Positions 1-64,000 of a stretch of 64,000 bases of DNA are shown piece after piece (positions within the stretch are counted from its first letter, which is position 1; every line of letters begins with the position of its first letter). A program made the position numbers and the translations under genes. The stretch comes from Thermomonas haemolytica (GTDB lineage: Bacteria > Pseudomonadota > Gammaproteobacteria > Xanthomonadales > Xanthomonadaceae): contig NZ_SMAP01000004.1 in assembly GCF_004346265.1 (NCBI RefSeq), positions 1 to 64,000 on the forward strand, in the 5' to 3' direction. The notes under the pieces were generated by a model. The model searched no databases and was not told the DNA's origin. It saw only the letters and a list, made by a program, of their open reading frames with translations.

Positions 1-87
1 GGCGAAGACCTGAAACCCTTGATCTACAAGCTTCTCAAGCAGACGTCGATCCAGGAACTCATGCCAACTTTGGTCCGGAAAGGCTAG
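1..87 (+). CDS. C-terminal end of an unrecognised protein (partial)
   Basis: An open frame enters from the left edge and stops at TAG 85-87, giving 28 residues that end in a basic tail (VRKG). I do not recognise the family. Base composition is close to half G+C, clearly lower than the roughly 70% of the genes that follow, so the gene upstream may be acquired DNA. The next gene is convergent and ends at 142. There is too little sequence to propose a role. Confidence 0.45.
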   Translation, partial: GEDLKPLIYKLLKQTSIQELMPTLVRKG

Positions 88-141
88 GAATTACCAAAAA
101 ATGAACGGCGCGTGTCTGCGCGACGGGTCAGCCGTCACCGG

Positions 142-1083
142 TCAGCCGCCGGCCGGGGCGCGCGGGCCGCGCAGGCGGGCCAGCAGCGCCACCGCCGCCA
201 GCAAGGCCGCGCCGGCCACCACCCCGAAGGCGGCATTGGCCAGGGCCGTCCACAGCCAGCCCGGCGGCACCGTCGCCAGCCCCTGCAGGGCATGGTGCAG
301 CGGGCCGATGCCGTGCACCAGGATGCCGCCGCCGACCAGGAACATCGCCGCGGTGCCGGCCACCGACAGCGCCTTCAGCAGGCGCGGGGCGAACGCGAGG
401 ATGCCGCGCCCCAGCGCCGCGCGCGCGCGCGCGCCGCCGGGCCGCGCCAGGTGCAGGCCCACGTCGTCCAGCTTCACGATGGCGCCCACCAGCCCGTACA
501 CGCCCACGGTCATCGCCAGGGCCACCGCCACCAGCACCCCGACCTGCACCGCCGGCGGCTTGCCGGCGACCGTGCCCAGCGCGATCACGATGATCTCCGC
601 CGACAGCACGAAATCGGTGCGGATGGCGCCGCGGATCTTGTCGCGCTCGAACGCCACCAGGTCCACGTCCGCGTCCGCCACCGCCTGCGCCAATGCGGCG
701 TGATGCTGCGCGTCTTCACGCCCGTGCAGCAGCCTGTGGGCCAGTTTTTCCGCGCCCTCGTAGCACAGGTAGGCACCGCCCAGCATCAGTAGCGGCAGGA
801 TCAGCGGCACCCGCAGCCCGCGCGACGCCAGCCAGCCTTCCAGCGCCGCGATGCCGAGCGCCGCCGGCACCAGGATCGCCTTGTTCACCAGCGAGCCCTT
901 GGCCACCGCCCACACCACCGGCAGTTCGCGTTCGGCACGGATGCCGGTCACCTGCTGCGCGTTGAGCGCGAGGTCGTCGCCCAGCACGCCCGCGGTCTTG
1001 CCGCCGGCGACCTTGGTCATCGCGGCGATATCGTCCAGCAGGCTGGCGATGTCGTCGAACAGGGCGAAGAAACTGGAGGGCAT
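142..1083 (-). CDS. DUF808 family inner-membrane protein (YedI type)
   Basis: The 313-residue product begins MPSSFFALFDDIA and continues with the VLGDDLALNAQQVTG block typical of DUF808/YedI proteins. Several hydrophobic segments follow (about residues 70-110, 160-200, 240-300), so it is an inner-membrane protein. The biochemical role of the family is unknown. The frame stays open to 1254, but that extra N-terminus is low-complexity and overlaps rlmJ, whereas the ATG at 1081-1083 starts exactly at the conserved N-terminus. It lies downstream of rlmJ on the same strand with 58 bp between them. Confidence 0.85.
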   Translation of the reverse strand: MPSSFFALFDDIASLLDDIAAMTKVAGGKTAGVLGDDLALNAQQVTGIRAERELPVVWAVAKGSLVNKAILVPAALGIAALEGWLASRGLRVPLILPLLMLGGAYLCYEGAEKLAHRLLHGREDAQHHAALAQAVADADVDLVAFERDKIRGAIRTDFVLSAEIIVIALGTVAGKPPAVQVGVLVAVALAMTVGVYGLVGAIVKLDDVGLHLARPGGARARAALGRGILAFAPRLLKALSVAGTAAMFLVGGGILVHGIGPLHHALQGLATVPPGWLWTALANAAFGVVAGAALLAAVALLARLRGPRAPAGG

Positions 1084-1141
1084 GGGCGGGGCAGGGCCGG
1101 GCGGAGCCGCGAGCTTAGGGGTTGCCCGCGCGGCCCGCCAC

Positions 1142-1999
1142 TCAGGCCGGCGCGCGCAGCCAGTCCACGCAGGCGGTGGCCCCGGGTTCGCCCAGCGCCA
1201 CGCGCAGCGCGTCCAGCGCCGGGCGCATGGCGGCGTCGAACTGCCACGGCGCATTGAGGACCAGCAGGCCGCTACCGTTCATCCGCAGCGGCGAGTCATC
1301 CGGCCGCACCAGCAGCTCCAGCCGCAGCGCGGACTTGGCCGGCAGCCTGGCGGCGGCGCGCCGGAACGGCTGCAGCGCGCGCCCCTGCTTGATCGGATAC
1401 CACAGCGCATAGATGGCCTGCGGCCAGCGCGCCAGGCCCTCGACCAGCGCGGCCAGGGCGGTGTCGAATTCGGCCAGCTGCGCCTCATAGGGCGGGTCGA
1501 TCAACACCAGCCCGCGCGCGAACTTGGTGGCGCCGTGCTTCGGCGGCAGCAGCGCCTTGATCGCCGCGTAGCCGTCGCGTTCGTGCACGGCGATGCGCAC
1601 GTCGCCGGCGAAGTGCGCGCGCAGCACGTGCGCCTCCTCCGGGTGCAGCTCGCAGGCGGCGATGCGGTCGCCGGCGCGCAGCGCATGCGCCAGCAGCCAG
1701 GGCGAACCGGGATAGGCCTGCGCGCCGTGCTGGGTCCGGCAGGCGCGCACCGCCGCCAGGTAGCGCTGCACCGCGGGATCACGCGGGGCTTCCGCCTGCA
1801 GCCTGGCGATGCCGTCCTGCGCCTCGCCGGTCTTCTGCGCGGCCTCGCCGTCCAGCTTGTACAGGCCGCGCCCGCCGTGGGTGTCCAGCGCGAAGCAGGG
1901 GGAAGGCTTGGCGGTCAGGGCGTCGCACAGCGCCAGCAGCACGACGTGCTTGAGCACGTCCGCATGGTTGCCGGCATGGAAGGCGTGGCGATAGTTCAT
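1142..1999 (-). CDS. rlmJ: 23S rRNA (adenine-2030-N6)-methyltransferase RlmJ
   Basis: The 285-residue protein starts MNYRHAFHAGNHADVLKH, the hallmark of RlmJ (YhiR), which methylates A2030 of 23S rRNA using S-adenosylmethionine. DTHGGRG (39-45) is the SAM-binding loop and DPPY (168-171) is the catalytic motif of N6-adenine methyltransferases. Length matches the family. The ATG lies 6 nt downstream of GACAAT read on the minus strand (2006-2011), which suggests a leaderless or nearly leaderless transcript. It is divergent from the GNAT gene at 2064. Confidence 0.95.
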   Translation of the reverse strand: MNYRHAFHAGNHADVLKHVVLLALCDALTAKPSPCFALDTHGGRGLYKLDGEAAQKTGEAQDGIARLQAEAPRDPAVQRYLAAVRACRTQHGAQAYPGSPWLLAHALRAGDRIAACELHPEEAHVLRAHFAGDVRIAVHERDGYAAIKALLPPKHGATKFARGLVLIDPPYEAQLAEFDTALAALVEGLARWPQAIYALWYPIKQGRALQPFRRAAARLPAKSALRLELLVRPDDSPLRMNGSGLLVLNAPWQFDAAMRPALDALRVALGEPGATACVDWLRAPA

Positions 2000-2063
2000 G
2001 CCTGCATTGTCGCATCCATGCGGCGGGTGGCCATCCGCGGGCCCGGGGCTCTAGAATCCGCGC

Positions 2064-2678
2064 ATGGATCCGCGCATGCCCCCCGACATCACGCTTCGCA
2101 CCCTCGTCGGCGCGGCCATCGTGCCGCATCTGGACGCGATCGCCGCGCTGCGGATCGCGGTATTCCGCGACTGGCCCTATCTCTACGATGGCGACGTCGG
2201 CTACGAGCGCGAGTACCTGCGCGCCTACGCCGACTGTCCGCGCAGCGTGGTGGTGCTGGCCGTGGATGGCGAGCGTGTGGTCGGCGCCAGTACCGGGTTG
2301 CCGCTGGCGGAGGATGGCGCCGAGTTCCAGGTGCCGTTCCATGCGCGCGGGATCGACCCGGCGCGGGTGTTTTATTGCGGCGAGTCGGTGCTGCTGCCGG
2401 CCTACCGCGGGCGCGGCATCGGGCATGCGTTCTTCGACGCCCGCGAGGCGCATGCGCGCGCACTCGGCGGGTTCGATTGGATTGCGTTCGCGGCGGTGGA
2501 TCGCGCCGCCGACGACCCGCGGCGGCCGCCCGGCCATCGCGGCAACGAGGCGTTCTGGACCAGGCGCGGCTACGTGCGCCAGCCGGGCATGACCATGCGT
2601 CTGCGCTGGAACGAGGTCGGCGTGGGCGAGCTCGAACATGCCCTGACGTTCTGGCTGCGCCCGCTGGAGGCGGCATGA
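2064..2678 (+). CDS. GNAT family N-acetyltransferase
   Basis: A 204-residue GNAT-fold protein. The acetyl-CoA pyrophosphate-binding loop is visible as RGRGIG (115-120), preceded by the beta-strand VFYCGESVLLP. The substrate cannot be predicted. The stop codon overlaps the start of the nitrilase-family gene (ATGA at 2675-2678), so the two are translationally coupled. A TAGAAT -10 element at 2052-2057 ends 6 nt before the ATG, which fits leaderless transcription. An in-frame ATG at 2076 is an alternative start. Confidence 0.85.
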   Translation: MDPRMPPDITLRTLVGAAIVPHLDAIAALRIAVFRDWPYLYDGDVGYEREYLRAYADCPRSVVVLAVDGERVVGASTGLPLAEDGAEFQVPFHARGIDPARVFYCGESVLLPAYRGRGIGHAFFDAREAHARALGGFDWIAFAAVDRAADDPRRPPGHRGNEAFWTRRGYVRQPGMTMRLRWNEVGVGELEHALTFWLRPLEAA

Positions 2679-3589
2679 AGGTCGCCGCCTGTCGCTATGC
2701 GGTCGGCAGGCCGGCTGATTTTCCCGCGTTTGCCGCGCGCGTCGAGGCGCTGCTGGCGCAGGCCAGGGCGCAGGGCGCGCGCCTGGCCGTGCTGCCGGAG
2801 TACCTGGCGCTGGAGCTGGCCGCAGTGTTCCCGCCGCCGGTTCATACCGACCTGCACGCCTCGCTGGCCGCGCTGCAGGCGCTGCGCGGCGACTGGATTG
2901 CGCTGTTCACTCAGCTGGCGCGGCGGCTGGAGCTGCACATCGTGGCCGGCAGCTTCCTGCTGGAAATCGCTCCCGGGCGCTACCGCAACCGCAGCGACCT
3001 GTTCACCGCCGACGGCGCGCACTTATGGCAGGACAAGTTGCAGCTGACCGGCTTCGAGCGCCAGGCGCGGGTGATCGAGCCCGGCGATGCCCTGCACGTG
3101 ATGGTGCTGGACGGCGTGCGGGTGGGGATCGCGGTCTGCTACGACAGCGAGTTCCCGCTGCCGGTGCGCGCCCAGTGCGAGGCCGGCATGCAATTGCTGC
3201 TGGTGCCCAGCTGCACCGATACCGAGGCCGGGGCTACCCGGGTGCGGGTCGGGTGCCTGGCGCGTGCGCTGGAAAACCGGATCTACGTGGCGCAGGCGGT
3301 GACCGCCGGCCGCGTCGACTGGAGCCCGGCGCTGGACGTGAACACCGGCCGCGCCGCGCTGCTGGCGCCGATGGACGCAGGGCTGCCGGCCGACGGCGTG
3401 CTGGCGCAGACCGCGGATGGTCTCGATGCGCAGGCCGGCGATGCCGAGGCCTGGGCGCTGGCGACGCTGGATTTCGCGCGGCTTGAGGCCACCCGCGCGC
3501 AGGCGCAGGTGGCCAACGACCGCGACTGGCCGGGCCAGTGGCAGCCGCGGCTGCGGCGGGCACGACTACAGCAGGCGCCCGGGGCATGA
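2675..3589 (+). CDS. Carbon-nitrogen hydrolase (nitrilase superfamily)
   Basis: The 304-residue product carries the complete nitrilase triad: Glu42 in LPEY, Lys121 in WQDKLQ and Cys155 in CYDSEF. Enzymes of this superfamily hydrolyse amides or nitriles; the substrate is not evident. No signal peptide, so it is cytosolic. The frame runs open far upstream to 851, but those codons are antisense to rlmJ or overlap the GNAT gene. The ATG overlapping the GNAT stop is the natural start. GNAT plus nitrilase pairs occur elsewhere and may act on the same small amide or amine (inference). Confidence 0.88.
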   Translation: MKVAACRYAVGRPADFPAFAARVEALLAQARAQGARLAVLPEYLALELAAVFPPPVHTDLHASLAALQALRGDWIALFTQLARRLELHIVAGSFLLEIAPGRYRNRSDLFTADGAHLWQDKLQLTGFERQARVIEPGDALHVMVLDGVRVGIAVCYDSEFPLPVRAQCEAGMQLLLVPSCTDTEAGATRVRVGCLARALENRIYVAQAVTAGRVDWSPALDVNTGRAALLAPMDAGLPADGVLAQTADGLDAQAGDAEAWALATLDFARLEATRAQAQVANDRDWPGQWQPRLRRARLQQAPGA

Positions 3590-3658
3590 CCATCGGCCCG
3601 TGAGCGCACCCGGCGCGCGCTGGCAGACTTGGGGCTTTGCCAACAACCGGGGAACACG

Positions 3659-5278
3659 ATGAAGCGATGGATACTGGCCTCCGCCCTGCTGGCGGCGGGG
3701 CTGGCGGGCGCGCAGGGCGCCTCCGCCCAGCGCGCGTACGCGCAGGAACAGGTGGATCTGGACATGACCGCGCGCATCCGCCAGGAGGCGTTCCAGCGCT
3801 CGCAGGTGATGGACACCCTCAACCACCTCACCGATGTGATCGGGCCGCGCCTGACCAATTCCCCGGCGATGGCCGAGGCCAACCGCTGGACCCGCGCGAA
3901 GTTCGGCGAGTGGGGCCTGGCCAACGTGCACGACGAGGCGGTCGAGGACCTCGGCCGCGGCTGGCAGTTCAGCCGCGCCGAGGTCGAGATGCTCAGCCCG
4001 CGCGCGATGCCGCTGCACGCCCTGCCGAAGGCGTGGACGCCGGGCACGCCGGGGGCGATCGAGGGCGAGGCGATGGTCGCCCGGCTGGAGTCCAAGGCCG
4101 ATCTGGAGCAGTGGAAGGGCAAGCTGCGCGGCAAGATCGTGTTCACCGACGAGCTGCGCCCGTACAAGCCCAGCGAGAAACCCGACTTCCAGCGCTACGA
4201 TGCGGCCGACCTCGACGAGCTGCTCACCTTCCCGCTGCCCAAGCCGCGCGCGATCGATCCCGACACCCTGGCGCGCATGCGCGCGCGGATGGAGATGATG
4301 CCGCTGCTCAACCGCTACCTGGCCGACGAGGGCGTGCTGGCCACGGTCTCGATCAGCAGCTGGAACGACGGCATCGTGCGGGTGATGGGCGGCGGCTCGC
4401 GCAAGGCCGGCGAGGCGGTGGGCGTGCCGGCGCTGGTGATGATGGCCGAGCACTACAACACCGTGCTGCGCGCGCTGCAGCGCAAGGAGCCGGTGCGGCT
4501 GCGGCTGGACGTGGATTCGCGCTTCCTCGATGAAACCAACCAGCCCGGCTACAACACCATCGCCGAGATCCCCGGGGTCGGCCCGCACAAGGACGAGGTG
4601 GTGATGCTGGGCGCACACATGGATTCCTGGCATGCCGGCGCCGGCGCCAACGACAACGCCGCCGGGGTGGCGGTGATGATGGAGGCGATGCGCATCCTCA
4701 AGGCGGTGGGCGCGCGCCCCGACCGCACCATCCGGGTGGCGCTGTGGACCGGCGAGGAGCAGGGCCTGCTGGGCTCGCAGGCCTACGTGGCACGCCATTT
4801 CGGCAAGTTCGAGGAACCCACCGACCCGGCCCAGAAGGCGCTGCCGGCGTTCATGCGCCAGCAGCGCGGCAAACTGGTGCGGATGCCGGAGTACGGCAAG
4901 ATTTCCGCGTATTTCAATCTCGACAACGGCAGCGGCCGCATCCGCGGCATCTACGCGCAGGAGAACCTGGCCGCGGCGCCGATCTTCGCCGAATGGCTCA
5001 AGCCCTGGCACGACGTCGGCGCGACCATCGTCACCCAGCGCAACACCGGCAGCACCGACCACGTGAGCTTCGATGCGGTGGGGATCCCGGGCTTCCAGTT
5101 CGTGCAGGACCAGCTGGATTACTTCAGCCACGTCCACCACAGCGACCTCGACGTGCAGGACCACGCGGTGGCCGACGACCTCAAGCAGGCCTCCGCGATC
5201 GTGGCCGCGTTCGTGTACAACGCCGCCACCCGCCCGCAGCCGCTGCCGCGCAAGCCGCTGCCGCCGGAAAGCCGCTAG
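3659..5278 (+). CDS. Secreted M28 family zinc aminopeptidase
   Basis: A 539-residue exported peptidase. Residues 1-23 form a signal peptide (basic MKR, hydrophobic core, small residues before the cleavage site). The PA-like insert lies around 90-260. The co-catalytic zinc site is complete: His320 (AHMDSW), Asp332 (GANDNAAG), the Glu366-Glu367 pair (TGEEQG), Asp422 (NLDNGSG) and His468 (STDHVSF). M28 enzymes remove N-terminal amino acids from peptides. The ATG at 3659 was chosen because the signal peptide starts there; the frame opens 30 nt earlier. A GC-rich hairpin follows the gene. Confidence 0.92.
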   Translation: MKRWILASALLAAGLAGAQGASAQRAYAQEQVDLDMTARIRQEAFQRSQVMDTLNHLTDVIGPRLTNSPAMAEANRWTRAKFGEWGLANVHDEAVEDLGRGWQFSRAEVEMLSPRAMPLHALPKAWTPGTPGAIEGEAMVARLESKADLEQWKGKLRGKIVFTDELRPYKPSEKPDFQRYDAADLDELLTFPLPKPRAIDPDTLARMRARMEMMPLLNRYLADEGVLATVSISSWNDGIVRVMGGGSRKAGEAVGVPALVMMAEHYNTVLRALQRKEPVRLRLDVDSRFLDETNQPGYNTIAEIPGVGPHKDEVVMLGAHMDSWHAGAGANDNAAGVAVMMEAMRILKAVGARPDRTIRVALWTGEEQGLLGSQAYVARHFGKFEEPTDPAQKALPAFMRQQRGKLVRMPEYGKISAYFNLDNGSGRIRGIYAQENLAAAPIFAEWLKPWHDVGATIVTQRNTGSTDHVSFDAVGIPGFQFVQDQLDYFSHVHHSDLDVQDHAVADDLKQASAIVAAFVYNAATRPQPLPRKPLPPESR

Positions 5279-5332
5279 GCCGCGACGGGCCGCTTCCGGC
5301 AGCCGGCGCCATGCGCCGCGCCTGCCGACGAC

Positions 5333-5355
5333 GGGGCCGGCCTTGCGCCGGCCCC
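5333..5355. terminator. Hairpin between convergent M28 and ppx genes
   Basis: Perfect 9-bp stem GGGGCCGGC/GCCGGCCCC with a 5-nt loop in the 120-bp gap between two converging genes. No strong T-run follows, so an intrinsic terminator is plausible but not certain. Confidence 0.5.
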
Positions 5356-5398
5356 GCGCGTTTGCGGATGCCGGCAGGCCGCCGGCGGGGCGCGCCGC

Positions 5399-6928
5399 TC
5401 AGTCCTGCGCGATGTGCAGCTGCAGGCCCAGCCCGAGCATGTCCTCGGGTTCGGCCTCGAGGTCGGCGCGCAGCAGCGGGCGCGCATGCAGCCAGCGCCG
5501 GTCCAGCGCCAGTTCCAGGCGATCGCCGTTCGCGCGCAGGCGCAGCCCGGGCGGCAGCTCGTCCTTGCGCGCGCGGTGCAGCAGCACCGCCAGCCGCAGC
5601 AGCGCGGCGCAGCGGCGCGCGTTGCCCAGCAGGCGGTCGGGGATCGATTCGAACGCGGACTTCGGCACGCTGCGGCGATGGCTGCGTACCAGTGCGGCGA
5701 GGAAGCGCTGGCCCTGCTGCGAGAAGCCGGCGATGTCGGAGTGCTGCAGCACGTAGGCGCCGTGCACGTGGTAGCCGCTATGCGCGATCGCCAGCCCCAG
5801 CTCGTGCAGGCGCGCGGCGCGCGAGAGCATGGCGCGGTCCTCGCTGCCCAGCCCCCAGGCCGCCGCGACCTGGTCGAACAGCTGCAGGGCGGTGGATTCC
5901 ACCCGCTGCGCCTGCGCTGCGTCCACCCCGTAGCGCTGCATCAGCGCGGCCACCGACAGCTCGCGCGGATCGTCGGCGCCGCCCCGGCCCAGCAGGTCGT
6001 ACAGCACGCCCTCGCGCAGCGCGGCCTTGCTCACCTGGATCTGCTCCAGCCCGAGCACCGCGAACGCGGCCTCCAGCACCAGCACGCCGCCGGCGATGAT
6101 CGGGCGGCGGTCGTCGGACAGCCCGGGCAGGTCGATGTCCTCGATCCGTCCGGCCTGCAGCAGGCGCTCGCGCACCTGCGCCAGGCCCTCGCGGGTGATG
6201 CTGCCCTTGCCCAGCTTCATCGCCGCGCAGATGTTGCCGATCGCCTTGTGGGTGCCGGAGGTGCCGATCGCCTCGTCCCAGCCGAGGCTGCGGTAGGGCG
6301 CGGCGAACTGCTGGAACTGCAGTTCGACCTCGGTCAGCGCCGCCTGCCAGCGCTTGCGCCCGAGCTTGCCGTTGTCGAAGAAGCGGCGGGTGCTGGCGAT
6401 GCAGCCCACCTGCAGGCTCTCGCGCTCCAGCGGCGTGAAGCCGCGCCCGATGATGCACTCGGTGGAGCCGCCGCCGATGTCGATCACCAGCCGCTTCTGC
6501 TCGGGCTCGGGCGGCTGCTCGTGGGCCACGCCCAGGTACACCAGGCGCGCTTCCTCGCGCCCGGAGATCACGTCGATCGGATGCCCCAGCGCGGCTTCGG
6601 CCGGGCGCAGGAAGGCCTCCGGGTCGCGCAGCTGGCGCACGCTGTTGGTAGCCACCGCGCGCACGTGCCGGCGCGGGATGTCGGCCACCCGCTGGCCGAA
6701 CCGGGCCAGGCAGGCCAGTGCGCGTTCGCGCACCTCCGGCGCCAGCCCGCCCAGCGCGTTCAGGCCCTCGGCCATGCGCACGGTCTCGCGCAGGCGGTCC
6801 ACCACCCGCAGCTGGCCCAGCACGCGCTGCGCCACCACGATGTGGAAGCTGTTGGAGCCGAGGTCCAGCGCGGCCACCAGGTCGCCGTCGCGGAGGGAAG
6901 AGCCCGGCCGGGGCGAGACCGTGCTCAT
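5399..6928 (-). CDS. ppx: Exopolyphosphatase Ppx
   Basis: The 509-residue protein belongs to the Ppx/GppA phosphatase family. ALDLGSNSFH (about 20-29) is the first phosphate-binding loop of the ASKHA fold and VIDIGGGSTE is the second; a C-terminal HD-like helical region follows (YGVDAAQAQRVE onwards). It degrades inorganic polyphosphate from the ends. The full-length C-terminal domain and its place directly behind ppk favour Ppx over GppA. It is the last gene of the phoB-phoR-ppk-ppx run, 70 bp after the ppk stop. Confidence 0.93.
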   Translation of the reverse strand: MSTVSPRPGSSLRDGDLVAALDLGSNSFHIVVAQRVLGQLRVVDRLRETVRMAEGLNALGGLAPEVRERALACLARFGQRVADIPRRHVRAVATNSVRQLRDPEAFLRPAEAALGHPIDVISGREEARLVYLGVAHEQPPEPEQKRLVIDIGGGSTECIIGRGFTPLERESLQVGCIASTRRFFDNGKLGRKRWQAALTEVELQFQQFAAPYRSLGWDEAIGTSGTHKAIGNICAAMKLGKGSITREGLAQVRERLLQAGRIEDIDLPGLSDDRRPIIAGGVLVLEAAFAVLGLEQIQVSKAALREGVLYDLLGRGGADDPRELSVAALMQRYGVDAAQAQRVESTALQLFDQVAAAWGLGSEDRAMLSRAARLHELGLAIAHSGYHVHGAYVLQHSDIAGFSQQGQRFLAALVRSHRRSVPKSAFESIPDRLLGNARRCAALLRLAVLLHRARKDELPPGLRLRANGDRLELALDRRWLHARPLLRADLEAEPEDMLGLGLQLHIAQD

Positions 6929-6998
6929 GCCGGGGCGAAGGGGAGGTCGTCCATGCCCGGCATTATGGCCGATCGCGGGCGCGCGCCGCTGCGCGCGC

Positions 6999-9077
6999 TC
7001 ACGCGTACAGGTCTTCCAGCAGCGACAGCTGGGCCGAGAACGCGGCCTCGCCGGCGGCCGGCCGGCAGCGCTCGTAGTGGCCGTCGGCGTGCAGCTCCCA
7101 CGCGTTCTGGTTGTCGGCCAGGTAGTTCAGCAGGCCCTCGCGGTGCACGCGGTGCGCCAGCAGCGGGTCCAGCACCGGGAATGCGATCTCCACCCGCCGC
7201 AGCAGGTTGCGTTCCAGCCAGTCGGCCGAGGAGCAGAACAGCTCCGGCGTGCCGTCGTTGCCGAACCACCACACCCGGTGGTGTTCGAGGAAGCGCCCGA
7301 CCACCGAGCGCACCCGGATGTGTTCGGACACGCCGGGGATGCCCGGGCGCAGCGCGCAGGCGCCGCGCACCACCAGGTCGATTTCGACACCGGCCTGCGA
7401 GGCCTCGTACAGCGCGCGCACCACGCTGGCCTCGTTGAGCGCGTTCATCTTCGCCACGATCCGCCCCGGTTTGCCGGCGCGCGCATGCGCGGCCTCGCGC
7501 GCGATCCGGTCCAGCACGCCCTGGTGCAGGGTGAACGGCGACTGCAGCAAGCGCTGCAGCTTCAGCGGCGCGGCCAGCCCGGACAGCTGCTGGAAGATCA
7601 GGTGCACGTCCTGGCCGATCGCCGGGTCGGCGGTCATCAGGCTGAAGTCGGTGTAGGCGCGCGCGGTGCCGCTGTGGTAGTTGCCGGTGCCCAGGTGCAC
7701 GTAGCGGCGCAGGGCGTTGCCCTCGCGGCGCACGATCAGCAGCATCTTGGCGTGGGTCTTGTAGCCCACCACGCCGTACACCACCTGCACGCCGGCATCC
7801 TGCAGGCGATCGGCCAGGCCCAGGTTGGCCTCCTCGTCGAAGCGCGCGCGCAGTTCCACCACCACCGTCACGTCCTTGCCGTTGCGCGCGGCCTGGATCA
7901 GGTGCTCGACGATCGGGGAGTCCTTGCCGGCGCGGTACAGGGTCTGCTTGATCGCCAGCACGTCCGGGTCCTCGGCGGCCTGGCGGATCAGCTCCAGTAG
8001 CGGGGTGAAGGCGTCGAACGGATGGTGCAGCAGCAGGTCGCCCTGGCGGATCGCATCGAACATGCCCTCCATCTCGCGCGGCAGGCGCGGGGTGAAGGGG
8101 CGGAACTTGAGGTCGGGGCGCTTGACCAGGTCGTACACCTGGATCACGCGGTTCAGGTTGACCGGGCCGTTGATCTTGTACACCGCGTTCGGCGGCAGGT
8201 CGAAGTTGGCCAGCAGGCCGTCCACGATGTCCTGCGGGCAGCGCTCGTCGATCTCCAACCGCACCGCGCGCAGGTAGCCGCGGCCCAGCAGCTCGTCGCG
8301 CAGGGCCAGGGCGAGGTTGTCCACGTCGTCCTCGTCCACGATCAGCTCGGAGTTGCGGGTCACCCGGAACTGGTAGGCGCCCTTGACCGTCATTCCCGGG
8401 AACAGCTCGTCCACGAACGCCGACAGCACCGAGCTGAGGAACACGAAGTCGAGGCTGGCATCGGCATCCCCGTCCAGGCCCGGCACGCGGATGATGCGCG
8501 GCAGCGAGCGCGGCGCGCGCACGATCGCCAGGTGGCCTTCGCGGCCGAACGCGTCGCGGCCTTCCAGCAGCACCACCACGTTCAGCGACTTGTTGAGGAT
8601 CTTCGGGAACGGGTGCGCCGGGTCCAGCCCCAGCGGCGACAGCACCGGCATGATCTCCTCGACGAAATACCGGCGCAGCCACTCGCGCTGGGCCGGGGTC
8701 CACTGCTCGCGCTGCAGCAGCCGGATGCCTTCGTCGGCCAGCGCCGGGCGCAGTTCGTCGTAGAAGCAGCGGTACTGCGCCTCCACCAGCTCGGCCGCGC
8801 GCTCGTGGATCTTGTTCAGCAGCAGGGCGGGGTCGATCCCGTCCACCCCGGCCGGCAGGTTCAGCTCCACCGCATGCCGCACCGCGCCGCCGCGGATCTC
8901 GAAGAACTCGTCGAGGTTGGTGCAGGAGATGCACAGGTAGCGCAGCCGCTCCAGCAGCGGCACCGACGGGTCCTGCGCCTGCGCCAGCACGCGGAAGTTG
9001 AAGTCCAGCTGCGACAGCTCGCGGTTGGCGTACAGCGCGGGGTCGCGCAGGCGGGCGTGGTCGGATTCTGCGTTCAT
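6999..9077 (-). CDS. ppk: Polyphosphate kinase PPK1
   Basis: A 692-residue PPK1, the enzyme that makes polyphosphate from ATP. Recognised parts are the N-terminal domain (NRELSQLDFNFRVLAQA), the autophosphorylated histidine region (VHLGTGNYHSGTAR) and the second conserved histidine block (GRFLEHHRVWWF). Length is typical. The ATG at 9075-9077 overlaps the phoR stop (ATGA), which indicates translational coupling within the phosphate operon; the open frame upstream of it is antisense-like and inside phoR. Confidence 0.96.
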   Translation of the reverse strand: MNAESDHARLRDPALYANRELSQLDFNFRVLAQAQDPSVPLLERLRYLCISCTNLDEFFEIRGGAVRHAVELNLPAGVDGIDPALLLNKIHERAAELVEAQYRCFYDELRPALADEGIRLLQREQWTPAQREWLRRYFVEEIMPVLSPLGLDPAHPFPKILNKSLNVVVLLEGRDAFGREGHLAIVRAPRSLPRIIRVPGLDGDADASLDFVFLSSVLSAFVDELFPGMTVKGAYQFRVTRNSELIVDEDDVDNLALALRDELLGRGYLRAVRLEIDERCPQDIVDGLLANFDLPPNAVYKINGPVNLNRVIQVYDLVKRPDLKFRPFTPRLPREMEGMFDAIRQGDLLLHHPFDAFTPLLELIRQAAEDPDVLAIKQTLYRAGKDSPIVEHLIQAARNGKDVTVVVELRARFDEEANLGLADRLQDAGVQVVYGVVGYKTHAKMLLIVRREGNALRRYVHLGTGNYHSGTARAYTDFSLMTADPAIGQDVHLIFQQLSGLAAPLKLQRLLQSPFTLHQGVLDRIAREAAHARAGKPGRIVAKMNALNEASVVRALYEASQAGVEIDLVVRGACALRPGIPGVSEHIRVRSVVGRFLEHHRVWWFGNDGTPELFCSSADWLERNLLRRVEIAFPVLDPLLAHRVHREGLLNYLADNQNAWELHADGHYERCRPAAGEAAFSAQLSLLEDLYA

Positions 9078-10402
9078 GGCACGGGCGGGCTGGAAAGGTG
9101 GGGGTCGCGGGGCAGGATGCGGTCGCGACCGAACCGGCAGCTGAAGATACTCCCGGCCCCCACGTCGCTGGCAATGGCCAGCTGCGCGCCGTGCAGGCCC
9201 AGCACGTGCTTGACGATGGCCAGTCCCAGCCCGGTGCCGCCGCTCTCGCGCGAGCGGCTGGTGGAGACGCGGTAGAAGCGTTCGGTCAGGCGCGGCAGGT
9301 GCGCGGCGGGGATGCCGTAGCCGGTGTCGCGCACCGCCAGCACCGCGCTGCCATCGGATTCGCGGAAAAAACGCACCGTGATCTCGCCGCCGTCCGGGGT
9401 GTAGCGCACGGCGTTGCTGACCAGATTGCCGAACGCGCTGTGCAGCTCCTTGCTGGCGCCGCGCAGGTCCACCTGGGCCTCGTCCTCGACCCGGATGCGG
9501 TGGCGGCCGCCGCTGAGCGCCTCCGCCTCGCGCCGCAGGGTGGCCAGTAGCGGCGCCATCGCCACGTGCTCCTCGGCCAGCTGGTCGCGCGCCTCCAGCC
9601 GCGACAGGGTGAGCAGGTCCTCGACCAGCCGCGCCATCCGCTGCGACTGCCGGCGCATCTCGTCCAGCAGGCCCGCCCACTCGGGATGATCGTCGGCGTC
9701 GAGCATCTCCAGGTAGCCGTGGATCACGGTCAGCGGGGTGCGCAACTCGTGCGAGACGTTGGCCACGAAGTCGCGGCGCATGTGCTCCAGCCGCAGCAGC
9801 TTGCTGACGTCGCGCGCCAGCAGCAGCCACAGGTCATCGGAATAGGGCAGCAGGCGCAGGCTCAGGCGCATGCCGGGGTCGGCCGGGGAGGCGACGTCCT
9901 CCATCGGCTCGGCGTTGCGCCCGGCGGCCAGCCATTGCGCCATCGGCAGCGGGCGCAGCGCGTCCGCCAGCGGCGCGCCGTGGTGGCGCGGATAGCGCAG
10001 CCCCAGCAGCGGGGTGGCGGCCTCGTTGAACCACAGGATGCGCTGGCTGTTGCGCTCCACCAGCACCACCGCGTCCGGCAGCGCCGCGGCCACCGCGCGG
10101 TAGGCGCGCAGCATCGCCAGCAGGCGCCGCTTGCGCGCGCGCATCTCGGTCTGGCCGCGGTACAGCAGGGCATCCAGCCCGCTCCAGACGCCGTTGCCGT
10201 GCGGCACCAGGCGCTGGCGCGCGGCCAACCGCTGCAGCAGCCGGTGCAGCCGCCAGTAATGCCAGCCGACCACGCCCAGCGCGGTGATCGCCAGCGCCGG
10301 CCACGGCTGGCCCAGCGCCAGCCCGGCCAGCAGCCCGGCCGCGAGTACCAGCAGCAGTTGGGAGAGGGTGCGGAACCAGGCGTGGCGGGGGATCGACGGC
10401 AT
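9074..10402 (-). CDS. phoR: Phosphate-regulon sensor histidine kinase PhoR
   Basis: A 442-residue membrane histidine kinase. Two adjacent transmembrane segments lie at about 13-30 and 34-52 with almost no periplasmic loop, as in PhoR. A PAS-like region (about 100-200) precedes the phosphoacceptor His218 in VSHELRTPLTV. The catalytic domain shows the N box (FGNLVSNAVRYTP) and the G boxes (RDTGYGIP, GGTGLGLAIVKH). It should phosphorylate PhoB during phosphate starvation. 76 bp separate it from phoB, and its stop overlaps ppk. Confidence 0.94.
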   Translation of the reverse strand: MPSIPRHAWFRTLSQLLLVLAAGLLAGLALGQPWPALAITALGVVGWHYWRLHRLLQRLAARQRLVPHGNGVWSGLDALLYRGQTEMRARKRRLLAMLRAYRAVAAALPDAVVLVERNSQRILWFNEAATPLLGLRYPRHHGAPLADALRPLPMAQWLAAGRNAEPMEDVASPADPGMRLSLRLLPYSDDLWLLLARDVSKLLRLEHMRRDFVANVSHELRTPLTVIHGYLEMLDADDHPEWAGLLDEMRRQSQRMARLVEDLLTLSRLEARDQLAEEHVAMAPLLATLRREAEALSGGRHRIRVEDEAQVDLRGASKELHSAFGNLVSNAVRYTPDGGEITVRFFRESDGSAVLAVRDTGYGIPAAHLPRLTERFYRVSTSRSRESGGTGLGLAIVKHVLGLHGAQLAIASDVGAGSIFSCRFGRDRILPRDPHLSSPPVP

Positions 10403-10478
10403 CAGGCAAGTATCCGGGTTTGCATCCGGGTTTGCCCCGCGCCCCGCGGCGGGCCGGGGCGCGCCGGCGCGGGCGCGC

Positions 10479-11180
10479 TCACACCGCGGTGGAGAAGCGG
10501 TAGCCGGCGCCGCGCACGGTCTGCACCATCGTGTCCAGCGCGTGCGGTTCCAGGGTCTTGCGCAGGCGGCGGATGTGCACGTCCACGGTGCGCTCCTCCA
10601 CGTACACGCTGCCGCCCCAGACGTGGTCCAGCAGCTGGGCGCGGGTGTACACGCGCTCGGCGTGGGTCATGAAGAAGTGCAGCAGGCGGTATTCGGTGGG
10701 GCCCATCTGGATCGGGTGCGCGGTGCCGTCGATGTCGGCGAACACCCGGTGCGCGGCGCCGTCGATGCGCAGCGCGCCGACCTGCACGCTGCCGTCGTCG
10801 TCGTCCTCGCGCGAGCGCCGCAGCACCGCGCGGATGCGCGCCAGCAGTTCGCGCGCGGAGAACGGCTTGACCACGTAGTCGTCCACCCCGGCCTCGAGCC
10901 CGCCGACGCGGTCGTTCTCCTCGCCGCGCGCGGTCAGCATGATGATCGGGATGTCGCGGGTCAGCGCCTCGCGCCGCCAGCGCCGGGCCAGCTCCAGCCC
11001 GCTGGTGCCGGGCAGCATCCAGTCCAGCAGGATCAGGTCGGGCACGCGCTCGGCGATCCGCTCCTGCGCCTCGCGCGCATCTCCCGCCAGCAGCGGCGCG
11101 TAGTCGCCCTTGCGCAGGGCATAGGCCAGCATGTCGCGGATCGCGGGCTCGTCTTCGACGATCAGGATGTGTTTCTGCAT
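10479..11180 (-). CDS. phoB: Phosphate-regulon response regulator PhoB
   Basis: A 233-residue OmpR/PhoB-type regulator. The receiver domain (1-120) has the acidic pocket Glu9-Asp10-Glu11 and phosphoacceptor Asp53 (LLDWMLPG). The winged-helix DNA-binding domain (about 130-230) contains EYRLLHFFM and VDVHIRRLRKTL. It activates phosphate-starvation genes at Pho boxes, and one such box with a properly spaced -10 sits just upstream, so it is probably autoregulated. First gene of phoB-phoR-ppk-ppx. Confidence 0.96.
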   Translation of the reverse strand: MQKHILIVEDEPAIRDMLAYALRKGDYAPLLAGDAREAQERIAERVPDLILLDWMLPGTSGLELARRWRREALTRDIPIIMLTARGEENDRVGGLEAGVDDYVVKPFSARELLARIRAVLRRSREDDDDGSVQVGALRIDGAAHRVFADIDGTAHPIQMGPTEYRLLHFFMTHAERVYTRAQLLDHVWGGSVYVEERTVDVHIRRLRKTLEPHALDTMVQTVRGAGYRFSTAV

Positions 11181-11219
11181 GGCATCCGGTGGTGGCGCCG
11201 TCGGAGGGGGCGCCGCCGC

Positions 11220-11253
11220 ATTACACGACGGCTGGGTGACAGTTTCGTGACGT
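11220..11253 (-). promoter_or_regulatory. Pho box and -10 element of the phoB operon
   Basis: Read on the minus strand, ACGTCAC-GAAA-CTGTCAC (11253 to 11236) matches the Pho box layout of two 7-bp repeats 4 bp apart. TGTAAT (11225 to 11220) follows 10 bp after it, the usual Pho box to -10 distance. The phoB ATG lies 55 bp downstream of the box. The site abuts the 3' end of the upstream bepA-like gene, whose stop is at 11256. Confidence 0.72.
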
Positions 11254-11255
11254 TG

Positions 11256-12860
11256 TCACCTGGCGTACAGCCCCAGCCGGCCGCCCACCGCCTCGTCGCG
11301 GATCCCTTGCCGGCGCAGTTCCAGCACGGTGGGGGTGATCGCCGCGATGCGCGCGTCGATGCGCGCGCGCGCGTAGTAGTCCAGGTCGCCGCGCTTCTTG
11401 AGGTTGTCCAACTGCACCAGCGCCTGCTCCGGGCGCCCGGACAGGTAGGCCGCCTCGGCCCAGGCCTCGCCCGCGCGCACCGGGTCGCCGGCGAGTTCGT
11501 TGGCGCGCGCGTAGATCTGCTGCAGCGGCAGGTCGGCGTTGCTGGCGCCCAGCAGCGGGCGCAGGACCGCCACCGCGCGCTGGCCGGCCTCGCGGGTGCC
11601 GCGCTCGCCCAGCAGCCGCGCATAGGTGAGCACCAACGCGCGGTGGGTGGGCATCTGCGCGAGCAGGGCGTCGAACCGGCGGTCGGCCTCGGCGATGCGC
11701 CCGCTGCGCGCCTCGGCCTCGCCGCTGGCGATCTGCAGCCACAGGTTGCCGGGGTGCGCCTGCGCCAGCGGCACCAACTCCTGCAGGGCCTCGCCGTTCT
11801 GGCCGGCCAGCAGGTGGGCCAGGGCCAACCCGTAGCGCTGGGGTTCGCTGAGCGCCTGCTTGGCCTGCATCTGCCGGTACTCGCGGATGGCCTGGGCCGG
11901 GGTCAGGGCGCTGAGCACGCGCAGGCGCTCCTTGGCCCAGGGGAAGTCGCCGGTGTCGCCGCGCGCCTGGTGGCGGGCGGGGGCCAGCTGCAGGTTGGCC
12001 GGCAGCAGCGGGTTGCCGCCGCCGCTGGCGGAGGGCAGCGGCAGCCGCGACGCCACCAGCTTGTCGGCGCGTTCGCGCGCCTCGCTGATGCGCGCCAGGG
12101 TCAGCGGATGGGTCTGCAGGTAGCCCGGCAGCGCCGAGCGCTCGTCGCCCTGGTTGATCCGCACCACGCCCTGCAGGGTCTGGAAGAAATCGGCCATCGC
12201 CTCGGGGTCGTAGCCGGCGTTGGCGAGCAGGCGGATGCCGATGCGGTCGGCCTCGGCCTCGTTGTCGCGGGTGTAGTCGATCTGGCGCTGCTGCAGCAGG
12301 CCCATGCCGGTGATCAGCGCGGCCGAGGAGGCGTCGCCGCTGGAGGTGCCGCCGGCCTTCTGCGCCGCCACGATCGCGCCGAGGGTGGCCAGCAGGATCG
12401 GCAGGCTCTCGCGCTGGGCCTTCTCGGCGCCGCGCAGCACGTGCTGCTGGGTGACGTGCGAGATCTCGTGCGCCAGCACGCCGGCCAGCTCGTCCTCGCG
12501 CGTGGCGGCCAGCACCAGCCCGGAGTTCACCGCCACGTAGCCGCCGAGGGTGGCGAAGGCGTTGATCTGGCGGTCGCGCAGCAGGAAGAAGGTGAACGCC
12601 TGCTGCGGGCGGTCGCTGGCGCTGGCCAGGCGCTTGCCGACGTCGGCCAGCCAGCCGTCCAGCAGCGGATCGTCCAGCACGTAGCCCTCGTGGCGCAGCT
12701 GCGCCAGCACCATCGCCCCGTACTCGGCCTGCTTGGCCGGCGACAGCACGCTGCCGGCGGAGGAGCCGATGTCGGGCAGGCCGCGTTCCTGGGCGGTGGC
12801 CAGCCCGGCGCTGGCGGTCAGGGCGAACAGCAGGGCGGCGGCGGGCAGGCGGACGGTCAT
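11256..12860 (-). CDS. bepA: Periplasmic M48 metalloprotease, BepA/YfgC type
   Basis: A 534-residue exported protease. Residues 1-23 are a signal peptide. The M48 domain has the zinc motif HEISH (131-135) followed by the third-ligand region NEAEADRIG. The C-terminal half (about 300-520) is built of TPR-like helices. BepA assists or degrades outer-membrane proteins at the BAM complex. The chosen ATG starts the signal peptide; an open frame continues upstream to 13211 only as antisense to grxC. Neighbouring phoB on the same strand has its own promoter. Confidence 0.9.
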   Translation of the reverse strand: MTVRLPAAALLFALTASAGLATAQERGLPDIGSSAGSVLSPAKQAEYGAMVLAQLRHEGYVLDDPLLDGWLADVGKRLASASDRPQQAFTFFLLRDRQINAFATLGGYVAVNSGLVLAATREDELAGVLAHEISHVTQQHVLRGAEKAQRESLPILLATLGAIVAAQKAGGTSSGDASSAALITGMGLLQQRQIDYTRDNEAEADRIGIRLLANAGYDPEAMADFFQTLQGVVRINQGDERSALPGYLQTHPLTLARISEARERADKLVASRLPLPSASGGGNPLLPANLQLAPARHQARGDTGDFPWAKERLRVLSALTPAQAIREYRQMQAKQALSEPQRYGLALAHLLAGQNGEALQELVPLAQAHPGNLWLQIASGEAEARSGRIAEADRRFDALLAQMPTHRALVLTYARLLGERGTREAGQRAVAVLRPLLGASNADLPLQQIYARANELAGDPVRAGEAWAEAAYLSGRPEQALVQLDNLKKRGDLDYYARARIDARIAAITPTVLELRRQGIRDEAVGGRLGLYAR

Positions 12861-12977
12861 GCGGGCAGGATGCAGTATTGTGGTGGCAACCGGGTGAATG
12901 CGGCTTGAGCGGGTGGGAAACTGGCCGCGCCGCCCCATATTCGACCAGAATGCCGCCTTTCGGTTCAGGAGACCCCC

Positions 12978-13256
12978 GTGAGCGATCCCAGCCACCCGCC
13001 GATCACCATCTACAGCACCGAGGTGTGCCCGTATTGCGTGATGGCCAAGAACTTCCTCAAGAGCAAGGGCCTGGGCTGGTCCGAGGTGCGGGTCGATACC
13101 GATCTGGCCGCGCGCGAGAAGATGGTGGCGCTCACCCGGCGCACCAGCGTGCCGCAGATCTTCATCGGTGACGTCCACGTTGGCGGCTACGACGACATGA
13201 TGGCGCTGCACCGCGCCGGCAAGCTGGAGCCGCTGCTGCAGGGAGAAGGCGCATGA
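12978..13256 (+). CDS. grxC: Glutaredoxin 3
   Basis: A 92-residue glutaredoxin with the dithiol active site Cys17-Pro-Tyr-Cys20 and the glutathione-binding TSVPQIF and GGYDD motifs. It reduces disulfides using glutathione. It starts with GTG at 12978, supported by AGGAGA placed 8 nt upstream. Its stop overlaps the start of the AhpD-like gene (ATGA at 13253-13256), so the two thiol proteins are coupled. Confidence 0.94.
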   Translation: MSDPSHPPITIYSTEVCPYCVMAKNFLKSKGLGWSEVRVDTDLAAREKMVALTRRTSVPQIFIGDVHVGGYDDMMALHRAGKLEPLLQGEGA

Positions 13257-13639
13257 GCGGCGGCGACGACCGGGTGCGGGCCTTCACCGAATTCCGCCAG
13301 CGCATGAACAAGCGCATCCTGGACGAGCCCAACCAGGTGGTGCGGCGGTTCTTCGCGCTGGATACCCAGACCTACCAGGCCGGCGCGCTGGACGTGAAGA
13401 CCAAGGAGCTGTGCGGGCTGGTGGCCTCGCTGGTGCTGCGCTGCGACGACTGCATCAGCTACCACGTGGCGCAGTGCAAGGACGCCGGGGTCAGCCGCGA
13501 GGAGATGTTCGAGGCGTTCTCGGTCGGCCTGGTGGTGGGCGGCTCGATCGTGATCCCGCACCTGCGCCGGGCGGTGGATTTCCTCGACCAGCTGGAGCAG
13601 GGCCAGGCCGCCGCGCCGGACGCGCACACGCACGGCTGA
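13253..13639 (+). CDS. Carboxymuconolactone decarboxylase/AhpD-like thiol protein
   Basis: A 128-residue all-helical protein of the CMD family. It has the complete AhpD-type redox motif: Glu52, then 11 residues, Cys64-x2-Cys67, then x3 and His71. That signature marks peroxidase or disulfide-reductase chemistry rather than true muconolactone decarboxylation. The C-terminus is His-rich. It is translationally coupled to grxC, so a glutathione-linked relay is a reasonable inference. The exact substrate is unknown. Confidence 0.85.
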   Translation: MSGGDDRVRAFTEFRQRMNKRILDEPNQVVRRFFALDTQTYQAGALDVKTKELCGLVASLVLRCDDCISYHVAQCKDAGVSREEMFEAFSVGLVVGGSIVIPHLRRAVDFLDQLEQGQAAAPDAHTHG

Positions 13640-13713
13640 GGGCGGCGCGCCGGCCCGTCGGCATACGCCGGCGCACGGCATCTGCCATAATGTCCAGTCA
13701 TCGAACCCCCACT

Positions 13714-13740
13714 CGCCGCCACGCCAGACGCGTGGCGGCG
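13714..13740 (+). promoter_or_regulatory. Hairpin in the isocitrate dehydrogenase leader
   Basis: A perfect 10-bp stem CGCCGCCACG/CGTGGCGGCG with a 7-nt loop lies 20 nt before the icd start codon, downstream of a possible -10 (CATAAT at 13685-13690). It would be at the centre of the 5' leader. No known riboswitch is recognised; a role in translation or as a weak terminator of the preceding pair is inference. Confidence 0.4.
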
Positions 13741-13760
13741 GCCTGTCTGGACACTGGAAA

Positions 13761-14765
13761 ATGACAACGATCACGGTCATCCGCGGCGACGGCATCGGCC
13801 CGGAAATCATGGACGCCACCCTGCACGTGCTGGACGCGATGCAGCTGGGCCTTGCGTACGAATTCGCGGACGCCGGCATGGTGGCGCTGGAGAAGCACGG
13901 TGAGCTGCTGCCGGCCGCCACCATGGACTCCATCCGCAGGAACAAGATCGCGCTGAAGTCGCCCCTGACCACCCCGGTCGGCGGCGGGTTTTCCTCGATC
14001 AACGTCGAGCTGCGCAAGCGCTTCGACCTGTACGCCAACGTCCGCCCGGCGCGCAGCTTCCCCAACACCAAGGCGCGCTTCCCCGGCAACGTGGACCTGA
14101 TCACGGTGCGCGAGAACACCGAGGGCGCCTACATCGGCGAAGGCCAGGAAGTCTCGGCCGACGGCGAGACCGCGGTGCTGACCCAGAAGGTGACCCGCAA
14201 GGGGTCCGAGCGGATCGCGCGCTACGCCTTCGAGCTGGCGCGGACCACCGGCCGCAAGAAGGTGACGGTGGTGCACAAGGCGAACATCCTGAAGTCCACC
14301 TCGGGCCTGTTCCTGAAGACCGCGCGCGAAGTGGCCGCGCAGTACCCCGACATCGAGTGCAACGAGATGATCGTGGACAACACCTGCATGCAGCTGGTGA
14401 TGAAGCCGGAGCAGTTCGACATCATCGTCACCACCAACCTGTTCGGCGACATCATCTCCGACCTGTGTGCCGGCCTGGTCGGCGGCCTGGGCCTCGCCCC
14501 GGGCGCCAACATCGGCACCGAGGCGGCGATCTTCGAGGCGGTGCACGGCTCCGCGCCGGACATCGCCGGCAAGGGCATCGCCAACCCGTGCGCGCTGCTG
14601 CTGGGCGCGGCGCAGATGCTCGACCACCTCGGCAAGCCGGACCAGGCGCAGCGCCTGCGCGGCGCGATCATCGCCACGCTGGAGGCGAAGGACTCGCTGA
14701 CCCCGGACCTCGGCGGCGAGGGCAACACGCTGGCGTTCGCCAAGGCCATCGCCAGCCGCCTCTGA
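13761..14765 (+). CDS. Isocitrate dehydrogenase, NAD type
   Basis: A 334-residue member of the isocitrate/isopropylmalate dehydrogenase family, shorter than E. coli Icd. The nucleotide-binding region reads HGSAPDIAGKGIANP; an Asp in this segment is typical of NAD rather than NADP enzymes. Substrate-binding features include the SPLTTPVGGGFSS loop and VRENTEGAYIG, which match isocitrate rather than isopropylmalate enzymes. It acts in the TCA cycle. It stands alone, preceded by a leader hairpin and followed by a strong shared terminator. Confidence 0.88.
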   Translation: MTTITVIRGDGIGPEIMDATLHVLDAMQLGLAYEFADAGMVALEKHGELLPAATMDSIRRNKIALKSPLTTPVGGGFSSINVELRKRFDLYANVRPARSFPNTKARFPGNVDLITVRENTEGAYIGEGQEVSADGETAVLTQKVTRKGSERIARYAFELARTTGRKKVTVVHKANILKSTSGLFLKTAREVAAQYPDIECNEMIVDNTCMQLVMKPEQFDIIVTTNLFGDIISDLCAGLVGGLGLAPGANIGTEAAIFEAVHGSAPDIAGKGIANPCALLLGAAQMLDHLGKPDQAQRLRGAIIATLEAKDSLTPDLGGEGNTLAFAKAIASRL

Positions 14766-14783
14766 GCGGCGCGGCCGTGTGGA

Positions 14784-14819
14784 AACGAAGAAGGGCGCCC
14801 TGCGGCGCCCTTCTTCGTT
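14784..14819. terminator. Strong bidirectional terminator between icd and the BI-1/YccA gene
   Basis: A perfect 16-bp stem (14784-14799 with 14804-14819) and a CTGC loop, with T-rich flanks on both strands. It lies between two convergent genes and should end both transcripts. Confidence 0.85.
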
Positions 14820-14867
14820 GGGGGCACTGGGGATTTTGCTGCGAAGCGCCAGCCCCTCCTTGGCCCC

Positions 14868-15644
14868 TCAGTTGCGCGACTGCAGCTTTGACAGCAGCCG
14901 CAGCAGCTCCAGGTACAGCCACACCAGCGTCACCAGCAGGCCGAACGCGGCGTACCACTCCATGTACTTCGGGGCGCCCTGTTCCACGCCCTGTTCGATG
15001 AAGTCGAAATCCAGCACCAGGTTCAGCGCGGCCACCACCACGACCACCAGGCTGAACGCGATGCCGAGGGGGCTGCTGCCGTTGATGAAGCCCATCCCGG
15101 AAAACCCGAACAGGTGCATGCCCAGCTGCGCGAGGTAGAGCAGGGCGATGCCGCCGGTGGCGGCCACCACGCCGAGCTTGAAGTTCTCGGTCGCCTTCAC
15201 CAGCCCGCTGCGGTAGGCCAGCAGCAGCGCGGCCAGGGTGCCGAAGGTCAGCCCCACCGCCTGCATCACGATGCCGGGATAGCGCAGCTCGAACAGCGCC
15301 GAGGCGGCGCCCAGGAACAGCCCCTCCAGCGCCGCGTACAGCGGCGCGGTGAACGGCGCCCACGCCTTCTTGAAGATCGTCACCAGCGCGACCACGAACC
15401 CGCCGATCGCGCCGCCCCAGACGTAGGGCAGGATTGCGCCCGGCGTGCCGGCCGCCAGCGCGGCGTGGAACTGCGACCAGCTCAGCAGCGCGCCGACCAG
15501 CGCCAGCACCAGCAGCAGCGCGGTCTTGTTGACGGTGCCATTGAGCGTCATCGCCCCGGCGTCGCCCTGCACCAGGGTGCCGCTGCCGAGGTCGAGGAAG
15601 GTGTTGTCGGAGAGGGCGGGGTTGCCGCTGCGCATGGCGTCCAT
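14868..15644 (-). CDS. Bax inhibitor-1/YccA family membrane protein
   Basis: A 258-residue polytopic membrane protein with about seven hydrophobic segments from residue 40 to 250 and the family block NLVLDFDFIE followed by YMEWYAAFGLLVTLVWLYLE near the C-terminus. BI-1 proteins are linked to stress tolerance and, in E. coli, to FtsH modulation. Two start codons are possible, 15644 and 15635; the first gives the longer product. Confidence 0.85.
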   Translation of the reverse strand: MDAMRSGNPALSDNTFLDLGSGTLVQGDAGAMTLNGTVNKTALLLVLALVGALLSWSQFHAALAAGTPGAILPYVWGGAIGGFVVALVTIFKKAWAPFTAPLYAALEGLFLGAASALFELRYPGIVMQAVGLTFGTLAALLLAYRSGLVKATENFKLGVVAATGGIALLYLAQLGMHLFGFSGMGFINGSSPLGIAFSLVVVVVAALNLVLDFDFIEQGVEQGAPKYMEWYAAFGLLVTLVWLYLELLRLLSKLQSRN

Positions 15645-15735
15645 CCTGTGGCGATCCGGCCGGTTGCCGTCCTCGCAGGATAGCCCGTCGCGCCGTTGCC
15701 GTCACCGAAGGGCGCCACCGATGCGGGGAGGCGGG

Positions 15736-15820
15736 TGGTGCGAAAGGCGGGACTCGAACCCGCACGCCTTGCGGCACTGGAACCTAAATCCAGGGCGTCT
15801 ACCAATTCCGCCACTTTCGC
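15736..15820 (-). tRNA. tRNA-Leu(UAG)
   Basis: An 85-nt class II tRNA. Anticodon loop TTTAGGT gives UAG, read as leucine (CUA). The acceptor stem GCGAAAG pairs with CTTTCGC and CCA is encoded (15736-15738). A terminator lies just upstream of it, after tRNA-Lys. Confidence 0.97.
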
Positions 15821-15848
15821 GTCGTCGCCGACACATCTTCGCAAAAGA

Positions 15849-15873
15849 AAACGCCCGGCGGGGCCGGGCGTTT
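15849..15873 (-). terminator. Terminator after tRNA-Lys
   Basis: An 11-bp stem AAACGCCCGGC/GCCGGGCGTTT with a GGG loop; on the minus strand it is followed by TCTTTT. It separates the Pro-Arg-His-Lys tRNAs from tRNA-Leu, so the last tRNA may be made by read-through or from its own promoter. Confidence 0.75.
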
Positions 15874-15879
15874 CGGGTT

Positions 15880-15955
15880 TGGTGGGCCGTCAAGGATTCG
15901 AACCTTGGACCTATTGATTAAGAGTCAACTGCTCTACCAACTGAGCTAACGGCCC
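15880..15955 (-). tRNA. tRNA-Lys(CUU)
   Basis: A 76-nt tRNA with acceptor GGGCCGT/ACGGCCC, anticodon loop CTCTTAA (CUU, lysine AAG) and encoded CCA. Confidence 0.97.
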
Positions 15956-16022
15956 CGAGGCGAAAATTGTAGCAGACATCCGGCGTGCTGCAAGCCCTTC
16001 GGATGCCGTTGCTGCGAAAGGG

Positions 16023-16099
16023 TGGGGTGGCTGATGGGACTCGAACCCACGACAACTGGAATCACAATCCAGGACTCTAACCAACTGAGCTACAGCCAC
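16023..16099 (-). tRNA. tRNA-His(GUG)
   Basis: A 77-nt tRNA with anticodon loop TTGTGAT (GUG). The discriminator is C and the base before position 1 is G, the histidine identity pair. CCA is encoded. Confidence 0.97.
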
Positions 16100-16139
16100 C
16101 ACAGGGACAACGGTTTCGATGCAAGCGGTTTCGACACAT

Positions 16140-16216
16140 TGGCGCGCCCGGCAGGAATCGAACCTGCAACCACCGGCTTAGAAGGCCGGTGCTCTATCCG
16201 GTTGAGCTACGGGCGC
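16140..16216 (-). tRNA. tRNA-Arg(UCU)
   Basis: A 77-nt tRNA with acceptor GCGCCCG/CGGGCGC, anticodon loop CTTCTAA (UCU, arginine AGA) and encoded CCA. Confidence 0.97.
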
Positions 16217-16251
16217 CCGGTCCGGAATCGCAAGGCGGGGACTGCCGGAGG

Positions 16252-16328
16252 TGGTCGGGGTAGAGGGATTCGAACCCCCGACATCCTGCTCCCAAAGCAG
16301 GCGCGCTACCAGACTGCGCTATACCCCG
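16252..16328 (-). tRNA. tRNA-Pro(UGG)
   Basis: A 77-nt tRNA with acceptor CGGGGTA/TACCCCG, anticodon loop TTTGGGA (UGG, proline CCA) and encoded CCA. It is the first tRNA of the Pro-Arg-His-Lys-Leu series. The 268 bp between it and tig hold no gene and no promoter I can place with confidence. Confidence 0.97.
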
Positions 16329-16596
16329 CCGGCAGAACCCAAGCACTCCGGCGATCGCCCGACTGCTGCGGTCGCCTGCCTCCCGCGGCGCGCCAGCGCA
16401 ACGAAAGGCCGCGCATTGTCCGGCGACTGCGCGCGCATGTCAACGCATCCACGCCCGCCGCCGCCGCGGGTCGCTGGCACCGGTCCGGGAAATCGGCGAA
16501 ACTACCGCGTTCCGCGCGGCCCCGGCGCCGCGCCATCGTCCAACCAACAACCGTCGCAACCGGGTTCGCGCGAACCCGCCCAGGAGCCATCGCATC

Positions 16597-17889
16597 ATGC
16601 AAGTCTCGGTCGAATCCACCGGCAACCTCGAGCGCCGCGTCATCCTCAGCCTGCCCGCGGGCGACGTCGAGAGCCAGGTCGGCAGCCGCCTGCGCGAGAT
16701 CGCGCAGAACGTCCGCATCAAGGGCTTCCGTCCCGGCAAGGTCCCGGCCAAGGTGGTCGAGCAGCGCTTCGGCGGGCAGGTCCGCGCGGAGATCGTCGAT
16801 GGCCTGCTGCGCCAGGGCCTGGACCAGGCGGTGCGCGAGCACGAGTTGCGCGTGGCCGGGCTGCCGCAGGTGACCCCGGGCGAGGACGCCGGCGAGGGCG
16901 AACTGAAGTACGTGGCTTCGGTCGAGCTGGTGCCTGACTTCGGCGAGCTCGACATGAGCAAGCTGGAGGTGATCCGCCACACCGCCGAGGTGACCGATGC
17001 CGACATCGAGCGGATGCTCGAGAACCTGCGCCAGCAGCGCGCCAGCTGGCGGGTGGTGGAGCGCGAGGCCAAGGCCGGCGACCTGGTGAATCTGGAGACC
17101 ACCAGCACCGTGGACGGCGTGCGCACCCCGGCCGAAGGGGTGGAGAAGAACGCCACCGTGCTGGGCTCGGCCGCGATCTATCCCGAGGTGGAATCGGCCA
17201 TCGTCGGCATGCGCGCCGGCGAGGAGAAGACGATCGACGTCACCCTGCCGGCCGACTGGCACGTGCCGCAGTTCGCCGGCAAGACCGTCACCTCCACCTT
17301 CAAGCTGGTGAGCGTGGCCGAGCAGGTGCTGCCGGAGGTGGATGCCGCCTTCATCCGCAGCTTCGGGGTCAAGAGCGGCGAGCTGGAGCAGTTCAAGGCC
17401 GAAATCCGCAGCAACCTCGAGCGCGAGCTGAAGGGCGCGCTGATGAACCGCCTGCGCCGCGAGGTGGGCGAGCAGCTGGTGGCCGCGTACAAGGACGTGG
17501 AGCTGCCGCCGCGCCTGGTCGAGACCGAGGCGCGCGCGCTGCTGGCCAGCGCCACCGAGGACGCCCGTCGCCGCGGCCAGGCCCTGGAGGCGGCCCCGGA
17601 GGCCTTCCAGGAGGCTGCCCGCAAGCGCGTGCTGGTGGGCCTGCTGGTGGGCGAGATCGCCCGCCGCAACGAGCTGCGTCTGGACTCGGCGCGGCTGAAC
17701 GAAACCATGCGCCTGATCGCCTCCACCTACGAACAGCCGGAGCAGGTCATTGCGTTGTACCGCAACGACCCCCAGTTGATGCAGGGCCTGCAGACCCGCG
17801 TGATGGAGGAGCAGGTGATCGACTGGATCGCCGAGCGCGCCAAGCACACCGAGCAGGCGCTCAGCTTCCAGGACGCGATCAGCCAGTAA
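16597..17889 (+). CDS. tig: Trigger factor (ribosome-associated chaperone and peptidyl-prolyl isomerase)
   Basis: A 430-residue trigger factor. The N-terminal ribosome-binding domain contains the signature [10 protein letters not shown] (about 46-55, E. coli GFRxGKVP). The FKBP-like isomerase domain is near 150-245 and the C-terminal chaperone arms follow. It folds nascent chains at the ribosome exit. It starts the tig-clpP-clpX-lon block. An AGGAG ribosome-binding site precedes the ATG. Confidence 0.97.
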
Positions 17890-17952
17890 CCGGCCGCCAT
17901 CACCCCGCCGCCGCGCGCGGCGGGGCCCCCCGAACCTGAAGAGCGAGACGCC

Positions 17953-18576
17953 ATGGATCCGATCAAGAACCTCAACCTCGTCCCGATGGTGGTCGAGCAG
18001 ACCAGCCGCGGCGAGCGCGCGTACGACATCTATTCGCGCCTGCTGAAGGAGCGGGTGATCTTCCTGGTCGGCGGGATCGACGACCACGTGGCGAACGTGG
18101 TGGTGGCGCAGATGCTGTTCCTCGAGGCCGAGAACCCCGAGAAGGACATCAGCCTGTACATCAACTCCCCGGGCGGCATCGTGACGGCCGGCATGGCGAT
18201 CTACGACACCATGCAGTACATCAAGCCCGACGTGAGCACCATCTGCGTCGGCCAGGCCTGCTCGATGGGCGCGGTGCTGCTGGCCGCCGGTGCCGCCGGC
18301 AAGCGTTACGCGTTGCCCAATTCGCGGGTGATGATCCACCAGCCGCTGGGCGGCGCCCAGGGCCAGGCCGCCGACATCGACATCCAGGCACGCGAGATCC
18401 TGACCATGCGCGAGCGCCTCAACGAGATCCTGGCCCGCCACACCGGCCAGCCGATCGAGACCATCGCCCGCGACACCGACCGCGACAACTTCAAGAGCGC
18501 CGAGGCCGCCCGCGCGTACGGGCTGGTGGACGAGGTGCTGACGCGCCGGCCGGACGAGTCGATCCAGGCCTCCTGA
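17953..18576 (+). CDS. clpP: ATP-dependent Clp protease proteolytic subunit ClpP
   Basis: A 207-residue serine protease with catalytic Ser104 (GQACSMGAV) and His129 (MIHQPLGG); the Asp lies in the DTDRDNF segment. It forms the tetradecameric barrel that degrades substrates fed by ClpX, encoded 170 bp downstream. A GAAGAGCGAGACG ribosome-binding region precedes the start. Confidence 0.97.
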
Positions 18577-18746
18577 TCCCCGGCCGGGGCCGCGGCGGTC
18601 GCCGCGCGCCCCTGCAGCCGGGCACGGCGCGGCCGTTACCGGTATCGTGCGGGCCGTGATTCCCCCATGCGGCACCCTGCCAGGCCCGGCGGGGCGCTGT
18701 GTTATCCTCGGGCCAAGGCCGCAGCAGTGCGGCGAGTGAGTGGCGA

Positions 18747-20036
18747 ATGAGCGAAGACCGTCAGGGACGCAATCCCAGCGACAGCGGCAAGATCCTGTAC
18801 TGCTCTTTCTGCGGGAAGAGCCAGCACGAGGTGCGCAAGCTGATCGCAGGCCCCAGCGTGTTCATTTGCGATGAATGCGTGGAGCTGTGCAACGACATCA
18901 TCCGCGAGGAGCTGGAGGAGAAGGCCCAGGCCAGCCGCAGCGCGCTGCCGAAGCCGCGGGAGATCCTCGAGGTGCTCGACCAGTACGTGATCGGTCAGCA
19001 GCGCGCCAAGAAGACGCTGGCGGTGGCGGTGTACAACCACTACAAGCGGATCGAGAGCCGCCAGAAGTCGGACGACGTCGAGCTGGCGAAGTCCAACATC
19101 CTGCTGGTGGGCCCGACCGGCTCGGGCAAGACGCTGCTGGCGGAGACGCTGGCGCGCATGCTCAACGTGCCGTTCACCATGGCCGATGCGACCACGCTGA
19201 CCGAAGCCGGCTACGTCGGCGAGGACGTGGAGAACATCATCCAGAAGCTGCTGCAGAAGTGCGATTACGACGTCGAAAGGGCGCAGCAGGGCATCGTCTA
19301 CATCGACGAGATCGACAAGATCAGCCGCAAGTCGGAGAACCCGTCGATCACCCGCGACGTGTCCGGCGAGGGCGTGCAGCAGGCGCTGCTGAAGCTGATC
19401 GAGGGCACCGTCGCCAGCGTGCCGCCGCAGGGCGGGCGCAAGCACCCGCAGCAGGAGTTCCTGCAGGTCGATACCCGCAACATCCTGTTCATCTGCGGCG
19501 GCGCGTTCGCCGGGCTGGACAAGGTGATCCAGCAGCGTTCCAGCGAATCCGGCGGCATCGGCTTCGGTGCCAAGGTCAAGAGCAGCGAGCGCAAGGCCGA
19601 CGTCGGCCAGGTGCTGGCCCAGGTGGAGCCGGAGGACCTCATCAAGTTCGGGCTGATCCCCGAGTTCGTCGGCCGCCTGCCGGTGGTCGCCACCCTCGAG
19701 GAGCTGGACGAGCAGGCCCTGATCAAGATCCTGACCGAGCCCAAGAACGCGATCACCAAGCAGTTCAAGCGCCTGTTCGAGATGGAGGGCGTGGAGCTGG
19801 AGATCCGCCCGGACGCGCTGGCGGCGATCGCGCGCAAGGCGCTCAAGCGCAAGACCGGTGCCCGCGGCCTGCGCACCATCGTCGAATCGGTGCTGCTCGA
19901 CACCATGTACGAGCTGCCGTCGCTGCAGAACGTCAGCAAGGTGGTGGTGGACGAGTCGGTGATCGAGCACAAGTCCGAGCCGTACCTGATCTACCAGAAC
20001 GTGCCGGCACCGGCCAAGGCGGCCGCGGCGGACTGA
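18747..20036 (+). CDS. clpX: ATP-dependent Clp protease ATPase subunit ClpX
   Basis: A 429-residue AAA+ unfoldase. The zinc-binding domain uses Cys19, Cys22, Cys41 and Cys44. Walker A is GPTGSGKT (122-129) and Walker B is YIDEIDK. The ClpP-binding loop has the IGF tripeptide (GGIGFGAK). Start: the ATG beginning MSEDRQG fits the family; the open frame begins 48 nt earlier in leader sequence. TATCCT at 18704-18709 is a possible -10. A SspB-type adaptor that works with ClpXP is encoded near the other end of the window. Confidence 0.97.
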
Positions 20037-20068
20037 CGCCGCCCCCGGCCAGTCCCGGTCCTTGCCCC

Positions 20069-20094
20069 CGAAGGCCGCCATCAGGCGGCCTTCG
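20069..20094 (+). terminator. Hairpin terminator after clpX
   Basis: An 11-bp perfect stem CGAAGGCCGCC/GGCGGCCTTCG with an ATCA loop, 33 bp after the clpX stop. The following T-run is short. Confidence 0.6.
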
Positions 20095-20158
20095 CCGTTG
20101 TGGGGCGGGCCTTCCAGGGCGCCGCCCCGTCACCCCCGCTCGGCGGCGGCAGCCGGTG

Positions 20159-20187
20159 CTTGCAACCGGCGCCCGCCAGCCCCATAA
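20159..20187 (+). promoter_or_regulatory. Sigma-32 (heat-shock) type promoter of lon
   Basis: CTTGCAA (20159-20165), a 14-nt spacer and CCCCATAA (20180-20187) closely match the RpoH consensus CTTGAAA/CCCCATNT. It lies 56 bp before the lon ATG and downstream of the clpX terminator, so lon can be induced by heat independently of clpX. Confidence 0.78.
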
Positions 20188-20242
20188 ACGGAGCACGGTG
20201 GCAGCCGTTGCCACCGCATGACGATTCCCGGAGCCTCCCCCC

Positions 20243-22726
<2,484 letters not shown>

Positions 22727-22803
22727 AACCGGCGAAAACCGCAGGGGTGGAGCTGGAATCCGGGACGGATCGCTGAAACCCGCGCCAGCATTGGCTTTCC
22801 GTG

Positions 22804-22832
22804 TTGCGAACCGGAAATGCCGCTGGTATAAG
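22804..22832 (+). promoter_or_regulatory. Sigma-70 type promoter of hup
   Basis: TTGCGA (22804-22809), a 17-bp spacer and TATAAG (22827-22832). It would give a leader of about 115 nt before the HU start codon. Confidence 0.65.
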
Positions 22833-22952
22833 GTGGGCAACCGCGGCGGCTGGGCCGGCGCCGCGGCAAGCCCGGGTCCACGGCAGGGGAGCGCCGCCGG
22901 ATCCGGTCAGCGCATTCTCCGCGTCACTTTCCGCAACGGAGCCAACAAGCAA

Positions 22953-23225
22953 ATGAACAAAGCCGAATTCATCGAAGCCGTCGCCGACCATGCCGAACTG
23001 ACCAAGGCCGACGCCGGCCGTGCCGTCGATGCGATGGTTGCCGCCATCACCAAGGCCCTGAAGAAGGGCGACACCGTGACCCTCGTGGGCTTCGGCACCT
23101 TCTCGGTGCGCAAGCGTGGTGCCCGCACCGGCCGCAACCCGCGCACCGGCGACACCATCAAGATCAAGGCCTCCAAGAACCCGGCGTTCAAGGCCGGCAA
23201 GGCGCTGAAGGACGCGGTCAACTGA
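22953..23225 (+). CDS. hupB: Histone-like DNA-binding protein HU
   Basis: A 90-residue HU protein: [11 protein letters not shown] at the N-terminus, the [10 protein letters not shown] beta-arm base, the RNPRTGDTI arm with the DNA-intercalating proline, and a C-terminal helix ending KDAVN. It bends and compacts DNA. The frame opens much earlier, but this ATG begins the canonical protein. Placed after lon as hupB is in E. coli, with its own promoter and terminator. Confidence 0.97.
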
Positions 23226-23253
23226 TCGCCCGCCGGCTCGCGCCGGTGATCGG

Positions 23254-23281
23254 AAAGCCCGGCCTCGCGCCGGGCTTTTTC
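23254..23281 (+). terminator. Terminator after hup
   Basis: A 10-bp stem AAAGCCCGGC/GCCGGGCTTT with loop CTCGC, followed by a T-run; 28 bp after the HU stop codon. Confidence 0.85.
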
Positions 23282-23291
23282 GTTGCGGGTG

Positions 23292-23320
23292 TTCCGTTGC
23301 GGCACCCGCGCGGCGATAAT
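23292..23320 (+). promoter_or_regulatory. Possible promoter of tRNA-Val
   Basis: GATAAT (23315-23320) lies 10 bp before the tRNA; TTCCGT is 17 bp upstream as a weak -35. The -10 is convincing, the -35 less so. Confidence 0.42.
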
Positions 23321-23329
23321 GCGCGGCCC

Positions 23330-23404
23330 GGGCACTTAGCTCAGCGGTAGAGCGGCTCCCTTACAAGGAGCGGGTCGGGGGTTCGATCCCCTCAGTGCCC
23401 ACCA
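23330..23404 (+). tRNA. tRNA-Val(UAC)
   Basis: A 75-nt tRNA with acceptor GGGCACT/AGTGCCC, anticodon loop CTTACAA (UAC, valine GUA) and encoded CCA. Its last 49 nt, from the anticodon stem to CCA, are repeated exactly at 24575-24623, so it has served as an integration site while remaining intact. Confidence 0.97.
23356..23404 (+). repeat. Left attachment-site copy (inside intact tRNA-Val)
   Basis: 49 bp identical to 24575-24623. It begins in the anticodon stem and ends with the encoded CCA. The bases on either side differ between the two copies, which fixes the repeat length. Confidence 0.9.
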
Positions 23405-23641
23405 ATAAAACAACGGGTTAGGTGCGTCGGCGCGGCATCTCCCTAATATTTTCCCTACAAATCGCGTCTTCGCCCGATGTTCCAGGGGGGGGCGTCAACC
23501 ACGGGTAACTCGTGGTCATAGGAACGCCTGACGCAAGACCGGCAATGCACGCATGGCGGTGGTCTTGGGGGCTTGGTGCCTCGGTTGCGGGCACGCATCG
23601 GCCTTGGCTATGGTTGGACTTTCAGGGAGCAGGGGAAGGCT

Positions 23642-24442
23642 ATGGCAGGTGTTCCGAAGCGGGTGTCCGAACGCATCGTGGCGGGCGTGAAGCGCTATCA
23701 GCCGATCCTGGCCGGCGCGCGATCCCGGGATGTAGGTGAAGCCGACACCGTTACCATCATCAAGGACATGCTGGCCGACGTCTTCGGGTACGACAAATAC
23801 TCGGACGTCACCTCAGAGCATTCCATTCGCGGCACGTTCTGCGATCTTGCGATCAAGATCGACGGGCAGCTGCAGACCCTGATCGAGGTGAAGGCGATCG
23901 GGCTGGACCTGAAGGATTCGCACGTCAAGCAAGCCATCGACTACGCGGCCAACCAGGGCGTGGACTGGGTGGCACTGACCAACGGCATCACCTGGCGCAT
24001 CTACCGCCTGATCTTCGCCAAGCCCATCGACTTCGAGCTGGTGCTGGAGTTCGACTTCTGCGCGATCAGCACCCGCAGCGACGCCGACATGGAGCTGCTG
24101 TACCTGCTCTGCAAGGAAGGCTGGCAGCGCTCCATGCTGGGCGAGTACCACAACCAGAAGCAGGCGCTGTCGCGTTTCTTCATCAGCGCCATGCTGCAGA
24201 CCGACCCGGTCCTCGATGTGGTCCGCAAGGAACTCCGCCGCATGTCGCCGGACGTGCGCATCGACAACCAGCAGATCCGGGACGTTCTGCTGGCCGAAGT
24301 GCTGAAGCGCGAGGTCATCGAAGGCGAGAAGGCCGAGGAGGCGAGGAAGAAGCTGGCGCGCAGCGCCGCCAAGGTCGCCAAGGCAAAAGCATCAAAGGCC
24401 TCCTCCGGGCCGGCTCCTGACCCCGCGGAGCCGGCTGAGTAG
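23642..24442 (+). CDS. HsdR N-terminal-like nuclease domain protein in the tRNA-Val element
   Basis: A 266-residue protein resembling the N-terminal nuclease domain of type I restriction subunit HsdR, without the helicase part. A PD-(D/E)xK core is visible: Asp in TFCDLAI (about residue 71) and Glu-Val-Lys in LIEVKAIG (about 84-90), then VKQAIDYAANQGVDWVALTN, the conserved helix and strand. The C-terminus (about 225-266) is a charged Lys/Ala helix. It stands alone: no HsdM, HsdS or helicase nearby. Its cargo position suggests a defence or element-maintenance role, but this is inference; stand-alone HsdR-N proteins have no settled function. Start chosen at MAGVPKR; 23573 is possible. Confidence 0.75.
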   Translation: MAGVPKRVSERIVAGVKRYQPILAGARSRDVGEADTVTIIKDMLADVFGYDKYSDVTSEHSIRGTFCDLAIKIDGQLQTLIEVKAIGLDLKDSHVKQAIDYAANQGVDWVALTNGITWRIYRLIFAKPIDFELVLEFDFCAISTRSDADMELLYLLCKEGWQRSMLGEYHNQKQALSRFFISAMLQTDPVLDVVRKELRRMSPDVRIDNQQIRDVLLAEVLKREVIEGEKAEEARKKLARSAAKVAKAKASKASSGPAPDPAEPAE

Positions 24443-24574
24443 TCCCGACGGAGCCGCCGCCGGGCGTGTTGCCTCCCTACAATAGAATGGTGCGGCACTC
24501 TGCAGAGCATGTTCCACGGATGGCGCTCCCTAAATGGAGGCGTTCTAAGTGCCTGTCACAGCGACAGGTCGCCA

Positions 24575-24623
24575 CTCCCTTACAAGGAGCGGGTCGGGGG
24601 TTCGATCCCCTCAGTGCCCACCA
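24575..24623 (+). repeat. Right attachment-site copy (3' part of tRNA-Val)
   Basis: 49 bp identical to the 3' part of tRNA-Val. It lacks the acceptor 5' strand and D arm, so it is not a functional tRNA. It marks the right end of the element. Confidence 0.9.
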
Positions 24624-24668
24624 GTCCGGCACCGCCCGTCGCGGGTGTTCGGTGTAAGCAGAAAAGAG

Positions 24669-24696
24669 TTGCGCTCGCGCGAAAGGTCGGTATACT
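24669..24696 (+). promoter_or_regulatory. Promoter of tRNA-Asp
   Basis: TTGCGC (24669-24674), 16-bp spacer, TATACT (24691-24696), 14 bp before the tRNA 5' end. Confidence 0.65.
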
Positions 24697-24710
24697 TGCG
24701 GGCTCACAGC

Positions 24711-24787
24711 GGAGTGGTAGTTCAGTCGGTTAGAATGCTGGCCTGTCACGCCGGAGGTCGCGGGTTCGAGTCCCGTCCACTCCGCCA
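24711..24787 (+). tRNA. tRNA-Asp(GUC)
   Basis: A 77-nt tRNA with acceptor GGAGTGG/CCACTCC, anticodon loop CTGTCAC (GUC) and encoded CCA. Followed by a strong terminator. Confidence 0.97.
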
Positions 24788-24790
24788 GTC

Positions 24791-24832
24791 GAAAGCAAAA
24801 GCCCCGCAGCGATGCGGGGTTTTTTTGCTTTC
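24791..24832 (+). terminator. Terminator after tRNA-Asp
   Basis: Stem CCCCGCA/TGCGGGG with GCGA loop and a run of seven T; an outer A-rich/T-rich arm (GAAAGCAAAA/TTTTGCTTTC) extends the pairing. Confidence 0.9.
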
Positions 24833-24908
24833 CGGCCTGCGCCGCGGGGCGGCCGGGCGCGCGCGGCTCGGGTAAACTTGCCGGCTACGCCTCATTCCTG
24901 GTCCGCCC

Positions 24909-26885
24909 ATGCTGCAGAAACTCCGCGACAAGACCACCGGCTGGATCGCCGGCACCATCCTCACGATCGTGACGATCCCGTTCGCCTTCTTCGGGGTGGA
25001 GTCGTACATGTCGCAGCGGGTGGAGACCTACGTCGCCCGCATCGCGCAGCCGCCGTCGTGGTGGAAGTCCGCGCCCCAGGTCTGGCCGGTGACCTACCTG
25101 TGGCACATCGAGGACATCGACGCGCAGGAGTTCAAGGAGCGCCTGGAGAACGCCCGCATCAACATGCGCAACGCGCAGGGCGAGAACTTCGATGCCAAGG
25201 CGTTCGAGTCGGTGGAGAACAAGCGCCGGGTGCTGGATGCGCTGATCGACGAGCGCCTGATGCGGATGACGGCGCACAACGACGGCATCGTCGTCAGCGA
25301 CGCGGAAGTGGCCGACAACATCCGCCAGATCCCCGAGTTCCAGGTCGATGGCGCATTCAACGCAGACCGCTACCAGATGCTGCTGGCCTCGCAGAACCCG
25401 CCGCTGACGCCGCGCGCGTTCGAGGCCAAGGTGCGCGAGGACCTCGCCACCAACCTGATCCCGGCGCGGATCGCGCGTTCGGCCTTCGTCACCGATCTCG
25501 AGCTGGACCGCCTGATGCGCCTGCTGGGCGAGCACCGCGACGTGTCCTTCGTCGCCATCCCGGCCCCGGCGGCGGATACCGCGCCGGTGACGGATGCCGA
25601 AATCGACGCGTTCTACAAGGCCCACAAGGACGAATACCGCAGCCCGGAGATGGTGCGCCTGGAGTACGTCGAGGTCGACGGCAATACGCTGCCGGCACCG
25701 GCGGCCGACGAGGCGGCGCTGCGCAAGCGCTACCAGGACGAGATCGCCAAGTTCTCCAGCCCCGAGAAGCGCGAGGTGTCGCACATCCTGGTGCAGGTGG
25801 CGGCGAACGCCAGCGAAGCCGACAAGAAGGCGGCCGAGGCGCGCGCCGCCAAGCTCGCCGCCGAAGCGCGTGCGCCGGGCGCCGATTTCGCGGCGCTGGC
25901 GCGGGCCAATTCCGATGACACCGGCTCCAAGGCCGCTGGTGGTGATCTCGGCTGGATCACCAAGGGCAGCGGCATGCCCGGCGCGTTCGACGATGCGGCG
26001 TTCGCGATGCAACCGGGCGAGGTGCGCGGGCCGGTCAAGACCGATTTCGGTTGGCACATCATCAAACTGAACCAAGTCCAGCCGGGTACGCAGCGCTCGT
26101 TCGAGGATGTGCGCCCCGAGCTCGAGAAGGAGCTGCAGGAAGGTGGCCGCGAGCAGGCGTTCAACGAGCTGACCGGCAAGCTGGTGGACGCGGTGTTCAA
26201 GAACCCGACCTCGCTGGCGCCGGCGGCCAAGGCGCTGGGCCTGCAGGTGCAGACCACGCCGGTGTTCAGCCGCGCCGGCGCGCCGGGCATCGCCAGCGAA
26301 CCCAAGGTGCTGCGCGCCGCATTCTCGGATGCGCTGGTGCAGGACGGCACCGCCAGCGATCCGATCGAACTCGGGCCGCTGCGCACGGTGCTGATCCGGG
26401 TGATCGAGCACCAGCCCGAGCAGGTGCAGCCGTTGGCGCAGGTGCGCGCCGCGGTGGTGGCCTCGATCCGCGCCGAGCGCGAGCGCAAGGCGGCGGATGC
26501 CGCAGCCGAGGCGCTGCTGAAGGCCGCGCGCACGCAGGGCCTGGACGCGGCTGCCGCCGCCGCCGGGCTGGCGGTGGCCAGGCTCGACGACCTGCCGCGC
26601 CGCAGCCCCGCGCCGGTGCCGCCGCAGCCGCTGGTGGAGGCGTTCTTCAACGTGCCGCGCCCGCAGAAGGATGCGCCGGTGCTGGGCAAGACCCGCGCCG
26701 GCGGCCAGCTGGTGGTGTTCGCGGTGCGCGCGGCGCGCGATGGCGACATCGGCCAGGTGACGCCGCAGGAGCGCGCGCAGTTGCGTACGCAGGTGGCCGC
26801 CTCGATCGGCGCGCAGGCCCAGGACGCTTTCATCCGGGCCGTGCGTAAGCACTACGTGATCAAGGTCGCGGAAGACCGGTTGTAA
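24909..26885 (+). CDS. ppiD: Membrane-anchored peptidyl-prolyl isomerase PpiD
   Basis: A 658-residue periplasmic folding factor anchored by one N-terminal transmembrane segment (about 13-31, the MLQKLRDKTTGWIAG start is typical). A SurA-N-like chaperone region follows, then a parvulin domain at roughly 288-395 (REVSHILVQV to DFGWHIIKLN). The C-terminal chaperone part completes the protein. It assists outer-membrane and secreted proteins at the Sec translocon. Position after hup and the tRNAs is the usual order in this family. Confidence 0.93.
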   Translation: MLQKLRDKTTGWIAGTILTIVTIPFAFFGVESYMSQRVETYVARIAQPPSWWKSAPQVWPVTYLWHIEDIDAQEFKERLENARINMRNAQGENFDAKAFESVENKRRVLDALIDERLMRMTAHNDGIVVSDAEVADNIRQIPEFQVDGAFNADRYQMLLASQNPPLTPRAFEAKVREDLATNLIPARIARSAFVTDLELDRLMRLLGEHRDVSFVAIPAPAADTAPVTDAEIDAFYKAHKDEYRSPEMVRLEYVEVDGNTLPAPAADEAALRKRYQDEIAKFSSPEKREVSHILVQVAANASEADKKAAEARAAKLAAEARAPGADFAALARANSDDTGSKAAGGDLGWITKGSGMPGAFDDAAFAMQPGEVRGPVKTDFGWHIIKLNQVQPGTQRSFEDVRPELEKELQEGGREQAFNELTGKLVDAVFKNPTSLAPAAKALGLQVQTTPVFSRAGAPGIASEPKVLRAAFSDALVQDGTASDPIELGPLRTVLIRVIEHQPEQVQPLAQVRAAVVASIRAERERKAADAAAEALLKAARTQGLDAAAAAAGLAVARLDDLPRRSPAPVPPQPLVEAFFNVPRPQKDAPVLGKTRAGGQLVVFAVRAARDGDIGQVTPQERAQLRTQVAASIGAQAQDAFIRAVRKHYVIKVAEDRL

Positions 26886-26912
26886 GCCGGTCGCCCGCAA
26901 CCGCTGGCTGCA

Positions 26913-26947
26913 ACGCAGAACGCCCGGCAATGCCGGGCGTTCTGCGT
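26913..26947. terminator. Bidirectional terminator between ppiD and fabI
   Basis: A perfect 16-bp stem (26913-26928 with 26932-26947) and an AAT loop, between convergent genes. Confidence 0.8.
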
Positions 26948-26975
26948 CATGGGCGGATGCCCGGGTTGGGCGCGG

Positions 26976-27764
26976 TCACTCGATCCCGCTCATCCCCATG
27001 ATGTTGTAGCCGGCGTCCACGTAGGTGATCTCGCCGGTGATGCCCGCGGCCAGGTCCGAGCACAGGAACGCCGCGGTATTGCCGACGTCCTCGATGGTGA
27101 CCACCCGGCGCAGCGGCGCCACCGCCTCGAACTGGCTGAGCATCTTGCGGAAGTTGGCTACGCCGCTGGCGGCGAGCGTACGGATCGGGCCGGCCGAGAT
27201 CGCGTTCACGCGGGTGCCCTCCGGGCCCAGCGCCATCGCCATGTAGCGCACGATCGCTTCCAGCGAGGCCTTGGCCACGCCCATCGTGTTGTAGTTGGCC
27301 AGCGCGCGCTCGGCGCCGAGGTAGGACAGGGTGAGGATGCTGCCGTTGCGGCCCTTCATCAGCGGGCGCGCGGCCTTGCCCAGTGCGGCCAGCGAGTAGG
27401 CGCTGATGTCGTGCGCGATGTGGTAGCGCTCGCGGTTGATGCCATCGAGGAAGTCACCCTCGATGGCCTCGCGCGGGGCGAACGCGATGCAGTGCACCAG
27501 GATGTCGAAGCCGTCGCTCCAGTGCTTGCCCAGCTCCGCGAAGCAGGCGTCGATCTGCTCGTCCGAGGCCACGTCCAGCGGCAGCACGATCTTGCTGCCG
27601 TACCCGGCGGCGGCGTCCTCGACCCGCGATTTCAGCTTCTCGTTCTGGTAGGTCAGCGCCAGCTCGGCACCTTCGCGATGAAACGCGTCGGCGATGCCGG
27701 TGGCGATCGAACGCTGGCTGGCGATGCCGGTGACCAGCGCGCGCTTGCCTTGCAGGAATCCCAT
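26976..27764 (-). CDS. fabI: Enoyl-[acyl-carrier-protein] reductase FabI
   Basis: A 262-residue NADH-dependent enoyl-ACP reductase of the short-chain dehydrogenase superfamily; it does the last step of each fatty-acid elongation cycle. The FabI-type cofactor loop [11 protein letters not shown] (13-23) and active-site Tyr148, Tyr158 and Lys165 (Y-x6-K) are present. A clear ribosome-binding site AAGGAGAAACC precedes the ATG; 39 nt of extra open frame upstream are ignored. Confidence 0.95.
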
Positions 27765-27877
27765 GGTTTCTCCTTGATGATGCGATGTGCGCGTATGGCG
27801 CACCGAGTCAATGCGCTAGTGTGCCTTGCGCGCCCGGCCGCGGCCAGTGTGCGCGACCGTACGGAAGCGGCGGGCGA

Positions 27878-28639
27878 TCAGGCGCGGAAGCCGTCCTTCC
27901 AGGCCCGCAGCGTGCCGAACACGGCTGCGGCATCCGCCAGCGGATGGCCGGCATGCGCCTCGGCCGCCGCGCGCACCGCCGGGACGTCGCAGCGCAGGAA
28001 CGGATTGCAGGCGCGCTCTTCGGCAAGCGTGGTCGGCAGGGTGGGGCGGCCCGCGGCGCGCAGGGCGCGTACTTCGGCCACGCGCTCGCGCAGCGCTGGG
28101 TTTCCGGGCTCGACCGTCTGCGCGAATACCGCGTTGGCCAGCGTGTACTCGTGCGCGCAGCACACGCGGGTGTCGCCGGGCAGCGCGGCCAGCCGCGCCA
28201 GCGAGGCCTGCATCTGCGGTGGCGTGCCTTCGAACATGCGCCCGCAGCCCAGGCTGAACAGGGTGTCGCCGCAGAACAGCAGGCCCTCGCCGTGGTAGGC
28301 CACGTGGCTGCGGGTGTGGCCGGGCACGGCCAGGACCTCGAAGTGCCAGTCGCCGATCGCCAGCCGTTCGCCGTCGGCCACGCGCCGGGTGGCCTGCGGG
28401 ATGCGGTCGTCGTGCGGGGCGAACACCGGGGTGTCCGGCCAGCGTGCCAGCAGCGCGGCGACGCCGCCGATATGGTCGCCGTGGTGGTGGGTGAGCAGGA
28501 TGGCCAGCGGCGGCGCATCGCCCAGTGCCGCCAGCACCGGAGAGGCATCGCCCGGATCGACCACCAGCGCGCGACCGCAGTCGTCACGCAGCAGCCAGAT
28601 GTAGTTGTCGTCGAACGCGGGCAGGCACTGCAGCGGCAT
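27878..28639 (-). CDS. gloB: Hydroxyacylglutathione hydrolase (glyoxalase II)
   Basis: A 253-residue metallo-beta-lactamase-fold thioesterase. The binuclear metal motif is HHHGDH (51-56), with further ligands in PGHTRSH, CGDTLFS and HEYT. It hydrolyses S-D-lactoylglutathione in methylglyoxal detoxification. Divergent from the YafS-like gene, as in E. coli (gloB-yafS-rnhA-dnaQ region). The ATG at 28639 starts the canonical [15 protein letters not shown]. Confidence 0.95.
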
Positions 28640-28685
28640 TTGTCCAGTCGTGACGGGGGGCGGGCTTTCCCGCAGAATCCCCACC

Positions 28686-29357
28686 ATGCCGTCCCCCCGT
28701 CCATCGCGTCAATCCGAGGCCGCGCCCGCCGAGGCCTGGTTCGCCAGTGCGGCCGGACAGGCCCTGCTGGCCAGCGAAGCCGCCGGGGTGGGCGATGCGC
28801 TGCGCCAGCGCCCGGGCCAGGCCGCGCTATGGCTGGCGCCGCCGGCGGTCGATCTGCTGGATGCGGAAGGCGATGCATGGGCCTTGCGCCTGCGTTGCCA
28901 CGGCACCGGCTTCGATGGCGCCCTGCGCTGCGGCCTGCCGTTGCCGCTGGCCAGCGAGGCCTGCGCGGTGGTGGTGCTGCAGCACGTGCTGGACGCGGGC
29001 CCGGCGGATGCCGCGCGGCCGCTGCTGGAGGAGTGCGCGCGGGTGCTGGTGCCCGGCGGCTGGCTGTGGCTGTTCGCGCTGAATCCGCTGTCACCCTACC
29101 GCTGGCAGTGGCGCGGGCAGGGGCTGGCGGCGCGCGAGCCGATCAGCTGGCGCCGCCGCCTGCGCGCGGCTGGGCTGACGCCGGATGCGGTCACGCTGGG
29201 GCTGGGCCCGGTGTGGGCGGTGGCGGCCGCGGCGGGCGAGCAGGAAGGCGCTGGCCTGCGCGCCGGCTACCTGCTGCGCGCCGAGAAGCGGGTGCGCGCG
29301 ATGACCCCGCTGCGCCGCCAGCGCGCCCTGCGCTGGCAGGCGGAGCCCTCGGCATGA
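28686..29357 (+). CDS. YafS-like methyltransferase-fold protein
   Basis: A 223-residue protein in the yafS position between gloB and rnhA. It has the later part of a class I methyltransferase fold ([11 protein letters not shown], then [22 protein letters not shown]) but I see no glycine-rich SAM-binding motif I before it, so activity is doubtful. A CAGAAT -10-like element (28673-28678) ends 7 nt before the ATG, which suggests a leaderless transcript. Its stop overlaps rnhA (ATGA). Confidence 0.7.
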
Positions 29358-29818
29358 GTGCGCGCAAGCAGGTGCAGGTGCACACCGACGGCGCCTGCCT
29401 GGGCAATCCCGGGCCGGGCGGCTGGGCCGCGCTGCTGTGCTGGCGCGGGGTCGAGCGCGAGCTGGCCGGCGGCGAGCCCGCCACCACCAACAACCGGATG
29501 GAGCTGATGGCCGCGATCGCCGCGCTGGAGGCCCTGAAGGAGCCGTGCGAAGTGGTGCTGACCACCGATTCCCAATACGTCCGCCAGGGCATCACCGAGT
29601 GGATGCCGGGCTGGCTGCGGCGCGGCTGGAAGACCGCCGGCGGCGAGCCGGTCAAGAACCGCGATCTGTGGGAGCGCCTGCACGCCGCGGCGTCCCGGCA
29701 TGTGGTGGACTGGCGCTGGGTCAAGGGCCACGCCGGGCATCCCGAGAACGAGCGCGTGGACCAGCTGGCGCGCGCGCAGGCATTGAAATTCAGGCAGTCC
29801 CCGGAGCTGGCAGGCTGA
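29354..29818 (+). CDS. rnhA: Ribonuclease HI
   Basis: A 154-residue RNase HI with the full acidic active site: Asp12 ([10 protein letters not shown]), Glu50 (NRMELMA), Asp72 (TDSQYV) and Asp136 (NERVDQLA), plus His126 in the KGHAGH loop. It cuts RNA in RNA:DNA hybrids. It overlaps the preceding gene by 4 nt and dnaQ by 1 nt, so the three are co-translated. Confidence 0.96.
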
Positions 29819-30531
29819 TGCGACAGATCGTCCTCGATACCGAAACCACCGGCCTGGAATGGCAGAAAGGCAACCGCGTGGTCGAAATCGGCTGCGTCGA
29901 GTTGCTGGAGCGGCGGCCGACCGGGCGCACCTTCCATCGCTACCTCAACCCCGACCGCGAGTTCGAGCCGGGTGCGCAGGAGGTGACGGGCCTCGACCTC
30001 GATTTCCTGGCCGACAAGCCGCGCTTCGCGGAGATCGCCGAGGAATTCCTGGCCTTCATCGACGGCGCGGAACTCATCATCCACAACGCCGCGTTCGACC
30101 TCGGCTTCCTCAATGCCGAGCTGGCGCGGATTCCCGGTGCCGGCAGGATCGAGGACCGCTGCCGCATCGAGGACACCCTGGCGATGGCGCGCCAGCGCTT
30201 CCCGGGCCAGCGCAATTCGCTGGATGCGCTGTGCAAGCGGCTGGGCGTGGACAACTCGCAGCGCCAGCTGCACGGCGCGCTGCTCGACGCCCAGATCCTG
30301 CTGGACGTGTACCTGGCGATGACCTCCGGCCAGCGCGAGATCGGTTTCGGCGAGGAGGCTGCGGCCGTCGCGGTGGAAACCGCAGTCGCGCTGGACGCCC
30401 TGGAGGCCGCGCCGCGGGTGCGGGTGCGCGTGCAGGCGGAGGAAGCCGAGGCGCACGCGGCGCGCCTGGCGGCGCTGGAAAAGAAGGCCGGCCGCTGCCT
30501 GTGGCGCGAGCTGGAGGCGGAAGCGGGCTGA
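29818..30531 (+). CDS. dnaQ: DNA polymerase III epsilon subunit (proofreading exonuclease)
   Basis: A 237-residue DEDDh exonuclease. Exo I is Asp7-x-Glu9 (LDTETTG), Exo II is HNAAFDLGFLN, Exo III is HGALLDAQ. The C-terminal 55 residues are the segment that binds the alpha polymerase subunit. The start overlaps the rnhA stop in TGATG. Confidence 0.95.
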   Translation: MRQIVLDTETTGLEWQKGNRVVEIGCVELLERRPTGRTFHRYLNPDREFEPGAQEVTGLDLDFLADKPRFAEIAEEFLAFIDGAELIIHNAAFDLGFLNAELARIPGAGRIEDRCRIEDTLAMARQRFPGQRNSLDALCKRLGVDNSQRQLHGALLDAQILLDVYLAMTSGQREIGFGEEAAAVAVETAVALDALEAAPRVRVRVQAEEAEAHAARLAALEKKAGRCLWRELEAEAG

Positions 30532-30559
30532 CGCGGCGGCGCGTGCGATTCCGTTTCAT

Positions 30560-30637
30560 CCGTTCGCCCCGCGCCTGTCGAGGGATGAGCGGGGCGGCGG
30601 AGCCCGCCCGTGGTTCGACAGGCTCACCACGAGCGGG
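30560..30637. repeat. REP-like paired inverted element after dnaQ
   Basis: Two partly complementary units face each other: one at 30560-30592 (starts CGTTCGCCCC) and one at 30607-30637 (contains TTCGACAGGCTCACCACGAG, with stem CGTGGT/ACCACG). The TTCGACAGGCTCACCACGA core resembles short dispersed repeats known from many proteobacterial genomes. Only one pair is present in this window. Confidence 0.55.
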
Positions 30638-30739
30638 TCAGCGTGACACCCCAAAGCGGGTCAGCGGGGACCACAGGAACGTGCCACTGGGCCCGGAAGC
30701 GCGCCGGTGGGCCGGTTCGCGGGGCGCCGGCGGGGAGGC

Positions 30740-31444
30740 TCAGTGCCGGCGCACCAGCACCACGGTGATGTTGTCGGAGCCGCCACCGTCCAGGGCGGCC
30801 GCCACCAGCCCGTCCACGCATTCCTGCGCGCTGCATTCGCGGTGGGCCAGCACTTGCGCGATCTGGCGGTCGTCCACTTCCTCGGTCAGGCCGTCGCTGC
30901 ACAGCAGCAGCTGCATGCCCGGGCGCAGCTCGCCGGAAAGGGTTTCCACGTTGAGCTGGTCCGGCGCGGTGACGCCCAGCGCCTGGGTCACCACGTTGCG
31001 GTGCGGATGGCTGCGCGCCTGGTCGGCGCTGATCGCGCCCTGGGCGATCAGCTCCTGCACGTAGCTGTGGTCGTGCGAGATCTGGGTGAGGCTGCCGTCC
31101 CGCCACAGGTACACCCGGCTGTCGCCCACCCAAGCCACCTCGAAGCGGTTGCCGTCCACCCGTGCCGCCACCACGGTGGTGCCCATCGGCAGGCTGTCGC
31201 CGCGGCGCTTGGAGCAGCGGATGATTTCCTCGTCGGCGGTGACGATGGCGCTGGCCAGGCTGCGTCCGGCGCGCACCTCGCGCACGATGACCTCGCGCGC
31301 CAGCGCGCTGGCGACCTCGCCGTACTCGTGCCCGCCCATGCCATCCGCGACCAACCACAGGCCCAGTGCGCTGTCGCCGTAATAGGTGTCCTCGTTCAGC
31401 TCGCGCCGCAGGCCGACATGGGTCAGGTGTCCGAATTCGATCAT
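30740..31444 (-). CDS. PP2C-family serine/threonine protein phosphatase
   Basis: A 234-residue soluble PP2C (Stp type). Metal-binding motifs are present: NEDTYY near 18-23, VADGMGG, GDSRVY, CSDGL and the final GGSDNITVV. It removes phosphate from Ser/Thr residues. No partner kinase is adjacent. The ATG at 31444 opens MIEFGHLTHVG; the frame extends 69 nt upstream without family similarity. The 242 bp upstream to tRNA-Ser hold only a tRNA terminator. Confidence 0.88.
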   Translation of the reverse strand: MIEFGHLTHVGLRRELNEDTYYGDSALGLWLVADGMGGHEYGEVASALAREVIVREVRAGRSLASAIVTADEEIIRCSKRRGDSLPMGTTVVAARVDGNRFEVAWVGDSRVYLWRDGSLTQISHDHSYVQELIAQGAISADQARSHPHRNVVTQALGVTAPDQLNVETLSGELRPGMQLLLCSDGLTEEVDDRQIAQVLAHRECSAQECVDGLVAAALDGGGSDNITVVLVRRH

Positions 31445-31654
31445 GCGTGCGGCTGGCGTCCGGGGTTCATGGGGGCCAACGGAATCATGCGCGCGGACCG
31501 GACTGCAGGGCAATGCGGGCGGCGGGGCCGGTCTCCGATGGTGGTGGCCGGCCGCGGCGCCTGCCTGTGCCGGAAGTGGGGGCCGCGTGCGGGCGATGCC
31601 CGCGGTCGGAAGGGAAGGCGTGCCAGCGGATGCCCGCGGTCGAGCCCGGACATG

Positions 31655-31676
31655 AAAACGCCCCCTGGCGGGGGCG
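31655..31676 (-). terminator. Terminator after tRNA-Ser(CGA)
   Basis: A 7-bp stem CGCCCCC/GGGGGCG with a 4-nt loop, followed on the minus strand by TTTT. Confidence 0.7.
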
Positions 31677-31686
31677 CGGTCATGTC

Positions 31687-31777
<91 letters not shown>

Positions 31778-31792
31778 GGAAGTGGGGCGTGC

Positions 31793-31821
31793 ATGATACG
31801 GGGCGCGTGGCCGGGGGGCAA
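31793..31821 (-). promoter_or_regulatory. Promoter of tRNA-Ser(CGA)
   Basis: On the minus strand: TTGCCC (31821-31816), 17-bp spacer, TATCAT (31798-31793), 15 bp before the tRNA. Confidence 0.68.
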
Positions 31822-31860
31822 GGCAGGTACACTGGCCGCCCCTCGTCCTTGCCCGCGCCC

Positions 31861-32268
31861 ATGTCCGAGATCCACGTCCCCGTTTCCTTCGGCGAGCTGC
31901 TCGACAAGATCGCCATCCTGCAGATCAAGTCCGAGCGCATGAGCGACCCGGCCAAGCTGGCCAACGTGCGCAACGAGCTGGCGGCGCTGGAGGCGACCTG
32001 GGCCGCGCACCCGGCCTCGCGGCAGGACATCGCCGCGCTGCGCGCCGAGCTGAAGGCGGTCAACGAGCGCCTGTGGGTGATCGAGGACGACATCCGCCTG
32101 AAGGAGAAGGCGCAGGCCTTCGACGCCGAGTTCATCCGCCTGGCGCGTGCGGTCTATTTCGAGAACGACACCCGCGCGCGGGTGAAGAAGGACATCAACC
32201 TCGCACTGGGTTCGGCCTACGTCGAGGAGAAGTCGTACCAGGACTACGGCAGCGGGCAGGGCGCCTGA
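31861..32268 (+). CDS. DUF6165 family protein
   Basis: A 135-residue soluble protein rich in charged helices (ELLDKIAILQIKSERM; LKAVNERLWVIEDDIRLKEKAQ). It matches the DUF6165 family as I recognise it, found next to lipopolysaccharide core genes in this group of bacteria; its function is unknown. The ATG at 31861 gives the conserved N-terminus. A TACACT at 31828-31833 may be its -10. It is convergent with the glycosyltransferase gene 3 bp away. Confidence 0.75.
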   Translation: MSEIHVPVSFGELLDKIAILQIKSERMSDPAKLANVRNELAALEATWAAHPASRQDIAALRAELKAVNERLWVIEDDIRLKEKAQAFDAEFIRLARAVYFENDTRARVKKDINLALGSAYVEEKSYQDYGSGQGA

Positions 32269-32271
32269 GCC

Positions 32272-33324
32272 TCAGCCGAGGTTGGCGCGGAAGCGCTCGA
32301 ACGCCGCCACGGCGTCCGCGACGGTGATGAGGTCCATCACGCCCTCGGCCTCGATCTTCGTGCCCCACTTGAGTTCCGACGCCGGCTTGCCGCGGTATTT
32401 CCGCGCGGCGTCGTCGTAGCGGTCCACGCAGAAGCGGCGGTCGGAATACGGTCCGCTGCGGTGCGGGTTGGTGGCGGCGTGCAGGCCCAGCACTTTCGTG
32501 CCCATCGCGTTGGCGATGTGCATCGGGCCGGAGTCCGGCGTCACCAGCAGGTCGGCGCGGGCCAGCAGGGCCGGCAGCTGCTTGAGGGTGTCCTTGCCGA
32601 TCAGGTCCAGCACGCTCTCGCGCGCAGCCATGGCGGCGAGGATGGCATCGCCGGTGCGGCGCTCCAGCGCGCTGCGGCCGCCGCACAGCACGACCCGCCA
32701 GCCCTGCGCGGCGGCGTGGTCGGCCAGCGCGGCGTAGCGTTCGGCGCGCCAGTTGCGCAGCGCGTGGCTGGAACAGGGCGAGATCATCAGCGTGCGGCGG
32801 CCATCGTCGGGCCACTGCGCGCGCGCCCAGGCATGCGCCTCGTCCGGCACCGGCAGGTTCCAGACCACCTCGCCGCGCACCAGCCCCAGTGGCTGGCAGA
32901 AGCTGCCGATGGCGTCCAGCACGTGGACCTTGCCGGGGTCGGGGATGCGTTCGCGGATGAACAGGCCGTGGCCTTCCTTGCTGCGCAAACGGTCGTAGCC
33001 GATCCGCCGCCGCGCCGGCACGAACGCCGACAGCAGGTTGGCGCGGGCCGAGACCTGCAGCTGCAGCAGCGCGTCGAAGCGCTGGCCCAGTTCGCGGCGC
33101 AGGGCGCGCATGCCGGCCAGCCCGGTGTTCTTGTCGTATTCCACGAAGCGCACGCCGGGCAACCCATCCAGCAGGCGGCGCTCGGCGCGGCCGATGATCC
33201 AGGTCAGCGCGACGCCGGGCAGCCCGGTTTGCAGGGTGTGCACCAGCGGCAGCACGTGGGTGACGTCGCCCAGCGCGGACAGGCGCAGCAGGCAGAGGGA
33301 ACGCGGGGCGGGGACTTTGGGCAC
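32272..33324 (-). CDS. Glycosyltransferase family 9 (heptosyltransferase-like)
   Basis: A 350-residue GT-B enzyme of family 9, which adds heptose or related sugars to lipopolysaccharide core. Visible blocks are [17 protein letters not shown] at the N-terminus and the C-terminal donor site [14 protein letters not shown]. No ATG fits; GTG at 33322-33324 (VPKVPAPRS) is the best start. That start is only 21 bp from the divergent kdkA ATG. Its neighbours DUF6165 and Kdo kinase support a core-sugar role; the exact sugar is unknown. Confidence 0.85.
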
Positions 33325-33345
33325 GCGGTTGCTACACTCGCAAGG

Positions 33346-34089
33346 ATGACCGGTTTCGACGCCAACGAGCACCTGACGCCGTTCCGCGACGCGCGCGGTT
33401 ACGGCGCGATTCTGTTCGACCGCACCCAGGTGCGGCAACCGGAACCGGAGTGGTTCGACCCCGGCCACTGGGGCATGGCGGCGCAGCCGGTGGGCGAGGG
33501 CGGGCGCGGCGGCGCCTGGTTCATCGACTTCGGGCAGGGCGATGCGCTGCTGCGGCATTACCTGCGCGGCGGCCTGATGGCGAGGTTCAGTCGTGACCAG
33601 CATCTCTGGCGCGGCATCCAGCGCGTGCGCAGCTTCGCCGAGTTCCGCCTGCTGCGCACGCTGCGCGCGAAGAAGCTGCCGGTGCCGCTGCCGTTCGCGG
33701 CCTGGTACCGGCGCGAGGGCCTGCATTACCAGGCCGCGATCCTGATGCAGAGGCTGCACGACGTGCGCTCGCTGGCCGCGCTGGCCGCGGAGGGCACGGC
33801 GCCGTGGGAGGCCGCCGGGCACCTGATCGCGCGCTTCCATCGCGCCGGGCTGGACCATGCCGACCTGAACGCGCACAACCTCCTGTTCGATGGGCAGGGG
33901 CGCGGCTGGATGATCGATTTCGACCGCTCGCAGCTGCGCATTCCCGCCACCGGCTGGCGCGAAGCGAACCTGCAGCGCCTGCTGCGCTCGCTGCACAAGC
34001 GCCGCGGTGCGCGCAGCGCGGAGGCCGTCGAGGCCGACTTCGCGCGCCTGCGCGCGGCCTACGCGGCGGCGTGGGAGCGCGGCTACTGA
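33346..34089 (+). CDS. kdkA: 3-deoxy-D-manno-octulosonic acid (Kdo) kinase
   Basis: A 247-residue kinase of the KdkA/InaA type that phosphorylates Kdo in the inner lipopolysaccharide core. The catalytic loop is [10 protein letters not shown] and the metal-binding motif is MIDFDRS. The N-terminal region ([13 protein letters not shown], then [15 protein letters not shown]) is typical. TACACT at 33333-33338 ends 7 nt before the ATG, again suggesting a leaderless transcript. A single Kdo plus phosphate is the known core type in Xanthomonas and Haemophilus. Confidence 0.92.
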
Positions 34090-34161
34090 GCTACTGGGGG
34101 CGGGCGGGGCGCGCGCCTGGACGGCGCGGCACGCTGGAGGGCGACGGGCCGGGCCCGGAAA

Positions 34162-34272
34162 GGTGGCGGCCCCGCCGGCTGGCCTCGGCGCCCGCGTCAG
34201 TCGATACCGTTGCTGCCTTCCGGCCCTGGCGGGGTTTTCGACCTAGCGTCGCGAGGGGCCGACGGGGCCACC
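34162..34272 (-). ncRNA. ffs: Signal recognition particle RNA (4.5S type)
   Basis: About 111 nt on the minus strand. The ends pair (5' GGTGGC with 3' GCCACC), and the apical SRP motif CAGGGCCGGAAGGCAGCAAC contains the GGAAG tetraloop and the symmetric and asymmetric loops bound by Ffh. It targets membrane proteins to SecYEG. It lies 64 bp downstream of tRNA-Ser(GGA), possibly in one transcript. Ends are set by the pairing and could shift by a few bases. Confidence 0.9.
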
Positions 34273-34336
34273 ATGGACGCGGGCCGCGGCATGCGCGGCC
34301 CGTGGAACTTCATGCATCGACCAGGATGCATCGATC

Positions 34337-34429
34337 TGGCGGAGAGAGGGGGATTCGAACCCCCGAGGCGGGGTTTAGCCGCCTACACACTTTCCAGGCG
34401 TGCTCCTTCAACCACTCGGACACCTCTCC
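34337..34429 (-). tRNA. tRNA-Ser(GGA)
   Basis: A 93-nt class II tRNA with acceptor GGAGAGG/CTCTCC region, long variable arm, anticodon loop CTGGAAA (GGA, serine UCC/UCU) and encoded CCA. Confidence 0.96.
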
Positions 34430-34439
34430 GGGATCGCGC

Positions 34440-34468
34440 ATTCTAGCGGCGGCAGGGCGCTTCCACAA
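34440..34468 (-). promoter_or_regulatory. Promoter of tRNA-Ser(GGA) (and perhaps SRP RNA)
   Basis: On the minus strand: TTGTGG (34468-34463), 17-bp spacer, TAGAAT (34445-34440), 10 bp before the tRNA. No separate promoter is seen for the SRP RNA downstream. Confidence 0.72.
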
Positions 34469-34520
34469 CACGCGCAAGGGCGGCCGCCGACGGCGCGCCG
34501 GTCCATGCCACAATGCCGGC

Positions 34521-36299
34521 ATGTCCTACCTCGTGCTCGCCCGCAAGTGGCGCCCCAAGCGTTTCGCCGAACTGGTCGGCCAGGAGCATGTGGTGCGCGC
34601 GCTGACCAATGCGCTGGAGACCGGCCGCGTCCACCACGCGTTCCTGTTCACCGGCACCCGCGGCGTCGGCAAGACCACCATCGCGCGCATCTTCGCCAAG
34701 AGCCTGAACTGCGAGCGCGGCACCTCCAGCGACCCCTGCGGCGAGTGCGAGACCTGCCTGGCGATCGACGCCGGCCGCTACATCGACCTGCTGGAGATCG
34801 ACGCCGCCTCCAACACCGGCGTGGACAACGTGCGCGAGCTGATCGAGAACGCCCAGTACATGCCCAGCCGCGGCAAGTACAAGGTGTACCTGATCGACGA
34901 AGTGCACATGCTCTCGAAGCCGGCCTTCAACGCGCTGCTGAAGACGCTGGAGGAGCCGCCGGGACACGTCAAGTTCCTATTCGCCACCACCGATCCCGAG
35001 AAGCTGCTGGTGACGGTGCTGAGCCGCTGCCTGCAGTTCAACCTCAAGCGCCTGGACGAGGCGCAGATCGCTGGCCAGCTGCGCAAGATCCTCGCGGCCG
35101 AGGCGATCACCGCCGACGACGACGCGGTCGCGCAGCTGGCGCGCGCCGCCGACGGCAGCCTGCGCGATGCGCTGTCGCTGCTGGACCAGGCGATCGCCTA
35201 TGCCGGCGGCCGGCTGGACGGGGCAAGCGTCGCGGCGATGCTGGGGACGGTCGACCGCAGCCGGGTGCAGGCGCTGCTGGACGCGCTGGCCGAGGGCGAT
35301 GGCCAGCGCCTGCTGGAGGAGGCCGCGCAGCTGGCGGAGTTCGCGCCGGATTGGGGCAGCATCCTCGATGCCTTCGCGCAGGCCCTGCATCGCATCCAGG
35401 TGCGCCAGCTGGTGCCGGCGGTGGATGTCGGCAGCGATGCCATCGACGTGGACGGCCTGGCCGCGCGCCTGCGTCCGGAGCTGGTGCAGCTGTGGTACCA
35501 GATGGCGCTGCACGGCCGCCGCGACCTCGGGCTGGCGCCCAGTCCGCGCAGCGGCTTCGAGATGACCCTGCTGCGGATGCTGGCCTTCCGCCCCGAGACC
35601 GGCGGCCAGCCGCGCGCGGACGCTCCCGCGCCCGCCGGGCAGGCCCGCGCCGAGGCCGCCGCGCGCGTGCGCGCGCAGCTGGAGCAGGCGCCCGCCCGTG
35701 CGTCGGCACCGGTGCCAGCGCCGACGATGGATACGCCCGCCTCCGCGCCCGTGCGGCCGCAGGCCTCGCCCAGCCCGCTGCCCGAGGCTCGCGCGCAGCC
35801 GTCGGCGTCCGCGCCGGCAGCCCCTGCCGCGCCGTCGATGCCGCCTCCCAAGCCAATGGCCAATGTCGATGCCGGTAGGGCCGCCAGTGCCCTGCTGGTG
35901 ACCGATTCCGAACACTGGCTGCAGCTGGTGCGCGAACTGGTGGCCAGCGGCCAGCTGAGGGGTGCGGTGAAGGTGCTGGCCGAGCACGCGGCCTTCCTCG
36001 GCCATGCCGACGGCCCGCTGCGGCTGGCGCTGGCCCCGGAGCAGGAGCACCTGAAGTCGCCGCGCCTGGTGCTGCAGCTGGACGACGTGCTCAGCCAACG
36101 GTTGGGCGGTCCGGTGAACGTGCGCTTCGAAGTGGGCCCCGCGCGCGGCGAGACCGCGCAGGCGCGCAATGCGCGCGAGCGCGACGTCCGCCAGGCCGAC
36201 GCGGAGGCCGGCTTCGCCGCCGATCCCGCGATCCAGCGGCTGGTGCAGGCGCATGGCGCGCAGATCCTGCCGGAGTCGATCCGTCCGCTGGACGCCTGA
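34521..36299 (+). CDS. dnaX: DNA polymerase III tau/gamma subunit
   Basis: A 592-residue clamp-loader ATPase. Walker A is GTRGVGKTT (about 45-53), the zinc site has four Cys ([16 protein letters not shown]), and Walker B is [10 protein letters not shown] Pro/Ala-rich linker (about 360-455) separates the ATPase from the C-terminal tau domain ([19 protein letters not shown] onwards). No A-rich slippery site is visible, so a shorter gamma form by frameshifting is not indicated. CACAAT 6 nt before the ATG fits the leaderless pattern of this genome. First gene of dnaX-ybaB-recR. Confidence 0.94.
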
Positions 36300-36343
36300 G
36301 CCCGGCTCCACATCCCCACACCCAACAGATACGGAAACACGAT

Positions 36344-36664
36344 ATGCGTGGAAACATCGCACAGCTGATGCAGCAGGCGCAGAAGATGCAGGAGAACATG
36401 CAGCGCGCGCAGGAGGAAGTGGCCGCGCTGGAAGTCACCGGCAACGCCGGCGGCGGCATGGTCAGCGTGACGCTGGGCGGCCGCATGGACTGCCGCAAGG
36501 TGCGCATCGACCCGGCCGCGCTGGCCGACCCGGAGATGGCCGAAGACCTCATCGCCGCCGCGTTCAACGATGCCGTCAACAAGATCAACGCCGCCAGCCA
36601 GGAAAAGATGGCCGCCGCCACCGCCGGCATGCCGCTGCCGCCGGGAATGAAGCTGCCGTTCTGA
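36344..36664 (+). CDS. ybaB: Nucleoid-associated protein YbaB/EbfC
   Basis: A 106-residue protein with the family start [18 protein letters not shown] and the block [25 protein letters not shown] at the C-terminus. It binds DNA as a dimer. It lies between dnaX and recR, its usual place, with 44 and 46 bp gaps. Confidence 0.94.
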
Positions 36665-36710
36665 ACCATCGCCGGCCTTCCCGCGGGCGCGGGACGGACG
36701 CCCGAACGCA

Positions 36711-37310
36711 ATGACCGCTTCCCTGCTCGAACAACTGATCGACGCCCTGCGCGTGCTGCCGGGGGTGGGCCACAAGTCCGCGCAGCGGATGGCCTACCAC
36801 CTGCTGGAGCGCCAGCGCGACGGTGGCCGCCGCCTGGCCGCGACGCTGGAGGCGGCGATGGAGCGGGTGGGGCACTGCCGGCGCTGCCGCGATTTCAGCG
36901 AGGCCGAAGTCTGCGCGATCTGTGCCAGCCCCGCGCGCGACATCCACCTGCTGTGCGTGGTGGAGACCCCGGCCGACCGCCTGGCGATCGAACAGGCCAC
37001 CGGCTACCGCGGCCTGTACTTCGTGCTGCAGGGGCGGCTGAGCCCGCTGGACGGGATCGGCCCGGCGGAACTGGGGTTGGACCTGCTGGCGCAGCGGCTG
37101 CAGGAAGGCGAGGTGCGCGAGCTGATCGTCGCCACCAACCCCACGGTGGAGGGCGAGGCCACCGCGCATTACCTGGCGCAACTGGCGCGCGCGCGCGGCG
37201 TGCGCCCCAGCCGGCTGGCGCACGGCGTGCCGCTGGGCGGCGAGCTGGAATACGTGGACCGCGGCACCCTGTCGCATGCCTTCGGCAGCCGCAGCGAGAT
37301 GCAGGAGTGA
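36711..37310 (+). CDS. recR: Recombination mediator RecR
   Basis: A 199-residue RecR. It has the helix-hairpin-helix [16 protein letters not shown], a four-Cys zinc finger (CRRCRDF and CAIC, about 57-73) and a Toprim domain ([13 protein letters not shown] to [14 protein letters not shown]). With RecF and RecO it loads RecA on gapped DNA. Confidence 0.95.
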
Positions 37311-37411
37311 GCGGGGACGGCGCGCGCTGAGCCGTGCGCGCGCAGTGGAGGCGGGCGCGGGGCTGGCCTACACTCGCTTTCACCTCTTTCCATTCGCCAC
37401 TGGCGCTGGCC

Positions 37412-37762
37412 ATGCCCGACACCATCTTCCACAAGATCCTGCGGCGCGAGATCCCCGCCGACATCGTGTACGAAGACGAACACCTGATCGCCTTCCGCGA
37501 CATCGCACCGCAGGCGCCGGTGCACGTGCTGTTCGTGCCCAAGCGCGACTACGCCACCCTGAACGACGTGCCGGAGGAGGACGCGGTCGTGATCGGCCGG
37601 CTGGCCACCGCTGCGGCGCGCTACGCCAAGGCGCAGGGGGTCGCCGAGTCGGGCTACCGGATCGTGATGAACTGCAACCAGGACGCCGGCCAGACCGTGT
37701 TCCAGATCCACCTGCACCTGCTGGCGGGGGCGCCCCTGGGGCGGTTCGGCACCCCGGCCTGA
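37412..37762 (+). CDS. HIT family protein (HinT-like) with a variant triad
   Basis: A 116-residue HIT-domain protein with the HinT start IFHKILRREIPADIVYEDE. The normal His-x-His-x-His triad reads Gln-Ile-His-Leu-His (codon CAG at the first position), so the first histidine is missing while the central nucleophile and the third are kept. HinT enzymes hydrolyse nucleoside phosphoramidates. The C-terminus ends soon after the motif. The ATG at 37412 starts the conserved sequence; an earlier ATG at 37334 only adds leader-like residues. Confidence 0.85.
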   Translation: MPDTIFHKILRREIPADIVYEDEHLIAFRDIAPQAPVHVLFVPKRDYATLNDVPEEDAVVIGRLATAAARYAKAQGVAESGYRIVMNCNQDAGQTVFQIHLHLLAGAPLGRFGTPA

Positions 37763-37798
37763 GCCGGCACGGGCGCCGCGCGCGGCGGTGTGTTTCGG

Positions 37799-37816
37799 GT
37801 GTCGCGGAAATGTCAT
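37799..37816 (+). promoter_or_regulatory. Possible Pho box upstream of the PhoU-like/PiT operon
   Basis: GTGTCGC-GGAA-ATGTCAT has the two 7-bp repeats and 4-bp gap of a Pho box, 40 bp before the start codon. The overlapping CATAAT (37814-37819) could instead be a -10 element, so the assignment is tentative. Regulation by the PhoB encoded in this window would make sense for a phosphate transporter. Confidence 0.42.
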
Positions 37817-37856
37817 AATTCCGCCACTTTTGCCACTCGAACCCGCGGTCACGCCC

Positions 37857-38483
37857 ATGTTCTCCCTGCAAACCATCTTTGGCTCCGGCATGCAGTTCTA
37901 CGCGCTGCTGGACGATGCCGCGGCCGCCGCCTATGACAGTGCCAAGGCGCTGCACGCGATGATGCGCGAGGCCGACCGCCAGCCCGCGCTGGACGCGTTC
38001 AAGCTGGCGCGCCTGCGCGAGCGCGCCGCCGCCGACAAGATCAGCCGCGCGCTGGTGGACAGCTATATCACCCCGATCGAGCGCGAGGACATCGAGGCGT
38101 TGGGTTCGGCCCTGCACAAGATCCCGAAGCAGATCGAGAAGTTCGCCGACCGCTACGCGCTGGCGATCCAGCACCTGGGCCACATCGATTTCGCGCCGCG
38201 CGCGGCGATGCTGGAGCAGGCCGCGGCGGTGGTGGTGCAGATGGTGGGCGACCTGCGCCGGATGAACCTGGACGGGATGACCGCGCTGAACGAGAAGCTG
38301 CGCTCGATCGAGAACGAGGCCGACCGCCTGATGCTGGAGCTGTACCGCGAGATCTATTCCGGCAAGCTGGACAGCCTGCAGATGTTCCTGCTCAAGGAGT
38401 TCTTCGAGATCCTGGAGAAGGCCATCGACCGCTGCCGCGAGGCCGGCGTGGTGGCCTACCAGATCGTGCTCAAGAACAGCTGA
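37857..38483 (+). CDS. DUF47 (PhoU-like) regulator of phosphate transport
   Basis: A 208-residue all-helical PhoU-like protein (DUF47) with the acidic metal-binding patches typical of the fold (SYITPIEREDIEALGSAL; NEADRLMLELYREIY). Such proteins pair with PiT transporters and are thought to control them. The PiT gene begins 12 bp downstream. Confidence 0.9.
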   Translation: MFSLQTIFGSGMQFYALLDDAAAAAYDSAKALHAMMREADRQPALDAFKLARLRERAAADKISRALVDSYITPIEREDIEALGSALHKIPKQIEKFADRYALAIQHLGHIDFAPRAAMLEQAAAVVVQMVGDLRRMNLDGMTALNEKLRSIENEADRLMLELYREIYSGKLDSLQMFLLKEFFEILEKAIDRCREAGVVAYQIVLKNS

Positions 38484-38495
38484 CGGGGCCGCGCC

Positions 38496-39617
38496 ATGCT
38501 GACCCTCGTGCTGGTGGTGGTCGTGGCCGCGCTCGTGTTCGAGTTCATCAACGGCTTCCACGACACCGCCAACTCCATCGCCACCGTGGTCGCCACCAAG
38601 GTGCTCTCGCCGTGGCAGGCGGTGATGCTGGCCGCGATCATGAATCTCATTGGCGCCCTGATGGGCACCGCGGTGGCCAAGACCATCGCCTCCGGCCTGG
38701 TCGATACCGACGTGGTGCAGGTGACCTCGCAGGTGATCCTGTGCGCGCTGCTGGGCGGCATCGCCTGGAACCTGATCACCTGGTGGAAGGGCCTGCCGTC
38801 CTCGTCCTCGCACGGCCTGATCGGCGGCCTGTGCGGCGCCGCGCTGGCCGCGGCCCACAACAACATGGATGCGTTGATCTGGTCGCAGACGGTGGGCGAC
38901 TGGACCAAGAACAAGGGCCTGCTGTGGAAGGTGCTGCTGCCAATGGTCACCTCGCCGCTGGCGGGCTTCCTGCTCGGCATCCTGATGATGCTGCTGCTGT
39001 GGGCGCTGATCGCCGGGATGGCGCGTGCGGGGGGGACCCTGCGCCGGCTGGCGCGGCCGCATTTCGTCAACCGTTTCTTCGGCAAGGCGCAGATCCTGTC
39101 CGCGGCCTACATGGGCTACGCGCACGGCCAGAACGACGCGCAGAAGACGATGGGCATCATCGCGCTGACCCTGTTCGGCGCGCAGTCCACCGGCGCGCTG
39201 GACGACCTGCCGCGCTGGCTGGCGTTCCTGCATCCGGCCGGCAGCGACCCGCAGGGCATCGCCGGCTGGATCGTGGTCACCTGCGCATTGGTGATGGCGG
39301 CCGGCACCGCGTCCGGCGGCTGGCGCATCATCCATACCCTCGGCCATAAGATGGTGCGCCTGCACCCGATCAACGGCTTCGCGGCGGAGACCAGTTCGGC
39401 CACCATCCTCACCGTGGCCGCGCACTTCGGCATGCCGGTGTCCACCACCCACAGCATCTCCACCGCGATCATGGGCGTGGGCTTTGCCAAGAATCCCCGC
39501 GCGCTCAAGCTCACCGTGGTCGAGCGGATCGTGTGGGCGTGGATCCTCACCATCCCCGCGGCCGGCGGGATCGCCTACGGCCTGCTGCGGCTGCTGCAGG
39601 CCCTGGGCTGGGCCTGA
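38496..39617 (+). CDS. pit: PiT family inorganic phosphate transporter
   Basis: A 373-residue membrane protein with about ten transmembrane segments and the duplicated PiT signature: FEFINGFHDTANSIATVV near the N-terminus and GYAHGQNDAQKTMGIIAL in the second half. It takes up phosphate by proton or metal-phosphate symport. It forms an operon with the DUF47 gene. Confidence 0.93.
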   Translation: MLTLVLVVVVAALVFEFINGFHDTANSIATVVATKVLSPWQAVMLAAIMNLIGALMGTAVAKTIASGLVDTDVVQVTSQVILCALLGGIAWNLITWWKGLPSSSSHGLIGGLCGAALAAAHNNMDALIWSQTVGDWTKNKGLLWKVLLPMVTSPLAGFLLGILMMLLLWALIAGMARAGGTLRRLARPHFVNRFFGKAQILSAAYMGYAHGQNDAQKTMGIIALTLFGAQSTGALDDLPRWLAFLHPAGSDPQGIAGWIVVTCALVMAAGTASGGWRIIHTLGHKMVRLHPINGFAAETSSATILTVAAHFGMPVSTTHSISTAIMGVGFAKNPRALKLTVVERIVWAWILTIPAAGGIAYGLLRLLQALGWA

Positions 39618-39661
39618 CCTGCTGACAGGAGAAGCGCCGGGGACGGCCGGCGCGAGGGCGC

Positions 39662-40072
39662 TTACAGCAAGTCGCCGCCGGCCGACATCCGGTGTTCCAT
39701 CTCGTCGCCGGTGCCGCCGATCTCCAGCACCAGCCGGTCCACTTCGGCCGCCGTCAGGCCGTCATAGGGGCGGTTCTCGCACAGGTGCAGGAAGGGCACG
39801 CCGTCGAGTTCGCTGATCGCCAGATAGCCCACCCGGCTCTCGAAGTTGAAGCGCAGCGCGCGGCGTGCATCCAGCCCGACGATCGGCGCCACCGCGGTGC
39901 TGACCCGCAGGTAGTTGCGGCCGTCGTCGTCCTGCAGCTCGGCCAGGAAGATCGCCTGGTGGCGCTTGCCCTGCGCCAGCGACAGCTCCACGCAGGCCAG
40001 GAACGGTTCCTGCACGCTCAGGCGGTAGCCGGCGGTGACCAGGTGGCGGCGGATCTGTTCGAAGTTGTGCAT
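39662..40072 (-). CDS. Conserved-looking hypothetical protein
   Basis: A 136-residue soluble protein, no signal peptide or membrane segment. The mixed alpha/beta pattern (HNFEQIRRHLVTAGYRL, then strands, then AAEVDRLVLEIGGTGDEME) recalls the YbjN/type III chaperone-like fold, but that is only an impression. It lies between the pit operon (convergent) and the divergent alkyltransferase-like gene. Function unknown. Confidence 0.6.
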   Translation of the reverse strand: MHNFEQIRRHLVTAGYRLSVQEPFLACVELSLAQGKRHQAIFLAELQDDDGRNYLRVSTAVAPIVGLDARRALRFNFESRVGYLAISELDGVPFLHLCENRPYDGLTAAEVDRLVLEIGGTGDEMEHRMSAGGDLL

Positions 40073-40117
40073 GGCGGCGGCGCGGCGGGTGGGCCAGCGG
40101 CTATGCTAACGCGGAAG

Positions 40118-40471
40118 ATGCGCCATCTCGACTCGCCCGTTCCGGATTCGACGCCCGACCAGCGCATCCTAGCGGCGATCCGCGCCCTGCCGTGCGGCCA
40201 GGTGGCCAGCTACGGCACGATCGCCCGCCGCGCCGGGGTGCCCGGGCGCGCGCGGTTGGTGGCGCGGCTGCTGGCGCGCAACGCGGATCCGGGCCTGCCC
40301 TGGCACCGGGTGCTGCGCGCGGACGGGCGGATCGCGTTCCCGCCGGATTCGGACGGCTTCCGCGAGCAGTGCCGGCGCCTGCAGGCCGAGGGCGTGGTGG
40401 TGCAGCGCGGCCGGGTGCGCCTGCCGGCGGCTGAAGACGATCTCGATGCGGCGCTCTGGCGGCCGCGCTGA
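40118..40471 (+). CDS. Alkyltransferase-like protein (ATL)
   Basis: A 117-residue protein of the methylated-DNA alkyltransferase family whose active-site Cys is replaced by Trp: Pro61-Trp62-His63-Arg64-Val65 instead of PCHRV. ATL proteins bind O6-alkylguanine and flag it for nucleotide excision repair without repairing it. The DNA-binding helix (QVASYGTIARRAGVPGRARLV) is intact. An in-frame ATG at 40103 is possible, but it lies inside the TATGCT that looks like a -10. Confidence 0.9.
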   Translation: MRHLDSPVPDSTPDQRILAAIRALPCGQVASYGTIARRAGVPGRARLVARLLARNADPGLPWHRVLRADGRIAFPPDSDGFREQCRRLQAEGVVVQRGRVRLPAAEDDLDAALWRPR

Positions 40472-40511
40472 GCGGCTATGATGCACTGCAACGAAACCGG
40501 ATGACGCAAGG

Positions 40512-41177
40512 ATGCCGTTCAACCTGCCCAGGATCACCAAGGCCCTGCTGATCGCCAACCTGGTGGGCTTTGCCCTGCAGGCCCTGCTGGGCGACCAGCG
40601 CCTGGTCGATTTCATGCTGTGGCCGTGGGGCGATGCTGCCTACGATCCCGACGCGCTGGCGCCGGCGTTCATGCCCTGGCAGCTGGTGACCTATGCCTTC
40701 CTGCACGGTGGGCTGCTGCACATCGCGTTCAACATGCTGGCGCTGGTGATGTTCGGCGCGCCGCTGGAATACACCTGGGGCGAACGCCGCTTCCTGGCCT
40801 ATTACCTCGTCAGCGTGGTCGGCGCGGGGCTGTGCCAGCTGCTGGTGGGCTCGTACGCGCTGGCGCACGGCGCCGAGGCCTACCCGACCATCGGCGCCTC
40901 CGGCGGCGTGTTCGGACTGCTGCTGGCCTACGGGATGCTGTTCCCGAACCAGCGGGTGATGCTGCTGTTCCCGCCGATCCCGATGCGCGCGCGCACGCTG
41001 GTGATCGTGTATGGCCTGTTCGAGCTGGGCGTGGGCGTCACCGGGCTGCAGCCGGGCGTGGCCCACTTCGCCCACCTCGGCGGGATGCTGTTCGGCTGGC
41101 TGCTGATCCGCTACTGGCGCGGGCAGCCGCCGTTCGGCGGCGGCCGCGGCGGCCCGAAGATCCGCATCGTGCGTTGA
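40512..41177 (+). CDS. Rhomboid family intramembrane serine protease
   Basis: A 221-residue protein with about six transmembrane segments. Catalytic Ser130 (GASGGVFG) and His188 (HFAHLGG) are present, as is the conserved HIAFNM (70-75). It cleaves transmembrane segments of other proteins; the substrates are unknown. TATGAT at 40486-40491 may be its -10. Confidence 0.9.
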   Translation: MPFNLPRITKALLIANLVGFALQALLGDQRLVDFMLWPWGDAAYDPDALAPAFMPWQLVTYAFLHGGLLHIAFNMLALVMFGAPLEYTWGERRFLAYYLVSVVGAGLCQLLVGSYALAHGAEAYPTIGASGGVFGLLLAYGMLFPNQRVMLLFPPIPMRARTLVIVYGLFELGVGVTGLQPGVAHFAHLGGMLFGWLLIRYWRGQPPFGGGRGGPKIRIVR

Positions 41178-41270
41178 GGCCGGCGCGTGGCCGACCGCGC
41201 AGGCGGGCGGGTCGCGCGGTGCAGCCGATGCCGGGCCGAAGCGAGGCCCCGGCAGAAGCAAGCGAGGGCG

Positions 41271-43286
41271 TCAGTAGGGCTGGATGCGCTCGGCATCCTT
41301 GACCAGCATCGGCGCGCCGGCCTTGCAGCCGAACGCGGCGCCGAAGCCGGGCTGCTGCATCGCCGGGGCATTGGCGCGCCACAGGCCGGGCGCGCGCACG
41401 TCCTGGCGCGCGCGCAGGCGCGCTTCGTCGGCGGTCACCTGCTGCGCCCACAGCTGCGCCCAGCCGGTGTAGAAGCCCTTCTCGGTCTGCGCGTCCAGCT
41501 CGGGCTTCGCCGCGGTGAGCGCCGCGCGCGCCAGCGTCACCCCGGCCAGGTCGGCCACGTCCTCGTCGCGGGTCAGCGTGCCATCGACCTTGGTGCCGGC
41601 GAGACCGGGGTAGGGCAGGCCGCCGTAGAAGCGGCCGACCCGGTTGGCCATCGCCTCCCAGCGCGCGGCATCCTCCGGCGTCCACCAGTCGCGCACGTTG
41701 CCGTCCGCGTCCACGTGGCGGCCGAGGCCGTCCACCGCATGGCTGAGCTCGTGCCCCACCAGCGCGCCGAACGCGCCGTACTGGTTGCCCAGCGGCATCG
41801 CCGGGTCCAGCACCGGTGCCTGCAGCATCGCCGCGGTCACGATCAGGCGGTTGTGGGCGAGGTCATAGGCCAGCGCCGGCTGCTGCGGCAGCACGTCCCA
41901 GCGGCGTTCGGCGTTGCCCTTGCCGATCCGGCGCATCTCCTGGCGGTGGCGCCAGGTGGAGGCGATCAGCATGTTGCTGCCGAAGCTGCCGCGGCCCATC
42001 GGCTGCACGGTGTAGTCGAGGTCGCGGCGCGGCGCGCCGATCTCCACCTTCAGCCCGTCCAGCTTCTTCAGCGCTTCGGCCTTGGCCGCGCCTTGCAGGA
42101 GTTCGCCGCGTTCGATTTCCTGTTTGAGCGCGTCGCGCACCTGGGTGGCGATCTGCTCGGCCTGCTTGCGATTGGCGTCGGGCAGGTAGGCGGCGGCGTA
42201 CTCGCGGCCCAGCATCGGGCCGGCGGCCAGGTTGATGGCGTCCAGCACCTGCTTCCAGCGTGGGGCCGGCTCGGTCTGGCCCAGCAGCACCTTGCCGCGG
42301 AAGTCGAACGCGGCGTCACGCCACGACTTCGACAGGTAGGGCGCCATCGCGTCGCCTACCCGCCAGCGCAGATAGGCCTGCCACTGCGCCGGCTTGAGCG
42401 TGCCCACCAGCGCATCCAGCTTGGCGAACAGCGCCGGGTCGGCCATCGACACGGTGTCATCGCTCACGCCCTGCGCCTTCAGGAAGGCATCCAGCTGCAG
42501 GTTGCGGTACTGCTTGCCGAGGCCGGCGGTGGCGACGGGAGCGAAGTTCCTGCGCGGGTCGCGCAGGTCCGCCAGCGGGCGTTCGGCGGCGGCGATGCGC
42601 TTCTCCACGTCCAGCGCCAGCGCGGTCTGGGCCTCGATGTCCTTGGCCGGCACCCCGGTCAGGGCCAGGATCTTGCGCATGTAGTCGGCGTAGCGCGCCA
42701 TCAGCGCCTGGGTGTCGGCATCGCTGCGGGTGTAGTAGGCCGGGTCGGGCAGGCCGAGGCCGCCCTGGGTGAAGTAGCCAAGGTGGCGGTCGAGGTCGCG
42801 CAGGTCCACGTCGGCGTTGAAGCCGAACAGGACCGGGATGCCCACCTGGTGCAGCGCCGCCACCGCCGGCGCGATGTCCTTGCTGCTGCGGATGGCGTCG
42901 ATCCGCTGCAACAGCGGCGCCACCGGTGCGGCGCCATCGGCTTCGATCGCCGCTTCGTCCAGGCCGCTGGCCCAGAAGTCGCCCAGCAGCTTCTGCACGG
43001 TGCCGTGCGGGGTGCGCATGAAGGCGTCCAGCAGGTCGCGCTGTTGTTGTTCGGCGCGCGCGGAAAGCTGGCCCAGCGCGGAGATCGCGCCCGCCGCCGG
43101 CATCGGGTTGGCGGCCAGCCAGCCCTTGTTGGCCTCGGCATAGAGATCGTCGCAGGATGCGGAAACTACGGCGGCCGCCTTCTTGTGCGCCACCGGCTTC
43201 TTCTTGGCGGCCAGGCCCTGCGGCGAAGCAAGACTGGCGGCGAGCGCGGCGAGCAGGGCGAGGGCAAGCGGGCGTGGCGTCGGCAT
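41271..43286 (-). CDS. Secreted M13 family metalloendopeptidase (PepO/neprilysin type)
   Basis: A 671-residue exported zinc peptidase. A signal peptide covers about residues 1-27. The zinc motif His512-Glu-Leu-Ser-His516 is followed by the third-ligand segment DEDVADLAG (ExxxD), and the C-terminal CKAGAPM is characteristic. M13 enzymes cut oligopeptides. It is next to a POT peptide transporter on the same strand, within a peptide-use region. Confidence 0.92.
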   Translation of the reverse strand: MPTPRPLALALLAALAASLASPQGLAAKKKPVAHKKAAAVVSASCDDLYAEANKGWLAANPMPAAGAISALGQLSARAEQQQRDLLDAFMRTPHGTVQKLLGDFWASGLDEAAIEADGAAPVAPLLQRIDAIRSSKDIAPAVAALHQVGIPVLFGFNADVDLRDLDRHLGYFTQGGLGLPDPAYYTRSDADTQALMARYADYMRKILALTGVPAKDIEAQTALALDVEKRIAAAERPLADLRDPRRNFAPVATAGLGKQYRNLQLDAFLKAQGVSDDTVSMADPALFAKLDALVGTLKPAQWQAYLRWRVGDAMAPYLSKSWRDAAFDFRGKVLLGQTEPAPRWKQVLDAINLAAGPMLGREYAAAYLPDANRKQAEQIATQVRDALKQEIERGELLQGAAKAEALKKLDGLKVEIGAPRRDLDYTVQPMGRGSFGSNMLIASTWRHRQEMRRIGKGNAERRWDVLPQQPALAYDLAHNRLIVTAAMLQAPVLDPAMPLGNQYGAFGALVGHELSHAVDGLGRHVDADGNVRDWWTPEDAARWEAMANRVGRFYGGLPYPGLAGTKVDGTLTRDEDVADLAGVTLARAALTAAKPELDAQTEKGFYTGWAQLWAQQVTADEARLRARQDVRAPGLWRANAPAMQQPGFGAAFGCKAGAPMLVKDAERIQPY

Positions 43287-43361
43287 GCGGCATGTCTCCT
43301 TGCGATCAGGCGGGGGAGTGTAGCAGCGCCTTCCGTGCAGGCCGCGGGCCGGGATTCAGGT

Positions 43362-45128
43362 TCACTTCACCCCATGCATCATGCGCCGCAGCAATGGCGC
43401 GGCGAGGAACGCGGCCACCGCGCAGCCGATCCCGATCCACGTCATCAGCCAGAACAGGTGCGCGTATTTCGGGGCCGCCGCAGCGAGATCCAACGCCTCG
43501 CCCTGCGGCACCTCGATCGCGGCCAGCTTGCCCAGCAGCGCGGCCAGCGTCTCCGAGAACGCGGTGGCGAGGAACCAGGTGCCCATCATCAGGCTGACCA
43601 CGCGCGGCACCGCCAGCTGCGTGACCGCCGAGAGCCCCACCGGCGACAGGCACATCTCGCCGATTTCGAGGATCAGGTAGGCCAGCACCAGCCACCACAC
43701 GCTGGCCATCGCGCCGGTCGCGCCGACCTGCTGCGCGGCGAGCGCCAGCGGGATGAACGAGAGCCCGGCGAACAGCAGGCCGATGGCGGATTTCGTCGGC
43801 TTCGACGGATCGGCGCCGCGCCGGCCCAGCCAGCCCCACAGCGCCGAGAACAGCGGCGCCAGTGCGACCAGGAAGAACGCGCCGAGGTAGGTCAAGGAGC
43901 CTGCGGTCTGCGGCAGCGCCACGCAGTCGCGCACCAGCAGCACCAGGATCAGCGCGCTCACCGCGAGGAACAACACGCGCGGCGCGCGGGATGCGGGGTC
44001 GCGGTCGGACATCCGCGTGGCCACGAAGAACGCCAGCGGCGCCAGCAGCAGCGACAGCGTGGACCACGGCCACGGCGTGCCGTCGCGCACCACCAGCGCC
44101 GGCACGATGTCCTTGGTCAGCAGGCGGTCGGTGAAGGTCACCCACGAGCCGTAGGTCTGCTCGTACAGGGTGAAGAACACCAGCGCCATGAAGATCAGCA
44201 CCATCAGCGCGATCATCTGCTGGCGCTGCACGGGCGTGCAGCGGGTGCCGGTGAACCAGGCGAACCACAGCAGCACCGCGCCCAGCACCACCAACATCAG
44301 CAGCAGCGCCAGCGAGACCTCGCCGCCCAGCGCGAACGCGCCGTTCGCCGCCGCCCACATCAGCCAGGCCACCGGCACCACGCCCAGCACCGCCAGGGCG
44401 TAGATCAGCCATTCGCGCGGCAGGCCGGCGACCCGCGCGCGCAGCGCGGCCGGGTCGGCGGGCTCGGCGTGGCCGTGCAGGTACTTCTGCCCCCACAGGA
44501 ACATGGCCAGGCCCGCCAGCATGCCGAGGCCGGCCGCGCCGAAGCCGTACTTCCAGCCCCAGGTCTCGCCCACGTAGCCGCACACCAGCGAGGCGAACAG
44601 CGAGCCGAGGTTGATGCCGGCGTAGAACAGCGAGAAGCCGGAATCGCGGCGCGGGTCGTTGTCGGCGTACAGCTTGCCGACGATGGTGGAGATGTTCGGC
44701 TTGAGGAAGCCGACGCCCATGATGATCAGCGCCAGCGACACGTACATGATCCTCAGCGCGCCTTCGTCGCGCACTGCCGTGCCGGCCTGCAGCGTCGCGG
44801 CGTGGCCCTCGAACGCCATGCCGATATGGCCCAGCACCAGCAGCACGCCGCCGAACGTCACCGCCTTGCGCATGCCCAGCCAGCGGTCGGCCAGCAGCCC
44901 GCCGATCACCGGGATGCAGTACACCAGCCCGCCGTAGGCGCCCAGCAGGTCGAGCCCGGCCTTGTCGCCGAACAGGTGGTACTTGGTGAGGTAGAGCAGC
45001 AGCAGCGCCTTCATCCCGTAGAACGAGAAGCGCTCCCACATCTCGGTGAAGAAGCAGACGTACACGCCCTTGGGGTGGCCGAGGAAGTCGTCGCCTGCGG
45101 CGCGTTCGGTCTGGATGATGGTCTGCAT
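43362..45128 (-). CDS. POT/PTR2 family proton-coupled oligopeptide transporter
   Basis: A 588-residue major-facilitator protein of the POT family. The proton-binding motif FTEMWERFSFYG (an ExxERF signature) is in helix 1, followed by YGGLVYCIPVIGGLLADRWLG. More than twelve hydrophobic segments are visible. It imports di- and tripeptides. It is divergent from the OPT gene; 188 bp separate them. The ATG at 45128 opens the conserved MQTIIQTE; the longer frame upstream is leader. Confidence 0.93.
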   Translation of the reverse strand: MQTIIQTERAAGDDFLGHPKGVYVCFFTEMWERFSFYGMKALLLLYLTKYHLFGDKAGLDLLGAYGGLVYCIPVIGGLLADRWLGMRKAVTFGGVLLVLGHIGMAFEGHAATLQAGTAVRDEGALRIMYVSLALIIMGVGFLKPNISTIVGKLYADNDPRRDSGFSLFYAGINLGSLFASLVCGYVGETWGWKYGFGAAGLGMLAGLAMFLWGQKYLHGHAEPADPAALRARVAGLPREWLIYALAVLGVVPVAWLMWAAANGAFALGGEVSLALLLMLVVLGAVLLWFAWFTGTRCTPVQRQQMIALMVLIFMALVFFTLYEQTYGSWVTFTDRLLTKDIVPALVVRDGTPWPWSTLSLLLAPLAFFVATRMSDRDPASRAPRVLFLAVSALILVLLVRDCVALPQTAGSLTYLGAFFLVALAPLFSALWGWLGRRGADPSKPTKSAIGLLFAGLSFIPLALAAQQVGATGAMASVWWLVLAYLILEIGEMCLSPVGLSAVTQLAVPRVVSLMMGTWFLATAFSETLAALLGKLAAIEVPQGEALDLAAAAPKYAHLFWLMTWIGIGCAVAAFLAAPLLRRMMHGVK

Positions 45129-45316
45129 GCGGTGTCCCCCGGGAGGCAAAGAAGTATGGGGGATGCGGGGGCGCATCGCCCCAACCAAGCGAGTACCGGG
45201 GAGCGACTTGGGGCGGTATCGCTCCGCATCCCTGCGCCGCTGCCGCGCCTCCCGCGCTGGACTTGCACGGCGGCAGCGGCTAGGTTTCGCCGATTGCATC
45301 CTGACGAGGGCACCCG

Positions 45317-47257
45317 ATGTCGACTCCCATTCAGCCGGTTCCGCAGCTGACGTTCCGCGCGGTGCTGCTGGCGATCATCCTGGCGGTGATCCTGTCCGCC
45401 GCGAATGCCTACCTCGGCCTGTTCGCCGGGTTGACCATCGCCACCGCGATCCCGGCGGCGGTGGTGTCGATGGGCGTGCTGCGCCTGCTCGGCGGCGGCA
45501 CCATCCTCGAGAACAACATCGTCCAGACCGGCGCCTCGGCAGGCTCTTCGATCGCCGCCGGCGTGATCTTCACCATCCCGGCGCTGATCATCCTGGGCTA
45601 CTGGCAGGACTTCAAATACTCGTGGGTGCTGGCGATTGCCGGCCTCGGCGGCCTGCTGGGCGTGCTGTTCTCGGTGCCGCTGCGGCGTTCGATGATCGTC
45701 GAGGAGCCGCTGCCGTTCCCCGAAGGCAAGGCCGCCGCCGAAGTGCTCAAGGCAGGCGAGAACCCCGGGCCGGGGCTGAAGATCCTCGGCATCTCCGCGG
45801 GCATCGGCGCCCTGGTGAAACTGGCCGCCGAAAGTGGCTTGCGGATGATTCCGGACAATGCCGCGGGTGCGGGCTTCTTCGGCAAGTACCTGGGCTATAT
45901 GGGCACCGGCCTGTCGCCGGCGCTGCTGGGCGTGGGCTACATCGTTGGCCTGAATATCGGCATTGTCGTGGTGTCCGGCAGCATCCTGGCCTACAACATC
46001 GCCATCCCGCTCTACCACGCCTACGCGTCCTCGTTCGACCCGGTGTTTGCTACCAAACTCATCGGTCTGAGCGCCGCCGACGCGGCCGGGCTGATCCGCG
46101 CGGAGAAGGTGCGCTACATCGGCGTCGGAACCATGCTGATCGGCGGCATCTGGACGCTGTTCTCGCTGCGCAACTCGCTGCTGTCCGGCATCAAGAGCGG
46201 CATTGCCGCCGCCCGCAAGGGTTCGGGCGGCGCCGATCTGCCCGAGACCGAGCGCGACCTGCCGATGAAGTGGATGCTGATTGCGCTGCTGCTGTTCGTG
46301 CTGCCGCTACTGGGCCTGTACCAGGCGATCGTGCAGAACTGGGGCGTGAGCGTGCCGATGACGATCATCATGATCGTGGCCGGCTTCCTGTTCGTGTCGG
46401 TGTCGGCCTATCTCGCCGGGCTGGTCGGCTCGTCGAACAATCCGGTGTCCGGCATCACGATCGCAACCATCCTGTTCGCCTCGGTGGTGCTGATGCTCCT
46501 GTTGGGCAGCGACTCCAAGATCGGCGCCGTGGCGGCGATCATGATCGGCGCGGTGGTGTGCTGCGCGGCGGCGGTCGGCGGCGACAACCTGCAGGACCTC
46601 AAGGCCGGCTACATCGTCGGCGCGACGCCGTGGAAGCAGCAGCTGATGCTGGGCATCGGCGCGTTCTCCTGCGCGCTGATCATGGCGCCGGTGCTGAACC
46701 TGCTGGCGCAGGCCTACGGCATCGGCGATCCCACCCGCCCCGGTTCGCTGCAGGCGCCGCAGGCGACGCTGATGGCGTCGGTGGCGCAGGGGCTGTTCGG
46801 CGGCCACCTCCCTTGGGACATGATCGCCGTCGGCGCCGGCATCGGCGCGCTGGTGATTGCGTTCGACGGCTGGCTGAAGTCGCGCAATTCGAATTTCCGC
46901 GTGCCGGTGCTGGCCGCGGCCATCGGCATCTACCTGCCGCTGGAGCTGATGGTGCCGATCTTCCTCGGCGGACTGCTGGCGCACATCGTCGAGAAGCGCC
47001 ACGGCATCGTCGGCACCCACGACGAGGCGCTGCGCGACCGCGTGCATCGCCCCGGCGTGCTGTTCTCCGCGGGCCTGATCACAGGCGAGGCGCTGATGGG
47101 CATCCTGATCGCGATCCCGATCGTGGTCAGCGAGCGCGCCGACGTGCTGGCGCTGCCGGAGCAGTTCCACTTCGGGCAGACGGTGGGCTTGATCGTGCTG
47201 GCCGTGGTCGGCTGGCTCATCTACCGCACCGGCGCCAAGGCCAACCCGAACGCTTGA
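45317..47257 (+). CDS. OPT family oligopeptide transporter
   Basis: A 646-residue membrane protein with some sixteen hydrophobic segments. The N-terminal SAANAYLGLFAGLTIATAIPAAVVSM and the central GSSNNPVSGITIATIL are hallmarks of the OPT family, which imports peptides or metal-chelate complexes. It precedes an S9 peptidase, so peptide uptake and breakdown are probably linked. Confidence 0.93.
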   Translation: MSTPIQPVPQLTFRAVLLAIILAVILSAANAYLGLFAGLTIATAIPAAVVSMGVLRLLGGGTILENNIVQTGASAGSSIAAGVIFTIPALIILGYWQDFKYSWVLAIAGLGGLLGVLFSVPLRRSMIVEEPLPFPEGKAAAEVLKAGENPGPGLKILGISAGIGALVKLAAESGLRMIPDNAAGAGFFGKYLGYMGTGLSPALLGVGYIVGLNIGIVVVSGSILAYNIAIPLYHAYASSFDPVFATKLIGLSAADAAGLIRAEKVRYIGVGTMLIGGIWTLFSLRNSLLSGIKSGIAAARKGSGGADLPETERDLPMKWMLIALLLFVLPLLGLYQAIVQNWGVSVPMTIIMIVAGFLFVSVSAYLAGLVGSSNNPVSGITIATILFASVVLMLLLGSDSKIGAVAAIMIGAVVCCAAAVGGDNLQDLKAGYIVGATPWKQQLMLGIGAFSCALIMAPVLNLLAQAYGIGDPTRPGSLQAPQATLMASVAQGLFGGHLPWDMIAVGAGIGALVIAFDGWLKSRNSNFRVPVLAAAIGIYLPLELMVPIFLGGLLAHIVEKRHGIVGTHDEALRDRVHRPGVLFSAGLITGEALMGILIAIPIVVSERADVLALPEQFHFGQTVGLIVLAVVGWLIYRTGAKANPNA

Positions 47258-47263
47258 TCCATC

Positions 47264-47293
47264 GACGCCCGCGCCTGCGCGGGCGTCTTCATT
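47264..47293 (+). terminator. Hairpin between the OPT and S9 peptidase genes
   Basis: A 10-bp stem GACGCCCGCG/CGCGGGCGTC with loop CCTG, followed by TTCATTT. A weak or partial terminator. Confidence 0.55.
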
Positions 47294-47316
47294 TCCTGCT
47301 GCATGGAGCCACTGCC

Positions 47317-49395
47317 ATGACCCTACGCCACGCCCTCCTTCCGCTCGCCCTTGCCCTGTCCCTGCCGGCGCTGGCCGCCGACGCGCCGCCGGCCGCCAGG
47401 CACGGCTTCACCGTGCAGGACATGGCCTACATGGACCGCTATTCCGCGCCCACCCTGTCGCCGGACGGGCGCGTGCTGGTGTTCGCCAAGCGCACGGTCG
47501 ACAAGGACACGAACAAGGCCAGCACCACCCTGTGGATGCGCAACCTGGTCACCCGCGACCTGCGCCCGCCGCAGCAGGTGTCGCCGGAAGGCTGGAGCGT
47601 GAATTCGCCGGCGTTCGCGCCGGACGGCAAGACGTTGTACTTCCTCAGCGCGAAGTCGGGCTCGATGCAGCTGTACGCGATGCCGCTGGCCGGCGGCGAA
47701 CCCAAGCGCCTGACCGATTTTCCGATCGACGTGGACGCCTACCAGCTCTCGCCCGACGGCAAGCAGGTGGCGCTGGCGTTCGCGGTGTTCCCGGACTGCC
47801 AGGCCGACCTGGCCTGCACCAAGAAGAAGCTGGACGAGGCCGAGGCGGTGAAGGCCACCGGCAAGGTGTTCGACCGCCTGTTCATCCGCCACTGGGATGC
47901 CTGGAACGACGGCCGCCTGAACCGCGTGTTCGCCGCCCCGCTCGGCGGCGCGGGCATGCTGACCTCGGCCACCCTGCTGAGTGGCGGCATCCACGGTGAC
48001 ATCCCGTCCAAGCCGTTCGGTGACCTGTCCGACTTCGCCTGGTCGCCGGACGGCAAGACCGTGGCGATGAGCGTGCGCCAGGCCAACCGCGAGGAGCCGT
48101 GGAGCACCAATTTCGACATCTGGCTGGTGAATGCCGACGGCAGCGGCGCGCGCAACCTCACCGCCGCCAACAAGGCCTGGGATGCCGGCCCGGTGTTCAG
48201 CGCCGACGGTAAGACCCTGTACTACCGCGCGATGAAGCGCCCCGGCTTCGAGGCCGACCGCTTCGCACTGATGGCGATGGACCTGGCCACCGGCAAGACC
48301 CGCGAGATCGCGCCGCGCTGGGATGCCTCCGCCGACGGCATCCGCCTGTCCGCCGACGGCAAGTGGATCTACACCACCGCGCAGGAACTGGGCCAGCACC
48401 CGCTGTTCCGCGTCTCGCTGGCCAACGGCGAGGTGGAGACGGTGGCGAAGGACGGCAGCGTGTCCGCGTTCGATCTGGCCGGGCCGACCCTGGCGCTGGC
48501 GCGCAATTCGCTGGTGACGGGCGACGTGCTCTACACCACCAGCCTGGATGGCAAGGCGCCGCTGCGGCAGATCACCCCGAGCGCGGCGCAGATGCTGCCG
48601 GACGTGGCCTGGGGCGCCTTCGAGCAGTTCAAGTTCCGTGGCTGGAACGACGAAACCGTGCACGGCTACGTGGTCAAGCCGTGGAACTATCAGCCGGGCA
48701 AGAAGTATCCGGTGGCGTTTTTGATCCACGGCGGCCCGCAGGGCAGCTTCGGCAACGGCTGGAGCTATCGCTGGAATCCGCAGACCTACGCGGGGCAGGG
48801 CTATGCGGTGGTGATGATCGACTTCCACGGCAGCACCGGCTACGGCCAGGCCTTCACCGATTCCATCTCCGGCCATTGGGGCGACCGCCCGCTGGAAGAC
48901 CTGCAGAAGGGCTGGGATTACGCGCTCAAGGCCTATCCCTTCCTCGATGGCGACAAGGCCTGCGCGCTGGGCGCCAGCTATGGCGGCTTCATGGCCTACT
49001 GGATCGCCGGCAACTGGAACCAGCCGTGGAAGTGCATCGTCGCCCACGACGGCGTGTTCGACAATTTCATGATGGGCTACGCCACCGAGGAGCTGTGGTT
49101 CAGCGAGTGGGAAAACGGCGGCACCCCGTTCGAGAACCCGGACGGCTACCAGAAATTCAACCCGGCCAACCACGTCAAGGACTGGCGGGTGCCGATCCTG
49201 ATCATCCACGGCCAGCAGGACTTCCGCATTCCGGTGGAGCAGGGCATCGCCGCGTTCACCGCAGCCCAGCGCAAGGACGTGGAATCGAAGTTCCTGTATT
49301 TCCCGGACGAGAACCACTGGGTGCTGAAGCCGCAGAACAGCGTGCTCTGGCACGAGACGGTGAATGCCTGGCTGAAGCAGCATATCGGCCAGTGA
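47317..49395 (+). CDS. Exported S9 family prolyl oligopeptidase-like peptidase
   Basis: A 692-residue serine peptidase. Residues 1-21 are a signal peptide (MTLRHALLPLALALSLPALAA). A beta-propeller (about 40-420) leads to the alpha/beta-hydrolase domain with triad Ser554 (GASYGGF), Asp635 (GQQDFRIP) and His667 (ENHWV). It removes dipeptides or cleaves short peptides in the periplasm or outside. The start was placed at the signal peptide; the frame is open far upstream only because of GC bias. Confidence 0.93.
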   Translation: MTLRHALLPLALALSLPALAADAPPAARHGFTVQDMAYMDRYSAPTLSPDGRVLVFAKRTVDKDTNKASTTLWMRNLVTRDLRPPQQVSPEGWSVNSPAFAPDGKTLYFLSAKSGSMQLYAMPLAGGEPKRLTDFPIDVDAYQLSPDGKQVALAFAVFPDCQADLACTKKKLDEAEAVKATGKVFDRLFIRHWDAWNDGRLNRVFAAPLGGAGMLTSATLLSGGIHGDIPSKPFGDLSDFAWSPDGKTVAMSVRQANREEPWSTNFDIWLVNADGSGARNLTAANKAWDAGPVFSADGKTLYYRAMKRPGFEADRFALMAMDLATGKTREIAPRWDASADGIRLSADGKWIYTTAQELGQHPLFRVSLANGEVETVAKDGSVSAFDLAGPTLALARNSLVTGDVLYTTSLDGKAPLRQITPSAAQMLPDVAWGAFEQFKFRGWNDETVHGYVVKPWNYQPGKKYPVAFLIHGGPQGSFGNGWSYRWNPQTYAGQGYAVVMIDFHGSTGYGQAFTDSISGHWGDRPLEDLQKGWDYALKAYPFLDGDKACALGASYGGFMAYWIAGNWNQPWKCIVAHDGVFDNFMMGYATEELWFSEWENGGTPFENPDGYQKFNPANHVKDWRVPILIIHGQQDFRIPVEQGIAAFTAAQRKDVESKFLYFPDENHWVLKPQNSVLWHETVNAWLKQHIGQ

Positions 49396-49452
49396 GCCTT
49401 CTGGCGGCTGCTCCGGCGGCCGCCGCGATCCCGTCCACGGACCTGCGCACGC

Positions 49453-50235
49453 ATGAAACTCGTGTTCCCAGGCGGCGAGCATTCGCCGCGTTTGCTTGAA
49501 GAAGGCGTCACCCGCATCGGAAGCGATCCCGAGTGCGGCATCCGGCTGGAACAGCCGGGCGTGCTGCCGCTGCACTGCGAATTGCGCGTGGTCGGCGCGC
49601 GGGTGCTGCTGCAGGCCGCACCGGAGGCGGCGCTGCGCGTCAACGACCGCCCGGTGCAGGGCCTGATCGCGCTGCGCCCCGGCGACAGCCTGGGCATCGC
49701 CGGCGTGCAGGCGCGGCTGGCGGCCTTGCCGCCGGGGGTGTTGCCCAAGGCCCGCGAGGAGGCGTCCGCGCCGATGGCGGCGGAGCCGGCGGACGAGGCC
49801 GGCCTCACCCGGGTGCGGCCGGTGCTGCCGCGTTTCGTCCTGCGCGGGGTGTCCGGCCCGATGCTGGGGCGCAGCCATCCGCTGGCGGGCGTGGCCACCG
49901 TGGGCCGTGCGCCGGAATGCACGCTGCAGATCGAGGAGGCCGGACTGTCGCGCCAGCACGCGCGGCTGGTGCCGGTGGCGGACGGCGTGCAGGTCGAGGA
50001 TACCGGTTCCACCAATGGCACCTTCCTCAACGGCCGCCGCATCCTGCAGGGGCTGGCCGTGGCCGGCGACGAGATCGCGTTCGACACGGTGCGCTTCCGG
50101 GTGCTGGATTCCACCCGGTCCGAGCTGCAGCAGCTGTCGCCGCGCACGGGCGGCTTCCGCATGCCGCTGTGGTGGTGGGTGGCGGCGGCCGCGGCCCTGG
50201 CCGCGCTGGCGTGGGCGGTGTTCTGGCTGCGCTGA
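49453..50235 (+). CDS. Tail-anchored protein with two FHA domains
   Basis: A 260-residue protein. The second FHA domain (about 127-215) is canonical: VGRAPECTLQI, SRQHA (166-170) and STNGTFLNG (186-194), so it should bind phosphothreonine. The first (about 1-95) keeps RIGSDPECGIRL but lacks the Asn-Gly motif and looks degenerate. A single transmembrane helix at 238-259 ends the protein, placing the FHA domains in the cytoplasm. No kinase or type VI secretion gene is nearby. It follows the S9 gene by 57 bp. Confidence 0.88.
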   Translation: MKLVFPGGEHSPRLLEEGVTRIGSDPECGIRLEQPGVLPLHCELRVVGARVLLQAAPEAALRVNDRPVQGLIALRPGDSLGIAGVQARLAALPPGVLPKAREEASAPMAAEPADEAGLTRVRPVLPRFVLRGVSGPMLGRSHPLAGVATVGRAPECTLQIEEAGLSRQHARLVPVADGVQVEDTGSTNGTFLNGRRILQGLAVAGDEIAFDTVRFRVLDSTRSELQQLSPRTGGFRMPLWWWVAAAAALAALAWAVFWLR

Positions 50236-50241
50236 GGCGCG

Positions 50242-51240
50242 CTACAGCCAGCGGATGCGGCGCAGGTAGGCGTACAGCACGATGCACACCAGCGCCACCA
50301 CGCCGGTGAGGATGGCGTAGCTGTAGCGTCCGTGCAGTTCCGGCATGTGTTCGAAGTTCATGCCGTACCAGCTGGCGATCAGGGTCGGCGCGGCCAGCAG
50401 ACCGGCCCAGCCGGCCAGCTTCTTCACCACCTCGCCCTGCGCCACCGTCACCAGCGCCAGGTTGGTGTTCATGGCCGCGGCCGCCATCTCGCGCAGGGTG
50501 TCGATGGTGTCGCCCTCGCGCGCGGCATGGTCGTGGATATCGCGGAAGTAGGGCTTGACTTCGTCCGGGATCGGGAACGCCGGCGCGCGCCGGAGCTGGG
50601 CCAGGATGTCCTGCATCGGCAGCACTGCCAGCCGCATCCGGGTCAGGTCCTTGCGCAGCCGGTACAGGCGTTGCAGGGTGGTGCGGCGGTAGCTTTCCGC
50701 GAACACGTCCTGCTCGAGGGCGTCGAGCTCGTCCCCGTAGTCGGCGACGATCGGCTGGTAGTTGTCCACCACGAAATCCAGCACCCCGTGCAGGGCGATG
50801 CTGGGGCCGAGCGCCAGCAGCTCCGGCTCGCGCTCCAGCCGCTGGCGCACCGGGGCGTAGCTGAGCGAGGCGCCGTGGCGCACGGTCACCAGGTAGCGCG
50901 GGCCGGCGAACACCTGGGTCTCGCCGAAGCGCACCTCGCCGTGGACGCGCTGGGCGGTGTGCACGGCGATGAACAGGCTTTGCCCGTAGGTCTCGATCTT
51001 GGGCCGCTGGTGCGCCTTGTGCGCGTCCTCCACCGCCAGGTCGTGCAGGCCGAACTCTTCCTGCAGCGCGTCCAGCACCGCTTCTTCCGGCTCGTACAGG
51101 CCGACCCAGACGAAGCTGCCGTCGTCCTGCGCCAGCACCTCGCTGATGGCCTCGATCGGGATGTCGCGGCGGTGGCCGGCGCGGTCGTACACCGCGCAGT
51201 TGACGATCGCTTGGCGCTGGGAGTCGTGCAGTCGGCTCAT
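50242..51240 (-). CDS. corA: CorA family magnesium/cobalt transporter
   Basis: A 332-residue CorA. The large N-terminal cytoplasmic domain is followed by two C-terminal transmembrane segments with the selectivity motif YGMNFEHMPEL and a positively charged end (AYLRRIRWL). It forms a pentameric Mg2+ channel. Convergent with the FHA gene 6 bp away. A CorC-type protein is encoded in the next cluster. Confidence 0.94.
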   Translation of the reverse strand: MSRLHDSQRQAIVNCAVYDRAGHRRDIPIEAISEVLAQDDGSFVWVGLYEPEEAVLDALQEEFGLHDLAVEDAHKAHQRPKIETYGQSLFIAVHTAQRVHGEVRFGETQVFAGPRYLVTVRHGASLSYAPVRQRLEREPELLALGPSIALHGVLDFVVDNYQPIVADYGDELDALEQDVFAESYRRTTLQRLYRLRKDLTRMRLAVLPMQDILAQLRRAPAFPIPDEVKPYFRDIHDHAAREGDTIDTLREMAAAAMNTNLALVTVAQGEVVKKLAGWAGLLAAPTLIASWYGMNFEHMPELHGRYSYAILTGVVALVCIVLYAYLRRIRWL

Positions 51241-51271
51241 CGGCCCATCCTGCCCGCGGCGACGGTGGCCA

Positions 51272-52546
51272 TCAAGCCGCCGGCCTGCGCCAAGCGCGGG
51301 CGAGGGCGGCGTGGATCGGCAGCAGCAGCGCGATCCAGTGGCCGTTGCGCTGCGGCACGGACTGCAGCCACAGCAGCAGGCAGGCCAGCAGCGCCAGCAC
51401 GGCCACCGCCACCAGCAGCGTGCGGAAGCGCGGCGAGGGCGCGCGGTCGTACAGCAGGGCGACCCCGCCCGGCACCAGCAGCAGGCACAGCGGATTAAAC
51501 AGCAGCAGGTTGCGGTTGGCCCACATCGCCTGGTGCGCGGTGAACGCCCAGCCCAGCGCCAGCACCAGCCCGAGCAGGCCGCACAGCAGCCAGAAGCCCA
51601 GCGCCAGCCCCGCCAGCAGGCCGGGACGCGCCGTGCGCAGCCACAGGATGGCGGCCGCGGCCAGCGCGCCGGCCAGCAGCCAGGGCCACAGCGCCGGGGC
51701 CTGCTCGGCCGGCTCCGGCGGCAGCCGCTGCGGCAGCAGCTCCACCTCCGCGGCTACCAGTGGGCGCCCGCTGGTGCCGGTGACGCGGCGCAGGTCGTCG
51801 GCCAGCCGGCGCGGCAGGAAATCCTCCTGCCAGCGGGTCAGCGGGCGGTCGGCGTAGGGCCCCAGGCCGATGTCGAACGCCAGCCACATCCACGCCTGCG
51901 GCGAGGCCAGCCGCAGCGCCTCGCTGCGGTAGGTGTCGCCGCTGGAGCGGCCTTCCAGCTGCTTGCGCAGGTGGCCGCCGAGCGCGCGGTCGAGTGCGTC
52001 GCGCACGCGGGTGGCGCAGTTGTCGGTGAAGTAGTCGTAGCGGTAGCGCGCGTTCTCCGGGCGTGCGTTCTCGGCCAGCGCCGCCGCCAGCGCGCGTGCC
52101 TGCGCCGGCTCCAGGTCCAGCCACTGCAGGCGCGCGCCACGTCCGACCTGGCGGTAGTACTCCATGTCCTCTTCCAGCGGCAGCGCCACCAGCCGGTAGC
52201 GCATGTCGCCCTTGACGAAGCGGCCGAGGAAGCCGGGTTCGTCCATGTCGAAGAAGCCGAAGTTGTAGTTGGTGCGCGTGCCGGTGCGCGGGTCTTCCAC
52301 CACGATGGCGTCGTGCCCGAAGCGTTCCCAGAACACCTCGCCCGGGCCCATCGTCACCACCCCGATCCGCGGCGCCGCCGGCGCTGCATCGGCAGGCGCT
52401 GCGGGCGATGTGGATGCCGGGGGCGGCGCGGGTGATGGGGCGGATGACGGGGCGGGCGTGGCGCCCATGGCCGCCACGGCCAGCAGCGCCAGCAAGGGGG
52501 CCAGCATCCAGCGCGCCGCGGCGCGCGCGCGCTCAGCCCTCGGCAT
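51272..52546 (-). CDS. DUF4105 membrane protein
   Basis: A 424-residue protein. An N-terminal signal/anchor (about 14-30) and a Pro/Ala-rich linker precede the DUF4105 domain (about 60-250; VFWERFGHDAIVV, NYNFGFFD, YDYFTDNCATR with a conserved Cys). Four to five transmembrane segments follow (about 285-410). The DUF4105 fold is related to papain-like NlpC-type enzymes, so the His and Cys could be catalytic (inference). Its start overlaps corC by 14 nt; a later ATG at 52507 would leave a gap. It sits where lnt often follows corC. Confidence 0.78.
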   Translation of the reverse strand: MPRAERARAAARWMLAPLLALLAVAAMGATPAPSSAPSPAPPPASTSPAAPADAAPAAPRIGVVTMGPGEVFWERFGHDAIVVEDPRTGTRTNYNFGFFDMDEPGFLGRFVKGDMRYRLVALPLEEDMEYYRQVGRGARLQWLDLEPAQARALAAALAENARPENARYRYDYFTDNCATRVRDALDRALGGHLRKQLEGRSSGDTYRSEALRLASPQAWMWLAFDIGLGPYADRPLTRWQEDFLPRRLADDLRRVTGTSGRPLVAAEVELLPQRLPPEPAEQAPALWPWLLAGALAAAAILWLRTARPGLLAGLALGFWLLCGLLGLVLALGWAFTAHQAMWANRNLLLFNPLCLLLVPGGVALLYDRAPSPRFRTLLVAVAVLALLACLLLWLQSVPQRNGHWIALLLPIHAALARAWRRPAA

Positions 52547-53411
52547 GCACGCTCACGTGCAGCGCATGCAGCCGGCGCGCGTCGGCACGCGCCACCCGGA
52601 AGGTGAAGCGGCCGAGCGAGAGCTCCTCGCCCGCTTCCGGCAGGTGGCCGATCGCGGCGGTCACCAGCCCACCGATGGTGTCGTATTCGTCGTCGTCGAA
52701 ATCGGCGCCGAAGCGTTCGTTGAAGTCGGCGATCGGGGTGAGGGCGTCCACCACGAACTGGCCGTCGGCCTGGGCCGCGATCAGCACGCCCGCGTCGGCG
52801 GCATCGTCGTGCTCGTCGTCGATCTCGCCGACGATCTGCTCCAGCACGTCCTCGATCGTCACCAGCCCGGCCACGCCGCCGTATTCGTCGATCACGATCG
52901 CCATGTGGTTGCGCGACTGCCGGAACTCGCGCAGCAGCACGTTGAGGTTCTTCGACTCCGGGATCAGCACCGCCGGACGCAGCAGCTCGTGGATGCTGGC
53001 CGGGCCGTTGTCGGCCACCACCCCGCGCAGCAGGTCCTTGGCCAGCAGGATGCCGAGGATCTCGTCCTTGTCCTCGCCGTGCACCGGGAAGCGCGAGTGG
53101 CCGGATTCCACCACCTGCTTCATCAGGTCCAGCAGCTTGCCGTCCGCCGGCAGCGCCACCATCTGCGCGCGCGGCACCATCACGTCGCCCACGGTCATGT
53201 CGGCGATGTTGATGGCGCCTTCCATCATGCGCAGCGTATCGGCGCCGATCAGGCCATCGGCCTGCACGTCGCGCAGCAGTTCGATCAGGTCCTCGCGGCT
53301 GGTCGGTTCGCCGGACAGGGCGGCGCTGATGCGCTCCAGCCAGGAGCGATGGGGTTTCTCGGCGGGTTTCTCGTCGGCGTCGGGGTGGCGTCGACTGTCG
53401 TCCTCGGACAT
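52533..53411 (-). CDS. corC: CorC-type CBS domain protein (magnesium/cobalt efflux)
   Basis: A 292-residue soluble protein with two CBS domains (TVGDVMVPRAQMVALPADG and the VLIPESKNLNVLLREFRQ region) and a C-terminal CorC/HlyC domain (ADFNERFGADFDDDEYDTIGGLV). It is linked to Mg2+/Co2+ resistance. It follows ybeY in the phoH-ybeY-corC order common in proteobacteria. Confidence 0.93.
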   Translation of the reverse strand: MSEDDSRRHPDADEKPAEKPHRSWLERISAALSGEPTSREDLIELLRDVQADGLIGADTLRMMEGAINIADMTVGDVMVPRAQMVALPADGKLLDLMKQVVESGHSRFPVHGEDKDEILGILLAKDLLRGVVADNGPASIHELLRPAVLIPESKNLNVLLREFRQSRNHMAIVIDEYGGVAGLVTIEDVLEQIVGEIDDEHDDAADAGVLIAAQADGQFVVDALTPIADFNERFGADFDDDEYDTIGGLVTAAIGHLPEAGEELSLGRFTFRVARADARRLHALHVSVHAEG

Positions 53412-53486
53412 GGGGCGTAAGGGCCTTTGCTCGCTGCGGGGGAAAGAACGCGTGGGGAAGTCTAGCGAATCCGCGGGGGCGGGTGT

Positions 53487-53969
53487 TCAGGCGTCGAGAT
53501 AGGGATCGGGCAGGCCCAGCGTGGCCAGGATCTCGCGCTCCAGCTGCTCCATGGCCTCGGCCTCGCGCGCGTCCTCGTGGTCCCAGCCCAGCAGGTGCAG
53601 GCAGCCGTGCACGGTCAGGTGGGCATAGTGCGCGTTCAGCGGTTTGCCCTGTTCCTTGGCTTCGCGGGCCACCACCGGCGCGCACAGCACCAGGTCGCCG
53701 AGCAGCGGCAGGCGCACGTCCTTGGGCAGCCCTTCCGGCAGTTCCGCCGGGAAGCTGAGGACGTTGGTGGCGTAGTCGCGGCCGCGGTAGTGGCGGTTCA
53801 GCGCGCGCCCCTCGCGGGTGCCGACCAGGCGGATCGCCAGGTCGGCCTCGCGGATGCGCCCGGCCAGCGCGGCGGCCGCCCACTTGCGGAAACTAGCGGC
53901 GGCCGGCACGCCGGCGCGCGGCACCGCGTAGCCGACGGCGACATCGAGGCGGACCGGTCCCTGGGTCAT
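53487..53969 (-). CDS. ybeY: Endoribonuclease YbeY (rRNA maturation)
   Basis: A 160-residue metalloenzyme with the three-His motif [11 protein letters not shown] near residue 117-127. YbeY takes part in 16S rRNA 3'-end maturation and ribosome quality control. It is 9 bp after phoH and before corC. Confidence 0.94.
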
Positions 53970-53978
53970 GCGCGCATC

Positions 53979-54953
53979 TTACCCCTCGGCGGCGGCGTCG
54001 CGCGCCTCGTAGGCATTCACGATGCGCGCCACCAGCGGGTGCCGCACCACGTCGCGCGCCTCGAAGAAGGTGAAGCTCACGCCCTCGACCCCGCGCAGCA
54101 CCTCCACCGCGTCCTTCAGGCCGGACTTCTGGTGCTTGGGCAGGTCGATCTGGGTCATGTCGCCGGTGATCACGGCGGTGCTGCCGAAGCCCAGCCGGGT
54201 CAGGAACATCTTCATCTGCTCGATGCTGGTGTTCTGCGCCTCGTCGAGGATCACGAACGCATCGTTCAACGTGCGCCCGCGCATGTACGCCAGCGGCGCG
54301 ATCTCGATGACGTTGCGTTCCAGCAGGCGCGCCACCTTCTCCACGCCCAGCATTTCGTACAGCGCGTCGTACAGCGGGCGCAGGTAGGGATCGACCTTCT
54401 GGGTGAGGTCGCCGGGCAGGAAGCCCAGCTTCTCGCCGGCCTCCACCGCCGGGCGCACCAGCACCACCCGCTGCACGCGCGACTGGTTCAGCGCGTCCAC
54501 CGCCATCGCCACGGCGAGGTAGGTCTTGCCGGTGCCGGCCGGGCCGACGCCGAAATTGATGTCGTGGGTGGCGATCGCCTGCAGGTACTTGCGCTGGTTG
54601 GGCCCGCGCCCGCGCAGGGTGCCGCGCTTCACGCGCACCGCCACGTCCTGCCCGGCATGGCCGGCGGCGGGCGCGGCCTCGTCCGCGAACGCGCCCAGCC
54701 GCAGGTGCACGGCCGGCTCGTCCAGCGCCTCGCCGGCGGTGTCGTCGTACAGCCGGCGCAGGAAGGCCTCGGCGCGCCCGGCGGCGGCGGCATCCTCGGC
54801 GCTCACCCGGAACACGTTGCCGCGGTTGGCGATCTGCACGCCCAGGCGCAGCTCGGCCAGGCGCAGGTGGGCGTCGAACGGGCCGGCCAGGTTGGCCAGG
54901 CGCTCGGCGTCGTCGGGTTCCAGCACGAACTCGCGTTGCGCAGGGATGGTCAT
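53979..54953 (-). CDS. phoH: PhoH family ATPase
   Basis: A 324-residue P-loop protein. Walker A is GPAGTGKTY (about 130-138) and Walker B is [12 protein letters not shown]-like N-terminal region (about 40-100) precedes it. PhoH-type proteins are thought to work with YbeY in RNA handling. It heads the phoH-ybeY-corC run; in many relatives miaB lies directly upstream, but here it is 2 kb further away. Confidence 0.93.
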
Positions 54954-55303
54954 GGCGGGCGCACGCCGCCAGCGGCAGCGTCGAAAACGAGGGGGCGCAA
55001 AGGGTAGCGCGCAGCGCGTAGCCGGGCCAGTGAAGGGGGGCGCGGTTGCGGCGTCGGTGTGTGCACGTCAACGCGATCTGACTACGCCCCGCGCCTGTGA
55101 GCGCCACCGCCGCGACCCGCACGAGGCGGCGATGGCAACGTTGTCCACAATGGATGTGGATTGATTGTCCAAAAACCTGTGGACAACTACGCGGACGCCT
55201 TGCCCGGCAAGGCGCGGCCCTGTGGTGGCGAAAAAAATCGCACCTGCCGGCCAGCGCCGGGCGTTCCGCCGCGCTTGCCTTCTGGGAATCCGTTGCGGCG
55301 CGC
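54954..55303. other. 350-bp gap with a DnaA-box-like cluster
   Basis: No gene is found between phoH and the ACT protein. The notable content is at 55140-55187: four 9-mers close to the DnaA box (TTGTCCACA at 55141, TGTGGATTG at 55155, TTGTCCAAA at 55165, TGTGGACAA at 55178), with a perfect outer inverted repeat GTTGTCCACA/TGTGGACAAC. The rest is GC-rich apart from a run of A at 55231-55237. Confidence 0.6.
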
Positions 55304-55720
55304 CTATCGATGTCCGCCGCCGCCGCGCGCGTCGCGGGCCTGCATCCACGCGTCCGCGATCGCCCGTGCGCCGGCAAGGTCGTCCACCACCAGCACCAGC
55401 TGACCGTGGTGATCGCTGTACTGCACGGCGATGTCGATGCCGGCGTCGCCGAGCAGGCCTGTCAGCAAGCCCAGTTGGCCCGGCGTGTCCTGGTCCAGGC
55501 GCAGCAGTACGGCGGGACGCTCGGCGGCCACGCGCATCCCGTGCGCCTGCAGTGCGTCGCGCACCGGCGCAGCGGCATCGAACAGGAAGTGCGCGACCGC
55601 GCGGCCGCCCACCCGCCACGCGCCGCCACCTTCGATGCTGATGCCGGCCGCGCCCAGCGCCTTGGCCATCGCCGCCAGTGCGCCGGGGCGATCGTCGAGA
55701 TGGATCTCCACGTCCTTCAT
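55304..55720 (-). CDS. Tandem ACT domain protein
   Basis: A 138-residue protein with two ACT-like repeats: VEIHLDDRPGALAAMAKALGAA at the N-terminus and LRLDQDTPGQLGLLTGLLGDAGIDI in the second half. ACT domains bind amino acids and control enzymes; no catalytic domain is attached. It overlaps the OsmC gene by 4 nt and is divergent from the ArsR-type regulator beyond it. Ligand unknown. Confidence 0.78.
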   Translation of the reverse strand: MKDVEIHLDDRPGALAAMAKALGAAGISIEGGGAWRVGGRAVAHFLFDAAAPVRDALQAHGMRVAAERPAVLLRLDQDTPGQLGLLTGLLGDAGIDIAVQYSDHHGQLVLVVDDLAGARAIADAWMQARDARGGGGHR

Positions 55721-56214
55721 CGCAGCGCCTCCGCCGTCGCCTCGCCGTGCACGATCGTCGCCTCGCAGCGCACCGCCACCGCGCAGCTGTTGGCGATGAA
55801 GCACTGCGCGTGCGCCTGTGCGTGCAGCGCGTGCGCACGGGCCGCATCGCTGTCCGCGGCAATGGTCACCCGCGGCGCCAGCGTCACCTCGCGAAAGCGC
55901 CCGCCGCGGCCGGGATGCAGCTCCAGCCAACCTTGCGCCTGGTCGTCGTAGGCCAGGACCCGGATGCCGGCATGCGCGCACAGCGCCAGGTAGGTGAGCA
56001 TGTGGCAGGCGGCGAGGGCGCCGACGAACAGGTCTTCCGGGTTGTGCAGCGCCGGGTCGCCGCGGAACGCCGGATCGGCGCTGCCCGCCAGCGCCGCTTT
56101 GCCTGGAACCTGCAGCGTGTAGTCGCGGCCGTAGCCTGTGTAGTCGGCGGTGCCGTTGCCGCGGTTGCCGGTCCAGTGCAGTTGCGAAGCGTAGTGGTGC
56201 AGCGTGTTGGCCAT
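55717..56214 (-). CDS. OsmC family peroxiredoxin-like protein
   Basis: A 165-residue OsmC/Ohr-fold protein. Both conserved Cys of the active site are present: ALAACHMLTYLALC around 77-90 and HAQCFIANSC around 136-145. Such proteins reduce organic hydroperoxides. It is divergent from an ArsR-type regulator gene 71 bp away and is coupled to the ACT gene. Control by that regulator is likely but not shown. Confidence 0.88.
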   Translation of the reverse strand: MANTLHHYASQLHWTGNRGNGTADYTGYGRDYTLQVPGKAALAGSADPAFRGDPALHNPEDLFVGALAACHMLTYLALCAHAGIRVLAYDDQAQGWLELHPGRGGRFREVTLAPRVTIAADSDAARAHALHAQAHAQCFIANSCAVAVRCEATIVHGEATAEALR

Positions 56215-56262
56215 GTGCCTGCCTCGTGTGGGAAGCGGGCACGGTAGGCGCCAGCGCGGCGT

Positions 56263-56288
56263 CATGCTTCGTCTAGAATCGAAGCATG
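56263..56288 (+). promoter_or_regulatory. Operator and promoter of the ArsR-type gene, overlapping its start codon
   Basis: A perfect 9-bp inverted repeat CATGCTTCG (56263-56271) / CGAAGCATG (56280-56288) with an 8-bp spacer. The spacer holds TAGAAT (56274-56279), a -10 element, and the right arm contains the start codon ATG (56286-56288). A regulator bound here would block both transcription start and translation start, which fits tight autoregulation. Confidence 0.72.
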
Positions 56289-56948
56289 AGCGAAGCCACA
56301 CCGCTGTCCCGTGTCGCCTTCCTGCTGGGCGACGCCGCGCGCAGCCGCATGTTGGCGGCGTTGATGAGCGGGCAGGCGCGCACCGCCACGGAACTGGCCC
56401 TGGACGGCGGCGTGGCGCCGTCCACCGCCAGCCAACATCTGACGCAACTGGTCGAGGCCGGCCTGCTCGCGGTGGTGCGCCAAGGCCGGCACCGCTATTT
56501 CCGCCTCGCCGATGCGCAGGTTGCCGCGGCAGTCGAGGCGATGATGGGGCTCGTACCGCCGCAGACCCGGCGGGTCGGCCCGGCGGATTCCGGCTTGCGC
56601 CGCGCGCGGGTGTGCTACGACCACCTTGCCGGCGAACTGGCGATCCGCTGGCGCCAGCAGATGGAGGCGCGCGGGCACCTGCTGTGCAGTGACGGCATGG
56701 CGCTGAGCGCGTCCGGCACGGCCTGGTGTACGGCGATCGGCATCGACGTGGCGGCGCTGCGTGCGTCGCGCCGGCCGGTGTGCCGGCCGTGCCTGGACTG
56801 GAGCGAGCGCCAAGACCATGTCGCCGGTGCGCTGGGCGGCGCCTTGCTTCGCTATCTGCTCGACACCGGCCTGGCACGGCGCGTGCCGGATTCGCGGGTG
56901 GTGCAGATCGGCCCGCGCGGCGAGCGCTTCCTCAGCGCGCTCGACTAG
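56286..56948 (+). CDS. ArsR family transcriptional regulator
   Basis: A 220-residue regulator. The winged helix-turn-helix is at about 10-85 (MLAALMSGQARTATELA, then STASQHLTQLVEAGLL). The C-terminal half carries several Cys: ARVCYDHLAG, HLLCSD, WCTAIG and VCRPCLDWSERQDH, which could sense metal or redox state. The likely targets are its own gene and the divergent osmC-ACT pair. A palindrome overlaps its start codon; the -10 TAGAAT ends 6 nt before the ATG, so the mRNA is probably leaderless. Confidence 0.87.
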   Translation: MSEATPLSRVAFLLGDAARSRMLAALMSGQARTATELALDGGVAPSTASQHLTQLVEAGLLAVVRQGRHRYFRLADAQVAAAVEAMMGLVPPQTRRVGPADSGLRRARVCYDHLAGELAIRWRQQMEARGHLLCSDGMALSASGTAWCTAIGIDVAALRASRRPVCRPCLDWSERQDHVAGALGGALLRYLLDTGLARRVPDSRVVQIGPRGERFLSALD

Positions 56949-56965
56949 CGCGCGCCCGCCGCCGC

Positions 56966-58369
56966 TCAGGCCGCGGCGTCGTCCTCGGCCAGGTGCAAGC
57001 GGCCGCGCAGCGAATTGCTCAGCGCCTCGGTGATCGTCACGTCCACGAACTGGCCGATGAGCCGCTTCGGCGCCGGGAAATTCACCGAGCGCATGTTCTC
57101 GGTCTTGCCGGTCAGCTCGTCCGGGTTCTTCTTGGACGGGCCTTCCACCAGCACGGTCTGCACGCTGCCCACCATCGCCCGCGAGATGCCCGCCGCGTGC
57201 GCGGTGATGTGCTTCTGCAGGCGGTCCAGCCGGGCGTGCTTCTCCTCGCTGCTGGTGGTGTCCGGAAGGTCCGCGGCCGGGGTGCCGGGGCGACGCGAAT
57301 AAATGAAGGAGAAGCTCTGGTCGAAGCCCACGTCCTCGATCAGCTTCATGGTCTTCTCGAAATCGGCGTCCGTCTCGCCGGGGAAGCCGACGATGAAGTC
57401 CGAGCTGATCGAGATGTCCGGGCGCACCGCGCGCAGCTTGCGGATCTTCTGCTTGAACTCCAGCGCGGTGTAGCCGCGTTTCATCGCGGCCAGGATGCGG
57501 TCGCTGCCGGACTGCACCGGCAGGTGCAGGTAGTTGGCCAGCTTCGGTACGTCGCGGTAGGCCTCGATCAGCGAGTCGCTGAACTCCAGCGGGTGCGAGG
57601 TGGTGAAGCGGATGCGGCCGATGCCGTCGATCTCGGCGATCGCGCGGATCAGCAGCGCAAGATCGGCGGTGGCGCCGTCCTCGCCCAGCGCGCCGCGGTA
57701 GGCATTCACGTTCTGCCCCAGCAGGTTGACCTCGCGCACCCCCTGCGCGGCCAGTTCCGCCACCTCGGTCAGCACCGACTCGAACGGGCGGCTGATTTCC
57801 TCGCCGCGGGTGTAGGGCACCACGCAGTAGGTGCAGTACTTGGAGCAGCCTTCCATGATCGAGACGAAGGCGGTGGGGCCTTCCGCGCGCGGCTCCGGCA
57901 GGCGGTCGAACTTCTCGATCTCCGGGAAGCTGATGTCCACCTGCGGCGCGTCCTGCTCGCGGCGGGCGCGGATCAATTCCGGCAGCCGGTGCAGGGTCTG
58001 CGGGCCGAACACCAGGTCCACGTAGGGCGCGCGCTCCAGGATCGCCGCGCCTTCCTGGCTGGCCACGCAGCCGCCGACGCCGATGATGACCGGGCGGCCG
58101 CCCTGCTTGAGCTGCTTCCAGCGGCCCAGCTGGCTGAACACCTTTTCCTGCGCTTTTTCGCGGATCGAGCAGGTGTTGATCAGGATCACGTCGGCTTCGT
58201 CGGCGTTCGTGGTCAGCTGCATGCCTTCCGCGGCGTGCAGCACGTCGGCCATCCGCGACGAGTCGTACTCGTTCATCTGGCAGCCGTGGGTCTGGATGAA
58301 CAGCTTCGGGCCGCTGCCGGCGGCGGGTGCGGCAGGCGGCGGGGCGGGCAGGGGGTGCAGATCGGTCAT
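56966..58369 (-). CDS. miaB: tRNA-2-methylthio-N6-dimethylallyladenosine synthase MiaB
   Basis: A 467-residue radical-SAM methylthiotransferase. The N-terminal UPF0004 domain ([35 protein letters not shown]) binds one iron-sulfur cluster, CSKYCTYC binds the radical-SAM cluster, and a TRAM domain closes the protein. It modifies A37 of tRNAs reading codons that start with U. A Pro/Ala stretch extends the N-terminus by about 20 residues. Confidence 0.96.
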
Positions 58370-58497
58370 GGCGTGCTCCGGGGCGCGGCGGTGAGTCCGG
58401 GCCGGATGGGTGGCGGGGCGGCCATTCTAGCGGCAGGGGCCGGCCGCGGGTGCGCGGACGCTTGCCAAGCGCGGCGCGCGGGGCGAGACTCCGCCGC

Positions 58498-59433
58498 ATG
58501 AGGGGACGGGCGGCCATCTTGCTGCTGCTGCTGGCGCCGGGGGCGCCGGCGCTGGCGGGGAACGTCTATCGCTGCGTGGGCGGCGATGGCGCGGTGAGCT
58601 ACGTCAACAAGCGTCCGCCGGGTGCGCAGTGCCGCCTGCTCGGCAGCTACCGTCCGGCCCCCCCGGTGCGGGCCCCGACACGTGCCCCGGCCCCCGCGCC
58701 TGCGCCGCCGCTGGCCGAGGTGGCGCGTCCGCCGGCCGCGGTCGCATCCTCCGCGCCGGCGGCATCGCCTGCGGCTGCGCCTTCTCCCGCGCCCGCCCCG
58801 GGCCCGGCCATGGGCCCGCGCCTGGTCCACGGCCAGCTGTATAGCTATGTCGGCAAGGACGGGGTGCGCACCTACACCAGCGCGCGCCCGGTCGGGGTGC
58901 CGATGGCGGCCATCCGCACCATCCAATACTCTTATATAGAGCGCTGCTACGCCTGCGGGGTCTTGCCGGGCGTGGATTTCCGCACGGTGCGCCTCAACAC
59001 CACCGCCTACAGCGACGAGATCGCCGCCGCCGCGCGCGAGCTGGGGGTGGAAGAGGCGGTCGTGCGCGCCATCATCCATGCCGAATCCGCGTTCAACCCC
59101 AATGCGATCTCGCGGGTCGGGGCGCAGGGCCTGATGCAGCTGATGCCGGCGACCGCCCGCCGGTTCGGCGTGCTGGATGCCTTCGATGCCGGCCAGAACA
59201 TCCGCGGCGGGGTGCAGTACCTGGCCTGGCTGCTGAAACGGTTCAACGGCAACCTGGCCCTGGCCGCGGCGGGCTACAACGCCGGCGAGGGCGCGGTGGA
59301 CAAGTACGGCGGGGTGCCGCCCTACAGCGAAACCCAGCGCTACGTGCAGCGGGTGGGGGTGCTGGCGGAGCGCTATCGCGGGGCCCTGGCGGGCGCGGGA
59401 GCGCCGCTGCGGGGCGGATTGTCGGCGCGTTAA
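58498..59433 (+). CDS. Lytic transglycosylase with DUF4124 domain
   Basis: A 311-residue exported cell-wall enzyme. Residues 1-20 are a signal peptide. A DUF4124-like segment (VYRCVGGDGAVSYVNKRPP) is followed by a Pro/Ala linker (about 55-105), a second short repeat of the same kind (LYSYVGKDGVRTYTSARP), and the SLT domain (about 172-295) with catalytic Glu196 (HAESAFNP) and the GLMQLMPATA and AAGYNAGEGAV motifs. It cleaves peptidoglycan glycan strands. GAGACT 7 nt before the ATG resembles the leaderless -10 pattern. Confidence 0.9.
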   Translation: MRGRAAILLLLLAPGAPALAGNVYRCVGGDGAVSYVNKRPPGAQCRLLGSYRPAPPVRAPTRAPAPAPAPPLAEVARPPAAVASSAPAASPAAAPSPAPAPGPAMGPRLVHGQLYSYVGKDGVRTYTSARPVGVPMAAIRTIQYSYIERCYACGVLPGVDFRTVRLNTTAYSDEIAAAARELGVEEAVVRAIIHAESAFNPNAISRVGAQGLMQLMPATARRFGVLDAFDAGQNIRGGVQYLAWLLKRFNGNLALAAAGYNAGEGAVDKYGGVPPYSETQRYVQRVGVLAERYRGALAGAGAPLRGGLSAR

Positions 59434-59446
59434 GCGTTCATATACA
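59419..59446 (+). promoter_or_regulatory. Possible promoter of petABC
   Basis: TTGTCG (59419-59424), 16-bp spacer, TATACA (59441-59446), overlapping the end of the transglycosylase gene. The leader then contains an 11-bp hairpin (59463-59473 with 59479-59489, one wobble pair) before the petA start. Confidence 0.45.
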
Positions 59447-59524
59447 CTTCAGTGTCTTTTGCGGTTGGCGGCCCCCTTGGCCGCCAGCCAAGGGGCATAT
59501 CCAGTTTTCTTCACGGAGTGCGGG

Positions 59525-60121
59525 ATGGCGAACGAAGAGGTCAACACCGGGCGACGCCGGTTCCTCACCGCGACGACAGCGGTGGTGGGGGCGGTGGGCG
59601 CCGGGTTCGCGGCGGTGCCGTTCATCAAGTCCTGGAGCCCCAGCGCGCGCGCGCGCTTCGCGGGCGCCCCGGTCAGCCAGGACATCAGCGCGCTGCAGGA
59701 CGGGCAGCAGCTGGTGTTGAACTGGCGCGGCCAGCCGATCTACATCGCCAAGCGTTCCAAGGCCATGCTCGCGACCCTGCCGGTGATGGACCCGCTGGTG
59801 GCCGACCCGCATTCGGATGCCTCCACCCAGCCGGCCTACGCCAAGAACGAGACCCGTTCGATCAAGCCCGAGATCGCGGTGCTGGTGGGCGTCTGCACCC
59901 ACCTGGGCTGCGCCCCCGAGTTCAAGCCCGAGGTCAAGCCCGAGCCGTTCGACCCGGACTGGAAGGGCGGCTATTTCTGCCCCTGCCACAAGTCGCGCTA
60001 CGACCTGGCCGGGCGGGTGCTGAAGGCGCAGCCGGCGCCGCTGAACCTGCCGGTGCCGCCCTATCACTTCGAAGGCGACAATACCGTCGTCATCGGCGTC
60101 GATCCGAAGGGAGCCGCGTAA
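59525..60121 (+). CDS. petA: Ubiquinol-cytochrome c reductase Rieske iron-sulfur subunit
   Basis: A 198-residue Rieske protein. A twin-arginine signal-anchor (GRRRFLTATTAVVGAVGAGF, about 10-32) is followed by the 2Fe-2S domain: Cys124-Thr-His126-Leu-Gly-Cys129 and Cys152-Pro-Cys154-His155. The residue after His155 is Lys (CPCHKS) where Gly is usual, while the following Ser157 and Tyr159 are kept. First gene of petABC; petB begins 3 bp after its stop. Confidence 0.95.
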   Translation: MANEEVNTGRRRFLTATTAVVGAVGAGFAAVPFIKSWSPSARARFAGAPVSQDISALQDGQQLVLNWRGQPIYIAKRSKAMLATLPVMDPLVADPHSDASTQPAYAKNETRSIKPEIAVLVGVCTHLGCAPEFKPEVKPEPFDPDWKGGYFCPCHKSRYDLAGRVLKAQPAPLNLPVPPYHFEGDNTVVIGVDPKGAA

Positions 60122-60124
60122 GCC

Positions 60125-61396
60125 ATGGCGAATATCCTCACCCGCACCGCCAACGGCCTGATGGACTGGGTCAACGCGCGCGCGCCCGGCATGATGCCGG
60201 CGTACCGCAAGCACATGAGCGAGTACTACGCGCCGAAGAACTTCAACATCTGGTACATCTTCGGCGTGCTGTCGATCGTGGTGCTGGCCAACCAGATCCT
60301 GACCGGCATCTTCCTGACCATGCAGTTCAAGCCCAGCGCCGCCGAGGCGTTCGGCTCCGTCGAGTACATCATGCGCGACGTGGAGTGGGGCTGGCTGATC
60401 CGCTACATGCACAGCACCGGCGCGTCGCTGTTCTTCATCGTCATCTACCTGCACATGTTCCGCGGGCTGATGTACGGCAGCTACCGCAAGCCGCGCGAAC
60501 TGGTGTGGCTGCTGGGCATGGTGATCTACCTGGTGCTGATGGCCGAGGCCTTCATGGGCTACGTGCTGCCCTGGGGCCAGATGTCGTACTGGGGCGCCAA
60601 GGTGATCATCTCGCTGTTCGGCGCGATCCCGGTGATCGGCGGCGGCCTGACCGAATGGATCATGGGCGACTTCAACCCGGGCGACGCCACCCTGAACCGC
60701 TTCTTCGCGCTGCACGTCATCGCGCTGCCGCTGGTGCTGCTGCTGCTGGTGGTGCTGCACATCTTCGCGTTGCACGAAGTCGGCTCGAACAACCCGGACG
60801 GCGTCGAGATCAAGAAGGGCCCGAAGGGCAACCGCTGGTCGGAGACGGCGCCGGCGGACGGCATCCCGTTCCATCCGTACTACACGGTCAAGGACCTGTT
60901 CTACGTCGGCTGCTTCCTGGTGATCGCGGCGTTCATCATCTTCTTCGCGCCCACCTTTGGCGGCCTGTTCCTGGAGCACGACAACTTCACCGAGGCCAAC
61001 CCGCTGGTGACGCCCGCGCACATCAAGCCGGTGTGGTACTTCACCCCGTACTACGCGATGCTGCGGGTGGTGCCCTCGTTCTTCGGCATCAAGCTGTGGG
61101 GCGTGCTGGTGATGTTCGGCGCCATCGTCTGCCTGTTCCTGGTGCCGTGGCTGGACAAGTCGCCGGTCAAGTCCTACCGCTACCGCGGCTGGCTGAGCTG
61201 GGCCATGCTGCTGATGTTCGCGGTCTGCTTCCTGTGGCTGGCCAAGATCGGTGGCGGCCCGGGCACCGACCCGGTGGAAACCATCATCGGCCGCGTGCTG
61301 ACCTTCCTCTACTTCGCTTTCTTCATCACCATGCCGGTCTGGTCCAAGCTGGACAAGACCAAGCCGGTGCCGGAACGGGTGACGATGCATGACTGA
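60125..61396 (+). CDS. petB: Cytochrome b of the bc1 complex
   Basis: A 423-residue cytochrome b with about eight to nine transmembrane helices. Heme ligands lie in RYMHSTGASLFF and IYLHMFRGLMYG (helix 2) and in FFALHVIALPLVL and VVLHIFALHEVGS (helix 4). The Qo-site sequence GYVLPWGQMSYWG and the later DNFTEANPLVTPAHIKPVWYF are present. It overlaps petC by 8 nt. Confidence 0.96.
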   Translation: MANILTRTANGLMDWVNARAPGMMPAYRKHMSEYYAPKNFNIWYIFGVLSIVVLANQILTGIFLTMQFKPSAAEAFGSVEYIMRDVEWGWLIRYMHSTGASLFFIVIYLHMFRGLMYGSYRKPRELVWLLGMVIYLVLMAEAFMGYVLPWGQMSYWGAKVIISLFGAIPVIGGGLTEWIMGDFNPGDATLNRFFALHVIALPLVLLLLVVLHIFALHEVGSNNPDGVEIKKGPKGNRWSETAPADGIPFHPYYTVKDLFYVGCFLVIAAFIIFFAPTFGGLFLEHDNFTEANPLVTPAHIKPVWYFTPYYAMLRVVPSFFGIKLWGVLVMFGAIVCLFLVPWLDKSPVKSYRYRGWLSWAMLLMFAVCFLWLAKIGGGPGTDPVETIIGRVLTFLYFAFFITMPVWSKLDKTKPVPERVTMHD

Positions 61397-62150
61397 CTTC
61401 TCCGACAACACGCGCGGCCTGCTGGCGCGCGCGGCCCTGTTCGCGGCCGGCCTGCTGCTGTCCGCCACCGCCTTCGCCAGCGAGGGCGGCGACCTGCAGC
61501 AGTCGGGCGTGGACCTCAACGACAAGGCCTCGCTGCAGCGTGGCGCGGCCCTGTTCATGAACTACTGCAGCGGCTGCCATTCGCTGAAATACGTGCGCTA
61601 CGCGCGCATCGGCGAGGATCTGGGCCTGACCGAAGACCAGGTGATGCAGAACCTGAACTTCAGCGGCGGCAAGATCGGCGACCATGTGCTGTCGGCGATG
61701 CCGCCGGAGCTGGCCAAGGCCGCGTTCGGCAAGGCGCCGCCGGATTTGTCGCTGATCGCGCGCGTGCGCGGCAGCGACTGGATCTACACCTACCTGAAGT
61801 CCTTCTACGTGGACGAAAGCCGCCCGGTGGGCTGGAACAACACCCTGTTCCCGAACGCCTCGATGCCGAACCCGCTGTGGGAGTTGCAGGGCATCCAGCA
61901 GCCGGTGTACGGCAAGAAGACCGAGGCCGGCGAGTTGCCGGTGGAGGGCTTCACCATCAGCCAGGCCGGCACCCAGACCCCGGCGCAGTTCGACCGTACC
62001 GTCCGCGATATCACCGCGTTCCTCGAGTACGCCGGCGAGCCGGCGGCGCTGAAGCGCCAGAGCGTGGGCGTGTGGGCGGTGCTGTTCCTGGTGTTCTTCG
62101 CCCTGATGGCGTGGCTGTTGAAGCAAGAATACTGGCGGGACGTTCACTGA
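61389..62150 (+). CDS. petC: Cytochrome c1 of the bc1 complex
   Basis: A 253-residue cytochrome c1. A signal peptide spans about 1-30. Heme c is bound at Cys60-Ser-Gly-Cys63-His64; the distal Met is in the later region. A C-terminal membrane anchor (about 225-245) ends with KQEYWRDVH. It passes electrons from the Rieske protein to soluble cytochrome c. Last gene of petABC. Confidence 0.95.
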   Translation: MTDFSDNTRGLLARAALFAAGLLLSATAFASEGGDLQQSGVDLNDKASLQRGAALFMNYCSGCHSLKYVRYARIGEDLGLTEDQVMQNLNFSGGKIGDHVLSAMPPELAKAAFGKAPPDLSLIARVRGSDWIYTYLKSFYVDESRPVGWNNTLFPNASMPNPLWELQGIQQPVYGKKTEAGELPVEGFTISQAGTQTPAQFDRTVRDITAFLEYAGEPAALKRQSVGVWAVLFLVFFALMAWLLKQEYWRDVH

Positions 62151-62265
62151 CGCGGCGCCAGCGGCAAGGACGCCCGCCGCAGGGAACGACGCTTGACGGC
62201 CGTCCGCATCGTGCGGGCGGCGCAGGTGCGTCCGGCATCGACCGGGCGTGGGAGTGGTCCTGATG

Positions 62266-62901
62266 ATGGCTGTGAGTCCGCGCATGCGAAACGCCTTGAC
62301 CCTGTTTTCCGCTGTCGATGACGTGCTGTGCCACCGCGTGCGCCTGGTGCTGGCGGCGAAGGGCGTGGCCTACGACCTGATCCCGGTGGACCCGCAGAAC
62401 CCGCCCGAGGACCTGATCGACCTCAACCCCTACCACTCGGTGCCGACCCTGGTCGAGCGCGACCTGGTGCTGTACGCCGCCAGCGTGGTCAGCGAATACC
62501 TGGACGAGCGCTATCCGCACCCGCCGCTGATGCCGGTGGATCCGCTCTCGCGCGCACGCCTGCGCCTGGCCATGCTGCGCATCGAACACGACTGGGTGCC
62601 GCAGGTGCAGGCCATCCAGTTTGGCAACAAGCAGCAGGCCGAGGCCGGGCGCAAGCGCCTGAAGGAGCTGCTCACCGCGGCGCTGCCGCTGTTCAAGGCC
62701 AGCAAGTTCTTCCTCAATGGCGAGATGAGCCTGGCCGACTGCGCGATGGCCCCGATCATCTGGCGGCTGGACGCCCTGGGCGTCCCGCTGCCGAAGGATG
62801 GCAAGGCGATCGAGGACTACGGCAACCGGATCTTCCGCAACCCCGGCTTCGAGCGCAGCCTCACGCCGCAGGAAAAGCACCTGCGCGAACTCCCGGCCTG
62901 A
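62266..62901 (+). CDS. sspA: Stringent starvation protein A
   Basis: A 211-residue glutathione-transferase-fold protein that binds RNA polymerase in stationary phase. The thioredoxin-fold part begins ALTLFSAVDDVLCHRVRLVLAAKG and continues NPPEDLIDLNPYHSVPTLVERDL, close to E. coli SspA. Several starts are possible (62248, 62263, 62266, 62284); 62266 gives MAVSPRMRN, similar to E. coli. A GGAG lies 12 nt before it. The stop overlaps sspB (TGATG). Often follows petABC in this class. Confidence 0.92.
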   Translation: MAVSPRMRNALTLFSAVDDVLCHRVRLVLAAKGVAYDLIPVDPQNPPEDLIDLNPYHSVPTLVERDLVLYAASVVSEYLDERYPHPPLMPVDPLSRARLRLAMLRIEHDWVPQVQAIQFGNKQQAEAGRKRLKELLTAALPLFKASKFFLNGEMSLADCAMAPIIWRLDALGVPLPKDGKAIEDYGNRIFRNPGFERSLTPQEKHLRELPA

Positions 62902-63410
62902 TGGAGACCCAGCCCCCGATGCCGGCGATGAGCTCGCAGCGGCCGTACCTGTTGCGCGCGCTGTACGAGTGGATCGTCGACAACGACATGACCCCGCACG
63001 TGCTGGTGGATGCGCGCGTGCCGGGCGTGCGGGTGCCGCCGCATACGGTCAAGGACGGGCAGGTGGTGCTGAACATCGCCGCGCGCGCGGTGGGGCACCT
63101 GCAGATGGACAACGATGCGCTGCGCTTCTCGGCGCGCTTTGGCGGCGTCAGCCACAACGTGGTGGTGCCGCTGCCGGCGGTGATCGCCATCTATGCGCGC
63201 GAGAACGGCCACGGCATGGCGCTGCCGCAGGATGTCCCGCCGCCGGCGCCATTGGAAGCGGAAGAAGAGCACGAGGGACTGGGCGCGCTGCACGCCGATT
63301 ACGATCCCGAGGTCATCTATACGCCTGAGACCGATGCGGAGGCCGCCCCCGGAGATGGTGACGACGATCGCCCGCCGCCGCGCCGCGGCCATCTGCGGGT
63401 CGTGAAGTAA
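62901..63410 (+). CDS. sspB: ClpXP specificity-enhancing factor SspB
   Basis: A 169-residue adaptor. The N-terminal substrate-binding domain (RPYLLRALYEWIVDNDMTPHVLVDA) delivers ssrA-tagged proteins to ClpXP. An acidic, Pro-rich linker leads to the C-terminal ClpX-binding tail RGHLRVVK. It overlaps the sspA stop by 1 nt. Its partner ClpXP is encoded in the same window. Confidence 0.94.
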   Translation: METQPPMPAMSSQRPYLLRALYEWIVDNDMTPHVLVDARVPGVRVPPHTVKDGQVVLNIAARAVGHLQMDNDALRFSARFGGVSHNVVVPLPAVIAIYARENGHGMALPQDVPPPAPLEAEEEHEGLGALHADYDPEVIYTPETDAEAAPGDGDDDRPPPRRGHLRVVK

Positions 63411-63453
63411 GCGCGCGGCGCGCTCCGCGCCGCCGCCGGGATGGCCTTGGGCG

Positions 63454-63792
63454 TCAGCCGGACGGGAACGCCCGCACCACCGCCTGCGCTGCGCGGGTCG
63501 GCCCGCTGAAGCCGACCAGTTTCTCGCCCAGCAGCACGATCCGGCCCACGTGGCGGTCCTGGCCGTCCTCGGAATATTCGAAGCGGAAGCTGCGCTCCAG
63601 CCCCAGCCAGCCGTCGTCGCGCCGGCGCAGGCGGATGCCGGTGGCATGCACCGACTGGTCCAGCCATTGCACCCCGGCCGCCTCGCAGGCGTCGCGGCCG
63701 ATGTCCGCGGCGCGCTCGGCCGCCGCGCGCGCGGCGGTGAACAGGAAGAAGCCGGCGGCGCCGACGAGCATCAGGACGAGCAGGGTGGGCAT
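63454..63792 (-). CDS. DUF3301 family protein
   Basis: A 112-residue protein with an N-terminal membrane anchor (about 3-20), then ACEAAGVQWLDQSVHATGIRLRRRDDG and a beta-rich end (RSFRFEYSEDGQDRHVGRIVLLGEKLVGF), the pattern of DUF3301. Function unknown. It follows nadC with only 4 bp between them on the minus strand. Confidence 0.78.
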   Translation of the reverse strand: MPTLLVLMLVGAAGFFLFTAARAAAERAADIGRDACEAAGVQWLDQSVHATGIRLRRRDDGWLGLERSFRFEYSEDGQDRHVGRIVLLGEKLVGFSGPTRAAQAVVRAFPSG

Positions 63793-63796
63793 CGCG

Positions 63797-64000
63797 TCAA
63801 GCTGGGGGCGGAGGGCCGAGTTTCAACGAGAAATCGATGGCGTGGACGTGCTTGGTGAGGCCGCCGATCGAGATGCAGTCCACCCCGTCCTCGGCGATCG
63901 CGCGCAGGCTGGCCATGTCCACCCCGCCCGAGACCTCCAGCGGGATGCGTCCGTGGTAGGGCGCGCCCTTGGCGATCCGCACCGCCTCGCGGCGCATGGC
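63797..64000 (-). CDS. nadC: Nicotinate-nucleotide diphosphorylase (carboxylating), C-terminal part
   Basis: The last 67 codons of NadC (quinolinate phosphoribosyltransferase), running off the right edge. The phosphate-binding end [32 protein letters not shown] is diagnostic. It makes nicotinate mononucleotide in NAD synthesis. Confidence 0.92.

Follow-up and report, generated by a model that had tools for sequence, protein, structure and literature searches.

A dispersed DnaA-box element of Lysobacteraceae with similarity to the DARS of Escherichia coli

Introduction

Upstream of phoH in Thermomonas haemolytica, several 9-mers that resemble DnaA boxes lie crowded within 46 bp. What does such a cluster do, if it does not belong to the origin of replication? 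Clusters of DnaA boxes outside oriC are known from E. coli, where datA is one, with its boxes arranged around an IHF site and a stimulating effect on the hydrolysis of DnaA-bound ATP, and from Bacillus subtilis, and the window element is like them in this respect. Further candidates are the DnaA-reactivating elements referred to as DARS, which stimulate ADP release by DnaA and increase the amount of ATP-DnaA. Their features include an inverted box I, equal spacing and a head-to-head pair of DnaA molecules on boxes I and II (Katayama et al., PMC5742627, in the part cited here); a definition is also given in PMC8682772 (likewise cited in part). The core of E. coli DARS1 reads TTATCCACT-5-TGTGGATAA-3-TGTGTATTA, that of DARS2 TTATTCACC-5-TGTGGATAG-3-TGTGAAGAA. 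DARS2 additionally depends on Fis and IHF sites at a fixed distance (PMC4245941, in part).

In the sections cited, DARS are described as conserved in gammaproteobacteria near E. coli, with one source adding betaproteobacteria (PMC4245941, PMC8682772, PMC5742627). The titles and abstract openings of the open-licence PMC literature yielded none on DARS in Lysobacteraceae or on DARS adjoining priA, which leaves their absence from print unproven; DARS1 and priA are both mentioned in reviews (e.g. PMC13220808, in part). In the following, we describe the element around the cluster, its relatives and its genomic distribution, and weigh the functions that it may have.

Sequence models and samples

The window is the whole stretch of T. 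haemolytica DNA analysed here, 64 kb in length. Two sequence models were used. R1 represents the modules with a shifted third box and was built from 41 aligned units: 166 pattern matches in loci gave 69 with an inner box and 47 distinct candidates, six of which were dropped for want of the layout or the flank. R2 was built from 15 canonical elements, i.e. those with the box order III-3-II-5-I, with E. coli excluded and six of the 15 from outside Lysobacteraceae. R1 was run on 29 Lysobacteraceae genomes, namely that of T. haemolytica itself and 28 picked as single-contig. PriA was identified by similarity, and by Pfam in T. haemolytica.

Results

The cluster in the window

A sequence-only reading of the locus had listed four DnaA-box-like 9-mers, and all four are found, between 55141 and 55186. 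The outer two are part of a perfect 10-bp inverted repeat, as it had stated (GTTGTCCACA at 55140-55149 and TGTGGACAAC at 55178-55187). Its argument that four near-matches are unlikely by chance is borne out by Markov sequences of 64 kb, none of 60 containing a comparable cluster, defined as at least four boxes (at most two mismatches, at least two of them exact) within 48 bp. The density of TTNTCCACA with at most one mismatch is ordinary across the window (19 against 13.7 ± 3.8, with 19 attained in 10 of 100 shuffles), and both exact matches in the window fall inside the cluster. Twenty exact matches occur in the whole genome (2.59 Mb), where exact-box pairs within 46 bp number four against an expected 0.007.

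In line with what had been said, the cluster lies away from oriC as far as seen: dnaA is located on contig C2 at 157672, and the window on contig C4. We rejected an oriC or a second origin on these grounds, and because none of 29 canonical loci tested contained dnaA. Exact DnaA boxes occur near both ends of dnaA itself (C2, 157578 and 158976).

Read on the minus strand, the element has box III first, box II after a gap of 14 bp and the inverted box I after another 5 bp, and it is longer than the reported cluster, extending to a palindrome beyond the boxes (Table 1). Three of the four 9-mers belong to this conserved architecture, whereas TTGTCCAAA is spacer and corresponds to no conserved box in the family alignment, so that the doubt raised beforehand about the conservation of the inner boxes applies to one of the two only. 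In many family members, the same spacer carries the half-box TTGTCC on the opposite strand. R1 matches the window copy at 55137-55239 on the minus strand with 68.4 bits, the copy being one of its 41 training units, while R2, which is independent of it, gives 20.2 bits (E 5e-4 in 1.03 Mb).

Table 1. Features of the window element, of the insert that carries it and of the canonical elements beside priA. Box invariance over the 41 aligned units is partly by construction, the units having been chosen via a box pattern with up to two mismatches.
Feature	Position	Strand	Basis or remark
Whole element, box I to palindrome, ~100 bp	55141..55242	- (read towards phoH)	R1 and R2 matches
Predicted DnaA box I (TTGTCCACA)	55141..55149	+	opposite to boxes II and III; TGTGGA invariant in 41 aligned units
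Predicted DnaA box II (TGTGGATTG on plus, CAATCCACA on minus)	55155..55163	-	convergent with box I, 5 bp apart; CACA invariant in 41 units
Spacer between boxes II and III, 14 bp	55164..55177	-	alignment; contains TTGTCCAAA (55165-55173, plus), not conserved
Predicted DnaA box III (TGTGGACAA on plus, TTGTCCACA on minus)	55178..55186	-	CCACA invariant in 41 units
Inverted repeat GCCTTGC-CCG-GCAAGGC	55197..55213		conserved in part of the family; 61.7% of cells paired in 41 units
Palindrome, family form TGGYSA-N5-TSRCCA, imperfect here	55226..55242	-	centre 71 bp from box II start
phoH (PhoH family)	53979..54953	-	Pfam PF02562; start ~190 bp from box I
Insert in the phoH-miaB interval, 2 kb, contains the element	54939..56963		absent from Thermomonas sp. 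S9
ACT-domain gene in insert	55304..55723	-	Pfam PF01842
OsmC-like gene in insert	55717..56214	-	Pfam PF02566
ArsR-type regulator gene in insert	56286..56948	+	Pfam PF12840/PF01022
miaB-like gene, other side of insert	56966..58369	-	Pfam UPF0004, Radical_SAM, TRAM
Canonical priA element of T. haemolytica	G000:C9:93031-93132 (L017)		
Other Lysobacteraceae priA loci with canonical element	L231, L236, L242, L245, L248, L253, L255, L218-L223		

The arms of the palindrome vary mostly as half-sites (TGGCGA, TGGTGA, TGGTCA), and a protein dimer site therefore fits it better than a hairpin. That the palindrome and the GC-rich repeat form hairpins was considered and rejected, covariation in the 41 units lying above nearly all shuffles in three of five measures and not in the other two. 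Rfam searches of four loci returned just two matches, both sub-threshold and outside the element.

Origin of the window copy

The window copy is of horizontal origin. Thermomonas sp. S9 has miaB next to phoH, whereas 2025 bp separate the matching parts in the window. This insert is 96.4% identical, over 2018 of the 2025 bases, to G030, a genome of another genus of the family (g7), in which the same gene order is native; phoH and miaB, by contrast, are closer to S9 (96.7 and 94.5%) than to G030 (85.3 and 89.2%). Conservation in sister species had been proposed as a check, and it is not seen within the genus, the 46-bp cluster being found in none of the 24 other genomes at up to three mismatches, but homologous elements are dispersed in Lysobacteraceae. 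Since the insert matches G030, its flanks match S9 and the cluster is absent from those 24 genomes, the segment with its three genes and the element probably entered recently from another genus by homologous recombination. Our guess is that the donor genus was Xanthomonas-like; the module sequences of G041, a genome of genus g18, resemble those of named Xanthomonas loci.

A dispersed family of modules

The cluster is a real conserved element, and it belongs to a family that is dispersed in Lysobacteraceae. Two further units of the same layout stand in tandem on contig C1 of T. haemolytica (151169-151352), with the same 37 bp between box starts that the window element shows. If up to two mismatches are allowed, 87 of 198 family genomes contain the layout TTNTCCACA-N28-TGTGGANAA, with as many as 11 occurrences in one genome; the reversed pattern occurs 0-2 times per genome, and at two mismatches some of the matches are due to chance. 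The 41 units align nearly without gaps and are rigidly spaced. In 36 of them, TGGnnA-N5-TnnCCA (at most one mismatch) is found at -69 to -72 from box II, a motif that was absent from the selection pattern.

Among the matches listed, strong R1 copies (at least 50 bits) are present in 16 of the 29 Lysobacteraceae genomes, often in tandem, and no match of that strength in the remaining 13. Copies hold orthologous positions across genera. A scan of 114 genomes of the class (67 without match) detected strong copies in only two, T. haemolytica and G034, both of the same family, with 38 bits as the best score elsewhere. A phage search with one canonical element gave no match. As a side observation, two 6-Mb genomes of genus g16 contain tandem arrays of weaker units, about five to ten copies each among the matches listed (G191:C1:5589770-5590625 and 5647076-5648442; G158:C1:4160080-4162516).

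The proposed link to phoH turned out to be mostly incidental. Homologous elements occur at about 12 unrelated loci with different neighbouring genes, and the most widespread of these loci lies between convergent genes in T. haemolytica. When both models were run on 1.03 Mb, comprising 80 named phoH loci and the window, matches at E<0.03 were confined to the window and to three of four loci that bear the name Xanthomonas, all four of these matches being in the training set of R1 and none in that of R2. The fourth Xanthomonas-named locus, from a metagenome bin, matched neither model, and the element is absent from 77 of the 80 named phoH loci, including all nine named Thermomonas.

Comparison with E. 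coli DARS

Boxes I and II oppose each other at a distance of 5 bp in the window (55141-55163), as they do in the E. coli DARS. Box III has the orientation of box II, as in DARS, but stands 14 bp from it rather than 3 bp, both in the window and across the aligned modules (23 bp start to start, against 12 in E. coli), which displaces it outward by 11 bp, i.e. one helical turn. Because of this spacing, we do not file the element as a DARS.

The similarity to DARS nevertheless exceeds chance at the sequence level. In the E. coli comparison, which comprised five stretches totalling 22.5 kb, the best match of R1 is DARS1 (E 4e-4); the DARS2 core was not found by R1 in these stretches. R2 scores DARS1 with 34.2 and DARS2 with 20.1 bits, compared with 15.0 for the interval in which we take datA to lie, 12.6 for the oriC edge and 9.1 for the stretch upstream of dnaA. 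Both models place DARS1 above datA and oriC.

DARS1, which is located between bioD and uvrB, is accordingly the closest counterpart in layout: like the window element, it is intergenic and about 100 bp long, and its boxes I and II converge at a distance of 5 bp with box III on the strand of box II. One half of the palindrome, CGCCA, is present at the corresponding position when DARS1 is aligned to either model. DARS1 differs in the position of box III, and T. haemolytica, unlike E. coli with its DARS1, has three shifted units at two loci in addition to a canonical one beside priA. DARS2, between rppH and mutH, shares the geometry of boxes I and II, but differs in the spacing of box III and in having Fis and IHF sites spread over a region of ~400 bp. 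As regards the fixed-distance Fis and IHF sites of DARS2, the modules have a palindrome at a fixed distance, and an exact Fis site is seen there, at -70/-71, in only 5 of 41. The intergenic location between oriC and terC and a position conserved among relatives, also typical of DARS, hold for the family, the window copy being a recent arrival.

The DnaA of T. haemolytica is 55.9% identical to that of E. coli over 440 residues. It retains K178, K243, D269, R281, R285, L290, R334, R399, R401, P423 and R432-T435, among them the box-reading residues that were compared as well as L290 and D269, on which DARS2 and DARS1 of E. coli depend; R227 is changed to Q, V211 to F and E21 to D.

A canonical element beside priA

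The canonical element adjoins priA in all 14 Lysobacteraceae priA loci examined, which were fetched via R1 hits and do not constitute a census. In each of them boxes I and II are perfect, box III shows CACA at a spacing of 3 bp, and the palindrome, with no more than one mismatch, is placed at -70 or -71. The canonical element shares the box I-II pair and the palindrome distance with the window element, the palindrome being ~71 bp from box II in both kinds, but it has the III-3-II spacing of E. coli and a weak box III (..CACA).

At a threshold of E<=0.001 per genome, R2 has matches in 233 of 274 gammaproteobacterial genomes, usually one to three and never more than eight in a genome, and none in the other 41. 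Of 29 loci fetched from this class-wide search, priA adjoins the element in 14 and dnaA in none. Where the fetched stretch lacks priA, canonical elements recur beside a few other genes, to judge by names read off the sequence: kinase-like and small exported-protein genes (L275, L301), nuclease-like genes (L287, L294, L297) and a UvrB-like gene (L299).

Outside Lysobacteraceae, the exact Fis consensus (GnnYAnnnnnTRnnC, as printed in PMC8682772, cited in part) is centred at -70/-71 in 15 of 26 elements, a count that is biased upward because these elements were picked by R2, whose model includes the palindrome. Without the five that trained R2, the consensus is found there in 12 of 21, against one occurrence elsewhere in the same 21. 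The fixed offset of the palindrome is a property of the sequences, despite the selection by R2.

Chromosomal position and orientation

The matches listed include 46 strong sites from 14 complete genomes. Their ori-ter fraction averages 0.77, and 45 of the 46 lie at 0.5 or beyond; as many are orthologous, they represent about ten independent loci. The terminus was placed by dif-like sites for 9 of 16 genomes and by the midpoint for 7. Hits down to ~31 bits from 16 of the 29 genomes were counted, each tandem group taking the strand of its first listed unit; the count excludes the draft genome of T. haemolytica, G150 (dnaA not among the matches listed), genomes whose hits were few or weak, and hits of the priA type.

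Counted by site, orientation appears polar: 42 of the 46 listed sites face the origin (41 when the stronger unit of G062 is taken), the orientation switches sides close to the dif-like sites detected in 10 of 22 genomes, and it is unanimous within each orthologous locus. Such a count is not independent, however, since symmetric inversions preserve orientation within a locus. Counted by orthologous locus, eight point towards ori and four towards ter (two-sided p 0.39); this count was extended with draft genomes, took fork direction from GC skew and used 61 of 62 regions (L325 had no scorable module), single linkage merging loci A and D. Given this split between loci, we claim no polarity, and a Ter-like polarity with the replication fork is not supported. 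The sign of the GC skew matched fork direction in 31 of 31 calibration windows (20 kb, from complete genomes within L306-L359), which makes it useful for draft contigs.

Discussion

Titration, reactivation and gene regulation had all been offered as functions of the cluster, and the second of these is partly supported: we favour it because boxes I and II match the E. coli DARS exactly and because both models score DARS1 above datA and oriC. On balance, we read the window cluster as a DARS-like DnaA-reactivating element with a shifted third box, probably a DARS variant that works in the same way. Several observations speak against this reading: boxes II and III are 14 bp apart, R1 misses the DARS2 core, few modules have an exact Fis site at the palindrome (5 of 41), and matches are lacking in 13 of the 29 Lysobacteraceae genomes (R1, at least 50 bits) and in 41 of the 274 genomes of the class (R2). 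In the mechanism that we infer, boxes I and II, being convergent and 5 bp apart, would bring two ADP-DnaA molecules into head-to-head contact, upon which these would lose their ADP and depart as apo-DnaA, which would then take up ATP. A third protomer would come from box III, which its outward shift by a full helical turn leaves on the same face of the helix. Assembly may be aided by a protein that bends the DNA at the palindrome, either Fis or its replacement in Lysobacteraceae. The amount of ATP-DnaA made before the next initiation would be set by the several copies that a genome carries, most of them in the terminus half.

The main rival is a datA-like role, in which the elements would be sinks that delay initiation by titrating DnaA, or sites that speed up ATP hydrolysis. 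With three strong boxes in every unit, and with units repeated in tandem and, among the matches listed, in arrays of as many as about ten, the elements would bind many DnaA molecules, and DnaA-box clusters outside oriC are described as restraining initiation in B. subtilis (PMC13220808, PMC5742627, in the parts cited). Yet a sink should need neither a rigidly linked palindrome nor an exact convergent pair 5 bp apart, and we would expect it nearer the origin than the late-replicating half in which 45 of the 46 listed strong copies reside; with the datA interval also well below both DARS in the R2 scores (15 bits against 34 and 20), we regard this role as unlikely. Control of phoH or other neighbours by DnaA bound at the element, suggested by its position ~190 bp upstream of phoH, by tandem units upstream of phoH in three Xanthomonas loci and by the canonical element adjoining priA, seems more doubtful still, given the units between convergent genes at the most widespread locus, the differing neighbours at the ~12 loci and the many phoH loci without the element.

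An alternative in which the inverted repeats serve a different regulator as operators, or make up a small mobile repeat, and are no DnaA sites at all would fit the 10-bp repeat formed by the outer boxes and the dispersed, tandem copies; we consider it quite improbable in view of boxes that are DnaA 9-mers, rigid spacing, orthologous positions across genera and models that find DARS1. The least credible alternative is a polar, terminus-linked element, i.e. a fork trap or a segregation or termination signal that makes use of DnaA boxes: it could draw on the origin-pointing sites, their switch near dif-like sites and the unanimity within loci, but is already weakened by the non-independence of these sites and the split of eight to four between loci.

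Beyond the window element, we tentatively propose, with rather less confidence than in the DARS-like reading itself, a class-wide DARS-type reactivation system, whose canonical copy, accompanied by a Fis-type site at a distance of 71 bp, often lies by priA. Within Lysobacteraceae, this system may have expanded into a multi-copy network of shifted-box modules in the terminus half, exchanged between genera, which would time initiation by the copy number of late-replicating sites. If the elements work as proposed, DnaA reactivation is older and wider than described, and box III with its one-turn shift offers a natural experiment in the spacing tolerance of the DnaA complex. Lysobacteraceae would then control initiation via many reactivation sites instead of two, and the logic of copy number and position in DARS would become directly testable.
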